The notes beneath the pieces were generated by a model, which saw nothing but the letters and a program-made list of their open reading frames with translations, ran no database searches and was not told the origin of the DNA. Source: an uncultured archaeon (GTDB lineage: Archaea > Halobacteriota > Methanosarcinia > Methanosarcinales > Methanoperedenaceae). Taken from it: DNA of 40,272 bases. Positions 1-40,272 of the stretch are shown here, piece by piece (position 1 is the stretch's first letter; every line of letters begins with the position of its first letter). The stretch covers positions 1 to 40,272 of the forward strand of contig CABMIH010000029.1 of the NCBI GenBank assembly GCA_902386205.1, written 5' to 3'. Both the position numbers and the translations under genes were made by a program.

Positions 1-232
1 AGCTCAACGGCTGTTCCACCCCCAACTCACGAAGCGAGGCTGCGATGTAGTCTGGCGCTGTAAATGACTGGGGGCCGGCCGGGAATGTGAAACCGCTGCA
101 CTCAAAGACTGAAGCGGTGCCACCCAGGTGATGGTCCTGCTCAAGCACGATCACTTTGCGTCCGGCTCTTGCAAGATAGGCTGCGGCTGAGAGACCACCT
201 ATCCCCGCCCCGATAATGATAGCGTCCTTCAC
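1..232 (-). CDS. NAD(P)/FAD-dependent oxidoreductase, phytoene-dehydrogenase-like (C-terminus beyond window)
   Basis: Only the first 77 codons are present; the gene runs off the left edge. It starts with GTG at 232. The N-terminus carries a dinucleotide-binding Rossmann motif, IIGAGIGGLSAAAYLARAG, followed by VIVLEQDHHLGGTAS, the layout of the phytoene desaturase/CrtI-like and related FAD oxidoreductases. Its GTG overlaps the TGA of the upstream transporter gene (GTGA), so the two are probably translationally coupled. The substrate cannot be told from this fragment; carotenoid or isoprenoid desaturation or saturation is only one option in the family. Confidence 0.8.
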   Translation of the reverse strand, partial: MKDAIIIGAGIGGLSAAAYLARAGRKVIVLEQDHHLGGTASVFECSGFTFPAGPQSFTAPDYIAASLRELGVEQPLS

Positions 233-1599
233 CTTACCTTTCCCCTCGCAAGCGAAGCAAATATCCCCACAAAACACAGGGCAGCGAAGACAATGAACGC
301 CGTTCTTTCACTTCCCAGGAAAAGGGAATAGTTAAAAGGTGCGATCTGGACGTTACCAAGATATATTGTCAATATCAACGTGGCAATCCCGGTACTGAGC
401 ATCTGCCCCGTCAACCTCATAGTCCCGAGAGTCGCAGAGGCAACCCCGTAAAATTTCTTCTCAACTGAACTCATGACCGCATTCGTATTGGGAGAAGAGA
501 AAAGGGCAAACCCGAATCCGATAATGATAAAACTGGCCACAATATATCCAAGGGTCGTATCTTCGTTCAAAAAACTGAAAAGTAAAAGACCCAGCGTCGT
601 AAAAGCCATTCCTATCGAAGCCACAGTTCGCGGCTCGATCCTGTCTGAAATCCTGCCTGCAACAGGTGAAAATATAGTCATTACAATAGGCTGGGATACC
701 ATGACCAGTCCCGCTCTCTCAGGGCTTAATCCTTTAATATCCTGCAGGTACAGGCTCAGGAAAAATGCCACTGCAAACGTTGCGCAGTAATTGATCAAAG
801 CTGCCAGGGTGGAGAATGTGAAGACCGTGTTATTTTTAAAGAGGCTGATATTCAGGACAGGAGCTTTTACCTTCATTTCCCACCAGATAAAAACAGCAAG
901 TCCTGTAATGCTAAACAGGATTAACCATACGCCTTGCATCCGGGACAATGAGGAAGAACCATACATCAACGCCGCAAGCGAGAAGCCATATATCGCAGAA
1001 CCGATCACATCAAGCTTCTCCCCCTTTGCATCGGCCCACTCTCCATCCAGTTTCCAGAAAGTCAAAACGATTATTATCAACTCAAGAGGAACATAGGAAA
1101 GAAAAATGCTTCTCCATCCAAAATAATGTGTTAAGAAGCCGCCTATTACAGGCCCGAGCGAAAGTCCAAGGTAAACCCCGGCAACAGTTATCCCAAGCGC
1201 TTTACCCCTTTCCCCGGGAGGATACACAGATGTCAGGATCGCAACACTTGTGCCAAATATCATCGCCGCCCCGATACCCTGGAAAACCCGGAGAATGATA
1301 AGTTCCATCTCGCCGGATGAAAAAGCCAGAAGGATAGAGGCGATAATGTCAATTATTATTCCGTATTTGAAGATCTTTTTCCTGCCGTATATGTCGGCTA
1401 TCCTTCCGAACGGGACGAGGAACATCGCAGCCGCTAAAAGGTATGCCAGAGGGACCCAGCTTAACATGACCACATCCATCCCGAAGTCTTTCCCGATGGA
1501 TGGAAGCCCTATGAAGACCGAGGAACCCATAAAAGGTGCAAGAAAAGAACTCAACGTTGTAATAAGTAATACGACTTTCTTGTTTACAGGATTGTCCAT
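229..1599 (-). CDS. MFS transporter, DHA2 (EmrB/QacA-like) drug:proton antiporter type
   Basis: A 456-residue integral membrane protein with hydrophobic segments throughout. It has the MFS loop motif GRIADIYGRKKIF after the second segment and GPVIGGFLTHYFGWRSIF, the motif C typical of antiporters. Length and spacing fit the 14-segment DHA2 group, which exports drugs or other small amphiphiles. ATG at 1599 is preceded by GGAGAATGT as ribosome-binding site. It is the first gene of a two-gene operon with the FAD oxidoreductase, so it may export a product or substrate of that enzyme; this is inference, and the substrate is unknown. Confidence 0.85.
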   Translation of the reverse strand: MDNPVNKKVVLLITTLSSFLAPFMGSSVFIGLPSIGKDFGMDVVMLSWVPLAYLLAAAMFLVPFGRIADIYGRKKIFKYGIIIDIIASILLAFSSGEMELIILRVFQGIGAAMIFGTSVAILTSVYPPGERGKALGITVAGVYLGLSLGPVIGGFLTHYFGWRSIFLSYVPLELIIIVLTFWKLDGEWADAKGEKLDVIGSAIYGFSLAALMYGSSSLSRMQGVWLILFSITGLAVFIWWEMKVKAPVLNISLFKNNTVFTFSTLAALINYCATFAVAFFLSLYLQDIKGLSPERAGLVMVSQPIVMTIFSPVAGRISDRIEPRTVASIGMAFTTLGLLLFSFLNEDTTLGYIVASFIIIGFGFALFSSPNTNAVMSSVEKKFYGVASATLGTMRLTGQMLSTGIATLILTIYLGNVQIAPFNYSLFLGSERTAFIVFAALCFVGIFASLARGKVR

Positions 1600-1643
1600 A
1601 CATTCTCCATGTTCTGCCTTAACAAACTTTCATTGACCCATAT

Positions 1644-1690
1644 CTATTTAAGTTATTAACCTCATAACTAAAATCGGAGTGCTATTTAAG
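1644..1690. promoter_or_regulatory. Divergent TATA boxes between MFS and DUF2193 operons
   Basis: The 150 bp between the two operons contains CTTAAATAG on the minus strand (1652-1644), about 45 bp before the transporter ATG, and CTATTTAAG on the plus strand (1682-1690), about 60 bp before the DUF2193 ATG. Both match archaeal TATA boxes. No other operator was recognised. Confidence 0.5.
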
Positions 1691-1750
1691 ATATAATGTT
1701 CCTGCATATTTTGTAGATTGAGGACTATATACACTCAGGGGGAAAACTAT

Positions 1751-3247
1751 ATGGAAGTAATTGAAAAAATGATACGTGAAGCCATAGCGGCGCAAAAAGC
1801 CGATGTGGGAGTGGTGAAAGAAAAGAGGGGCACAGCATTCAGGTTGAGCGATGTGAAACCCTATGTTGACGTCGCAAATGAAATGGAACCCGCAGGAGAC
1901 CAGAGCAAAGCGGTATTTGATCTCCATAAGGATTCGATCAACGCACATTATGATATATTGAGCGACCTTACAGACACAGTAAGACCCGAGGATGACCCGT
2001 TCGTGGAGCACTACCAGACCGGACCCATCCTTGAAATTCTCTACGATGAAAAACCGGATTTCCGTAAGGCTATGGAAAAATTCATCGATGGGATCGAAAA
2101 AGCAGAGGCACTGATATCAAAGGAGGTCATAAGAAGATACGGAGGGTTCTACGGGCCGACCTGCGTGGTGGATTTTGCACTTGTTCCCGGCGGCACCACC
2201 AATCTTGTGAACAGGATACTTAAGGAATTGGATATTGATGATGACTACAAGCGCACGATCCTTGCCTCAAAATCCTGGGGCATGAATACATCATACGGCA
2301 TAGGGGATGTGTTCGCCCATGCGCTCGAGGACGGTAAGACAGCAAAAGAGGCTGTGGATGAAGAGATAAAAATGCTCAAGTTCATCTATGACCAGCCTAT
2401 AGAAGCCCAGACAAAACTCATGGAAGATCTGGGACATACTTCTTTTGATGTGAGGAGTTATCAGGAACAGTATAAGAAAAGGATGAAACCCACCATAATG
2501 GCTGCCATTGACGATGGGGTGCTTGATGCGAACATAGTGACCGTTCCTGCCTACTGTGTTGGCGACATAGCGCATCATATCTCACAGTCAACTTTCAACA
2601 TGTGCAAGGATGATGTGATAATGGCGGTCATTGAGGCCGAAACCGATGTTCTTGAAAGTACCATGAACAGGGCGATAAAGCGGGGTATAGACAACGAGTA
2701 CAGGGTTTTGAGCCTTGCAACGGCAGCCACGGCAGCCGGCGCGGAGTATATCCTTGAAAAGGACGGGTTCACGGCACCTATGATCGTGGATCTTCTTACA
2801 AAGAGGTTCCATAACTATGTACAGCTTTATCCCACAAGGGGCGCAGCGGCTGAATTGCACAACCATGACTTTATGGATATGATCTGGCGGGGATGGATGA
2901 TCCTGGAGAAGGCCCAGAGGTCAAGGAACGGCAAGAAAGAGCCGTTAAAGCCTAAATCAGGCGACCATACCATCGATCTTTCTCCCATTGATAATAACGA
3001 GGTTATCATGAACCCGCAAAGGTATGCCTATCCCGGATGTGCAATATCCGTCAGGTTCTCTTCGTTGATGAGGCTGGCCGATTATCCATGCCTGCTGACA
3101 AGCGAACCTGTGACCGCGACCCTGATGACAAATATTATTGCGCTGCATAAGGATAATCCGGGAGCGCCTGCCAGGGTGTGCAAGCATTGTGCCATAACTT
3201 CAATAGATGTCAGGCACCAGTACTGCCAGTGGGCCGAGGCTGTCTGA
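1751..3247 (+). CDS. DUF2193 family protein
   Basis: A 498-residue protein matching my memory of DUF2193, a family largely restricted to methanogens and relatives (landmarks TDTVRPEDDPFVEHYQTG and FYGPTCVVDFALVPGGTTN). The function is not established. The C-terminus has conserved-looking cysteines (YPGCAISVRF, then CKHCAITSIDVRHQYC) that could bind a metal or Fe-S cluster. ATG 1751 is preferred over an in-frame start at 1718: it follows AGGGGGAAA and gives the usual N-terminus EKMIREAIAAQKADV. No signal peptide or membrane segment is seen. It is first in an operon with a DUF2180 zinc protein and an aquaporin. Confidence 0.8.
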   Translation: MEVIEKMIREAIAAQKADVGVVKEKRGTAFRLSDVKPYVDVANEMEPAGDQSKAVFDLHKDSINAHYDILSDLTDTVRPEDDPFVEHYQTGPILEILYDEKPDFRKAMEKFIDGIEKAEALISKEVIRRYGGFYGPTCVVDFALVPGGTTNLVNRILKELDIDDDYKRTILASKSWGMNTSYGIGDVFAHALEDGKTAKEAVDEEIKMLKFIYDQPIEAQTKLMEDLGHTSFDVRSYQEQYKKRMKPTIMAAIDDGVLDANIVTVPAYCVGDIAHHISQSTFNMCKDDVIMAVIEAETDVLESTMNRAIKRGIDNEYRVLSLATAATAAGAEYILEKDGFTAPMIVDLLTKRFHNYVQLYPTRGAAAELHNHDFMDMIWRGWMILEKAQRSRNGKKEPLKPKSGDHTIDLSPIDNNEVIMNPQRYAYPGCAISVRFSSLMRLADYPCLLTSEPVTATLMTNIIALHKDNPGAPARVCKHCAITSIDVRHQYCQWAEAV

Positions 3248-3255
3248 GGTGGACC

Positions 3256-3459
3256 ATGCATTGTTATGTTTGTGCGCAGGAGGGTAAAGAGACCGTTGCG
3301 ATCGCCACATGTATCGTATGCGGTATGGCCATTTGCCAGGAACATCTGGTCAGGGCGGATATCGATATGTGGGAAGGGGGCTACCCCATCCCGCGCCAGA
3401 AGGCAAAGAAAAAGCTCCCCCGCATACTCTGCCAGGAATGCTACGCGGCATTGAAGTGA
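3256..3459 (+). CDS. DUF2180 family small zinc-binding protein
   Basis: A 67-residue protein with two cysteine knuckles, CYVCAQEGKETVAIATC / CGMAICQEH, and a closing CQEC, a B-box-like or treble-clef zinc-binding arrangement typical of archaeal DUF2180 proteins. The ribosome-binding site GAGGTGG overlaps the stop codon of the DUF2193 gene, and ATG 3256 is 8 nt after that stop, so the two are likely co-translated. The role is unknown. Placement between DUF2193 and the aquaporin suggests a partner or metallochaperone of the DUF2193 protein (inference). Confidence 0.8.
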   Translation: MHCYVCAQEGKETVAIATCIVCGMAICQEHLVRADIDMWEGGYPIPRQKAKKKLPRILCQECYAALK

Positions 3460-3466
3460 GGTTATC

Positions 3467-4228
3467 ATGGCAGAAATCGGGATCGTGAAGCGCTCACTGG
3501 CAGAGCTTGTGGGCACATTTGCACTTGTGTTCATCGGGACAGGGGCGGCAGTGATAACACTGCTTCTGGCAGAGGGGCAGGCCAACAAGGGCGGATTTAA
3601 TATCGGGATAGGTTACGGTGGACTGGGTGACTGGCTGGGGATAGGTCTTGCATTCGGATTTATAATAATGTGCATGATCTATGTTTTTGGCCATATTTCA
3701 GGGGCGCATATCAACCCTGCGGTCACACTCGCATTATGGGCCACAAAGCGGTTCCCGTCCAGCGACGTGATACCCTACATAGTGGCGCAGCTTATCGGCG
3801 CTGTTCTGGGGTCGCTGGCTCTTGTGGCCGTGCTTGGCACAAGAGCTGTCAGTACAGGCGGCCTGGGTGCTACAGCGCCGTTCATGGACGTGTCCTATAC
3901 CCAGGCTATTATCTGCGAGGCCATAGCGACCTTCTTCCTGATGCTGACCATAATGGGCGTGGCAGTGGATAAGCGCGCCCATGGCCAGTTCGCCGGATTT
4001 GCTATCGGAATGGTTGTCGCTGTGGATATCGTGGTCACAGGGAATATCACAGGCTCATCCCTCAACCCGGCGCGCACCTTTGGGCCCTATCTTGGAGATA
4101 CGCTGTTCGGCGGGCCAAACCTCTGGAACTTTTTCCCCATATACGTGATCGGCCCCATATTAGGCGCTTTGATCGCGGCGGCCGTCTATGACTATATTGC
4201 TGGCTTAAGAGAAGCGCAACAGGCTTAA
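3467..4228 (+). CDS. aqpM: MIP-family aquaporin, AqpM-like
   Basis: A 253-residue channel with six hydrophobic segments and both signature boxes, GAHINPAVTLAL near residue 83 and SSLNPARTFGPYL near residue 197, the second followed by the selectivity-filter arginine. The extended first extracellular loop rich in glycine (GGFNIGIGYGGLGDW) is like archaeal AqpM, which passes water, glycerol and possibly small gases or H2S. ATG 3467 follows GAGGTTATC and lies 7 nt after the DUF2180 gene, completing a three-gene operon. Family identity is firm; the transported solute and the gene symbol are inference. Confidence 0.9.
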   Translation: MAEIGIVKRSLAELVGTFALVFIGTGAAVITLLLAEGQANKGGFNIGIGYGGLGDWLGIGLAFGFIIMCMIYVFGHISGAHINPAVTLALWATKRFPSSDVIPYIVAQLIGAVLGSLALVAVLGTRAVSTGGLGATAPFMDVSYTQAIICEAIATFFLMLTIMGVAVDKRAHGQFAGFAIGMVVAVDIVVTGNITGSSLNPARTFGPYLGDTLFGGPNLWNFFPIYVIGPILGALIAAAVYDYIAGLREAQQA

Positions 4229-4350
4229 ATTCCGTCTCCTGATGTTGTGTCCCAGTCAGGAGAAAGTTCATTTTCCTCCTTTTTTCTTACTTTATACCCT
4301 TCAATCAATTCTTTTATAAGATTCGCTTTTTCTTCTGGTGTTCTGGACAT
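4225..4350 (-). CDS. Small hypothetical protein (41 aa)
   Basis: A short ORF from ATG 4350 to TAA 4225 with a charged, helical N-terminal half (MSRTPEEKANLIKELIEGYK) and an acidic, polar end (LSPDWDTTSG). It converges with and overlaps the aquaporin stop by 4 nt. It starts 8 nt after the end of another short frame (4359-4448), suggesting a two-cistron relic or small operon next to the IS200 insertion. No family recognised. Codon content looks genuine, but no strong ribosome-binding site sits directly before the ATG. Confidence 0.45.
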   Translation of the reverse strand: MSRTPEEKANLIKELIEGYKVRKKEENELSPDWDTTSGDGI

Positions 4351-4358
4351 ATCCCGGC

Positions 4359-4448
4359 CTATTTCTCCTTACTTTTCAGCAAGACCCAGTCAAGCGTAAT
4401 CTTCGCATTCTTGAACGTCAGTTTCACGACCTCGCCGCCGAATTGCAT
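4359..4448 (-). pseudogene. Possible remnant of a truncated gene beside IS200
   Basis: A minus-strand frame ends VKLTFKNAKITLDWVLLKS followed by KEK and a stop at 4359. Its first in-frame ATG is at 4448, but the coding-like frame continues upstream towards the transposase gene (GETIHIGDGNDCGDAM), so the true start is unclear. It may be the 3' end of a gene cut by the IS200-type element, or an independent tiny gene paired with the 41-aa ORF. No family recognised. Confidence 0.25.
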
Positions 4449-4549
4449 CGCATCCCCACAATCATTGCCATCCCCTATATGAATAGTTTCGCCCTGCTCT
4501 TGCCGTGAATATATAAATGCAGATGAAAGTGTGAAACCATGGTAGTAAT

Positions 4550-4984
4550 ATGAACAGGAAAGATATTCGTCATGACAGGCATACGGTATCGCTGCTGACG
4601 GATCATATGGTTTTCGCCCCGAAATACAGGGGAAAGATACTGACAGGAGATGTAGCAATGATCACGGAAGGTATCATCTGCAAGACCTGTAAAGAACTGG
4701 ATATAGAGATTATCGAGATCGCAGTAAATCCCGACCACGTCCACATATTCTTTAAATATCCTCCAAAGTATTCTTTGAGCTTCATTGCTAAGAGGTTGAA
4801 AGGAAGGACAAGCAGAATACTCAGGAAAGAATTCCCGCATCTTAAGGAGTGGTGCGGTGAGCATATGTGGGCGCCGAGTTGTTTCCACGGGTCCGTGGGG
4901 CAGGGATGGGAAGTAGTCGAAAAATATATCCAGACTCAAGATACACACCATGCAAAAAACGCTATCTACAGGCCTCGGCCTTAA
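4550..4984 (+). CDS. tnpA: IS200-type transposase TnpA (Y1 HUH)
   Basis: A 144-residue single-strand transposase of the IS200/IS605 family. The HUH metal-binding motif is DHVHIFF (His63, His65) and the likely nucleophile is Tyr126 in EKYIQTQ. WAPSCFHGSVG is the usual pre-tyrosine region. Full length for the family and apparently intact. No tnpB accompanies it, so this is an IS200-like rather than IS605-like copy. The stop codon TAA (4982-4984) lies inside a right-end hairpin (4973-4992), as is common in compact IS200 elements. Confidence 0.9.
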   Translation: MNRKDIRHDRHTVSLLTDHMVFAPKYRGKILTGDVAMITEGIICKTCKELDIEIIEIAVNPDHVHIFFKYPPKYSLSFIAKRLKGRTSRILRKEFPHLKEWCGEHMWAPSCFHGSVGQGWEVVEKYIQTQDTHHAKNAIYRPRP

Positions 4985-5030
4985 GTCCGGGGTTTGTGAC
5001 TTCGTCTCTGCGCTCGTCTTTCATGCATCC
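4973..5030 (+). repeat. IS200-type right-end hairpin, copy 1
   Basis: The stem CCTCGG/CCGGGG encloses CCTTAAGT, then comes GTGACT (4996-5001) and TTTCATGCATCC (5019-5030). A diverged relative lies at 6952-6998 in the same orientation: both have a (G/A)CTTNAGT loop core, a G-run, GTGACT and TTTCATGCATC. Confidence 0.5.
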
Positions 5031-5114
5031 ATGATTATGCTGAGTTCAGGCACGGAAAAGAGAATCGGAAAGAATAAATATTCTTTTACCATGTAATACG
5101 AAGGTGGCAGAATC

Positions 5115-5630
5115 GTGAAAAAAGATTTGTTTCCGTATCTTATTGCTTTGTTTGTTATTTCAGGGTGCGTTGACGAACCACAAATACAAACAGAAAGCGA
5201 TTTGAATCAAGTAGATAATGGATGGAATCAAGCAAAGTATGAAACTTATTCTCGACTATACAATGAACTTCAATACAATGGACGTTTGGTTGATGGTTTT
5301 ACAGGTGGATTACCAAACGGCAGAACTACGTTTGAATGGGCGTGGGGGAATGCATTTGTGTCTTATGAAAAAGGACTGGAATTGGAGGTAAAGGCAAAAA
5401 CAGAACTCGATGATTGCTCTGACCCCTCATCTCCGACTAACCCTTACGAAAGGATACGAGATCAGGCTACTAATAATCTGCCTGATCCGATTAGAACACC
5501 AACAAAATCGTACACAGCACAGAAACTGAACTGTCTTTCGCAATATCAGTCCAAAATGAGACAAGTACAATCATATTTTACCGAGTCACGTAATTATCGC
5601 CAGAAGATAGAAGAGATGAAGCCGAAATAA
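5115..5630 (+). CDS. Hypothetical lipoprotein
   Basis: A 171-residue protein with a lipoprotein signal peptide: KK, a hydrophobic stretch, and lipobox VISGC (Cys18). It is therefore predicted to be exported and anchored on the outer face of the membrane. The mature part is polar and rich in Asn, Gln and Tyr, with two further cysteines (DDCSDPSS and LNCLSQ) that could pair. It starts with GTG 5115 after AAGGTGG (5101-5107). No known family recognised. The surrounding DNA is visibly more AT-rich than the flanking operons, consistent with acquired DNA next to the IS. Confidence 0.7.
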   Translation: MKKDLFPYLIALFVISGCVDEPQIQTESDLNQVDNGWNQAKYETYSRLYNELQYNGRLVDGFTGGLPNGRTTFEWAWGNAFVSYEKGLELEVKAKTELDDCSDPSSPTNPYERIRDQATNNLPDPIRTPTKSYTAQKLNCLSQYQSKMRQVQSYFTESRNYRQKIEEMKPK

Positions 5631-5757
5631 ACTCGTTGACATAAACTTTATATTATGAGCCGTACTATTCGTTTATGCATAGTTTACACAAAACCATGCG
5701 GTACTAAAGAAAAGGAGATGTCTTGTATGTAATAATCATAGAATTGAATTAAATTGA

Positions 5758-5815
5758 TAGGTTCCGAGTAGGAACCTACTCAACTAATAGATTGCATCTA
5801 ACTTTTCTATTAGTT
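5758..5815. other. Tandem hairpins with a mutually exclusive alternative fold
   Basis: TAGGTTCC (5758-5765) pairs with GGAACCTA (5771-5778). The overlapping GAGTAGG (5766-5772) instead pairs with CCTACTC (5775-5781). A third perfect stem follows, AACTAATAGA (5782-5791)/TCTATTAGTT (5806-5815). The 5631-5911 gap has no convincing gene. The region could be a terminator for the lipoprotein gene, an RNA switch before the downstream small ORFs, or a mobile-element remnant. Confidence 0.4.
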
Positions 5816-5911
5816 TTGTAGGTTTAAATTCCTTTCGGTGAGCCTTGCGTGTCGGGCATTGAATAACATCATTCGAAGAAATCAAAAGGAATGACTAAAC
5901 GGAGAATTAAT

Positions 5912-5965
5912 ATGGAATATATAGAATCATTAAGAATAAGTGATGCACGCGGAAAGTGGAAGTAG
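5912..5965 (+). CDS. 17-codon ORF overlapping the zinc-ribbon gene (possible frameshifted N-terminus)
   Basis: ATG 5912 has a good ribosome-binding site (GGAG, 5901-5904) and encodes MEYIESLRISDARGKWK before TAG at 5963. The zinc-ribbon frame begins inside it at GTG 5956. Reading through with a -1 shift at GGAAAGTG would give ...SDARGK-VEVACPRC..., a natural-looking single protein. So this may be the true N-terminus separated by a frameshift (mutation, sequencing error or programmed), or a leader peptide coupled to the next gene. Confidence 0.35.
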   Translation: MEYIESLRISDARGKWK

Positions 5966-6186
5966 CTTGTCCACGATGCAAATGGGAATCAAAGATATTG
6001 TCTGAACAAATTAGACGGGGTGGAATAATAGTCTGCTCTATTTGTCACCATCAGTTTTATTTTTCGGATAAATGCCTCTCTCGGAGAGACCAAGAAAAAG
6101 CGAAACGACTTGTTTCACAATGGGTTACTCGAACACAATTTAACAGGATGAGAACTGAAAACCTGTGTTTAAAGATTGAGGTGTAG
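5956..6186 (+). CDS. Small zinc-ribbon protein
   Basis: A 76-residue protein with two CxxC knuckles, ACPRCKWES and IVCSICHHQFYF, resembling an MJ0042/zinc-ribbon module, then a basic C-terminal tail. The GTG start at 5956 lies within an upstream short ORF that has its own ribosome-binding site; see the 5912 entry for the possible frameshift. A nucleic-acid or metal-binding role is plausible but unproven. It sits in the AT-rich accessory stretch with other small genes of unknown function. Confidence 0.5.
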   Translation: MEVACPRCKWESKILSEQIRRGGIIVCSICHHQFYFSDKCLSRRDQEKAKRLVSQWVTRTQFNRMRTENLCLKIEV

Positions 6187-6247
6187 AAATGCTACACCTA
6201 TTTTTTCGTATGGACTTGGAATCTAAAATCAACAAAGGAGAATAATA

Positions 6248-6397
6248 ATGGATGATAATAATAACGAATCCCCTCAAAAACCAGAACCGATAAAGTCTTT
6301 GAAAGTTGAAGATTATACATTCAAAGACTTAGGGACCACTGTTGCAGCAGAATTTGAAATGAAGGAGCCAATTCCCCCAAAACATAAATTAGGATAA
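6248..6397 (+). CDS. Small hypothetical protein (49 aa)
   Basis: ATG 6248 follows a strong ribosome-binding site (AAAGGAGAATAATA). The product starts MDDNNNESPQKPEPIKSLKV and ends EPIPPKHKLG; it is acidic and polar, with no membrane segment. Its last 77 nt overlap, on the opposite strand, the end of the membrane-protein gene at 6321-6845. The ribosome-binding site is the main reason to accept it; no family recognised. Confidence 0.45.
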   Translation: MDDNNNESPQKPEPIKSLKVEDYTFKDLGTTVAAEFEMKEPIPPKHKLG

Positions 6398-6845
6398 TAA
6401 CAAATACAAATCCTAACGCTAAAGCCAACCATTTCATACTTTTTTTTAGATTTAAACTTCTATCTATTACTATATATAATAACTCTTGCTGCCTATTTGC
6501 AATTGTTACAGCCAAATCCCCTGTAGACTGAATATGGTTCGTCAAGTCTATCGCCTTAACTGTCCCGACCATATCTAAAACTCCATGCTTTCTTAATTTG
6601 ATGGTACAATATGCATACCATACACAGATGATTAATAACCCCATCTCTATGGACAATAAGACCGTAATAAAAACAGATTTTATAAATTCCATAATCAGAG
6701 CAGCATTAACTGTTATCAATATACCAGAGAAAGCCATAAGATTATTTGCCTTCTCTTCAATCTTATCATTTCTTTCTTGTACAAATTCTAAACTTCTCCA
6801 AGCAGAATCGAGCAATAGGTCTGCTATTTTTTCTGGATCTGTCAT
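6321..6845 (-). CDS. Helical membrane protein, SLATT/Pycsar-effector-like architecture
   Basis: A 174-residue protein with a soluble helical N-terminus, two adjacent membrane segments (roughly residues 36-56 and 58-82), a charged helical middle, and a third segment near residues 139-160. The run DKIEEKANNLMAFSGILITV before the first segment, and a Lys just ahead of the last one, recall the SLATT and PycTM membrane effectors of nucleotide-signalling defence systems. That likeness is by pattern only, and no cyclase or sensor gene is adjacent. ATG 6845 follows AAGGTGA. Confidence 0.55.
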   Translation of the reverse strand: MTDPEKIADLLLDSAWRSLEFVQERNDKIEEKANNLMAFSGILITVNAALIMEFIKSVFITVLLSIEMGLLIICVWYAYCTIKLRKHGVLDMVGTVKAIDLTNHIQSTGDLAVTIANRQQELLYIVIDRSLNLKKSMKWLALALGFVFVIILIYVLGELAPSFQILLQQWSLSL

Positions 6846-6951
6846 ACTAATTTCACCTTCTTAATATATATCCTAAATTACCTTATGGCTTTAAAAATTC
6901 TGCCCTCGTGCCCGTATTTTTCTTTATTTTTTCTCATGCATCCTCCTGATG

Positions 6952-6998
6952 CCCCCGACTTGAGTTGGGGGTCGGTGACTGAAAATTTTCATGCATCA
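6952..6998 (+). repeat. IS200-type right-end-like hairpin, copy 2 (solo)
   Basis: CCCCCGACT (6952-6960) pairs with GTTGGGGG (6964-6971) around a TGA loop, with G-T pairing. GTGACT (6975-6980) and TTTTCATGCATC follow. It matches the order of elements behind tnpA at 4973-5030, but no transposase adjoins it. It may be a solo IS end, a MITE or the far border of a larger insertion. Apart from this element, the 6846-7114 gap shows nothing gene-like. Confidence 0.4.
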
Positions 6999-7114
6999 TA
7001 AAATTCAGCAGTAGATACCATGATCAATTTTTATTTTGAACATTTATTCACAAACACGAATTGAAACGGTCACAATAATCTCTCCACCCACATTCATATT
7101 TCATACTTTCCCGT

Positions 7115-7930
7115 TCAAATCCCAATCCTTATGATAACTTCCCCACCTTCAGAAAACTGTTTGATACCATATTTCTGTGGTATTAATTTTATCCTTGGCT
7201 CATTAAAATAAAGACAGAAAGCAACCCCGCTACAATCTATCTTTTTGCCTCCTGCTATGATCTCAATCATTAAGATTTCAGGTCGAAAAAATCCCTGAGA
7301 CTTGATAATACCAAAAAATCCTTCTTCTGCGGCCACATAACCGTCAAGAAACCCGCCATCCAGGGAAAAACCCATGACATCACCGCATGTGTCGCAGTTG
7401 GCGGAAAGAAGAGAGTAACGATCATTTATTTCTTCAACACGGCATTCAAGTTCAAGGCTTCGGGATGAGGAAAGCCCGCTCCATTTGATACAGGGTTCAA
7501 GGCGCAAATTATTCGAAGCACGCAGGTAATCCCCAGGCTTCCTTACCTCCACATGCATCACCGGGTCATTCCAGAATGTGAAATAGCCGTTCCTGATAAA
7601 TGTCCCGATCCTGTCGCCTTTTGATACGGTTTTGCCTTTTGGCACGTCGGGTTTGATGTGAATTATCTTAATGACATATTTTCCCTGTCGGATCGCCAGG
7701 AGATATTCTGTAGAATTCCTGCCTTTGTATGGTGTGGGTGTTTCAAAACTCTGGATATCTATTATTTCCCCATCAACCGGTGAATACGCATCACCGCCAA
7801 ATTTTCCATAATATATATCCACGGCACTGAATGTCTTATGTGCAGCGTAAGGACTTTTCAAGAAAGAAAATCTTGAATTGTCGGGGGCAAAAATATGAAT
7901 ATCGTCATGGCTTGCTATCTTTTTCATCAT
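7115..7930 (-). CDS. M23/lysostaphin-like fold protein of unknown function
   Basis: A 271-residue protein whose central part has the layout of the M23/duplicated-hybrid-motif fold: DIYYGKFGGDAYSPVDGEI, then KGDRIGTFIRNG and a closing MHVEVRKPGDY. The usual M23 zinc ligands are only partly visible (the HVEV histidine), so peptidase activity is doubtful; a lipoyl/biotinyl-like hybrid-barrel role is an alternative. There is no signal peptide, so it is predicted cytoplasmic. A CDTCG pair in the C-terminal half could bind metal. It overlaps the upstream radical SAM gene by ATGA, so the two are probably functionally linked. Confidence 0.6.
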   Translation of the reverse strand: MMKKIASHDDIHIFAPDNSRFSFLKSPYAAHKTFSAVDIYYGKFGGDAYSPVDGEIIDIQSFETPTPYKGRNSTEYLLAIRQGKYVIKIIHIKPDVPKGKTVSKGDRIGTFIRNGYFTFWNDPVMHVEVRKPGDYLRASNNLRLEPCIKWSGLSSSRSLELECRVEEINDRYSLLSANCDTCGDVMGFSLDGGFLDGYVAAEEGFFGIIKSQGFFRPEILMIEIIAGGKKIDCSGVAFCLYFNEPRIKLIPQKYGIKQFSEGGEVIIRIGI

Positions 7931-8874
7931 ATCACTTTATAAGAACAGCACATTTTAGGGATCTCTTTGATATCCAGTCCAAGCTGCATGCTCGTTTCAT
8001 AGGCTTTTCTTGAAGGTACCGCTATCCTGTCGATGCCGCTCAATATCGCATACATATCAAGGATCGAGCGATAACGTCCCCCCGGCCGCACACAGCTTAA
8101 CGAAACGGGGACGTCGAACATCTCCCGCGCCTTTGTTATGACCCTGGCAACGTCACATATATCAGGCGGAGGGGTTCCTTGGGACAACGTCCTCTCAGTC
8201 GGGATGAAAACAACTATCACTATCACTGCGGGGTTGAATTTCTTAATTATTTCAAGGGCCCTGAATTCTCCTCTTAACTGGCCTTTATGCAATCCTGTAA
8301 TGATATGCGGAGCAAGCGGGATACCTGCTGATGATAATTCCCTCAGCGTCCGTTCATAATCCTCTACCCCGGCATCAAGGCCCAGGATATCGTGTATGGT
8401 ATCATCGTCCCCGATTACGTCAACGAGTGCCATATCAAGGTAATCCGAAAGCAGGCGGGCCTGGAAGCTGTTGACAATCCCCGTATGCGCGCTGATGTTA
8501 AGTCCTGTATCCTTCCTGATCTCCCGGATGGTTCCAGAGAACCTGTAAGTTGGAACACTACCGGCCGGGGCGCTTCCCCCGCTTAACAGTATCCCTTTTG
8601 ACCCTTTAGCCGCCAGGTTACATGCCAAGGAATATAAGTTCCCGAGAGAGCCGTCCAGCATGTGGCGCAGGTAATGCGAATTGCAATGCCAGCACTCAAG
8701 AGAGCATTGACTTCCTGTAAGAGATACAGGGGTAAAAGGCTCCCTGAAGAAACGGATGTCGTTCCCGAAGAGCTCCAGCCTGCGCGCAAACGCCCTGTGC
8801 ATGGATTCCCGTGTGCATGAATCGAGTTCCAGCGCATCGATCAGGTTCCTGGCCGGGTGCTCTCCGTAATGCAT
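7927..8874 (-). CDS. Radical SAM protein (BioB/LipS-like region), substrate unknown
   Basis: A 315-residue enzyme with the radical SAM cluster motif CSLECWHC (Cys57, Cys61, Cys64), a glycine-rich SAM loop (KGILLSGGSAP), and an overall TIM-barrel pattern. The compact length without a large accessory domain resembles biotin-synthase-like and archaeal lipoate-synthase (LipS) enzymes, but I cannot assign it. The C-terminus ends with a CC pair (PKMCCSY) that could ligate an auxiliary cluster. A TATA box (CTTATATAG) lies about 26 bp before the ATG, implying a nearly leaderless mRNA. Coupled by ATGA to the M23-like gene. Confidence 0.75.
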   Translation of the reverse strand: MHYGEHPARNLIDALELDSCTRESMHRAFARRLELFGNDIRFFREPFTPVSLTGSQCSLECWHCNSHYLRHMLDGSLGNLYSLACNLAAKGSKGILLSGGSAPAGSVPTYRFSGTIREIRKDTGLNISAHTGIVNSFQARLLSDYLDMALVDVIGDDDTIHDILGLDAGVEDYERTLRELSSAGIPLAPHIITGLHKGQLRGEFRALEIIKKFNPAVIVIVVFIPTERTLSQGTPPPDICDVARVITKAREMFDVPVSLSCVRPGGRYRSILDMYAILSGIDRIAVPSRKAYETSMQLGLDIKEIPKMCCSYKVI

Positions 8875-8982
8875 ATAATAGCTTTAGTGGTTTTGCTATA
8901 TAAGAAATTATCCGGCTGTTAGCCTGACTTTCTGTAGTTTAAGGATATGGATTAAATTGAATAACTGCAATTCTGTCATTTT

Positions 8983-9282
8983 TCATGATTCCAGCAGCCT
9001 TTCAACATATTCCAGCGACTTCTGCTGCTGTCTTAAACTCACGTTCCCCTTTATCCCATGTTCCATAAGCAGATCAAGCATCTCTCTCGGGCTTACATCT
9101 GCAAGCTCTGAAGCCTCTCTTAAAGTTACCTTCTTATCCCTGTACAGATTTACGGCATACTCTCTCAAACCGAGCTTGATAAGCTGTCTTATGGCGTCAG
9201 ATTCGTCCACATCTTCTTTCTTTGCGCGATATCCTATCCTCGCAGATAGATCTTCAGGTAAACGTATTGTTTTAGTTATCAT
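8983..9282 (-). CDS. UPF0175-type antitoxin
   Basis: A 99-residue protein with an N-terminal ribbon-helix-helix-like segment (MITKTIRLPEDLSARIGYRA) and a C-terminal helical region (KVTLREASELADVSPREMLD) typical of UPF0175 proteins, which pair with PIN-like toxins. The start overlaps the end of the toxin gene by 11 nt, so expression is coupled. It would bind both the promoter and the toxin. The toxin-first order is the reverse of classical VapBC but is seen with this family. Confidence 0.75.
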   Translation of the reverse strand: MITKTIRLPEDLSARIGYRAKKEDVDESDAIRQLIKLGLREYAVNLYRDKKVTLREASELADVSPREMLDLLMEHGIKGNVSLRQQQKSLEYVERLLES

Positions 9283-9751
9283 TCTCTACCTCATCCATGG
9301 CCAAATGGTATTCTTCATCTGAAATAAATTCCTTCAAATTTCCTAAAAGTTCTCTTGATTCGCCTTTTTTGATCGCCCCTTTCTTTAGGAGGAATACAAT
9401 AATTGATGCCGGAGTTAAATAAGGTATATTGAGATTCTCAAGAAGATTTAGGAATTTGGCATCATCGCTTGATATCGCAGACGAGCTATCGTGCAGCATC
9501 AATACCTGAGCTTCACCACCTTTGATTCCCAGGCTTTTTACGAACGAGTTATTGGGAGGATTTTTTACCTTCAATAGGCCCCTATTAACATTCTCATGAA
9601 TTTTTATTGCATCGGGGAATTTGTTTTTGTTCTCCGTTGTTTCATTCATTACTGATGGCGGAATGCATACTTCTATATTATTAAGGACAATCTCTTTGGC
9701 GCCAGCTTTTGTCAGTTTGATCAATGAGTCTGAGTCCATCACGAGTTTCAT
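9272..9751 (-). CDS. PIN-domain-like toxin (DUF3368/VapC-type RNase)
   Basis: A 159-residue protein with PIN-fold acidic residues: Asp near the N-terminus (MDSDSLIKL), a Glu in SVMNETTE, GIKGGEAQVLML in the middle and an SSDDAKFLNLLE segment. These are the features of metal-dependent RNases of the VapC/DUF3368 type. ATG 9751 is chosen over an upstream in-frame start because MKLVMDSDSLI is the normal N-terminus. It forms a toxin-antitoxin pair with the overlapping downstream UPF0175 gene. Confidence 0.75.
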   Translation of the reverse strand: MKLVMDSDSLIKLTKAGAKEIVLNNIEVCIPPSVMNETTENKNKFPDAIKIHENVNRGLLKVKNPPNNSFVKSLGIKGGEAQVLMLHDSSSAISSDDAKFLNLLENLNIPYLTPASIIVFLLKKGAIKKGESRELLGNLKEFISDEEYHLAMDEVENDN

Positions 9752-9845
9752 GTATTCTAATGTATTAATTGCAATACATAAGACTTTCGTTATGATGAGT
9801 GTGCTTAGAGCCCAAAACCAATATATCCACATTTCTTCATCTGTT

Positions 9846-10001
9846 ATGTTGAAGGTCTATGGAAAAGACAATGAGATTGAAATGAAAAAAATTGAAAGCA
9901 CAGAGCCGTTATCACTTAAGGATTTGAAAGGTCTTGGCAAGGAAATATGGAAAGAAGTCGATGTTGAAGAGTATATTAAAAAGGAGCGGGAGAGCTGGTG
10001 A
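9846..10001 (+). CDS. Orphan antitoxin-like ORF (51 aa)
   Basis: The frame encodes a short charged protein whose tail (EVDVEEYIKKERESW) is typical of small archaeal antitoxins. The start could be ATG 9846 or the upstream ATGs at 9792/9795; none has a clear ribosome-binding site. A GTG overlaps the stop (TGGTGA), just where a partner PIN toxin would begin, but that frame stops after seven codons (VNSKSPT). This looks like an antitoxin whose toxin has been lost by a deletion near 10020. It is divergent from the intact toxin-antitoxin pair next door. Confidence 0.45.
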   Translation: MLKVYGKDNEIEMKKIESTEPLSLKDLKGLGKEIWKEVDVEEYIKKERESW

Positions 10002-10080
10002 ACTCTAAAAGTCCGACTTGACACAATGTGCGAATTCTTAAATCCAAGTGAAATTAAATGCCTCGTTTCAATGATCCGGG

Positions 10081-10797
10081 CTACCTCTTCACATTCCCCG
10101 CATGCAGCCCGCATTCCTTCTTTGTCGCATCCTCCCACCACCAGCGCCCTTCGCGCTCATGCTGGCCTGGAAGCACCGCCCGCGTGCACGGCTCGCACCC
10201 GATGCTGACAAATCCCTTTTCATGCAACTTGTTATAAGGGACATTGTTCTCCCTGATGTAATCCAAATCCTGCTTTGAACTCCAGTTCGCAAGCGGATTG
10301 AATTTTACAAGATTGCCGCTTCCGAAAGTGGGGTCTTTCTGGATCACGGGCACGTTCGCTCTTGTCCCCGGGCTCTGGTCTTTGCGCTGTCCTGTTATCC
10401 AGGCATCTACCGTATTGAGGGCGCGCTTGAGAGGGTCAACCTTTCGCACGTCGCAGCATTCCTTATGGCCGTCTTTATAGAAAGAGAACAAACCTTTTTC
10501 TTTTACGAGCTTTTCCGTAGCATCGCGATTAGCAAAGAAAACCTCGACATTGATATTGTAAGCATTCCTCACCTCTTCGATGAACTGGTAGGTCTCAGGA
10601 TGCAGGCGCCCCGTATCAAGAGTAAAAACCCGGAAGTTCTTGCCTGTTTTTTTTGCCATATCGACCAGCACCACATCCTCAGCCCCGCTGAACGAGATGG
10701 CGATGTTCTTGAAATTTCCAAGAGCTAATCCTATGATCTCCTGCGGAGAACTATTATCGTAATCTTTTGCTAATTTTTCAATATTAAATTCTGGCAT
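10081..10797 (-). CDS. cysH: Phosphoadenylyl-/adenylyl-sulfate reductase, CysH type
   Basis: A 238-residue thiol-dependent reductase that converts APS or PAPS to sulfite. The PP-loop motif is [14 protein letters not shown] and the conserved [12 protein letters not shown] follows. Two cysteine pairs (HKECCDVRK and GCEPCTRA) ligate a [4Fe-4S] cluster, which points to APS rather than PAPS as substrate. The catalytic cysteine is in KKECGLHAG near the C-terminus. It follows the sulfite reductase gene by 9 nt in an assimilatory sulfate-reduction operon. No ATP sulfurylase lies within the window. Confidence 0.9.
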
Positions 10798-10806
10798 ATA
10801 TTCACC

Positions 10807-11664
10807 CTATCCCAATATCTCATTCCTGAAGGTCTCAAACCCCACGCGGTCAAGGCAATCGCCAAACCTTTCGCCTACGTGGGTATTCTTTTTTGACCAG
10901 TTGATTATTTTCCTGAATATTGCGATCGCTTCCTGCGGGGATTTCGCATCTACCATTTCTTTCCCGAGCTTCGGATGCTTCCCGATCTTCCCGCCGACAA
11001 ATATTTTATAACCTTTCCATTCTTCGGAAATCAGGTCAGTCGGGCATGCCCCGACGCAGGCGCCGCAGAGGTTGCATTTATCCCAGAGTATCTTTGCTTT
11101 ATCGTCCTCGACGACAATGGCTTTTTCAGGACACATGAATGTGCACGTCCCGCAGCCTGTGCAGTCCTCTGTATATATGGCAGGCTTAAGCACTCCCATC
11201 AACCCAAGATCGTTCTCCTGCGGCTTTGCGCACGCATTCGGGCAGCCTGTTACTGCGAATTTTATTTTTACAGGCATATCCTCTCCAAAGAACTCCTTGT
11301 CCAGCATGCCGCCCAGACTGTATGTATCGATTATGCCGTAATTGCACTCTAAGCTTCCCGGACATGAGATTATATTGCGCACGCGCGGTCCGCATGAACC
11401 CGGCGGCGTGCCGTTATCTTCAAGCTCCTTGGTGATGGCATCGAGTTGATGGATATCCACATTTGGTATCTGTATTCCCTGGCGTGTGGTGATATGAACG
11501 TATCCCGTGCCGTATTTTTTTGCCAGGCGGCTGATCCCGGAAAGCTGCTCACACGTTACATTTCCGCAGGGCATGCGCAATCTGACAACAAAAAGATCTT
11601 TTTGCCGCTGTTTCATGTAACCGGATTTTTTTAAGGATGCAACGTCAAGTTTTTCAAGGCTCAT
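10807..11664 (-). CDS. Siroheme sulfite reductase with two ferredoxin clusters, small methanogen type
   Basis: A 285-residue protein. Siroheme/[4Fe-4S] ligands appear as CPGSLEC and TGCPNACAKP. An inserted ferredoxin domain follows with two complete CxxCxxCxxxCP motifs (CTGCGTCTFMCP and CNLCGACVGACP). This is the compact, single-gene dissimilatory-like sulfite reductase known from methanogens, reducing sulfite to sulfide by six electrons, presumably from ferredoxin. First gene of the operon with the CysH-type reductase. It does not carry the F420H2-oxidising domain of Fsr. Related enzymes can also reduce nitrite, so substrate is inferred from the neighbour. Confidence 0.88.
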   Translation of the reverse strand: MSLEKLDVASLKKSGYMKQRQKDLFVVRLRMPCGNVTCEQLSGISRLAKKYGTGYVHITTRQGIQIPNVDIHQLDAITKELEDNGTPPGSCGPRVRNIISCPGSLECNYGIIDTYSLGGMLDKEFFGEDMPVKIKFAVTGCPNACAKPQENDLGLMGVLKPAIYTEDCTGCGTCTFMCPEKAIVVEDDKAKILWDKCNLCGACVGACPTDLISEEWKGYKIFVGGKIGKHPKLGKEMVDAKSPQEAIAIFRKIINWSKKNTHVGERFGDCLDRVGFETFRNEILG

Positions 11665-11677
11665 GGTAATCCTCGAT

Positions 11678-11731
11678 ATTCTGGATGATATTTATAATTC
11701 TGGATGTTGCTTAATAATTAAGGCTTAAATA
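11678..11731 (-). promoter_or_regulatory. Sulfite reductase promoter with direct repeats and palindrome
   Basis: Reading the minus strand, a TATA-like ATTTAAG lies at 11730-11724. It is followed by the perfect palindrome CTTAATAATTAAG (11722-11710). Two exact copies of ATTCTGGATG (plus-strand sense, 11697-11706 and 11678-11687) are spaced 19 bp apart, about two helix turns. The repeats fall at or just after the expected transcription start, a usual place for a repressor operator. Confidence 0.45.
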
Positions 11732-11845
11732 TACCTGATGATTGAGGCAATATCTGTTAATTATGGATTGCTGGAATCAGCAATTCATTCATCTATCGGA
11801 TATGTCGCTCCTGAAAAATTTGGAAAGCACTCCATTATAATTTAA

Positions 11846-12235
11846 TCATTCTATTATTATTTTATATACCTTCTTATCCACAGCTTCTTTTTCCCATGGT
11901 CTCTTGTATATAAATACTATTTCGGTTTCCCCATTCTTTATAGCTTGAAATTCAAATCTTTCTTTGCCACCTGCTCCTACACTTTTTGATGATGGCTCGA
12001 ATTTTTTCCAATTTAATTTAATATAATTTGTATCAAGCTGAGATTCCCACGTATATCCAGTAGTTGGATTTCCATTAAAAAATATTGTAAAATTCTCTCC
12101 ATGTTTAATTTTCAATGTTGCCATCTCATCACCTCGAAGCTCAGTCTGTCTTTGTTCTTGTATTACGATTGCTATGATAAAAATAAGGAATAAAATAACA
12201 CCTATTATATATAAGTTTCTTAAAGATATAGGCAT
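11846..12235 (-). CDS. Chagasin-type cysteine protease inhibitor (I42), possibly membrane-anchored
   Basis: A 129-residue protein with the three chagasin binding loops: NPTTGYTW, GAGGKERFEF and YKRPWE. The long form (ATG 12235) begins with one membrane segment (LYIIGVILFLIFIIAIVI) after an arginine, predicted to place the inhibitor outside the cell. An internal ATG at 12124 has a much better ribosome-binding site (GAGGTGAT, 12135-12128) and would give a 92-residue cytosolic form containing all three loops. Both forms may be made. Its likely target is the C1A protease encoded 0.8 kb away in the same orientation. Confidence 0.85.
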   Translation of the reverse strand: MPISLRNLYIIGVILFLIFIIAIVIQEQRQTELRGDEMATLKIKHGENFTIFFNGNPTTGYTWESQLDTNYIKLNWKKFEPSSKSVGAGGKERFEFQAIKNGETEIVFIYKRPWEKEAVDKKVYKIIIE

Positions 12236-12341
12236 TCGCTAAATATAAAATAGCTTTGTAGTGTATATATATTATTGGATTTTCAACCGTTAGAAACACT
12301 TAAATATGGTCAGCACCCAATGATTTATAGGAGATGTTGAT
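12236..12341. promoter_or_regulatory. Divergent promoter between chagasin and propeptide-like genes
   Basis: TA-rich ATATATATA near 12262-12272 sits about 30 bp before the long-form chagasin ATG on the minus strand. ACTTAAATATGG near 12297-12308 serves as TATA box for the plus-strand gene at 12342, which also has AGGAGATG (12329-12336) as ribosome-binding site. The shared 106-bp spacer means two candidate inhibitors of one protease can be co-regulated. Confidence 0.45.
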
Positions 12342-12539
12342 ATGACCGAAGAAGAGCTTTCTGAAGAAGAAATACAAAAAGAGATAGAGAAGAAAAAGTT
12401 GCGATGGAAAGCTGGTAAGACAAGTATGTCTGAACTATCACCTGAAGAACAGAGAAAGAGATTGGGGATCATACCTACAAAAGAGCAAGAGGAGTTAATC
12501 CAAGAAAAGGCTAGAAAAAAGAAAAAAGGCGAGGAGTAG
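12342..12539 (+). CDS. Standalone protease-propeptide-like protein (65 aa)
   Basis: A highly charged, helical 65-residue protein. Residues about 8-45 align with residues about 9-50 of the nearby cysteine protease: KKKLRWKAGKTSMSELSPEE here against KEKKIRWQAERTSVSGLSEQ there, then K-x-LG in both. Papain-family propeptides block the active site, and free propeptide-like proteins (CTLA-2/BCPI type) act as inhibitors in other organisms, so an inhibitor or chaperone role is a reasonable inference. Strong ribosome-binding site AGGAGATG. It ends 2 nt before the convergent C-terminal-domain gene. Confidence 0.75.
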   Translation: MTEEELSEEEIQKEIEKKKLRWKAGKTSMSELSPEEQRKRLGIIPTKEQEELIQEKARKKKKGEE

Positions 12540-12541
12540 TC

Positions 12542-12994
12542 TTAGAACTGCTTCCAACACCTCAAATAGTAAATAACATCGTTGTCATCATACCATACAT
12601 ACAGCCACGTTGCTTCCATGATGACTTTTGCGATACCAACTATTTCAGCATCGCTGAGATATTTGTATTGCCATGTATCCCCCACATAAGCCCACAATAC
12701 CCTGTAATCAGAGTTGCAATCGTAATCAATCAACACATAAGAAGCCCAGCCTTCGCCAGCCCCAGCAGTTCGGCCTGCCCTTGGAGCTCCGGGGGGGACC
12801 TTCTCCGTCGCTTTAAGGGGTGGAGCTTCAGGTAGAGCTACTTTTGGAATCCTGCTGGCAGGACCCTTCTTTTTCTCTGCCACCTTGGGAGGTGGGGCTT
12901 CAGGTAGAGCTACCTTTCTAGCACCAGCCGCTGCACGCTGTTGTTTCAATTTATTTGCTAATTCTTTCATAATAGTTTCTTCAGTTTTATCCAT
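12542..12994 (-). CDS. Standalone copy of the protease C-terminal domain with Pro/Ala-rich linker
   Basis: A 150-residue protein. Residues 1-25 are a charged helix. Residues 26-80 are a low-complexity Pro/Ala/Lys linker containing the repeat PKVALPEAPP/KVALPEAPPL. Residues 81-150 match residues 300-367 of the cysteine protease encoded just upstream (shared blocks DYDCNSD, RVLWAY, YKYL, GIAK). The two genes are also very similar at the DNA level there, so this is a tandem duplication. ATG 12994 follows AGGAGACGA and lies 22 nt after the protease stop, in one operon. The domain's function is unknown; substrate or partner binding is inferred. Confidence 0.8.
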   Translation of the reverse strand: MDKTEETIMKELANKLKQQRAAAGARKVALPEAPPPKVAEKKKGPASRIPKVALPEAPPLKATEKVPPGAPRAGRTAGAGEGWASYVLIDYDCNSDYRVLWAYVGDTWQYKYLSDAEIVGIAKVIMEATWLYVWYDDNDVIYYLRCWKQF

Positions 12995-13016
12995 GATTAT
13001 CGTCTCCTTTTTTTCT

Positions 13017-14120
13017 TTATTTTATTCCACTGATGTAGGTCAATTGATCCTCTTTCCAGTAGACATAGACACTGCACGATTCCATTAGCAACTTCGCTAT
13101 TCCCGCTACTTCGTCATCAGTGAGGTATTTGTACCGCCATGCATCCCCGGCATAAGCCCACAATACCCTGTTATCGGAGTTGCAATCATAGTCAACCAGT
13201 ATATACTGAGCGTAGCCGTTTCCCTCAGGCGATGGAACTTCCATATTCCACATTCCAAAGCCATCGTCCATACCGCATTGGCCATAGGCAATTCTGAAAT
13301 ATCCGCTTTCACCCCAGCCAGGTCCCCAGCTATTCTTGCAGATCCAGCAAGCGTTTGTATCGTCGTAACCTACAACAGATATACAATGGTAGCCTGCCAG
13401 ATCTCCATAGGCGTATTCATAGATTCCAGATGAATAGTAGAAGAAATCTTCATATACAGCCATGCCTGTAATTTGGGGCCCATTATTGGCTAGATTATCC
13501 TTCATTGTATTGACGTCTAAAGTATTGGCCCAGTTCGTAATCTTTGTGTGATCTATTCTGTCTGTCCAATCTGAACATGTGTTAGCACAGCTTACCCCTG
13601 AGTCTTGGTATGGAAAACAGTCTTCGTCAGGAACGCCGTTGTTTTTCAGGTAATTGCAGGCATCATCCATATACCAGCCTGAATTACAACAGTCTCCACA
13701 GCCACAATAGAATAGGTGTGCTTCAGATAGGTCGATGTTAATACTGGCATCATTATAAGTACGTATTTTCAGCAGCGCCTCCAGAGTTGCGACAGTACCG
13801 AAAGCCACACAAGATCCACAGCCCCCCTGGTCCTTGACTGGAGTCGTCCAATCTGCGCCATTCACGTTTCTCCAGTCTATGCTATCTGGAAGCCCAACAG
13901 CAGGTTTATATTTTAACTTTTTGATTGCACGGATTTCAGGTCTATCGAGACTCAGTCTTGAGACCATTTGTTTCTGTTTATCAGTTAGTTTGAGGCCGAG
14001 CTTCATTTTCTTCTCCTGTTCGCTCAATCCAGAAACGCTTGTTCGTTCAGCTTGCCATCTGATTTTTTTTTCTTTAATCTTTGCTCTAATTCCATTTAGA
14101 GAGGTTATTTCATTATTCAT
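13017..14120 (-). CDS. Papain-family (C1A) cysteine protease with extra C-terminal domain
   Basis: From ATG 14120 the protein has 367 residues. Residues 1-70 are a charged propeptide-like helix region. Residues 75-295 are the papain fold with oxyanion Gln98 and nucleophile Cys104 (DQGGCGSCVAF, with Val where Trp is usual), His245 (GYHCISVVGYD) and Asn263 (CKNSWGPGWG). Residues 300-367 form an extra domain repeated in the next gene. Many paired cysteines suggest disulfides, yet no signal peptide is seen, so location is uncertain. A TTG start at 14150 is possible. It is flanked by two candidate inhibitors. Confidence 0.92.
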   Translation of the reverse strand: MNNEITSLNGIRAKIKEKKIRWQAERTSVSGLSEQEKKMKLGLKLTDKQKQMVSRLSLDRPEIRAIKKLKYKPAVGLPDSIDWRNVNGADWTTPVKDQGGCGSCVAFGTVATLEALLKIRTYNDASINIDLSEAHLFYCGCGDCCNSGWYMDDACNYLKNNGVPDEDCFPYQDSGVSCANTCSDWTDRIDHTKITNWANTLDVNTMKDNLANNGPQITGMAVYEDFFYYSSGIYEYAYGDLAGYHCISVVGYDDTNACWICKNSWGPGWGESGYFRIAYGQCGMDDGFGMWNMEVPSPEGNGYAQYILVDYDCNSDNRVLWAYAGDAWRYKYLTDDEVAGIAKLLMESCSVYVYWKEDQLTYISGIK

Positions 14121-14150
14121 TCCTAATATTCCCCCTTTCTTTGTATTCAA

Positions 14151-14562
14151 CTCAGTTAAGATAAGAATACAATTGTATAATTTTTCGATTATTTGGAGCT
14201 ATGACAATCCTTTGGTGCTGATGTTGCTTTTGAAGGTACCGTGAATTTAAGTTCTATATCTACTGTGTTTGGTTTAAATTTCGGTAAAAACTATAATTTC
14301 TGCTCTGACGCTAAAATTTTCATGACCCCACTTTTCTACAATTATTCCCACCTCTTACCAAGTTCCAAGATACCTACGAATCTTGGGTATTTGGTATATG
14401 TCATGCTCATGTAAATATTTGTCGGTCGCCTGTTCCACTCAAACAATCAAAAAAACGCGGAGAAACTAAAATAAGGATGAAATACCAGCGCAAATGGGAC
14501 ATCGCTCCTCGAGAAATCAAAACATTTATACTTAATATTAGATACTGTTTTTCCTTAAGTTA
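14151..14562. other. Intergenic stretch without recognised genes
   Basis: About 410 bp between the protease gene and cofE. The protease promoter should lie at its left side on the minus strand. I see no convincing ORF with a ribosome-binding site, no strong hairpin and no repeat. Confidence 0.6.
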
Positions 14563-15315
14563 TCATTTCTCAAAACACCCAAAATAAAGGCAACCCTCTC
14601 GGGATATCGTGGGAATGTCAACGCTTCCGGTGATAAATGTTGCAGGCGCATCCCTTATAAGCACTGCCGGGATACCCTCATCCGCCTCCCCCATAATGAT
14701 CTCTGCCGCAGAAACAAGGTTGTCTGCAGTGGCGCGCCTTGTAATTAAGAGGGGTTTCCCAAAAAGGTCAGTCTTGCCCCTTACATCTTCCACAGGCTCT
14801 ATCCCTGCGCAGCCCAGTGCGATACCAACACATCCGAGGCGCAGCGGCTGCGTCCTGCTGTCGCCTATTATCACGGCGATGTTGCAGCCATATTCAGCCA
14901 TGAGCTTTTCCCTGATTCTGGCGGCGCTTTTCTTCGGGTACTCAGGCAGCAGGACAACATGCCCATCAGGTGCGTTGGAATTATCGATGCCTGCACTGGG
15001 TGAAAGTACTCCTTTTGTTATGGTTACGACTACACCGGGTATCCCGCCGACTATCTCATCTGACTCCTGGATGATAAGTTCCATCTTCCTGGGGTCGGTA
15101 TCATAAAGCTTTGAGAGTAGAACCGCCTTTTTAGACGGCTTTACTGTCTTAAGATCCACGACCCTGCCTTCAGCGGTTGCAACCGCTGATTCAGCAAGGA
15201 CTATTATATCGTTATCCTGCGGCCTGATACCGGATGAAGCCATAGCATCAACAAGGACGCCTGCAACATCGTCGCCTGGTCTTATGAGGGGAGTTTTTAT
15301 GCCGTATAATTGCAT
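14563..15315 (-). CDS. cofE: Coenzyme F420-0:L-glutamate ligase CofE
   Basis: A 250-residue protein of full family length that adds glutamates to F420-0 using GTP. Family landmarks include VLAESAVATAEGRVVDL, GGIPGVVVTITKGVLSPSAG and IIGDSRTQPLRLGCVGIALG, the last holding metal-binding residues. Last gene in the operon folP-metV-metF-thiC-cofE, overlapping thiC by 19 nt. Its presence shows the host makes F420, the hydride carrier of methanogens and methanotrophic archaea. Confidence 0.93.
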   Translation of the reverse strand: MQLYGIKTPLIRPGDDVAGVLVDAMASSGIRPQDNDIIVLAESAVATAEGRVVDLKTVKPSKKAVLLSKLYDTDPRKMELIIQESDEIVGGIPGVVVTITKGVLSPSAGIDNSNAPDGHVVLLPEYPKKSAARIREKLMAEYGCNIAVIIGDSRTQPLRLGCVGIALGCAGIEPVEDVRGKTDLFGKPLLITRRATADNLVSAAEIIMGEADEGIPAVLIRDAPATFITGSVDIPTISREGCLYFGCFEK

Positions 15316-16544
15316 GCTCCAAACTCCTTCATTATCTTAATAGCGCAAAAATCACCGCACATTGTGCACGGCCCCTCATCTGGCGCAAGTTCCCTTGCCC
15401 TGTCCCCGTCGATAGCGAAACTCATCTGCCCTTCCCAGTCAAGCTCTGCCCTTTTCCCTGCAAGGTTCCTGTCCCTCTCGCTCGGCCCGTATTTTATCGA
15501 GTCGCCTATATGCGCTGCTATCTTGAAAGCGACAAGCCCTTCCCTTACCTGCTCCGGGGCCGGAAGCCCGAGGTGTTCCGAAGGCGTGATATAGCAAAGA
15601 TAATCCGCTCCCGCACCAACTGCCAGGCTTGCCCCGACGCATCCTGCGATGTGGTCATATCCCACGGCTACGTCCGTCGGAAGGGGCCCTGCCACGAATA
15701 GCGGGAAATCCGACATCCGTTTATGGAACTTCACATACTCTGCTATCCTGTCGGCGCGCACATGGCCGCCTGTACCTTCAATAATCACCTGCACACCCTC
15801 ATCGTTTGCTTTCTTTGCAAGTTCCACGTTGAGTTTTATTTCTTCAACCTGCACCTTATCCCTCCCGTCATGTATGCACCCGCTTCGCATCGTGTTCCCG
15901 AGCGATAACACAATATCATTCCTCTTCAATATTCCCAGTATCTCATCGAAATTCTCGATGAACGGGTTCTCGCATTTGTTAATCATCATATAAGCGCCAG
16001 TTATCGATCCGCCTTTGGATACTACGCCCATTATCCTTTTCCCTTTTTTGAGCTTCCCCAGGATCTTATTGTCTATGCAATGGAGCACAAAAGAACTCAC
16101 CCCCTCCTCTGCCTGCTGTTTGATATTCCGGAGGATATCCTCCAGCGTCATATCCCTCAGGCCCTTTTCGGCTGCTGTCTGGTATATGGGAACAGTCGTT
16201 ATCGGAAGGGATGTATTTCCGAATATGCTTTTTCGTATCCCGGTGATATCCCCGCCCATTGAAAGGTCTGTTATAGTGTCGGCTCCGTACTTCTGGGCTA
16301 TCCGGGCCTTCATTATTTCCTCGCGAACATTGATTTTTAAGGAGGATGTGCCCAGGTTGACATTCACTTTGGTTGAAAGGCCTTTTCCGATGCCGACTGA
16401 GCTTTCTCCCCTGCTCATTATGACCGTGCTCCCGTTCACGATCCGCGAAACGAGGATTTCAATATCCACATTTTCTGAGGCGGCAACTGCTTCCATCTGT
16501 TTTGTCGCATTCCCATCCCTTGCTTCTTCGACCTGCGTTTTCAT
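15297..16544 (-). CDS. thiC: Phosphomethylpyrimidine synthase-like radical SAM enzyme ThiC
   Basis: A 415-residue ThiC-family protein. The family converts AIR to HMP-P for thiamine. Landmarks are the GADTITDLSMGGD segment, GNTMRSGCIHDGRD, VAGPLPTDVAVGYDHIAGCVGAS and the C-terminal [4Fe-4S] motif CTMCGDFC-x4. It lacks the long N-terminal extension of bacterial ThiC, as usual for archaea. Methanogens often have two ThiC homologs, so a thiamine role is likely but a divergent function is possible. Start overlaps the metF stop (ATGA). Confidence 0.88.
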   Translation of the reverse strand: MKTQVEEARDGNATKQMEAVAASENVDIEILVSRIVNGSTVIMSRGESSVGIGKGLSTKVNVNLGTSSLKINVREEIMKARIAQKYGADTITDLSMGGDITGIRKSIFGNTSLPITTVPIYQTAAEKGLRDMTLEDILRNIKQQAEEGVSSFVLHCIDNKILGKLKKGKRIMGVVSKGGSITGAYMMINKCENPFIENFDEILGILKRNDIVLSLGNTMRSGCIHDGRDKVQVEEIKLNVELAKKANDEGVQVIIEGTGGHVRADRIAEYVKFHKRMSDFPLFVAGPLPTDVAVGYDHIAGCVGASLAVGAGADYLCYITPSEHLGLPAPEQVREGLVAFKIAAHIGDSIKYGPSERDRNLAGKRAELDWEGQMSFAIDGDRARELAPDEGPCTMCGDFCAIKIMKEFGACNYTA

Positions 16545-17413
16545 AATATGCCAGCCTTTTCAAGTATTTTTCTTGTGCTTCCGTGGTTCCCGACAGGCAT
16601 GATATGCACGCCGTCGCAAATACCATGTAATTCGTTTATCAATTCCACGGCTATTTCAATACCAAGTGCCTCCGGGTTCTTTGCTTTTCGCATCCGGTCG
16701 ATCAGATTTTCGGGTACTTTGGTACCTGCAATATTTTTATTAAGAAACAGCGCGTTTTTTTCTGATTTCAACGGGATTATGCCTGCCAATATTTTAATTC
16801 GCTTTGATTTTATCTGATTAATTTTTTCCACAAAACTTGAAAACAAGTCAGCATCAAAGACGGCCTGTGTCTGAATGAAACTTGCTCCCATCCTGATCTT
16901 TTTTCCAAGTTTGATAAGTGAAACTTCGTTTAATTCCGTATTTGTTACTGCACCGGTACAGAAATCAGGATGGCCTTCAAGCCTGTTGCCTGAAAGATCA
17001 AATCCTCTGTTCAATTCCTGGATCAAACCGAGAAGCTGCACCGAATCCAGGTCATAAACCGGTTTTGCGCCTTCATGGTCGCCTTTTACAGGATGGTCAC
17101 CCGACATTACAAGTATGTTCCTTATCCCAAGCGCATAGGCTCCCAGGAGTTCAGACTGGAGCGCAAGCCTGTTCCTGTCCCTGCACGTCAGGTGCATTAT
17201 GGTCTCATATCCTTTGTTCTGCAGGAGACTGCATGCAGCCAGGGGGCTCATCCTCATCACAGCCCTCTGGTTATCAGTGACATTTATAGCGTCCACAATG
17301 TCTTTTATCAGTTCGGCATCCTCCAGCATGCTCTTGAAGTCAGTGCCTTTTGGCGGACTCAACTCGGCTGTAATAATGAATTTGCCTGAATCCAATTTTT
17401 CGCGGAAGCTCAA
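16541..17413 (-). CDS. metF: Methylenetetrahydrofolate reductase catalytic subunit MetF
   Basis: A 290-residue TIM-barrel flavoprotein of the MTHFR family. Landmarks are TAELSPPKGTD near the N-terminus, NVTDNQRAVMRMS, HLTCRDRNRLALQSELLGA and LVMSGDHP. The family interconverts methylene- and methyl-tetrahydrofolate. ATGA overlaps join it to metV upstream and thiC downstream. The pairing with MetV matches the two-subunit MetFV enzymes of acetogens. In an archaeon that uses tetrahydromethanopterin for energy metabolism, a folate-dependent copy likely serves biosynthesis, for example methionine synthesis (inference). Confidence 0.9.
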   Translation of the reverse strand: MSFREKLDSGKFIITAELSPPKGTDFKSMLEDAELIKDIVDAINVTDNQRAVMRMSPLAACSLLQNKGYETIMHLTCRDRNRLALQSELLGAYALGIRNILVMSGDHPVKGDHEGAKPVYDLDSVQLLGLIQELNRGFDLSGNRLEGHPDFCTGAVTNTELNEVSLIKLGKKIRMGASFIQTQAVFDADLFSSFVEKINQIKSKRIKILAGIIPLKSEKNALFLNKNIAGTKVPENLIDRMRKAKNPEALGIEIAVELINELHGICDGVHIMPVGNHGSTRKILEKAGIL

Positions 17414-18033
17414 TTTTTCTTCCTCCCCATTTTTTTTGCATGGTTTTTTGGCGTGTAAATGAATTCAAGATTTGAAAGTTTTCCGAGCTTTTTCAACCTG
17501 TCATATATTTCATCCCATGCGCATTTACGTTCATCCACTTCGCATTTTCCTTCCACGCCACCGCCGCACGGCCCGTTGAGCAGGCCCTTGGGACACCTTG
17601 CGACCGGGCAAATCCCCCCGTATTCCCATATCGTGCATTCACCGCACATACCGCATTGCTCTTTCAGGATTTCACTACCTATTCCACCGAGGGATTCCGT
17701 ATCAAGAGCTGGATATACCTGTTTTTCTGAAAATTTTGAGATTACTGATACTCCGCCCCCACAGGACATGATCAATAAAACATCGGACTTTCCTATCCCG
17801 GGATTCAGGGACAACACCTCTTCCCATGAACTTATGTTGCAGGCTGAACTCAGAACTGTCCATCCCGCGATGTTTTTCCCTGCAATGGAGAGTCTTTTTT
17901 TCATTTCAAGTACTTCGGTTTCACCGCCCACATGGAGTTTGGTCGCGCATTTCCCGCATCCGATTATGAAAATGTCACGCTCTTTCAGGGTCTTAAGGAT
18001 TTCTTTAAGTTCTTTTTGCCTTGATATTATCAT
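17410..18033 (-). CDS. metV: MetV-type Fe-S/zinc partner of methylenetetrahydrofolate reductase
   Basis: A 207-residue protein of the MTHFR C-terminal (MetV) family. N-terminal half is a CxxC-containing Rossmann-like domain (IIGCGKCATKLHVGG, LLIMSCGGGVSV). C-terminal half has a dense cysteine cluster (CGMCGECTIWEYGGICPVARC, then GPCGGGVEGKC and KCAWDEIYDRL), predicted to bind Fe-S clusters. In acetogens MetV links MetF to its electron donor. It starts 2 nt after folP and overlaps metF by ATGA. The motif lengths are complete and no damage is seen. Confidence 0.88.
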   Translation of the reverse strand: MIISRQKELKEILKTLKERDIFIIGCGKCATKLHVGGETEVLEMKKRLSIAGKNIAGWTVLSSACNISSWEEVLSLNPGIGKSDVLLIMSCGGGVSVISKFSEKQVYPALDTESLGGIGSEILKEQCGMCGECTIWEYGGICPVARCPKGLLNGPCGGGVEGKCEVDERKCAWDEIYDRLKKLGKLSNLEFIYTPKNHAKKMGRKKN

Positions 18034-18035
18034 TC

Positions 18036-19256
18036 TTATCTTGAATATCCAAAAACGACATCGTTTTTCTTATTTATTAATTCGGAAAGCATATCGGCTA
18101 TCAGGGGAAGTTCTCTCACCTGGTGCCTGATTTTTTTTATGAGACGCTCGACCTGGAGCTGTGTGCCGGCAATTATTAGACTTACTTTGTCAGTTTCATG
18201 GGATACGGCCTCCCGCGGAAGTGCAGCATCTCCACCCCTTGCGAGCATCTCCTGTTTTATTATCAGGGCTTCGGTCGTCGTGATATTCCGGAGCTTGATG
18301 TTATAATGTACGGTTTTTTTCTTCATTACTTCGCTGCCTGCTGATGTTGCACCGATCGAATGCATCGCTCTTTTGCAATCCTCCGGATTTTTTATATAAA
18401 GCAGTTCGGCTTCGATTATGCCTGATCTTATCGAGGGTATTCTTGCCCTTGCACTCTCTGCTACCCTGACTGCATCAATGGTAGGCGCAACATCGTGGGT
18501 CCTTATGATATGGGCTCCGTTTCTTACAGCGATGGCCGTGGCGGCAAGGCTTCCATAAAGCCTCTCGCCAGCTGGCTTATTCAGGGTCTCGCCGATAAAT
18601 GATTTCCTTGATATCGCGGCAAGTATGGGTTTTTCAAAAATTCGCAGTCTCTGGAGATTATCTATGGTCTCATAATCATATATCGGGAGTTTTTCAGGCG
18701 TCCATCTCCCGATAGCAGGGTCGATGATAATGTTGTCAGGTGATATCCCCTTTTCCTCTGCGGAGGATATTATTCTCTCCAGGGAATCCATCACGGCATC
18801 CATCCCCACAGGATCACCGGGAACTCTGTTGCTCGCCATAAGTATCACCGGGCACCCGTGGTCTTTTGCCACATCCGCCATCCCCGCATCAGCCGTGAAG
18901 CCGCTTACATCGTTGATGATGCCGGCTCCGGCATCAAGCGCTTCATCCGCAATGTCTGAAAACATGGTATCTATGGAAATAGGGACAGTAACTTCCTTCA
19001 GGAGCTTTACTGCGGGAATAAGACGCGAATGTTCTTCTTCTTTTGAGATTTTCCCGGCCAGCGGCCATGTTGATCGCGCGCCAATATCAATAAGATCTGC
19101 TCCTTCTTCTACCATCTTCAGGGCAGCATCAAGAACAGAGTCCGAGGGAATAACAGAACCTTTATAAAAAGACTCCCTGCTAAGGTTTATTACGCCCATC
19201 ACTCTTACAGGTTGATCGTCTCCGACTTTCAATCCTGCAATGGTTTTTTCTATCAC
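18036..19256 (-). CDS. folP: Dihydropteroate synthase-like protein
   Basis: A 406-residue protein. The N-terminal 270 residues are a DHPS TIM barrel: VMGVINLSRESFY, DLIDIGARSTWP, ISIDTM, INDVSGF and AISRKSFIGE, with the HIIRTHDVA end motif. An archaea-specific C-terminal extension of about 130 residues follows. DHPS joins a pterin to p-aminobenzoate or, in methanopterin synthesis, to a ribosyl-aniline. The archaeal homologs are longer and their exact reaction is not settled. GTG 19256 follows AAGGTA. First gene of the folate/one-carbon operon; a palindromic TATA region (TACTTTTTAAGTA, 19269-19281) precedes it. Confidence 0.87.
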   Translation of the reverse strand: MIEKTIAGLKVGDDQPVRVMGVINLSRESFYKGSVIPSDSVLDAALKMVEEGADLIDIGARSTWPLAGKISKEEEHSRLIPAVKLLKEVTVPISIDTMFSDIADEALDAGAGIINDVSGFTADAGMADVAKDHGCPVILMASNRVPGDPVGMDAVMDSLERIISSAEEKGISPDNIIIDPAIGRWTPEKLPIYDYETIDNLQRLRIFEKPILAAISRKSFIGETLNKPAGERLYGSLAATAIAVRNGAHIIRTHDVAPTIDAVRVAESARARIPSIRSGIIEAELLYIKNPEDCKRAMHSIGATSAGSEVMKKKTVHYNIKLRNITTTEALIIKQEMLARGGDAALPREAVSHETDKVSLIIAGTQLQVERLIKKIRHQVRELPLIADMLSELINKKNDVVFGYSR

Positions 19257-19373
19257 GTTTTACCTTAATACTTTTTAAGTACTCATAAGGTTTGCGTCTT
19301 TTGCTGCGGTTTGCATTTTTTAACCAAAAGCTATTTAAATGATTAAGAATAATTCTTTTTCAGGGAGGTTAAT

Positions 19374-19439
19374 ATGAAAGTCGTAAAAATCAAGAGAATC
19401 GCAAAAGGAACCTGCAAGTGCCACTCCTCATGCGCATAA
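19374..19439 (+). CDS. 21-residue Cys/His peptide, CKCHSSCA family, copy A
   Basis: ATG 19374 follows a near-perfect ribosome-binding site (GGAGGT, 19364-19369) and a TATA box CTATTTAAAT (19331-19340). The peptide begins MKVVKIKRIA and ends KGTCKCHSSCA, with a basic N-terminal half and a CxCHxxC tail. A second gene at 37792-37857 (minus) encodes a peptide identical at 18 of 21 positions but with mostly different codons in the tail, so both must be translated. The Cys/His tail could bind a metal or be modified. No known family recalled. Confidence 0.85.
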   Translation: MKVVKIKRIAKGTCKCHSSCA

Positions 19440-19461
19440 AAAAATCTAAAATATAGTTTTA

Positions 19462-19881
19462 TTATTTTATCACTTCATACCCCGCTTTAGTCCATTCTGT
19501 AATTCCGCCGTTCATATTATACACCTGTGTAAATCCATTTTTTACCAGTATCTCGCTTGCCTGCGTACTGCGGTGCCCGGTCCTGCAATATACTAATATT
19601 TTCCTGTCCCGCGGTATCTCATTTAACCTTTTTTCAAGATCCTGAAGAGGGATCAATACGGAGCCATTGATATGCCCAGCATCGTATTCTTCCACAGTAC
19701 GCACATCCAGGATGAAAACCTCTCCCCCGTCGATCATTTTTTTACCATGCTCCACCGTGATATCGATTTGTTTTGCTTCTTCAGGCTGCCTGGCCGGGTT
19801 GGTACACCCGGATAATGCAACGAGCAAGATCACAATTCCTGCAATGGGACAGATCTTTCTCATAAGTTTTGAAATTCGCAT
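19462..19881 (-). CDS. Rhodanese-domain lipoprotein
   Basis: A 139-residue exported protein. The signal peptide ends in lipobox VALSGC (Cys26). The single rhodanese domain (residues ~40-139) has the active-site loop CRTGHRS (Cys99), FILDVRTVEEYDAGHINGS and the closing MNGGITEWTKAGYEV. Such domains transfer sulfane sulfur or act as binding modules; here on the outer face of the membrane. It lies 3 nt downstream of a methyltransferase gene on the same strand, so it is probably co-transcribed with it. Confidence 0.9.
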   Translation of the reverse strand: MRISKLMRKICPIAGIVILLVALSGCTNPARQPEEAKQIDITVEHGKKMIDGGEVFILDVRTVEEYDAGHINGSVLIPLQDLEKRLNEIPRDRKILVYCRTGHRSTQASEILVKNGFTQVYNMNGGITEWTKAGYEVIK

Positions 19882-19884
19882 GTT

Positions 19885-20685
19885 TTAGTTTTTCCTTCCG
19901 GAAATTATAAAAAACCCATTCCCCCTGGCCAGCCATTTCAATTGTGCCAGGAACGCCGCAAGTTCTCCCTTTCCAGTGTGCGGATGCGACCCGATGAACG
20001 TAAACCCGTCCCTGGCGAACCAATCGAGCACCTCGCCCACTGTATGGTAGCTCTCGTGGGGATGGACGTATTTGTCAGCAACATAGGCAGTCTCATGGGT
20101 GCTTCTCATTTTTCTCCCATATATCGATCTCTCGACGTATGCCATCCTTTTTTCAAAATCATTGCCTGCGCGAAGACCTATCCACATCCTTGTTGCCCTG
20201 TGGGTAAGCCTTCCGTAGCGGTTATAAAGTCCTATCGTTATCGTACCTCCCGGCTTGCACAGGCCTGCAAGCGCCTTGAAATTGGTGTAGGGATTTTTTG
20301 TGTGATGGAGCGCGCCAAGGCAAAATACATGATCGAATTTTTTCCCGGGCCTGAATTCAGCGATATCGCAATGGCTGAACTCTACCTTTAGATTGAACTT
20401 TCCTGCAAGTTCCTGTGCTTTCCCAAGCGATGCCCTGCAAAGATCAAATGCAGTGACGCACGCGCCGTAATATGAAAAATAACATGCTTTCTCTCCTGTT
20501 CCGCAGCCTGCATCAAGGATCTCCTTTCCAGAAAGCGAGCCAGGCTCCAATCCCGCGGTCGCAAGTATCCTTGACATAACGTTAGCATGGAGTTTCTTAA
20601 CGAGGTCGCGCTCGGTGCGGATTGGAAGGGAAGGGTAAGGGTACAGTTCATAAAACTGGTTTACCCTGCTGGCTATTTTGTCCAT
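19885..20685 (-). CDS. Class I SAM-dependent methyltransferase
   Basis: A 266-residue protein. The N-terminus (NQFYELYPYPSLP) resembles small-molecule methyltransferases. The SAM motif is ILDAGCGTGEKACYFSYYG (motif I), with FDLCRASL (motif II) and FDHVFCLGALHHTKNP (motif IV). The C-terminal half is a helical region with many aromatic and His residues (VHPHESYHT) that probably forms the substrate pocket. Substrate unknown. It follows the peroxiredoxin gene by 23 nt on the same strand and precedes the rhodanese lipoprotein. Confidence 0.82.
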   Translation of the reverse strand: MDKIASRVNQFYELYPYPSLPIRTERDLVKKLHANVMSRILATAGLEPGSLSGKEILDAGCGTGEKACYFSYYGACVTAFDLCRASLGKAQELAGKFNLKVEFSHCDIAEFRPGKKFDHVFCLGALHHTKNPYTNFKALAGLCKPGGTITIGLYNRYGRLTHRATRMWIGLRAGNDFEKRMAYVERSIYGRKMRSTHETAYVADKYVHPHESYHTVGEVLDWFARDGFTFIGSHPHTGKGELAAFLAQLKWLARGNGFFIISGRKN

Positions 20686-20708
20686 ATTATGAAATCGTTC
20701 CTATTACC

Positions 20709-21170
20709 TTATTTTCCCCCTTCCAGTACCTGGAAAATTTCCTCGATGTCAGGCAGTTCTGCTATCGGATAAACCTTTACGAATACAATCTTTCCTTTTT
20801 CATCCACTATTATATTTGCCCTTTCGGAAACCCCATCCTCCTGCCTGAAAATCCCGTATATGATCGCAGCCTCCCCATGAGGCCAGAAATCCGAAAGAAG
20901 CTTCGTATTTTTTATACCGAGCTCTTTTGCCCATGCTTTTTTCGAGGGCACGGTATCCACGCTTATCCCAAGGGCAACGGTGTTCAGCTTTTCGAACCTG
21001 CTCCGATTTTTCTCAAGCGATTTCATCTGGTCTGCGCAGACCTTTGTCCATGCCAGCGGATGGAAGGACAGGAGCACTTTTTTACCCCTGAAAGCTGATA
21101 GTTGTATATGCATTTCCGTCTGGTCGCTCAGAATAAAATCCCTTGCTTTATCACCTGGTTTTACTGTCAT
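20709..21170 (-). CDS. Peroxiredoxin (AhpC/TSA, AhpE- or PrxQ-like)
   Basis: A 153-residue thioredoxin-fold peroxidase. The peroxidatic cysteine is Cys45 in PLAWTKVC, matching Pro-x3-Thr-x2-Cys. No second conserved cysteine with resolving spacing is obvious, so it is probably a 1-Cys enzyme or depends on a partner thiol. VALGISVDTVPSKKAWAKELG is also typical. It reduces peroxides in the cytosol. First of a three-gene minus-strand cluster with the methyltransferase and rhodanese genes. Confidence 0.9.
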   Translation of the reverse strand: MTVKPGDKARDFILSDQTEMHIQLSAFRGKKVLLSFHPLAWTKVCADQMKSLEKNRSRFEKLNTVALGISVDTVPSKKAWAKELGIKNTKLLSDFWPHGEAAIIYGIFRQEDGVSERANIIVDEKGKIVFVKVYPIAELPDIEEIFQVLEGGK

Positions 21171-21304
21171 TTTATATCACTCTCCTCATAGCCTTACAAG
21201 TTACATGCAGCCTGGCTGTTCGATATGAAATCTATTGAATTCGTGATACATTAAAGTTATGTAAGCCCTCCGACAAATATTTATATTGATCTTGCATATA
21301 TTAT

Positions 21305-21670
21305 ATGGGTGTACGAATGAGACTAAGTAAGAAAATGCTTTTTGTAATCTGGATTATTCCGATATTCCTTGGTTTGGTGGTAATCCTCAGCTTCTGGAGT
21401 GCGATTTCAGCCTTGTACCCGATGGGTAAGACGACCTATCTGGTATATAATCAACTTATTGCCATCGGAGTTGCTGTATTTTTGGGTATCACTGTTTACT
21501 GGAGCATACTTGTCTACTACATACATTTGCTCCAGGAAAATGAGATCGTCATCCAGAATAACTTTGCCAAGCTTGCAGGCAGCGGAACTTCGCATCTTGA
21601 GAATGCCAAGAAGCTGATAGGTAAAGTGCTGGATGAAATTAAAACAAGCGAAGAAATATTGAAATATTAG
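21305..21670 (+). CDS. Small membrane protein, two predicted segments
   Basis: A 121-residue protein with hydrophobic segments at about residues 12-32 and 47-72, followed by a charged C-terminal helix (ENAKKLIGKVLDEIKTSEEI) predicted to be cytoplasmic and possibly coiled-coil. The start could be ATG 21305 or ATG 21317. A TATA-like sequence (TATATTATA) lies just upstream of the start. No family recognised. Confidence 0.6.
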   Translation: MGVRMRLSKKMLFVIWIIPIFLGLVVILSFWSAISALYPMGKTTYLVYNQLIAIGVAVFLGITVYWSILVYYIHLLQENEIVIQNNFAKLAGSGTSHLENAKKLIGKVLDEIKTSEEILKY

Positions 21671-21677
21671 GATTTTG

Positions 21678-21765
21678 ATGAGGAAGGGATGGCCCGAAAA
21701 TCATTCCCTTACTCAGCCTGTTCGACTCACAACCGGGTATTAGGACTGTGCCGTCCCTTCGTCAT
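21678..21765. other. Candidate structured element, long-range stem
   Basis: ATGAGGAAGGGA (21678-21689) can pair with TCCCTTCGTCAT (21754-21765) at 11 of 12 positions, and the left arm also nearly pairs with CATTCCCTT just inside. The 64-nt interior is more GC-rich than the surrounding spacer. It may be a terminator for the upstream membrane-protein gene, an RNA element or an IS remnant; strand is undetermined. Confidence 0.3.
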
Positions 21766-21831
21766 GTATAATATTATTTCACAGAATATTTATAGAGGAT
21801 ATGACAAATACCAATATTGGGAGTGATATTG

Positions 21832-22152
21832 ATGAATCATCAAAAAGTTGTGGGTATAGTGGCGGTCATATTATTATTGATAGCGGCTGTGCTTGTCTTA
21901 GCAGGGGTGAACAACATAGCCGGGCTACCCATGTTAAGCGCTGGTAACTTTGCCGCCGGATACCTATCTGCGGGTCAATTCTCTATAGGAGTATTTTCAA
22001 GTGGCACTTTCGCAGCAGGCATATTCTCCATCGGTATCTTTTCGATAGGCATATTTTCCATTGGTATATTCTCTTTCGGCATTTATGCACTGGGAATATA
22101 CGTTGCTCGCAAGTATATCGTGCCATCAGAAAAAAAAGAAGAGTATGAATGA
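21832..22152 (+). CDS. Membrane protein with 11 hydrophobic pentapeptide repeats
   Basis: A 106-residue protein. Residues 6-25 are a hydrophobic anchor (VVGIVAVILLLIAAVLVLAG). Residues 37-91 are eleven tandem five-residue units of form [A/I]-G-x-[F/L/Y]-[S/A], ending in several IGIFS copies (21940-22104). A short charged tail (PSEKKEEYE) follows. The repeated units use different codons (atcggtatcttt, ataggcatattt, attggtatattc), so the protein repeat is maintained by selection. It may form a hydrophobic solenoid in or on the membrane. ATG 21832 is chosen over 21817 because GGGAGTGAT lies just before it. Function unknown. Confidence 0.65.
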   Translation: MNHQKVVGIVAVILLLIAAVLVLAGVNNIAGLPMLSAGNFAAGYLSAGQFSIGVFSSGTFAAGIFSIGIFSIGIFSIGIFSFGIYALGIYVARKYIVPSEKKEEYE

Positions 22153-22255
22153 AAGCCAAAGACAACAAGAAACACTGTGTATAGACCGTTTTCTTAGACA
22201 ACTTTCAAAGACAGGTTATACTCTTTCATTGACTATTAATTGTCATTTTTTATAT

Positions 22256-22325
22256 ACCTAATTTTTTAATTAGGTAATCCGAAATCTATATAGGCTTGCA
22301 AAAATATAGAGTTAGGTACACCTAA
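22256..22325 (+). promoter_or_regulatory. Iron-operon promoter with two inverted-repeat operators
   Basis: Operator 1 is ACCTAATT/AATTAGGT with a 4-nt spacer (22256-22275). Operator 2 is TTAGGT-AC-ACCTAA (22312-22325). Both share the ACCTAA/TTAGGT half-site seen in iron-dependent DtxR/IdeR boxes. A TATA box (CTATATAG, 22286-22293) lies between them, so operator 1 covers the upstream promoter element and operator 2 the expected start site. The DtxR-type regulator encoded in the same operon is the obvious ligand. Confidence 0.75.
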
Positions 22326-22342
22326 TAAACGGAGTGAGAAAA

Positions 22343-23209
22343 ATGTTAGCAAGCTTTTTAATAACCTTCAGGGAAGCTCTTGAAGCCGCCCTGATAATCG
22401 GGATAATAGCAGCTTATATCAAAAAGCTGGGAAGAAAAGACCTTAACCGATATCTCTATCTTGGAATTGCAGGCGCGATAGCCGCAAGCACAGTAGTTGC
22501 ACTTTTATTCAAACTCATTTACGGCAAGCTTGCAGGCACGGCAGAGCAACTGTTCGAAAGCATTGCGGCCCTCACCGCAGCCGCGGTACTGACGTACATG
22601 ATATTCTGGATGGCGGAAAATTCAAAAAAGATAAAAGGGGAGCTGCAGGAAAAGATAGATGTTTCGATATCAAAAGGCCAGATGGCAGGAATCGCAGCCC
22701 TCTCCTTTGTCGCGGTTTTCAGGGAGGGGGTAGAGACCGTCCTGTTCCTAGGAACACTTGCAATAACTTCACCTGTTGATACGCTTATCGGTTTTGCAGC
22801 CGGTATCCTTACTATTGTTCTCCTGTCGTATATCATGTTCAAAGGGATATACAGGCTTGACGTAAGCAAGTTCTTCAAATATACAAGCATACTATTGATC
22901 CTGTTTTCTGCAGGTCTGGTGGCGACCGGCATACATGAATTCAATGAAGCGGGCATCATACCGCCAATTATAGAACATGTGTGGGACATAAATCCCCCCC
23001 TCAATCCTGATGGTTCATATCCCTTGCTTCATGAGAACGGCCTTATCGGCAGCAGCCTCAAATCCCTTATCGGCTACAACGCCAGTCCCTCGCTGACCGA
23101 GATGCTCGCCTACATTAGCTACTGGATCGTGATAGGAATTTTCGTGTACAGGACCTATAAGACACCCGGTGAGGTGAAAGCGCATGAAAGCAGACACCCC
23201 CAGGATTGA
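22343..23209 (+). CDS. FTR1-family iron permease
   Basis: A 288-residue seven-segment membrane protein of the FTR1/EfeU family, which imports ferrous or ferric iron. Both signature motifs are present: REALEAAL in the first segment and REGVETVLFLG in the fourth, whose glutamates bind iron. ATG 22343 follows GGAGTGAG; an in-frame GTG at 22334 is less likely. First gene of the iron operon and directly downstream of the two operators. It overlaps the regulator gene by 26 nt. Confidence 0.92.
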   Translation: MLASFLITFREALEAALIIGIIAAYIKKLGRKDLNRYLYLGIAGAIAASTVVALLFKLIYGKLAGTAEQLFESIAALTAAAVLTYMIFWMAENSKKIKGELQEKIDVSISKGQMAGIAALSFVAVFREGVETVLFLGTLAITSPVDTLIGFAAGILTIVLLSYIMFKGIYRLDVSKFFKYTSILLILFSAGLVATGIHEFNEAGIIPPIIEHVWDINPPLNPDGSYPLLHENGLIGSSLKSLIGYNASPSLTEMLAYISYWIVIGIFVYRTYKTPGEVKAHESRHPQD

Positions 23210-23834
23210 AGAATATCTTGAATCCATTTATAAACTCCAGCAGGATGAACATCCTGTAACCACATCCCGCCTTGCTGAACACCTGAAACTCTCGGCGCCA
23301 TCGGTTTCTGAAATGGTAAAAAAACTTGCGCAAAAGAAACTGGTCAACCATACTGAAAAAGGCGTCTGCCTCACGCAGGAAGGAAACCGGATAGCCAAAA
23401 AAGTCATCCGGAGGCACCGCCTGTCAGAACGGTTGCTTACCGATATCCTGGGATTCAGGTGGGATGAGGTCCATGATGAAGCATGCAGGCTGGAACATGC
23501 GATAAGCCCGGAAATGGAAAAACATATCGAAGAAAGCCTGGGAAACCCGAAAACATGCCCCCACGGCTTCCCGATCCCAGACGAGAACGGCGTCATTGCA
23601 AAAGAAAAACTCCGGCCCCTTTCTGAATTAAAAGCTTCAGACAAAGGGATCATAGTGAGTGTTTTTGAAGAGGACCCCAAAATGCTTCAGTATCTTGCGA
23701 CCCTCGGATTGATCCCCGAGGTATGTGTAAGAGTGGAAGAAGTGGCACCCTTCGGGGGGCCGCTTATCGTTTGTGTTTCAGGTTCAAGGTATGCACTCGG
23801 AAGGGAAGTAGCCTCAAAGATAAAGGTGAAATGA
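23184..23834 (+). CDS. DtxR/IdeR-family iron-dependent repressor with FeoA-like domain
   Basis: A 216-residue regulator. Residues 1-65 are the winged helix (IEEYLESIYKLQQDEHPVTT, SAPSVSEMVKKLAQKKLV). Residues 66-130 are the metal-binding dimerisation domain (RRHRLSERLLTDILGFRWDE, DEACRLEHAIS). Residues ~145-216 are an SH3-like FeoA domain. With Fe(II) such proteins bind inverted repeats and repress uptake genes; the two operators upstream of this operon fit autoregulation. Overlaps the FTR1 gene by 26 nt and feoB by ATGA, so all are coupled. Confidence 0.93.
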   Translation: MKADTPRIEEYLESIYKLQQDEHPVTTSRLAEHLKLSAPSVSEMVKKLAQKKLVNHTEKGVCLTQEGNRIAKKVIRRHRLSERLLTDILGFRWDEVHDEACRLEHAISPEMEKHIEESLGNPKTCPHGFPIPDENGVIAKEKLRPLSELKASDKGIIVSVFEEDPKMLQYLATLGLIPEVCVRVEEVAPFGGPLIVCVSGSRYALGREVASKIKVK

Positions 23835-25837
23835 TGCTTTCGTGCCATGGTACACTAAAGGATATAAAAGGCAACACCGACTTTATTTTTGTGCTTGCAG
23901 GCAATCCCAACGTGGGAAAATCAAGCATATTCAACCGCCTTACAGGAATGGGAGTGGTCACTGCCAACTATCCCGGTAAAACAGTGGAATTGAATATGGC
24001 GACCACGGATTTTAAGGATCTCAAGATCGGTATCATCGACCTCCCCGGAAGTTATGCTCTCGGCGCTGTATCTGAGGACCAGTGGGTAGCCCGCAGGGCC
24101 GTTCTTGACAGCCATCCCGATGCAGCCGTAATGATCCTTGATGCCACCAACCTTGCAAGGAACCTCTACATGATGCTCCAGTTCATTGACCTTGGCATTC
24201 CTCTTGTTGCGGCGCTGAACCTTATAGACGAAGCTGAAAAAAGAAATATCATAATCGACGCCGGAAAGCTTTCAGGACTCCTTGGTGTCCCTGTAGTCCC
24301 GACAATAGCAACGACCGGGCACGGGCTTGATGAACTGATACAGGCTGCTGTGGATATTGCAGGTAAAAAAACAGGGATCAAATATGGCCTGCGATACGGG
24401 CTGGATATTGAAGCGAACATAAAGAAAGTCGAAGACCTGATATCACCATATGGTTTTGGGATCGCTTCCCGGGCACTGGCAATACTGCTCCTTGAAGAAG
24501 ATGCGGAGTTCGTGGAGCTTGTAAAAAGCCATCCGGATGGAAATCAAGTTCTTGAAGAAGTAAGAAAGATCAGCAGGGATATAGAAAAAAAGCACGGCGA
24601 AAAGACACCGCTGCGGATCGCCAGGGAAAGGCACGGGCTTGCCGGGGCTATTGCATCGCAGGTACAGGGCGACGTTTCACCCATTAGATCAGACAGGCTC
24701 TGGGCTTACACCACTTCACCAGTCACCGGAATACCATTGCTCATAGGCGTGATGGGGATTATCTTCGGTTTCCTGTTTTATGGCGGGGACCTGCTTTCGA
24801 CGTTCTTAAGCGGGCACTGGGCATCGTATATTTCCCCTGTGATCGACGGTGCGATATTCTATGTTCTGGGTGAGGGACATATGGGTAAAATACTGGTATG
24901 GGGATTTGACGCCGGCATCCTGGCAGCGCTTGCTGTCGGGATACCTTATGTGCTCACTTTCTATTTCATGCTCGCCTTCCTCGAAGATACCGGATACCTG
25001 AACTCAGTGGCTTTCCTGACAGACAGGCTGATGCACAAGTTCGGGCTCCACGGGCGCGCAATTATCCCGCTTGTGGCGGGTGCAGGGTGCAATGTGCCGG
25101 CCATCATAGGTACGCGGGTACTTACGACCATGCGCGAGCGGACAATAGCCAGTACGCTGATCACACTCATCCCGTGCAGCGCAAGGACGGCTGTGATCCT
25201 GGGCGCAGTCTCATTGTTCGTTGGCTGGAAACCGGCCGTCGCTATATATGTTATCGTGCTTGTACTTGTGTTCCTTGTCGGTATAGGGCTTAACAGGGTC
25301 ATGCCCGGCACTTCCACAGGGCTTGTTATGGAGATGTTCCCCTTCAGGGCGCCCCTGATGTCAAATATCTTCAAAAAAACCTGGTTCAGGTTCAGGGATT
25401 TCGTGTTCGTGGCGTTCCCGATAGTCCTTGTGGGCTCCCTTGTGCTCGGGGCGCTCTATGAGACCGGATACCTGTGGAAACTTTCATCCCCGTTATCTCC
25501 AGTAGTCGAAGGATGGCTCGGCCTTCCTGCTGTAGCAGGATTGACTTTAATATTTGCCATCCTCAGGAAAGAACTTGCTCTCCAGCTCCTTGTCACGCTT
25601 GCAGTGGTTATGTACGGGGGCGGCGCGAAGAACCTGCTGCTGTTCATGACCCCGGCGCAATTGTTCGTGTATGCTCTGGTGAACACTATCTATATTCCAT
25701 GCGTTGCCACTATTGCTGTTCTCGGTCGCGAGCTTGGCTGGAAGCGTGCGGGAGGTATTATGGCCTTTACTGTAACTCTTGCAATACTGATCGGTGGTCT
25801 TGCTTACAGGTTCATTGTATATTTCCGGCTTTTATGA
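23831..25837 (+). CDS. feoB: Ferrous iron transporter FeoB
   Basis: A 668-residue protein. The N-terminal G domain has G1 GNPNVGKSS, G3 DLPGSYAL and NLIDEAEKR in the G4 position, followed by a helical GDI-like region. The membrane part has two Gate-like regions, with GCNVPAIIGTRVL and PCSARTAVILGA holding the conserved cysteines. Start is ATG 23831 or the adjacent ATG 23834; AAGGTGA spacing favours the second. An upstream in-frame extension into the regulator gene is rejected. No separate feoA gene is seen; the regulator's FeoA-like domain may be relevant. Confidence 0.95.
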   Translation: MMLSCHGTLKDIKGNTDFIFVLAGNPNVGKSSIFNRLTGMGVVTANYPGKTVELNMATTDFKDLKIGIIDLPGSYALGAVSEDQWVARRAVLDSHPDAAVMILDATNLARNLYMMLQFIDLGIPLVAALNLIDEAEKRNIIIDAGKLSGLLGVPVVPTIATTGHGLDELIQAAVDIAGKKTGIKYGLRYGLDIEANIKKVEDLISPYGFGIASRALAILLLEEDAEFVELVKSHPDGNQVLEEVRKISRDIEKKHGEKTPLRIARERHGLAGAIASQVQGDVSPIRSDRLWAYTTSPVTGIPLLIGVMGIIFGFLFYGGDLLSTFLSGHWASYISPVIDGAIFYVLGEGHMGKILVWGFDAGILAALAVGIPYVLTFYFMLAFLEDTGYLNSVAFLTDRLMHKFGLHGRAIIPLVAGAGCNVPAIIGTRVLTTMRERTIASTLITLIPCSARTAVILGAVSLFVGWKPAVAIYVIVLVLVFLVGIGLNRVMPGTSTGLVMEMFPFRAPLMSNIFKKTWFRFRDFVFVAFPIVLVGSLVLGALYETGYLWKLSSPLSPVVEGWLGLPAVAGLTLIFAILRKELALQLLVTLAVVMYGGGAKNLLLFMTPAQLFVYALVNTIYIPCVATIAVLGRELGWKRAGGIMAFTVTLAILIGGLAYRFIVYFRLL

Positions 25838-25971
25838 AGATCCAGTGTCCATTGTGCGGTATCAGGTTTGACCCCAAAGATAACAGTAGCTGCATGGCAT
25901 GCCCGCACTTTGCGAAATGCGGCCTTTTGCTATGCCCTAACTGCGGGCATGAATTCCCGGGGGACAGATGA
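25834..25971 (+). CDS. Small cysteine-rich protein at the end of the feoB operon
   Basis: A 45-residue protein with CxxC pairs CPLC, CMAC and CPNC and an additional Cys (FAKC), enough for one or two zinc or Fe-S sites. Its ATG overlaps the feoB stop (ATGA), so it is translated with FeoB. Position is that of FeoC-like accessory proteins, some of which bind an Fe-S cluster and affect FeoB stability, but the sequence is not a FeoC winged helix. Role in iron sensing or FeoB assembly is inference. Confidence 0.75.
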   Translation: MKIQCPLCGIRFDPKDNSSCMACPHFAKCGLLLCPNCGHEFPGDR

Positions 25972-26011
25972 CCGCCGGAAAATATATATCGTCGATTGAC
26001 GTAATAAAATT

Positions 26012-26075
26012 AGGCAAAAGCCGACAACTATTTCCTCCTATCCCGTCAACGATTCATTTCTTCCGGCTTTTGCCT
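26012..26075. other. Perfect 12-bp inverted repeat downstream of the iron operon
   Basis: AGGCAAAAGCCG (26012-26023) and CGGCTTTTGCCT (26064-26075) are perfectly complementary with a 40-nt interior. A second short pair, TTGACG (25996-26001) and CGTCAA (26044-26049), is interleaved with it, so both could form only as a pseudoknot or as alternatives. A T-run at 26091-26098 follows. The most economical reading is terminator or 3' UTR structure of the feo operon; a small RNA is possible. The rest of 25972-26238 holds nothing gene-like. Confidence 0.4.
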
Positions 26076-26238
26076 GAAATTAAAAAAAAACCTTTTTTAA
26101 GACAATAAAAAACTAAAGTAAACTAAAAAAACACGTTAAAAACTAAAAGAATCCTGAAAACGCTCGATAAACTTAAATTAATGCCAATTATAGGTTTGCG
26201 TGATACCCGGATAAGGGTAGGAAAAGGAGAAAAATGTT

Positions 26239-26631
26239 ATGGAAACTATGGATGGATATATTATATATAAATATATGGAATTTTTTATAATACCGCTATA
26301 TTTAATTTTGACCTTTTTGTTCGTTCAAATATGGTTTATATGGAAAGATGTTGATAAGAATGAATTAGTTCATTTTCTTGCAAATGAAGCTTTTTTCAAA
26401 AAAAACTGCCTCTATGTTCTTATTTTCAGTGTGAGTTTCATGTTCCATGAGATCCTTGAGGGAACGGGACTGCCGTATAAGACGATCTTTTTTGAATTAT
26501 TTGAAATAGTGGCGCTTCTTTTCATTGCGTTGTTCGCATATAACTGGCATAGCGCATTAAAAACATGTGCGTCTAAAAAGGCGTTGCCTATTGAACTCAC
26601 GAATTTTTCTGATAACAGCAGTAGTACCTGA
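26239..26631 (+). CDS. Small membrane protein of unknown function
   Basis: A 130-residue protein with three hydrophobic segments (about residues 14-36, 57-73 and 82-100) and a polar Ser/Thr/Asn-rich tail. FMFHEILEGTG between the second and third segments has polar residues (His, Glu, Glu) that might bind a metal or cofactor. AAAGGAG at 26224-26230 precedes ATG 26239. No family recognised, and the flanking genes give no functional hint. Confidence 0.65.
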   Translation: METMDGYIIYKYMEFFIIPLYLILTFLFVQIWFIWKDVDKNELVHFLANEAFFKKNCLYVLIFSVSFMFHEILEGTGLPYKTIFFELFEIVALLFIALFAYNWHSALKTCASKKALPIELTNFSDNSSST

Positions 26632-26861
26632 AAACATATTCGATCTTATTTTTTTTTAGGAATTTCATACTCCTATAAAGCAGTCTTGGAAATAGACAAG
26701 AAGTGGTTGTGAAACGCCAATAACAAATCCATTATACGATTGGAAGTCCCTGCGAAATCTTTATGGTGCATACTTTCCACTCGATATTTATAAAAACTCT
26801 AATCTGTCATTCCATGTTTATAATGTAGTAAAGTTGGATTTATTTGAAAGGAGGTAACAGT

Positions 26862-27335
26862 ATGAATAGTCATGATGTACAAATTGTGAAACTTGAACCT
26901 ATGCGGGCTGCAAGTGTATATGCATTCGGGATAAGTCCTGAGGGAGATGCCTGGCAGAAGCTTGTTGCATGGGCAAAACCGAAAGGTTTACTTAAAAGCA
27001 TCAACGAACATACAATCTTTGGTTTCAATAATCCTAACCCTCTATCCGATAGTTCCAAATATGGATATGAGCTCTGGATCAAAGTTTCTTCTGAAATTGA
27101 GCCCGATGGAGAAGTACGAATAATCGAATTCCATGGTGGCCCATATGCTGTTATTAGATGCGAAGCTCTTGGACAACCATATAAGAACATCCCTGCTGCC
27201 TGGCAGCGCCTTGTTGGTTGGTGTGAAATTAACAATTACAAACCCGGCTATCACCAATTTCTGGAAAAATTCATTACTGCCGGGGATGATCCCGATAATC
27301 TCATTTTGGACTTATATTATCCAATAAGGGATTAG
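26862..27335 (+). CDS. GyrI-like / AraC-effector-binding-domain protein
   Basis: A 157-residue single-domain protein of the GyrI-like/SOUL superfamily: VQIVKLEPMRAASVYAFGIS start, AWQKLVAWAKPKG, YGYELWIKVSSE and a closing PDNLILDLYYPIRD, as in standalone effector-binding proteins. Family members bind hydrophobic small molecules, and some hydrolyse toxic compounds. ATG 26862 with AAAGGAGGT (26848-26856) is preferred over an upstream in-frame start. A monocistronic unit; ligand unknown. Confidence 0.8.
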   Translation: MNSHDVQIVKLEPMRAASVYAFGISPEGDAWQKLVAWAKPKGLLKSINEHTIFGFNNPNPLSDSSKYGYELWIKVSSEIEPDGEVRIIEFHGGPYAVIRCEALGQPYKNIPAAWQRLVGWCEINNYKPGYHQFLEKFITAGDDPDNLILDLYYPIRD

Positions 27336-27435
27336 AAAATCACATATCAGTTCCTCTAAAAAGCCTTTCTATCTAATCGTAGTTCAACGTTTCAAATCGA
27401 TAGTTTTAATTAGTGTTATAACCGAAAGACGATTT

Positions 27436-27699
27436 ATGAAATGTAAAGAGTGTGGCTATGAATTTAGTAGCAATGCAAAATTCTGTCCTGAATGTGGGAA
27501 GCCCGCATCATTGGGAAACAATAAAGTAAATTGTAGAAAATGCGACTATGAAATGGAGGGCAATTTAAAATTCTGTCCCGAATGCGGAGAATCTGTTCGT
27601 AGTGATAATAGAGGACGAAGGGATAAAGGAGACGATGATGATGAAGGAGGGATATTAGGCGGATTAGGTGATATTGTCGGTAAGATATTTGGTGGCTAA
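27436..27699 (+). CDS. Double zinc-ribbon protein
   Basis: An 87-residue protein with two zinc ribbons, each with two CxxC knuckles: MKCKECGYEFSSNAKFCPEC and NCRKCDYEMEGNLKFCPECG. A charged, Asp-rich linker and a glycine-rich tail (GGILGGLGDIVGKIFGG) follow; the tail is amphipathic and might touch a membrane. Short zinc-ribbon proteins like this are common in archaea and mostly uncharacterised. Confidence 0.75.
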   Translation: MKCKECGYEFSSNAKFCPECGKPASLGNNKVNCRKCDYEMEGNLKFCPECGESVRSDNRGRRDKGDDDDEGGILGGLGDIVGKIFGG

Positions 27700-27733
27700 G
27701 AAATCGGTTGTGTTTCATCAGCCATTTTTTTAT

Positions 27734-27883
27734 TTAATCATCCACTTTATTAGCCAGGTCGCACTTTAAATAATGATACACTGCCTTAGAAATGGCCTCT
27801 TTAATTGAGGACTCCCCGGACTTTTCTTTCAGAGCGATCACATCTTCCTGTGGAAGCACAGACTGGACATGGACAAATTTCAT
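27734..27883 (-). CDS. Small helical protein, DUF5371-like
   Basis: A 49-residue ORF from ATG 27883, beginning MKFVHVQSVLPQEDVIALKE and continuing SSIKEAISKAVYHYLKC. The strand-helix-helix pattern resembles small methanogen proteins of the DUF5371 type and of ribbon-helix-helix DNA-binding domains. It converges on the zinc-ribbon gene. The family recall is moderate; the coding pattern is convincing. Confidence 0.6.
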   Translation of the reverse strand: MKFVHVQSVLPQEDVIALKEKSGESSIKEAISKAVYHYLKCDLANKVDD

Positions 27884-28025
27884 ACGAATATCCTGAGACG
27901 AAACAAATATTCACCTTATAATAATAGTTAGCTTCACATTGAGATAAACAAAGGTGTGAAGTTTAGAGCATCGGTATTTACTATGGAAGCGACAGGTATT
28001 TACAATTGATAAAAAATATGCTATT

Positions 28026-29033
28026 ATGATTTGTCCCACATGCGGCGGAGAATGCGTGCAGCCCGCTGAAAAAGTACTTGATGAAATATTCGGGATGTAC
28101 ATGGCATGCGCTTCATGCCAGCCTGAACCGTCCTTCAATAAGAGCGCCCCGTTCCATGAAAAAATTGACAGCGAATCCGGGCGCTGCAAGAAATGCGGCC
28201 GGAGGCATATTGACTTTGTTATGGGGAACGTATTGACGTTGCTCAAAGAGAATGGTCTTTTCCCTGAAGAGTCCGCGCTCAAAGAAGTGGGAACACCGCT
28301 CATCTCTTTTGGTTTCCAGGTGCCATACCCGCCGAGGCTCGGAAAAAAAAGCCTTGTACTGATAATGGATTCAGTCACAAAAGAACTGGCCGGTAAAATC
28401 GTGGCTGAGGTTCCCGAAGTGAAGGGAGTGATCAAAAGAAAAGGATCACAATCGCAGAGTGTCGGAATTCTGGATACCGGCGCCACGCCGCATACATATG
28501 AACTTCTTTCAGGTTGCGATATGCGTTGCGATGTCGTATCCTCGATTTTCGGCGAGTTTTGCATCTATAAAAACCAGTCCATGATACACATTGAATTCAA
28601 TAATTCAAAAATCCGGGAACTTGAGAGGTTATATCTTAACGGGGATCTTGATAATTCTTCTGTGCTTGATGGTTTTTGCGGGCCCGGGACGCTTGGGCTT
28701 TTAAGTGTCGCAGGGGGTGCAAGAAAAGTCATTTTCAACGATGCATGGCTTCCCGCCCTCAGGAACACCATTTTAAATATCAGGGCCAATTCAGGTATTC
28801 TGGGCGTGGATATTGAGTCTGAAACCAGTGGTCAAAATAAGCTCATAGGGGACGAACCGGTACTCCTGGCAAAAGCCGGGGGAAAGGCGGAAATCCTGAT
28901 ATATCACGGGGATATAAGAAAACTGGAAGTAAAGGATTGCGATATTTGCCTGATAGACACATTCCCTTCAATAAACCCTGCCGGGTTTATACCATTGTGC
29001 AGGGAGATGGCAAAAAAAATTGTGGTTATTTAG
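28026..29033 (+). CDS. Class I methyltransferase with N-terminal zinc ribbon, Trm5/Met10-like
   Basis: A 335-residue protein. The N-terminal 60 residues have four cysteine pairs or near-pairs (CPTCGGEC, CASCQPE, CKKCGRRH), a zinc-binding module. The C-terminal half has a SAM fold with DGFCGPGTLGLLSVAGGARK (motif I), IFNDAWLPALRNTILNIRAN and DICLIDTFPS (motif IV), similar to the Trm5/Met10 lineage of RNA methyltransferases. The target is unknown; methanogen-conserved homologs exist as far as I recall. Overlaps the convergent regulator gene by 8 nt. Confidence 0.75.
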   Translation: MICPTCGGECVQPAEKVLDEIFGMYMACASCQPEPSFNKSAPFHEKIDSESGRCKKCGRRHIDFVMGNVLTLLKENGLFPEESALKEVGTPLISFGFQVPYPPRLGKKSLVLIMDSVTKELAGKIVAEVPEVKGVIKRKGSQSQSVGILDTGATPHTYELLSGCDMRCDVVSSIFGEFCIYKNQSMIHIEFNNSKIRELERLYLNGDLDNSSVLDGFCGPGTLGLLSVAGGARKVIFNDAWLPALRNTILNIRANSGILGVDIESETSGQNKLIGDEPVLLAKAGGKAEILIYHGDIRKLEVKDCDICLIDTFPSINPAGFIPLCREMAKKIVVI

Positions 29034-30075
29034 TCCCGCAGCAGACATGTTTCAAAACAATAAGGCTTGTGGAATATTTTGCTTCATACTCATGGCCGTT
29101 CGCTTTCAGGAGGGATAAATAAAAATCCCGTATTTTCTCCACAGCTTTTTCATTTTTATAACTATGGTATATGTTGAATCCGTCATTGAGTAATTCTATT
29201 TTATCTATGATCAGCAAAGATTCATGCGTTTTTTTTAGCATTTGCAGGAAATCAGGATGAGATATGTTTGATATATGTCTTTTTGAAATCGATTCGAATA
29301 ACCTTGAATCAAGTGGAATGTTACAGGTGAGTAGTTCTTCATAATGGTCTTTATGCAAAGAAACCATATTGTAATCAACAGATTTATATATTTCAATAAG
29401 GTTTTTCCAGAATTCCTTTTTTGATACGAACTCGCCTATAGCCTGTTTTAAAGGTCCAAAATACTTCCTCGAAACAAGTGGATATGTTCCCTGGTCTCTT
29501 TTTTTTAGATCAATACGAACCGTGGTAGCGCGCGGGTGGATCACATCAATATCCAGGCCTTTGTTATTGGCCAGGAACATTATCACAAGCTGGGAAAGAA
29601 AATCCCGGTACAATTCATTATTTCCTGCAATTGTAACAGTTGCATTTGCAGGATTGACATCATCAATGCAGAATATGGATACTTCGCAGTTCCATCCGGA
29701 TTCACGGCTGATCTCATTAATTCGCCTGTCCAGCTCTGATACGGTCTTGATTTTCAATGGATCGATGAGTTCATCAAGTATTTCATCATCAAGAGGAACA
29801 CCCCTGGTCCATTTTAACATCCACTGGAATATCGGGCTGCAAAGCAGAACATTTTTTCCGGTTTCTATGGATTTCTCCCTGGGGGTCATCTCTTTTTTTT
29901 CAGCGGCGATGTTTGATAAAACGTTTTCGACAGTGCCATATCGGTGAAGCGCCGCTTCGGCAATATCGACAGCATCCCGGATAGCAGCGCTCAGGTTACC
30001 ATCATGCTTCCTGGTCAAAGGCTCGATTTTTTTCAGATGAGTCTCTTCCAGCGATATGTTTTTCCTCACTACCAT
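29026..30075 (-). CDS. Ribbon-helix-helix regulator with large C-terminal domain
   Basis: A 349-residue protein. Residues 1-45 form an RHH DNA-binding domain (VVRKNISLEETHLKKIEPLT, NLSAAIRDAVDIAEAALHRYG). The remaining 300 residues are a soluble alpha/beta domain of unknown type, with a pair of cysteines at the very end (KHVCCGTK) and one in the middle (GWNCEVSIFC). It may sense a ligand and act as a transcription regulator. No ribosome-binding site precedes ATG 30075, suggesting a leaderless or short-leader mRNA. Targets unknown; purL is the divergent neighbour. Confidence 0.7.
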   Translation of the reverse strand: MVVRKNISLEETHLKKIEPLTRKHDGNLSAAIRDAVDIAEAALHRYGTVENVLSNIAAEKKEMTPREKSIETGKNVLLCSPIFQWMLKWTRGVPLDDEILDELIDPLKIKTVSELDRRINEISRESGWNCEVSIFCIDDVNPANATVTIAGNNELYRDFLSQLVIMFLANNKGLDIDVIHPRATTVRIDLKKRDQGTYPLVSRKYFGPLKQAIGEFVSKKEFWKNLIEIYKSVDYNMVSLHKDHYEELLTCNIPLDSRLFESISKRHISNISHPDFLQMLKKTHESLLIIDKIELLNDGFNIYHSYKNEKAVEKIRDFYLSLLKANGHEYEAKYSTSLIVLKHVCCGTK

Positions 30076-30240
30076 ATTTTATTACTACCAGTGTGTTACT
30101 GAATTTAATGTCTAATAAATCTTTTCACATTTAATACAAAATAATGCTATTTGAGTGATACTTTAATCACAACTGTATATTTAGCAGTGCTACTACAACA
30201 TTTAGATGATGATGAATTAACAGGATAGGAAAACCGGCAG

Positions 30241-30331
30241 GTTGGGAAGTGGGTTCATCATAAATGGCAGATTGGGAAATGACTTCAAAATAGATTGCGG
30301 GTTGGGGAGTGGGTCATCATCTGCCATTTAT
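30241..30331 (+). repeat. Three 30-bp tandem repeats and an 11-bp inverted repeat upstream of purL
   Basis: Units begin at 30241, 30271 and 30301 with the shared core (G/A)TTGGGRARTG; outer units 1 and 3 also share GGGT..CATCAT. ATAAATGGCAG (30260-30270) and CTGCCATTTAT (30321-30331) are perfectly complementary around a 50-nt loop. They lie upstream of a TATA-like stretch (TATTATTTTATA, near 30341-30352), hence at a position where a transcription factor could bind, or in the leader if transcription starts further up. Confidence 0.55.
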
Positions 30332-30379
30332 TTTACAGCATATTATTTTATACCATGGCTCATCAATAAGGAAAGAATA

Positions 30380-33307
30380 ATGGGCAGCAGAATCGAAGTC
30401 TCTTTTAAAAAAGAAATCAGGGACGCTTTCGGAGAAGGTATAAGAAAAAGAATAATTGAGGACTTGCACATCAATGTAGAATCTGTCAGGACAATCGAGG
30501 TTTATACGATCGATGCGTCTTTATCATCAGAAAAAATATCGCTTCTTGGGGAAAAAGTTTTCACCGACCCGGTGATACAAAACTATTCAGATAAGCCGCT
30601 GGCTGATGATTTTACATGGTTGATAGAAGCAGGTTACAGGCCTGGCGTAACTGATAATGTGGGGGCAACAGCAAAGAAAGCATGCGAAGATGTGTTGAAA
30701 ACCGCATTAAGGGGAGTATATTTTTCAAGACAATATCTGATCAGGGGAGATATCACGAAAGAAGAGGTCGAAAGGATAGCAGGCGGCCTTCTTGCCAACG
30801 GCCTTATTGAAAGATGGAAGATCATAAACATCAAAGAATGGAATGAGGATAAAGGTATCACTCTTCCGCTTCCTGTTGTTAAAGGAAAACACGAACCATC
30901 AGTATCAGAGATAAATCTTGATGCCAGCGATAATGAATTAAAAGAAATCAGCAGGCTGCGGCTTCTTGCCCTTACTCTCTCAGAGATGAAAACGATCAGG
31001 GGATATTTCATGGATAAAGCCGGGGAAGAGAGAAAAAAGGTAGGACTTTCCCTGGCAACGGATGTGGAGATCGAAGTGCTGGCGCAGACATGGTCTGAGC
31101 ACTGCAAGCACAAGATATTCAATAGCCAGATAACTTATGTCGATGAAAAAGGGACGAAAAGCATTAATTCACTTTTCAATACTTTCATAAAAAGAGCCAC
31201 CAGGGAGATCAATAAACCATGGCTCGTCTCGGTTTTTACTGACAATGCCGGGGTGATCAGGTTTAACCCGGAATACAACCTTGTGATGAAAGTAGAGACG
31301 CATAACACGCCGTCAGCCCTTGACCCTTACGGTGGTGCGATCACGGGGATAGTCGGGGTGAACCGCGATCCGCTCGGTACTGGCATGGGGGCGCGGTTGA
31401 TATTCAATACCGATGTTTTTTGTTTCGCTTCCCCATTCTATGATAAACCCCTGCCGCCGCGCCTGTTTCATCCCAAGAGGATATTTGAAGGGGTAAGGCG
31501 GGGAGTTGAGCATGGCGGCAACAAGAGTGGCATCCCTACGGTGAACGGATGCATAGTATTTGATGACAGGTATCTTGGGAAGCCCCTTGTATATTGCGGG
31601 ACAGGAGGGATAATGCCCTCCACGATAAACGGCAGGCCTTCCCATATTAAAGAAATCCATCCGGGCGACCATATCGTAATGACGGGAGGGCGCATCGGTA
31701 AAGATGGCATACACGGAGCTACTTTCTCTTCACTTGAACTTGATGAAAATTCACCTGTGACAGCGGTGCAGATAGGAGACCCCATAACCCAGAAAAAAAT
31801 GATGGATTTCCTGCTTGAGGCAAGGGATAAAGGCCTGTATAACGCCATTACGGATAATGGGGCGGGCGGGTTGTCATCGTCTGTGGGAGAGATGGCGCAG
31901 CTTAGCGGAGGATGTCTCATTGAACTTGAAAAATGCCCGCTGAAATATGAAGGGCTTGACCCATGGGAAATACTGCTTTCAGAATCGCAGGAAAGGATGA
32001 CGCTTGCTGTGGCTCCCGCTAAAATTGAAGATTTTCTCGCTCTTGCAGGAACAAGGGATGTCGAGGCGACTGTAATTGGTACGTTTACTGATAGCGGCAA
32101 ATTCCATGTAAAATTCGAGGACAGGACGGTGGCGTACCTGGGCATGGATTTCATGCACCAGGGGCTTCCTGCCATGAAACTCAATGCACGGTGGGAACAG
32201 CCGAAGTTCGAGGAACCCGTGCTCGGTGTAGTGGACCTGACATTAACGCTCAAGAACCTCCTTTCGCGCCTCAATATTTGCTCAAAGGAATACGTGGTAC
32301 GCCAGTACGATCACGAGGTACAGGCGGGCTCGGTCGTGAAGCCGCTCACAGGCGATGGGCCAAGCGATGCAGCCGTTATCCGGCCCCTGCTTGACAGTAT
32401 GGAGGGCGCGGTCGTGGCCAACGGCATCTGCCCAAGGTACGGGGATATCGATACCTATCACATGACTGCATGCGCGATCGATGAAGCCCTGCGGAACCAC
32501 ATATCTGTGGGAGGCTCTTTTGACCATGTGGCAGGCCTTGATAATTTCTGCTGGTGCGACCCTGTGAAATCAGAAAAAACACCTGATGGGGAGTATAAGC
32601 TTGCCCAGCTTGTCAGGGCGAACATAGCTTTATACGATTATACGAAAGCCTACGGCGTTCCCTGTATTTCCGGGAAGGACAGCATGAAGAACGACTACCA
32701 GATAGGCGGAAGGAAGATATCGATACCTCCAACTGTCCTGTTTTCGACGATCGGCAAGATAGAGGATGTCAGGAAAGCCGTAACTATGGACGTTAAAACA
32801 CCGGGTGACAGGGTCTATGTTCTGGGAATGACAAAAGATGAGCTCGGGGGTTCAGAATATTTTGCCTCGCTCGGGTTCATAGGGAACGACGTGCCAAGAG
32901 TGGATGCGGCTTCAGCCAGGAAACTTTATATCGCCCTTGAAAAAGCCATTCTTGAAGGTGCTGTGGCCTCTTGCCACGACTGCTCTGACGGGGGCCTGGG
33001 CGTCGCCCTTGCAGAAAGCGCGTTTTCAGGGGATCTTGGGATTACCATTGAACTGACAAAAGTCCCGGTTGAGAACATAAAGCGCGCTGATACCATCCTG
33101 TTCTCAGAATCCCAGAGCCGGTTCGTGGTAACGGTGGCGCCAGATAAGGTACAGAGATTCGAAGTCATCATGAAAGGGAACGTTTTTGCGGATGTCGGGG
33201 TTGTTACGGCGCAGCAGATTTTCACGGTAATGGATGGCGAGAAGGTATTGTTGAGTGCGGGGATTGATGAACTCAAGGGAGCATGGCAGAAGACGCTGTC
33301 GTGGTAA
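30380..33307 (+). CDS. purL: Phosphoribosylformylglycinamidine synthase, PurS-PurL fusion
   Basis: A 975-residue enzyme of purine synthesis. Residues 1-90 resemble PurS (RIEVSFKKEIRDAFGEGIRK, LADDFTWLIEAGYRPGVTDN). The rest is the PurL catalytic part, with TWSEHCKHK, VETHNTPSALDPYGGAITGI, DNGAGGLSSSVGEMA and SGKDSMKND. No C-terminal glutaminase is present, so a separate PurQ must supply ammonia. ATG 30380 is chosen because translation from upstream would run through the repeats. A GAAAG-type ribosome-binding site is weak. The gene looks intact. Confidence 0.93.
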   Translation: MGSRIEVSFKKEIRDAFGEGIRKRIIEDLHINVESVRTIEVYTIDASLSSEKISLLGEKVFTDPVIQNYSDKPLADDFTWLIEAGYRPGVTDNVGATAKKACEDVLKTALRGVYFSRQYLIRGDITKEEVERIAGGLLANGLIERWKIINIKEWNEDKGITLPLPVVKGKHEPSVSEINLDASDNELKEISRLRLLALTLSEMKTIRGYFMDKAGEERKKVGLSLATDVEIEVLAQTWSEHCKHKIFNSQITYVDEKGTKSINSLFNTFIKRATREINKPWLVSVFTDNAGVIRFNPEYNLVMKVETHNTPSALDPYGGAITGIVGVNRDPLGTGMGARLIFNTDVFCFASPFYDKPLPPRLFHPKRIFEGVRRGVEHGGNKSGIPTVNGCIVFDDRYLGKPLVYCGTGGIMPSTINGRPSHIKEIHPGDHIVMTGGRIGKDGIHGATFSSLELDENSPVTAVQIGDPITQKKMMDFLLEARDKGLYNAITDNGAGGLSSSVGEMAQLSGGCLIELEKCPLKYEGLDPWEILLSESQERMTLAVAPAKIEDFLALAGTRDVEATVIGTFTDSGKFHVKFEDRTVAYLGMDFMHQGLPAMKLNARWEQPKFEEPVLGVVDLTLTLKNLLSRLNICSKEYVVRQYDHEVQAGSVVKPLTGDGPSDAAVIRPLLDSMEGAVVANGICPRYGDIDTYHMTACAIDEALRNHISVGGSFDHVAGLDNFCWCDPVKSEKTPDGEYKLAQLVRANIALYDYTKAYGVPCISGKDSMKNDYQIGGRKISIPPTVLFSTIGKIEDVRKAVTMDVKTPGDRVYVLGMTKDELGGSEYFASLGFIGNDVPRVDAASARKLYIALEKAILEGAVASCHDCSDGGLGVALAESAFSGDLGITIELTKVPVENIKRADTILFSESQSRFVVTVAPDKVQRFEVIMKGNVFADVGVVTAQQIFTVMDGEKVLLSAGIDELKGAWQKTLSW

Positions 33308-33380
33308 GAGTCTGGTTATAACCATCGTAATAGTAAAGTATATATATTATCAAAGAAAGTTTTAATTATCTGGTGGTTCG

Positions 33381-33704
33381 ATGGAGTCGCTAAAAATTCG
33401 AATAAAAAGACGCCTTGAGGTATACCTGGAACTGGATATAGATGGAATCAGGAAATTTATAATCAACATGCTGCTTGATTTAAAAAGGGTAACGGTTGAT
33501 CTATTGTATGAGGAAATCAACAAAAAATTCAAGGTTTCCTACAGCGCGGTGGCTTCAACACTGGGATACATCCATTCAAAGCTTGGCATTCTCCATGCAA
33601 GTAAGGAATCCTATAAAACACCAACCGTATATTCATTGAAAGAAGAATATGTAGATTTAATTAAAAGCGCATTGCTTAAAAATGAAAAGATCAACATAAC
33701 ATAG
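33381..33704 (+). CDS. DUF2551 family protein (winged-helix-like)
   Basis: A 107-residue protein of the archaeal DUF2551 family: ESLKIRIKRRLEVYLELDID, then FKVSYSAVASTLGYIHSKLG and a YSLKEEYVDLI end. The helix-turn-helix and wing pattern suggests DNA or RNA binding, but no function is established. Its 3' end overlaps the convergent HD-domain gene by 14 nt. ATG 33381 follows GTGGTTCG, a weak ribosome-binding site. Confidence 0.75.
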   Translation: MESLKIRIKRRLEVYLELDIDGIRKFIINMLLDLKRVTVDLLYEEINKKFKVSYSAVASTLGYIHSKLGILHASKESYKTPTVYSLKEEYVDLIKSALLKNEKINIT

Positions 33705-34218
33705 AATTAATCTCATTATCCAGATCAATAAAACGCCGAATCGTTTTTTCATCAAGTTGTTTTTTCCGTAAGCTTGAAACGACCTCTTCCATATCGCCCA
33801 CTCTTTCGCCAAAAATAAGATTATCCGCATGCGCAACGATCTTTTCTTCTATTGTAACTGGCAGGTAATCCTTTGCTGGAAGTCCAAGGGGAATAGCATC
33901 CTCCATTGTGATCCCTGCCCCTATGTGCCGTTCTATGATTTTCACCAGTTTATCACTCAACCCATTTTCAACAGCTACCGCCGCACCAACAACAGCGTGG
34001 TCAATTCCATGGGTCTTTCCTCTGCCTATGTCGTGAAGCAGGCTGCCTATAAATACAGCGTCAATATCGATGTTTGCCGAACTCCCTTTTTTTTCAGCGC
34101 ATTTATTGATTTCGATAGCTATTTTCCTTGCATGTTCTGCAACTATCCTGCAATGCTTGATCACATCTTTCGAGCATCCTGACTTAATGAGAAGGGCGAT
34201 AGCCTCTTTCTCGTTCAA
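33691..34218 (-). CDS. HD-domain protein, TIGR00295 family
   Basis: A 175-residue metal-dependent phosphohydrolase-like protein. HD motif residues are seen in KHCRIVAEHA, GSLLHDIGRGKTHGIDHAVV and IVAHADNLIFG. The TIGR00295 group is conserved in archaea and its substrate is not known; small nucleotides or cyclic nucleotides are typical for HD proteins. It is last in a minus-strand operon, its ATG overlapping the TFE stop (ATGA), so it is tied to transcription and RNA genes. Confidence 0.83.
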   Translation of the reverse strand: MNEKEAIALLIKSGCSKDVIKHCRIVAEHARKIAIEINKCAEKKGSSANIDIDAVFIGSLLHDIGRGKTHGIDHAVVGAAVAVENGLSDKLVKIIERHIGAGITMEDAIPLGLPAKDYLPVTIEEKIVAHADNLIFGERVGDMEEVVSSLRKKQLDEKTIRRFIDLDNEINSMLC

Positions 34219-34736
34219 GCATACGCACCCTGGGTCATTTCTTCAAGACTGGAAATTCTCTTTTTAAGGGCATTTATTATCATTTCATTATCCTGGTATT
34301 CCAGTTCCTCACCGCATACAGGGCATATGAACTCAAGTTCACTGGCAGTCTCAAAGAGAAAGCGGTTGCATTGTTTCTTGCATGTATAGAAAACCTTTCC
34401 TTCCTCAAATTCAAGTTTTGTCTTAAGATTTTTTAAAAGTTTCCTTGATTCGAGCTCAAGCTGCCGGTCCATAGTAGAAAGATCAAGTTTCCACAGGTAA
34501 GTAAGCCAGCCGCTATCTGTATCCCTTACCCTGCGATAAGATGCCAGCCTGTTCTCATACAATATGAAAAGGGTTCTTCGCACGATATTAAGCAAAACAC
34601 CGGTAACCTCGGCGATCTTTTCATCCGTGACCTCGCCTTCCGGCATATTCCTGACAACCTTGAACCCCTCTTCGCCAACAAGGCTCATGAGATAGCCTCT
34701 GATAACAGGATCATCTAAATCAACCAAAAATATCAC
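34215..34736 (-). CDS. tfe: Archaeal transcription factor E (TFE alpha)
   Basis: A 173-residue protein. Residues 1-95 are the winged helix (DPVIRGYLMSLVGEEGFKVV, LLNIVRRTLFILYENRLASY), and residues 115-150 are a zinc ribbon ending CPVCGEE. The first knuckle reads TCKKQC, spaced x3 instead of the usual x2. A charged C-terminal helix follows. TFE helps TBP/TFB open promoter DNA with RNA polymerase. Located between the ATP-grasp and HD genes in one operon. Confidence 0.9.
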   Translation of the reverse strand: MIFLVDLDDPVIRGYLMSLVGEEGFKVVRNMPEGEVTDEKIAEVTGVLLNIVRRTLFILYENRLASYRRVRDTDSGWLTYLWKLDLSTMDRQLELESRKLLKNLKTKLEFEEGKVFYTCKKQCNRFLFETASELEFICPVCGEELEYQDNEMIINALKKRISSLEEMTQGAYA

Positions 34737-34762
34737 CGTATCACTCTTGTTTTTCTAAGACT

Positions 34763-35857
34763 TTAAACTTCCGTCATGGACTCGGTATGAAACGAAGATT
34801 CCCTGACATTTTCTAATGCCGTCCTTCGCGTTTTACCTGTTCCAAGCATCGTCGTGATTGGCTCATCCGCCCGAACCAGCCTGCCGGGTTGCGGGATATC
34901 AGCCGCTTTTCCCTTATCCATACACCGGATGAGCCTATCAGATATATCCCGGCTTATGACAATATTTTTTTTTGCATAAACTATGGCTTTCGCCGCAAAG
35001 CGCATGGGCCTTCCTGGTTCCGGAAGTTCACCTGCAAATGATCTTACATGCGAATCAAAAATATTTATCCCGGTTGAAAGCTCAACCGTGTCCAGACTTC
35101 CCTGAAACCTGGGATTTATCTCAATGACGAACAGGTCTTTTCCATTCAATATGAAATCAATGCCATTTGAACCAAGAAGCTTGAACTCCCGGGCGATATG
35201 TTTTGCATAATTTACCATCTCGTTATCGAATTTAGTTTCAAACGGTGTGATATTCCCGCAATATGCAAATGGCAGCCGGGTAAGCCATGGAATCCCGATC
35301 AGTTGCTCGTTTAAAGCAACTATTTCCGAATCTTCTCCTGTACTTATAAGGGACGCACTGCATGGTACTCCTTCAACGAATTCCTGGGCTATGAAATCCC
35401 GATGATTATTTTCCTGACTGAATAAAGCCAGTTCTTCCTCATTTTTTATCAGGGCGTTCCTCATTCCGCCTGAGCCGAATCTTGGTTTTACCATCAATGG
35501 AAATTCAAGCCCAGAAGCCTTTTCCAACATGGAGGTCCGTGGATGCGGGATACCCATTGACACGAATTTTTCTGAAATTTTTAATTTGTCGTTCGTTTTT
35601 TCCATGATATCGGGCTTGTTGTTAAGCATATTTTTAAATCTCAATTTCTCAAACCCGGGTCCTATTATCACTGAATCACAGTATCCGGCGAATTCATAGA
35701 TCTTTTTTTCGGTCATATTCTCAAGCATTTCGGTTCTTTCAGCGCATTTGAGCAGGTCTATATCACCGAAATTGTCAAGAGCAAAGACTTCGTATCTCGC
35801 TTTCCTGGCAGAGCATACAATGCTTCGGCTGCTGTTGGATATCACAAGGACTTTCAT
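34763..35857 (-). CDS. ATP-grasp ligase-like protein, COG2232 type
   Basis: A 364-residue ATP-grasp enzyme. The N-terminal pre-ATP-grasp domain (VLVISNSSRSIVCSARKARY) precedes the ATP lid (FPLMVKPRFGSGGMRNALI) and the metal site FVIEINPRFQGSLDTVELS. It resembles archaeal COG2232 carboligases related to biotin carboxylase; in methanogens related ATP-grasp enzymes build cofactors such as methanofuran and tetrahydrosarcinapterin. The substrate is not known. Overlaps the Trm56 gene by ATGA and precedes tfe by 26 nt. Confidence 0.8.
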   Translation of the reverse strand: MKVLVISNSSRSIVCSARKARYEVFALDNFGDIDLLKCAERTEMLENMTEKKIYEFAGYCDSVIIGPGFEKLRFKNMLNNKPDIMEKTNDKLKISEKFVSMGIPHPRTSMLEKASGLEFPLMVKPRFGSGGMRNALIKNEEELALFSQENNHRDFIAQEFVEGVPCSASLISTGEDSEIVALNEQLIGIPWLTRLPFAYCGNITPFETKFDNEMVNYAKHIAREFKLLGSNGIDFILNGKDLFVIEINPRFQGSLDTVELSTGINIFDSHVRSFAGELPEPGRPMRFAAKAIVYAKKNIVISRDISDRLIRCMDKGKAADIPQPGRLVRADEPITTMLGTGKTRRTALENVRESSFHTESMTEV

Positions 35858-36381
35858 TTGCTTTTTACCTCTTTTCCGGCCCTCTTTGGAATTATTTCAA
35901 TCTCACCACCGGAAAATTCCGTTTTTAAAGGCTCCCTGCCTGAGGCGGTATGAAGCCTGTCCAGTACAACTGCCAGGGCCGCAACTTCAGAATGGGGCTG
36001 GTTTCCAACAGCCACGTTCCAGTCGGAAAGCCCGTATATCTCAGGCGGGACTTTCTCGGCACCGATAACTATCAGGAGATTTTCAACCGGGATTTCATTT
36101 ATCACATCAGGGAGATTCAAGCCGTACATTGTCAGGTGCAATACTTTTCCCCCGGCGTCTTTCCAGTTTTTTACTTCTCTCTTCCAGTTCGTGATCCTTC
36201 TGACATAGAACGAACCTCCCCACCTTTGTGATACTTCACTTATGCTTTTTTCGATGCCGCTGTCATCTGAATCAAGAAGCATGCCTTCTGCGCCAAAAGC
36301 ACGCGCAGTAAGACCTACGTGTGTGGTTATCCGCTGGTCTCTCTGGATACGGTGGCCGAGTCTTAAGATCACTATTCGCAT
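35854..36381 (-). CDS. trm56: tRNA (cytidine(56)-2'-O)-methyltransferase, aTrm56
   Basis: A 175-residue SPOUT methyltransferase. The N-terminus (VILRLGHRIQRDQRITTHVG) and the SAM-binding knot (NLLIVIGAEKVPPEIYGLSD, VAVGNQPHSEVAALAVVLDR) match archaeal Trm56, which methylates the ribose of C56 in the tRNA T-loop. It is archaea-specific and confirms the lineage. Begins 2 nt after the beta-CASP nuclease gene and overlaps the ATP-grasp gene by ATGA. Confidence 0.92.
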   Translation of the reverse strand: MRIVILRLGHRIQRDQRITTHVGLTARAFGAEGMLLDSDDSGIEKSISEVSQRWGGSFYVRRITNWKREVKNWKDAGGKVLHLTMYGLNLPDVINEIPVENLLIVIGAEKVPPEIYGLSDWNVAVGNQPHSEVAALAVVLDRLHTASGREPLKTEFSGGEIEIIPKRAGKEVKSK

Positions 36382-36383
36382 AA

Positions 36384-37622
36384 TTATAAATAGATGGTTT
36401 CGCCGTTAGCCGGGGCGATCGATTCCGTGCCGATTTCTTCTTTGACCCAGTCTGCAAAACCCGAAGTATTATCCCCGTGCACAGGAATAACTGTCCGGGT
36501 GCCGTTATCGCAGAATTTTTTTACAAGGTCTTTTAACTGTGCATCGCCGCAGTGGGCTGAGAAATCAAACAGTTCTATCCTGCAATTAAGGTGTTTTATA
36601 TCATTCCTGTCCTCGATATAACCGCGTTCGATAGCCGTCCTTCCATTTGTCCCTTCCACCTGGTAACCTGTGAGGTGTATCTTTGATTTCGGGTCATCTC
36701 CCATCTCGCTGATATAATAAAGTACTGGACCGCCATTTAGCATCCCTGCGCTGGTCACGATTACCGCGGGTTCACGGATGATCTCCTTGCGCTGCTCAGA
36801 CTTCACGATATTTGAATTCGTGAATATCTTTTCAAGTTTTACGATGTCCCTTACATATTCTGGCGATCTTTTTATAATGTTGAAAACATCAACGCCCATG
36901 CCGTCAACGTAGGCATGGAGGCCATACTTTTTAAGGACGAGCATTATCTCCTGCGTCCTTCCGATGCTGAAAGCAGGTATTATGGCTTTCCCCCCGATAT
37001 CAAGGGTCTCCTTTATCGATTCGATAAATCGCTTTTCAAGTGCTTCTCTTGGTGTATGATCTTTTCCAAAGTATGTACTTTCTATCAACAATGTATCGCT
37101 TTGCGGATAATCCGTGTCAGCACCATTCTGGAGTTCTGTCCTCACAGTGTTTATGTCTCCTGTATAGAACAGGGTCTGTTTGTCTTTTTCAAGATACACG
37201 GATGCCGAACCCGGAATATGACCCGCATCATAAAAGCAGGCCGTGTAACCCGAAGTCTGGAATTCCTCCCTGTAAACCGCAGGCCGTGCGTATCTTTCGA
37301 ATTCCTGTATCTCTTCAGTATAATATGGTATAATATGCCCTTTTTTCTCAGCTATTTTAAGTGTGTCCCTTGCAAGGAGAGCGCACAGCCTGGCTGTGAG
37401 GGAAGTAGAGTAAATTTCCGGCCTGACATCCATAAGATTGGGCGCAAGTCCGCAGTGGTCAAGATGTCCATGGGATATTATCAATGTCTTGGGGCGCAAT
37501 CCGTTTGAAGGAAATGCCGGGGGATCTGTGGCTTTTATCCCGTAATCAAGAAGTACCTCCTCGTTAATAATAAAAGCGGACCTCCCGACCTCTCCTGCCC
37601 CTCCTAAAAAACGTATATTAAT
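36384..37622 (-). CDS. Beta-CASP metallo-beta-lactamase RNase, aCPSF2-like; no standard start codon
   Basis: A nuclease lacking KH domains, so aCPSF2-type. HGHLDHCG (motif 2), DAGHIPGSASV, YTGDINT, PAFSIGRTQE and TSAGMLNGGPVLYY are present, ending at 36384. The first TTG (37499) would leave only nine residues before motif 2. The frame continues upstream and encodes NINIRFLGGAGEVGRSAF and VLLDYG, the normal N-terminus, but holds no ATG, GTG or TTG there. ATT at 37622-37620, 6-12 nt after GAGGCGAT, is the most likely start (413 residues). Confidence 0.82.
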   Translation of the reverse strand: MNIRFLGGAGEVGRSAFIINEEVLLDYGIKATDPPAFPSNGLRPKTLIISHGHLDHCGLAPNLMDVRPEIYSTSLTARLCALLARDTLKIAEKKGHIIPYYTEEIQEFERYARPAVYREEFQTSGYTACFYDAGHIPGSASVYLEKDKQTLFYTGDINTVRTELQNGADTDYPQSDTLLIESTYFGKDHTPREALEKRFIESIKETLDIGGKAIIPAFSIGRTQEIMLVLKKYGLHAYVDGMGVDVFNIIKRSPEYVRDIVKLEKIFTNSNIVKSEQRKEIIREPAVIVTSAGMLNGGPVLYYISEMGDDPKSKIHLTGYQVEGTNGRTAIERGYIEDRNDIKHLNCRIELFDFSAHCGDAQLKDLVKKFCDNGTRTVIPVHGDNTSGFADWVKEEIGTESIAPANGETIYL

Positions 37623-37773
37623 GTTATCGCCTCGGCTTATTTATTGCTTAATTTAGAATTAGATTGTTTTGATGTAATATAAAAACATATTAGAGGTATA
37701 ATAATTACAGGGATAAAATAAAAAATAGGTTTATGTAAAACCGGTTAAATCCTGCAATTTTTCAAATAGCGAG

Positions 37774-37792
37774 TAAAATCCTTTTACAGGAT
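37774..37792 (-). terminator. Terminator hairpin after peptide copy B
   Basis: Read on the minus strand, ATCCT (37792-37788) pairs with AGGAT (37782-37778) around GTAAA, and is followed by TTTT (37777-37774). It begins within the peptide stop codon, a compact arrangement suited to a tiny monocistronic mRNA. Confidence 0.5.
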
Positions 37793-37857
37793 CAAGCGCA
37801 GGAAGAATGACATTTACATGTTCCTTTTGCGATTTTCTTTATCTTTCTGATCTTCAA
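37792..37857 (-). CDS. 21-residue Cys/His peptide, CKCHSSCA family, copy B
   Basis: TTG 37857 lies 6 nt after a strong ribosome-binding site GAGGTG (37869-37864). The 21-residue product begins MKIRKIKKIA and ends KGTCKCHSSCA. It differs from copy A (19374-19439) only at three positions, all conservative or in the basic half, while eight of the last ten shared codons differ. A TATA-like AAATTTAAA lies near 37916-37908, and a terminator hairpin abuts the stop. The gene is therefore a complete tiny transcription unit. Function unknown; metal binding, modification or signalling are possible. Confidence 0.83.
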   Translation of the reverse strand: MKIRKIKKIAKGTCKCHSSCA

Positions 37858-38167
37858 TGTCTTCACCTCAATAAGACAGATTACTCTGATTCTTTAATTT
37901 GTTTCTGGTTTAAATTTGGAAAATTCAAAACACTCAATGTGACTTTAAAAATGGATGAAAGTTAATGGAATTGAAGAGGGGTATCGATTAAATACGAAAC
38001 ATTTTTAAATACATAAGGTATCCAAAACTCTGGAAATACATATTATCAGGGGAAAAACGATATTGCACTTGATATGTGCATTTGAAAAAAGTTAGTGTAA
38101 CGGACCAAAAACGCCTTGCAGACAGAATGTGTACTTGCGGATAATGAAAACCCCATAAGGTTATCAA
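37858..38167. other. Intergenic stretch, promoters only
   Basis: Contains the presumed promoter of peptide copy B (minus, near 37908-37916) and TTTTTAAATAC near 38005-38015 (plus) as a TATA-like element for the membrane-protein gene. No further ORF with a ribosome-binding site was seen. The 37623-37773 stretch on the other side of the peptide likewise shows only AT-rich sequence. Confidence 0.5.
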
Positions 38168-38512
38168 ATGAAAAAGGCCCTAACTATCATTACAGGATTC
38201 ATCCATGACTTTACTGCAGGATGCTGGGCTGCAATCTTATTTGCCATTTACTGGATCCACAGGCTTCACTCCGGGAACAATGAACTTGCTTCTGTTCTTA
38301 TGCCCCTTGAAAGTGATTTCTTTTACCTCGGCCTCGCCTGCGTTAGTATTGTTCTCATTACAGGCATGGGAAGGACTTTCACATATATCGAGAATTTCTA
38401 TGGAAAGGACGCCGAGAAACTGCGAAGAAAAATGCTGGTAGCAAAACATGCCCTGCTTTTCGGGATTTTCGGAAGCGGTACGTACTGGCAGTACACAATG
38501 GTATTTGAGTAG
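38168..38512 (+). CDS. Membrane protein, CopD-like four-segment pattern
   Basis: A 114-residue protein with three to four hydrophobic segments. A histidine in the first (FIHDFTAGCW), another in IYWIHRLHSG and one in AKHALLFGIFG are placed as possible heme or metal ligands, as in CopD-like or small cytochrome b-like membrane proteins. The call is by pattern only. ATG 38168 lacks a clear ribosome-binding site. Its stop is 9 nt before the radical SAM start, so the two are probably one operon. Confidence 0.55.
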   Translation: MKKALTIITGFIHDFTAGCWAAILFAIYWIHRLHSGNNELASVLMPLESDFFYLGLACVSIVLITGMGRTFTYIENFYGKDAEKLRRKMLVAKHALLFGIFGSGTYWQYTMVFE

Positions 38513-38521
38513 GGGACGGTT

Positions 38522-39844
38522 TTGAAAATCTGTCTGATCTCTCCGCAATTTCCTCATTCAGGCCGTGTTCCCATGTCGCCTCCGATCCTTGAATATCTGG
38601 GGGCGCTGACCCTCAAGGCAATGCCGGTTGCCGAACTTGAACTCATCGATGCAAATGCAAATGAGCCGCAGCCTTCCGGCATCCGGGCTGATCTCATCGG
38701 GATAAGCTCTGTCACGGCTACAATAACATGGTCTTATAAATTCAGCGATGAATTAAGAAAGCTCGGGAAAAAAGTCATCCTTGGCGGAATACATCCGACA
38801 GCGCTCCCCGAAGAGGCAAAACTGCATGCGGACGCCGTTGTTGTCGGGGAGGCCGAATCAGTCTGGCACGAGGTCCTGAGGGATGCCCATGATGGATGTC
38901 TGAAACCCTTTTATTATGGCCAGAGGCAGCCATTGGATGACCTGCCGCTACCGCTTGCGGTGAAAGGGCCGTACAAATTCAGGGCTGTTTTTACCATGCG
39001 GGGGTGTCCTTACAAATGCATATTCTGCTCTGTGAGGAAGTTCTTTGGCGATACCATACGATACCGTCCGGTCGATAATGTAGCCGCGGAAGTTGAAAAA
39101 TTCGCAGGCAGGATATATTTTAATGGCGACGATAATATATGGGGCGGGGATTTGAAGAGGTCGATTGAACTTTTTACGAAACTATCCACGGGCAAAAAGA
39201 AGTGGTGGTATGGTTTCGGGGACCTGCGCGCCGTTCAATCGCCGCTTGGCGATGAGATGCTTGAAGCTGCAAGGAAAAGCGGGCTTTGTTCTGTCTGGGC
39301 GGGATGGGAAACCTCATCAGGCGAGGGGCTGCGGATGTACCATGCCGAAGCCAAACAGGGTAAGGACAGGGAAGAAGCTGTCAGGAAAATCAAGAGTTAC
39401 GGTATTGATGTGACCCTTTTTGTCGTGCTCGGGGGAAGATCCGATACTGCCGATGATTTTGACAGGGTCATTGACCTTGCAAAAAGGCTCGGGGTCGCAA
39501 TTCACCCGGTTCTCCTGACTCCCCTGCCGGGCACCGAGCTTTATGAAGAATACAAGCCCTATCTTTTAAAGGACAGGGGATGGGAGTACTATACCGGGGT
39601 CAATGCCGTCTTTGAACATCCTGCGATGAGCCCTGAAGAGAGGGAGGAGAAGTTCTATAAGACCTCGCTTGAGTTGTTGAGTACGAAGAGGATATTGATG
39701 CACCTGTTCGAGATACCTTTGCGGGGTTTTCCGATGACGCATGTGCTTTCACTGATGAAACAGATTCCTATGAAAAGGGCTATGGAGAGAGCGTACAGGG
39801 AGTGGAAGAGGAACAAGGGGAAAGGAAGTATGGGAGGACAATAA
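38522..39844 (+). CDS. B12-binding-domain radical SAM enzyme
   Basis: A 440-residue protein. Residues 1-130 form a cobalamin-binding-like domain (SPQFPHSGRVPMSPPILEYL, LGGIHPTALPEEA) lacking a classical DxHxxG motif. Residues 155-350 are the radical SAM barrel with cluster cysteines 162, 166 and 169 (GCPYKCIFCS). The C-terminal part is helical and basic. Such enzymes methylate unactivated carbons or rearrange rings in hopanoid, carotenoid, lipid or cofactor synthesis. TTG 38522 follows AGGGGACGG. Substrate unknown; the small membrane protein upstream hints at a lipid-related role (inference). Confidence 0.85.
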   Translation: MKICLISPQFPHSGRVPMSPPILEYLGALTLKAMPVAELELIDANANEPQPSGIRADLIGISSVTATITWSYKFSDELRKLGKKVILGGIHPTALPEEAKLHADAVVVGEAESVWHEVLRDAHDGCLKPFYYGQRQPLDDLPLPLAVKGPYKFRAVFTMRGCPYKCIFCSVRKFFGDTIRYRPVDNVAAEVEKFAGRIYFNGDDNIWGGDLKRSIELFTKLSTGKKKWWYGFGDLRAVQSPLGDEMLEAARKSGLCSVWAGWETSSGEGLRMYHAEAKQGKDREEAVRKIKSYGIDVTLFVVLGGRSDTADDFDRVIDLAKRLGVAIHPVLLTPLPGTELYEEYKPYLLKDRGWEYYTGVNAVFEHPAMSPEEREEKFYKTSLELLSTKRILMHLFEIPLRGFPMTHVLSLMKQIPMKRAMERAYREWKRNKGKGSMGGQ

Positions 39845-39938
39845 CGATATCTCTTATCAAATATGAGATTTCAATACTCACCATATATAACCGTTTACTT
39901 CAAATAGTATGCAGTTGGACATTTAAAGATAATAGGGG

Positions 39939-40070
39939 TTGATTCAACTTACACAGGCCTCGTGCATCGTACGGGGTATACCAGTGACTGAAGGCGATGG
40001 GCGTTCATGCTCGTATAAAGCGATAGAAAGCCGAGCAACTCTTGAAATATCGAAATTCAGGCGCGAATAA
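39939..40070 (+). CDS. Short ORF, possibly a gene remnant (43 aa)
   Basis: A TTG-started frame after GGGG encodes a polar product including IPVTEGDGRSCSYKAIESRA, ending FRRE. Its GC content is higher than that of the flanking AT-rich DNA, suggesting a relic of a coding gene (perhaps of a mobile element). No family recognised and no strong start signal. Confidence 0.25.
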   Translation: MIQLTQASCIVRGIPVTEGDGRSCSYKAIESRATLEISKFRRE

Positions 40071-40105
40071 TAAAAAAGAATTCACAACGATATTCTTATG
40101 TTAAG

Positions 40106-40176
40106 CAATTATTATAAATAATTGTTGTGGAGTGATGAAAATTAACTGTAAACTACTCAGGGCTGGAAGCCCTGAG
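40106..40176. other. Two hairpins near the right edge
   Basis: CAATTATT (40106-40113)/AATAATTG (40117-40124), with an outer CACAAC/GTTGTG pair (40083-40088/40124-40129), and CTCAGGGCT (40156-40164)/AGCCCTGAG (40168-40176) with a 3-nt loop. On the minus strand the second is followed by TAGTTTAC, resembling right ends of archaeal IS200/IS605 elements; a plain terminator is the alternative. Confidence 0.4.
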
Positions 40177-40194
40177 CGTTTATGGTTGTCTCGG

Positions 40195-40272
40195 TTAGCC
40201 ATAGAAAAAGTCCTTTAAAAATTTCTGCGATGGATTTTTCTTCTGTACTTTGAAATCTACGTCTGCCCAATG
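40195..40272 (-). CDS. Possible C-terminus of a gene cut by the window edge
   Basis: A minus-strand frame entering from the right edge reads VDFKVQKKNPSQKFLKDFF and ends at TAA 40195. A second open frame on the same strand (FQSTEEKSIAEIFKGLFL) continues through the hairpin to a TGA near 40169. One of the two is probably the end of a real gene, possibly a transposase next to the IS-end-like hairpin, but 78 bases do not decide it. Confidence 0.3.
   Translation of the reverse strand, partial: HWADVDFKVQKKNPSQKFLKDFFYG

What the first reader, a model, noticed from the sequence alone, without database searches (positions are those of the whole stretch)
11846..14120. Modular cysteine-protease island: protease, free propeptide, free C-terminal domain and chagasin inhibitor
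Within 2.3 kb lie a C1A protease, a standalone protein homologous to its N-terminal propeptide-like segment, a standalone protein carrying a duplicate of its C-terminal domain on a Pro-rich stalk, and a chagasin (I42) inhibitor. The parts of one enzyme have thus been dispersed into separate genes and combined with an unrelated inhibitor. This would allow two inhibitors to hold the protease off and a domain-only protein to compete for, or present, its target. It resembles a poised protease circuit (defence, programmed lysis or predation control), but the trigger and target are not visible.
Basis: partly seen in the sequence, partly recalled or inferred. Interest (0 to 1): 0.88.

Follow-up and report, generated by a model that had tools for sequence, protein, structure and literature searches.

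The report
Inhibitor-locked papain protease gene cassette
This archaeal island belongs to a small gene cassette, found across many bacterial and archaeal phyla and not described in any source searched here: it encodes a papain-like protease, a partner protein carrying a copy of the protease's tail domain, and a dedicated protease inhibitor, so it looks like a protease kept safely switched off, with an unknown trigger and target.

Summary
Protease, stalk protein and chagasin form a recurrent cassette: of 49 foreign loci (archaea and many bacterial phyla) whose protease has a ~72-aa C-terminal domain (C-dom), 46 also carry a gene for a disordered stalk plus a paralogous C-dom, and a chagasin gene; two of the other three are cut by contig ends. 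Chagasin was not used to find them. Protease and stalk C-doms mostly form separate clades, so the duplication is old. Stalk linkers share an enriched motif, P-[TS]-L-x-P-P (36 of 40; about 4 expected by shuffling). C-dom has no Pfam match and is predicted as an OB fold like enterotoxin B subunits and CipA. The free 65-aa propeptide recurs beside the protease in two other archaea, once in the same gene order; neither assembly has a detectable chagasin. The inhibitors thus look interchangeable; the window has both. Best reading: a zymogen protease locked by dedicated inhibitors that co-assembles with its stalk partner through shared C-doms. Binding, trigger, target and role are untested. Closest known kind: SpeB-Spi and staphopain-staphostatin.

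The parts
13017..14120 (-). C1A papain-like protease with N-terminal propeptide (residues ~1-72), catalytic domain (~77-285) and C-dom (~299-366); no signal peptide visible
   Evidence: PF00112 E 2.4e-45; catalytic Q/C/H/N kept in window and cassette relatives
13899..14117 (-). propeptide segment of the protease
   Evidence: aligned with 33 other propeptides; invariant Trp and Gly, near-invariant Leu of the LG pair
13020..13208 (-). C-dom of the protease (window-type)
   Evidence: 54% identical to the stalk copy; homologous to both C-doms of Bathyarchaeota L122; low-confidence model, order b-b-b-a-b-b, pLDDT 68.7
12542..12994 (-). stalk protein: charged N-terminal leader, Pro/Lys-rich linker with two KVALPEAPP repeats, C-terminal C-dom
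   Evidence: leader shared with the second genes of L121 and L122
12545..12754 (-). C-dom of the stalk protein
12342..12539 (+). free propeptide, 65 aa, predicted trans-acting inhibitor, convergent to the stalk gene; AGGAGAT six bases before the ATG
   Evidence: same gene order in L122
11846..12124 (-). chagasin (I42) inhibitor, likely true coding region (92 aa); the listed ORF runs to 12235
   Evidence: PF09394 E 1.4e-22; PDB match amoebiasin-1 E 8.9e-12; start inferred

Best explanation
The island is an archaeal version of a self-contained protease-control cassette. The protease is made as a zymogen with an intact active site and without a signal peptide. Dedicated inhibitors (chagasin and/or a free copy of its propeptide) block any enzyme that becomes active early or in the wrong place. 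The partner protein carries a paralogous C-dom (predicted OB fold in the main family) at the end of a disordered, motif-bearing stalk; it most likely co-assembles with the protease's C-dom and localises, scaffolds or presents the protease. An unknown trigger or a change of compartment releases the inhibitor. Shown here: the genes, intact catalytic and inhibitor motifs, the conserved cassette, the old C-dom duplication and the stalk motif. Predicted: the C-dom fold of the main family. Inferred: inhibition, C-dom co-assembly, trigger and target.
For: 46 of 49 C-dom protease loci have stalk and chagasin beside the protease, although chagasin is rare (1 of 14 control genomes) and was not in the query. 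Catalytic residues kept in 49-50 of 50 cassette proteases. Window chagasin has all three inhibitory loops (loops defined in PMC2607524). The free propeptide lies beside the protease in two archaeal assemblies with no detectable chagasin, in one of them (L122) in the slot after the stalk gene. It keeps the Trp aligned with crammer W53, which is needed for inhibition but not for folding (PMC3551606), and an LG pair like the one needed in BCPI (PMC4089206). Distances between catalytic domain, both C-doms and chagasin correlate, 0 of 2000 permutations as high. C-doms cluster by role except in the window type and L107, where the two copies pair within or near one genome. Linker motif in 36 of 40 against about 4 by shuffle.
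Against: No binding or inhibition was tested. The window's C-dom could not be shown by sequence to belong to the main C-dom family (hhalign probability 6-8%), and its model is weak with no fold match. The proteases keep Cys22/Cys63 and, in 40 of 50, Cys56/Cys95, which are kept or lost together; that fits an oxidising compartment rather than the cytosol and is unexplained without a signal peptide. Some chagasin ORFs as called have signal-like N-terminal extensions. The free propeptide is known from three genomes only, and for the window subtype chagasin beside the protease is known only from the window. Permutation tests do not separate physical interaction from joint inheritance.
Confidence: 0.6

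Rival explanations
1. Exported effector with cytosolic immunity: the protease leaves the cell by a non-Sec route or on lysis and acts on other cells or prey; chagasin and the free propeptide protect the producer, as staphostatins and Spi do; the stalk protein is a carrier or targeting subunit.
For: Conserved papain disulfide cysteines, with 56/95 kept or lost together; inhibitors mostly without signal peptides; C-dom fold resembles surface-binding enterotoxin B subunits.
Against: No conserved secretion gene beside the cassette. The contractile-sheath family is found in 9 of 19 genomes tested and not in the other 10. No signal peptides on the proteases. The covarying cysteines may reflect a single loss in Actinobacteria.
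Confidence: 0.2
2. Internal conflict or regulated-death switch of the effector-associated-domain kind: the stalk C-dom recruits the protease C-dom to a sensor on infection or stress, displacing the inhibitor.
For: Same domain on the effector and in the adjacent gene, the pattern used to define EADs (PMC7159879); caspase-family genes follow the Deinococcus cassette; a DUF6345 domain replaces the C-dom in the second gene of Methanosarcina L121; patchy spread across phyla.
Against: No NTPase, vWA or other sensor conserved next to it; no PADLOC match; caspases next to it are not general.
Confidence: 0.2
3. Substrate-processing pair: the stalk protein is the protease's own substrate, cut at its PxxxPP (or other repeated) motifs to release a peptide or the C-dom.
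For: Strong motif conservation with fixed spacing; other small repeat proteins sit beside the protease in L103, L107 and L166.
Against: Proline next to the bond is generally unfavourable for papain-like enzymes (general knowledge); the motif differs between lineages.
Confidence: 0.15
4. The free propeptide is a chance duplication remnant with no function.
For: Three genomes only; weak identity to the parent propeptide; short-sequence tree does not group the three.
Against: Intact ORF with ribosome-binding site, same gene order in L122, conserved W and LG in three distant archaea.
Confidence: 0.08

Closest known systems
SpeB-Spi (Streptococcus) and staphopain-staphostatin (Staphylococcus)
   Same: Papain-fold protease gene next to a gene for a small dedicated inhibitor thought to guard the cytoplasm; Spi is described as a propeptide analogue (PMC2873492, PMC3462683).
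   Different: Those proteases are C10 and C47 and secreted; here C1A without signal peptide, a different inhibitor (chagasin), plus the stalk partner sharing the protease's C-dom.
I29 propeptide-like inhibitors (crammer, CTLA-2alpha, BCPI)
   Same: Free-standing homologue of a cysteine-protease propeptide; the conserved Trp and an LG motif correspond.
   Different: Prokaryotic, shorter, no Pfam I29 match; the only PDB match, crammer, is weak (E 0.31).
Effector-associated domain conflict systems (PMC7159879)
   Same: The same small domain occurs on the effector and in the neighbouring gene product.
   Different: No NTPase or vWA core; the partner is only a stalk with the domain; a dedicated chagasin is present.
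OB-fold assemblies: enterotoxin B subunits, CipA
   Same: Predicted C-dom fold (LT-IIb B Z 11.0, 76 of 76 aligned; CipA Z 9.9). CipA also has an N-terminal arm plus a self-assembling OB domain (PMC9530169).
   Different: No sequence match, no signal peptide, no evidence of a ring or of sugar binding; OB folds are common.

Membership tests
Peptidase C1A (papain) | catalytic Gln, Cys, His, Asn and Pfam PF00112 | tested here: met
Peptidase C1A (papain) | proteolytic activity | not testable with these tools
   no assay available
Chagasin (I42) | Pfam PF09394 and NPTTG, GxGG, RPW loops | tested here: met
   loops read; loop definition from PMC2607524
Chagasin (I42) | inhibits a C1A protease | not testable with these tools
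   no assay or complex prediction available
I29 propeptide-like inhibitors | free-standing homologue of the protease proregion | tested here: met
I29 propeptide-like inhibitors | match to the Pfam I29 model | tested here: not met
   no I29 match; only weak Propeptide_C1 (3 of 34 members, best 0.017)
SpeB-Spi / staphopain-staphostatin type pairs | protease gene adjacent to a dedicated small inhibitor gene | tested here: met
   46 of 49 cassettes
SpeB-Spi / staphopain-staphostatin type pairs | C10 or C47 protease with signal peptide | tested here: not met
   C1A by Pfam; no signal peptide visible in the N-terminal sequences
EAD conflict systems | shared domain on effector and adjacent gene product | tested here: met
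EAD conflict systems | NTPase/vWA/MoxR core genes in the operon | tested here: not met
   no conserved neighbour beyond the three genes
Enterotoxin B subunit-like proteins | OB fold | tested here: inconclusive
   main C-dom family: confident predicted OB-type model, pLDDT 96.5, LT-IIb B Z 11.0; window C-dom: weak model, no match
Enterotoxin B subunit-like proteins | pentamer, receptor binding | not testable with these tools
   no assembly prediction available
Known anti-phage defence systems (PADLOC) | match to a PADLOC protein model | tested here: not met

The most novel reading that the evidence does not exclude
A widespread three-part protease machine in which one protease bearing an OB domain co-assembles with several stalked OB partners into a mixed ring or scaffold, held off by chagasin or a free propeptide and fired by a stalk-bound signal: a class of effector assembly without a described counterpart.
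Probability: 0.2. Interest if true: 0.9.

Novelty: new variant of a known kind. Interest (0 to 1): 0.75.

Why it matters
[quoted passage not shown] this cassette looks like one, shared by archaea and many bacterial phyla. It gives prokaryotic chagasin a clear candidate cognate protease, supplies prokaryotic free propeptides as natural inhibitor candidates, and defines a domain family with no Pfam entry and a new short linear motif. Every step is testable with small, probably soluble proteins from harmless environmental species.

Tried and rejected
Viral origin: no relatives in viral contigs and only two weak catalytic-domain hits in phages. Export by contractile injection systems as a general route: sheath family not found in 10 of 19 genomes tested. 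Membrane-anchored chagasin: likely a start-codon artefact. Known family names for C-dom: none in Pfam, NCBIfam, PADLOC or PDB by sequence. One origin of the free propeptides: the short-sequence tree is unresolved and no bootstrap tree groups them. First genome-contig scan with the window protease alone found nothing. No Rfam or tRNA feature in the window. Vertical inheritance within the genus: no close relative of the protease in 30 other species, only distant C1A hits in some. Consensus promoter scan: no excess over shuffles.

Full report
Observation. The four genes are present as described, with corrected starts and strands. The protease (14120-13017, -) is a C1A enzyme with intact catalytic residues. 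The 150-aa protein (12994-12542, -) repeats its C-terminal 64 residues at 56% identity. The 65-aa protein (12342-12539, +) is homologous to its propeptide. The last gene is a chagasin with all three inhibitory loops. Ribosome-binding-like sequences precede all four (read).

Is it a local oddity? In the genus (30 other species) there is no close relative of the protease, so the island was probably acquired. A hit on a Deinococcus plasmid showed protease, a 136-aa protein with a C-dom, chagasin and caspase genes in a row. Methanoculleus sediminis has the same three genes. A profile scan of genome contigs returned 80 loci. Of the 49 whose protease carries a C-dom, 46 have both the stalk C-dom gene and chagasin beside it; two of the rest end at a contig edge, and L107 has a stalk gene but its short contig shows no chagasin. 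Sixteen of the 31 others have chagasin nearby without a C-dom. No further neighbour is conserved.

The shared domain. The ~72-aa C-dom has no match in Pfam, NCBIfam, PADLOC or PDB sequences. AlphaFold gives a confident model (pLDDT 96.5) with order b-b-b-a-b-b. Its best structural matches are enterotoxin B subunits (LT-IIb Z 11.0 over all 76 residues; Foldseek TM 0.81), SilF, CipA and the prosegment of protein-glutaminase. This is an OB fold; a shared fold shows no function. In a tree, protease and stalk copies cluster by role, so the duplication is old; the exceptions are L107 and the window type, where copies pair, which fits homogenisation of domains that work together. The window type is related to Bathyarchaeota L122 and Methanosarcina L121, but its link to the main C-dom family rests on position, pairing and pattern rather than on a significant profile match, and its own model is weak.

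The stalk. Linkers are disordered-looking (Ala, Pro, Thr, Gly, Ser rich) and carry P-[TS]-L-x-P-P, once or more, in 36 of 40 non-redundant proteins; shuffles give a mean of 3.7 and a maximum of 10; keeping PP pairs together gives 7.5 and 16; no other spacing is enriched. The window stalk has two KVALPEAPP repeats instead. Its N-terminal leader is shared with L122, and with L121, where it is fused to DUF6345 instead of a C-dom.

The free propeptide. Among 393 genomes of the phylum it occurs alone only in the window, but it is also present beside the protease in L122 (same order and orientation as the window) and L133. Those two assemblies have no detectable chagasin. The propeptide motif W-x-A-G-x-T...L-S-x-x-E...L-G matches crammer weakly, with the Trp on W53, the residue needed for inhibition but not for folding; an LG pair is essential in BCPI. 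The inhibitory role is therefore likely but inferred.

Location. The proteases show no signal peptide and the chagasins mostly none, with a conserved Met near the domain start, yet papain disulfide cysteines are conserved and two of them are kept or lost together. This tension is unresolved and feeds the rival that the protease acts outside the producing cell.

Known systems. SpeB-Spi and staphopain-staphostatin are the nearest in logic: protease gene next to a cytoplasmic inhibitor, with Spi a propeptide analogue. The added stalk partner with a duplicated C-dom, the C1A/chagasin pairing, and the breadth across domains of life are the new parts. No paper describing the cassette was found in the searches made; the library is open-access only, so absence there is weak evidence.

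Noticed in passing
G000:C41:73228-73470 and G000:C44:10552-11235: The genome has a second chagasin and a second C1A protease, on different contigs.
   Followed up: partly
cassette proteases, papain positions 134 and 160: Cys at both S2-pocket positions in 46 of 50 cassette proteases; the window has Gly134/Cys160. Possible redox control.
   Followed up: no
L103 9993-10388, L107 1451-1816, L166 5356-5814: Small proteins with different short tandem repeats lie after the protease, before chagasin in L103 and L166.
   Followed up: partly
L061 7898-10255 and 11346-13008: Two caspase-domain genes follow the cassette on a Deinococcus plasmid.
   Followed up: partly
window 8983-9282 and 9272-9832: Two overlapping small genes that look like a toxin-antitoxin pair with a PIN-like toxin; not searched.
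   Followed up: no
G000:C57:93280-93792: Own genome has a contractile-sheath family match in an 883-aa frame.
   Followed up: no

Follow-up and report, generated by a model that had tools for sequence, protein, structure and literature searches.

Two short genes in the window, by which we mean the whole stretch of 40,272 nucleotides analysed here, encode 21-residue cysteine-containing peptides that most likely serve as starting material for a partner radical-SAM enzyme, which would convert them into a chemically modified peptide. We consider it very probable that the peptide is the precursor of a small system of the RiPP type, its tail being modified by a radical-SAM/SPASM enzyme, and peptide and enzyme together most likely represent a new peptide-maturation system that is unusually small and unusually well conserved. 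A gene of 20 residues lies below the usual annotation limit, and the partner enzymes have therefore been left as unnamed radical-SAM proteins in many genomes. The pairing provides a testable precursor–enzyme system across Methanoperedens, Archaeoglobi, Desulfobacterota and Nitrospirota. A preliminary description had drawn attention to the two genes; the neighbouring or co-occurring enzyme and the reach of the family into bacteria go beyond it.

Two peptide genes in the window

The window, contig C29 in its entirety, belongs to a genome of 2.79 Mb and contains the following features.

19321..19340, + strand: promoter-like element TAACCAAAAGCTATTTAAAT of copy A, BRE/TATA-like, a putative promoter; a similar element lies 5' of orthologues
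19363..19369, + strand: Shine-Dalgarno sequence GGGAGGT of copy A, kept in orthologues
19374..19439, + strand: copy A, 21-residue precursor-like peptide MKVVKIKRIAKGTCKCHSSCA; ORF with ATG start, HMM match and homologues
19462..19881, - strand: rhodanese-domain lipoprotein, convergent with and 23 bp from copy A; Pfam PF00581, E 1.6e-24; recurrent neighbour
37792..37857, - strand: copy B, 21-residue precursor-like peptide MKIRKIKKIAKGTCKCHSSCA; ORF with TTG start and HMM match
37864..37869, - strand: Shine-Dalgarno sequence GAGGTG of copy B, kept in orthologues
37892..37911, - strand: promoter-like element AAACCAGAAACAAATTAAAG of copy B, a putative promoter; a similar element lies 5' of orthologues

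The positions and reading of both ORFs, with their Shine-Dalgarno sequences, are as first described. The encoded peptides are identical at 18 of 21 residues, the mismatches falling at positions 3, 4 and 8 when TTG is counted as Met, and the earlier estimate that about eight of the ten codons for GTCKCHSSCA differ synonymously agrees with the count of 8/10. Over the whole gene A and B differ by 11 synonymous and 4 non-synonymous changes (pN/pS 0.096), while a comparison across homologues, a check proposed in the preliminary description, gave a pN/pS of 0.26 over all pairs of 47 CKCHSSC genes; both figures are biased downward since the genes were retrieved by their peptide, and the main case is independent of them. 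On this sequence evidence copies A and B are genuine coding genes under purifying selection, as had been argued, and not the result of recent duplication.

A degenerate motif pattern matched the 2.79 Mb genome twice, at copies A and B only, and the peptide HMM recovered both with an E value of about 2e-11 in a single-genome search. That the two are chance ORFs or a recent local duplication is hardly credible, common as short ORFs are: the reversed control pattern gave no match in the same genome, the synonymous divergence between A and B is near saturation, and full-length homologues occur in four class- or phylum-level groups with E values of 1e-5 to 1e-12 per genome. This explanation was rejected on the strength of the homologues in many genomes.

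A promoter-like element precedes each copy and is conserved among the orthologues of that copy. These 5' elements are strongly conserved by paralogue type (TTTGCAAAYTTAAACCAAAA..., CCRAAARCTACTTAAAT), for example at window positions 37892-37911 and at loci L103 and L104. In Archaeoglobi, CCGAAACATTATTATACATTT lies near the ATG of peptide genes, a proximity that suggests leaderless transcripts. Orthologues of copy B begin at the same position with ATG, GTG or TTG. At one locus (L044, G015:C151) a typical ribosome-binding context is followed by ACG where the start codon is expected, which is either an error or a non-standard start.

A peptide family in archaea and bacteria

Pattern and HMM searches returned homologues that are full-length at 20 or 21 residues and end in C-K-C-x-x-S-C-(x), their ORFs being preceded by a ribosome-binding site or, for some Archaeoglobi copies, by a TATA-like box near the ATG. 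Searching related genomes, as the preliminary description had advised, revealed many homologues with a conserved CKCHSSC: at least one copy was found by HMM in 25 of 30 genomes of the same genus, and the peptide occurs in all three other genomes of the same family. With a 29-row profile, full-length tiny ORFs were found in 18/59 Archaeoglobi, 29/345 Desulfobacterota and 30/246 Nitrospirota genomes, the group names being those of the genomes used as centres of each set. In a sample of the window's own phylum the peptide was present in 24 of 393 genomes, all of them already seen, either as relatives or as genomes of Archaeoglobi type. Named records with the peptide in a separate collection were mostly Ca. 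Methanoperedens, the further carriers being an ANME-2 archaeon, Geoglobus, Mnemosynella, a Nitrospirae bacterium and Desulfarculus. Viral contigs contained 34 pattern matches, none of which was a relative. Weak HMM matches outside the family (E 0.005-1; for example in G073, G123 and G088) were discarded as fragments within longer or unrelated ORFs.

The commonest residues among 133 distinct genes are M-[KT]-I-[KR]-K-[VI]-x-[KR]-x3-[GT]-[TLI]-C-K-C-[KH]-S-S-C, in which the constancy of C14, K15, C16, S19 and C20 is partly forced by the search motif. Position 17 need not be His, Lys being commoner in bacteria, and the defining tail is thus CKCxxSC; the CxCHxxC motif originally put forward holds for the many homologues with CKCHSSC but is too narrow for the family. 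Within the Methanoperedenaceae, tails of CKCKSSCA adjoining a maturase (G004) and of CKCGRTC adjoining a rhodanese (G033) (L110, L112) likewise indicate that the His is replaceable. Three copies appear decayed (L111, G003:C50; L113, G006:C128; L114, G021:C39), with an altered tail after CKC, CKGHSSCA and CHSSYV, suggesting gain and loss of paralogues inside the genus. No Pfam or NCBIfam model matches the peptide, in keeping with the initial statement that no described family was known. Judged by their sequences, the 20-21-residue cysteine peptides are a previously uncatalogued family that extends over methane-oxidising archaea, Archaeoglobi and two bacterial phyla.

Linkage to a radical-SAM/SPASM enzyme

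Outside the window genome the peptide gene usually adjoins a gene of one family, which encodes ~390-residue radical-SAM/SPASM proteins whose N-terminus is predicted to be RRE/PqqD-like. The radical-SAM gene directly follows the peptide gene in Geoglobus, Mnemosynella and Desulfarculus. In Desulfobacterota the pair shares one contig and strand in 29/29 peptide genomes, mostly 17-500 bp apart, with the peptide upstream in 23 and downstream in 6; adjacency is also seen in Archaeoglobi, Nitrospirota and several Methanoperedens. Among genomes searched with both profiles, the counts of those with both, peptide only, enzyme only and neither were 29/0/6/310 in Desulfobacterota (Fisher p 1e-36), 18/0/2/39 in Archaeoglobi (3e-13), 29/1/51/165 in Nitrospirota (3e-15) and 28/2/0/30 in the relatives (4e-15), p values that are overstated because related genomes are not independent, although the pattern repeats in four groups.

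The window genome and several relatives encode the peptides at a distance from the enzyme, and where extra copies have no adjacent enzyme it is still encoded elsewhere in the genome. Five genus members without the peptide also lack the enzyme. The peptide was present and no enzyme was detected in G010 (84% complete), G033 (91% complete) and G382. Conversely, 51 Nitrospirota genomes have the enzyme and no above-threshold peptide; in some a diverged peptide adjoins the enzyme (for example MTIKKIVRKPATTCKCKGSC), and others yielded no peptide.

Apart from the peptide and a small Cys protein, no gene recurs in the enzyme neighbourhood in most genomes. Lineage-limited neighbours, named by eye, are IscS (10 genomes), IscU (6), ATP-grasp-like (6) and cupin-like (6) proteins. 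In some Methanoperedens (L246, L249) the maturase gene is followed by one for a phytoene-desaturase-like FAD protein, likewise identified by inspection. A B12-binding radical-SAM gene within the window (38522-39844) was considered as the maturase and rejected; it is of a different kind and did not turn up beside copy-B orthologues.

A Cys-responsive leader peptide, acting as an attenuator for a downstream gene, would also be very short and Cys-rich with a strong ribosome-binding site. We rejected this proposal, which is very improbable, on the arrangement of genes around copy A and its orthologues: the next gene after copy A is convergent and 23 bp away, leaving nothing downstream to attenuate. 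Elsewhere the downstream genes vary among loci, while precise length and sequence are conserved across archaea and bacteria and linkage is to one enzyme family.

Features of the enzyme and its small partner

The window genome's orthologue of the enzyme is encoded on contig C19 at 17100-18296 (L245:8101-9297; 45% identity, E 3e-87). Its CNLACKHC motif is the CX3CX2C radical-SAM signature, the cysteines of which are invariant in the enzyme alignment, and CGSHLCSVSPDGKVSRC, CHDCSHIRECRGGC and the last Cys make up a seven-Cys SPASM pattern, as defined by CX9-15GX4C..CX2CX5CX3C..C (PMC6231123). Archaeoglobi enzymes carry a CX1C variant of this motif. Matches to the enzyme profile are two-peaked, orthologues (mostly full length, E < 1e-80) being separated from generic radical-SAM proteins (E about 1e-30 to 1e-40), and the solved enzymes nearest to the profile include SkfB, PqqE, anSME and CteB.

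An AlphaFold (AF2) model of a congener's enzyme was of moderate confidence (pLDDT 76.6, pTM 0.81), its SPASM part being poor. Foldseek searches with this model ranked SkfB, SuiB and CteB first, the alignment to SkfB and SuiB being nearly full length. Residues 1-76 of the model comprise strands followed by three helices, an RRE-like order, although no domain HMM matches RRE.

The start of the C19 enzyme gene is overlapped by an ORF for a 53-residue CxxC protein. By a strict pattern, a ~53-residue Cys protein precedes 34/67 enzymes, and several Desulfobacterota have a longer Cys-rich protein instead. The 53-residue partner matches no Pfam or NCBIfam model, and its AF2 model (three helices, pLDDT 65) lacked the quality needed to look for similar folds.

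Proposed maturation

Linkage, co-occurrence and the type of enzyme make it likely that the peptide is the substrate. By analogy with such enzymes, residues 1-13 (M-K-I-x-K-V/I-x-K-...), which are basic, would form a very short leader bound by the enzyme's N-terminal RRE-like domain, and the C-K-C-x-x-S-C tail would be the core that is modified. SuiB, also close to the enzyme, makes a C-C link. The most likely change would join at least one Cys sulfur to a nearby residue in a thioether, as with the relatives SkfB and CteB; this assignment of the bond, drawn from analogy, is a weaker inference than the substrate role, and we favour it with some reserve. Enzymes of this kind bind the leader through the RRE and introduce thioether bonds or C-C links into the core (PMC8326336, PMC6231123). 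In the window genome the C19 enzyme and its ~53-residue Cys partner would act in trans on copies A and B. The system shares with RRE-radical-SAM-SPASM RiPP systems a short precursor gene linked to, or co-occurring with, the maturase gene and the radical-SAM and SPASM motifs of the enzyme, the RRE and the covalent change being putative.

The preliminary description had offered four roles for the peptide. Linkage to and co-occurrence with the enzyme favour the modified natural product; we consider a metal or Fe-S mini-protein acting on its own less probable, although binding of metal or sulfur by the modified product would still be possible. The unmodified peptide could be a small soft-metal or Fe-S binder of the metallothionein-like CxC...C kind that the enzyme uses as an accessory, for instance a cluster donor or activator. 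CKCxxSC does look like a metal-binding tail, and genes for Cu-ATPase, rhodanese and thioredoxin-like proteins are found close to extra copies. We nevertheless regard this as unlikely, since the linked enzyme has a predicted RRE-like domain, of a kind that normally binds precursor peptides, size and layout fit precursor-maturase pairs, and copies without an adjacent enzyme accompany one elsewhere in the genome.

Neighbouring genes and possible role of the product

Copy A and its orthologues converge with the rhodanese lipoprotein gene at 22-33 bp (the window, L032, L038, L043 and L112). In Archaeoglobi and Mnemosynella (L398, L400, L102) a same-strand, membrane-anchored rhodanese starts 30-32 bp downstream of the peptide, and at L398 a thioredoxin-like gene lies 39 bp upstream. 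Two Geoglobus copies have rhodanese and thioredoxin-like genes within about 2 kb and Cu-ATPase-like genes within 1-2 kb. As some loci are orthologous, these represent perhaps two or three independent rhodanese associations, and no such rhodanese was found near enzyme-linked peptides. The neighbours of the extra copies are only suggestive of a role in the chemistry of sulfur or soft metals, with the cell envelope as a possible site.

Iron uptake genes form a block at 22334-25837, 3-6 kb from copy A (an FTR1 permease, a DtxR-type repressor-FeoA fusion and a FeoB-like protein, the last named by eye), and an FTR1-like gene is also near the Mnemosynella peptide-enzyme locus (L135). A link between the block and metal supply for the peptide system is possible, if speculative. 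Elsewhere in the window, a papain-like protease with a C-terminal extension and a short NPTTGYTW protein are encoded near one another (11846-12235 and 13017-14150); the latter presumably resembles a chagasin-type inhibitor.

The near-constancy of the tail across two domains of life suggests one shared, conserved product rather than a variable toxin or bacteriocin. Constancy of this kind is a mark of cofactor precursors, as for PQQ and mycofactocin, more than of antibiotics, and it is thus a real possibility that methane- and sulfur-cycling anaerobes make a new conserved product with a redox or metal/sulfur-handling function. That the product is a conserved cofactor-like or soft-metal/sulfur-binding peptide is a tentative proposal. 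Equally conjectural is a single peptide-derived cofactor or metallophore common to anaerobic archaea and bacteria, its precursor being among the smallest dedicated ones known to us, with paralogues tuned at position 17 (His versus Lys, Ser or Asn) for different partners; the His type might act with extracytoplasmic rhodanese/thioredoxin-like or copper-handling proteins.

Comparison with known systems

The enzyme falls below every NCBIfam cut-off, and by these scores the peptide-enzyme pair belongs to no curated family tested. GeoRSP and W_rSAM_matur are among its better NCBIfam matches, but with scores of 65-96 bits against cut-offs of 380-400. No account of the pair turned up in searches of open PMC text, which is weak evidence that none exists.

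Methanobactin has a short basic leader and a Cys tail and is made by MNIO/DUF692 enzymes. The present peptide shares leader, tail and a possible copper link with methanobactin, whereas its linked enzyme is a radical-SAM protein. PQQ and mycofactocin (PqqA-PqqE, MftA-MftC) resemble the system in their tiny, highly conserved precursors, which become cofactors through a SPASM enzyme and a PqqD-type partner. In contrast to PqqA, the peptide members read here lack Glu-x3-Tyr; they also lack the C-terminal Val-Tyr of mycofactocin, and the enzyme is below the cut-offs of both families.

Ranthipeptides, or SCIFF (CteA-CteB; PMC8326336), likewise pair a SPASM maturase with a Cys precursor of wide conservation, CteB being among the best structural matches of the enzyme, and their wide spread has been argued to count against an antimicrobial role (PMC8326336). 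SCIFF, however, has six Cys in about 45 residues compared with three in 20-21 here. Sactipeptides of the SkfB/AlbA type (PMC6231123) share with the system the RRE-radical SAM-SPASM/Twitch architecture (the RRE being predicted here) and a Cys-bearing precursor gene near the enzyme, and SkfB is the best match in sequence and fold among solved enzymes. The system differs from them in that the enzyme is far below the AlbA and SkfB NCBIfam cut-offs, export and immunity genes do not recur around it, the bond is putative, and the precursor has 20-21 residues with a tail nearly constant across phyla.
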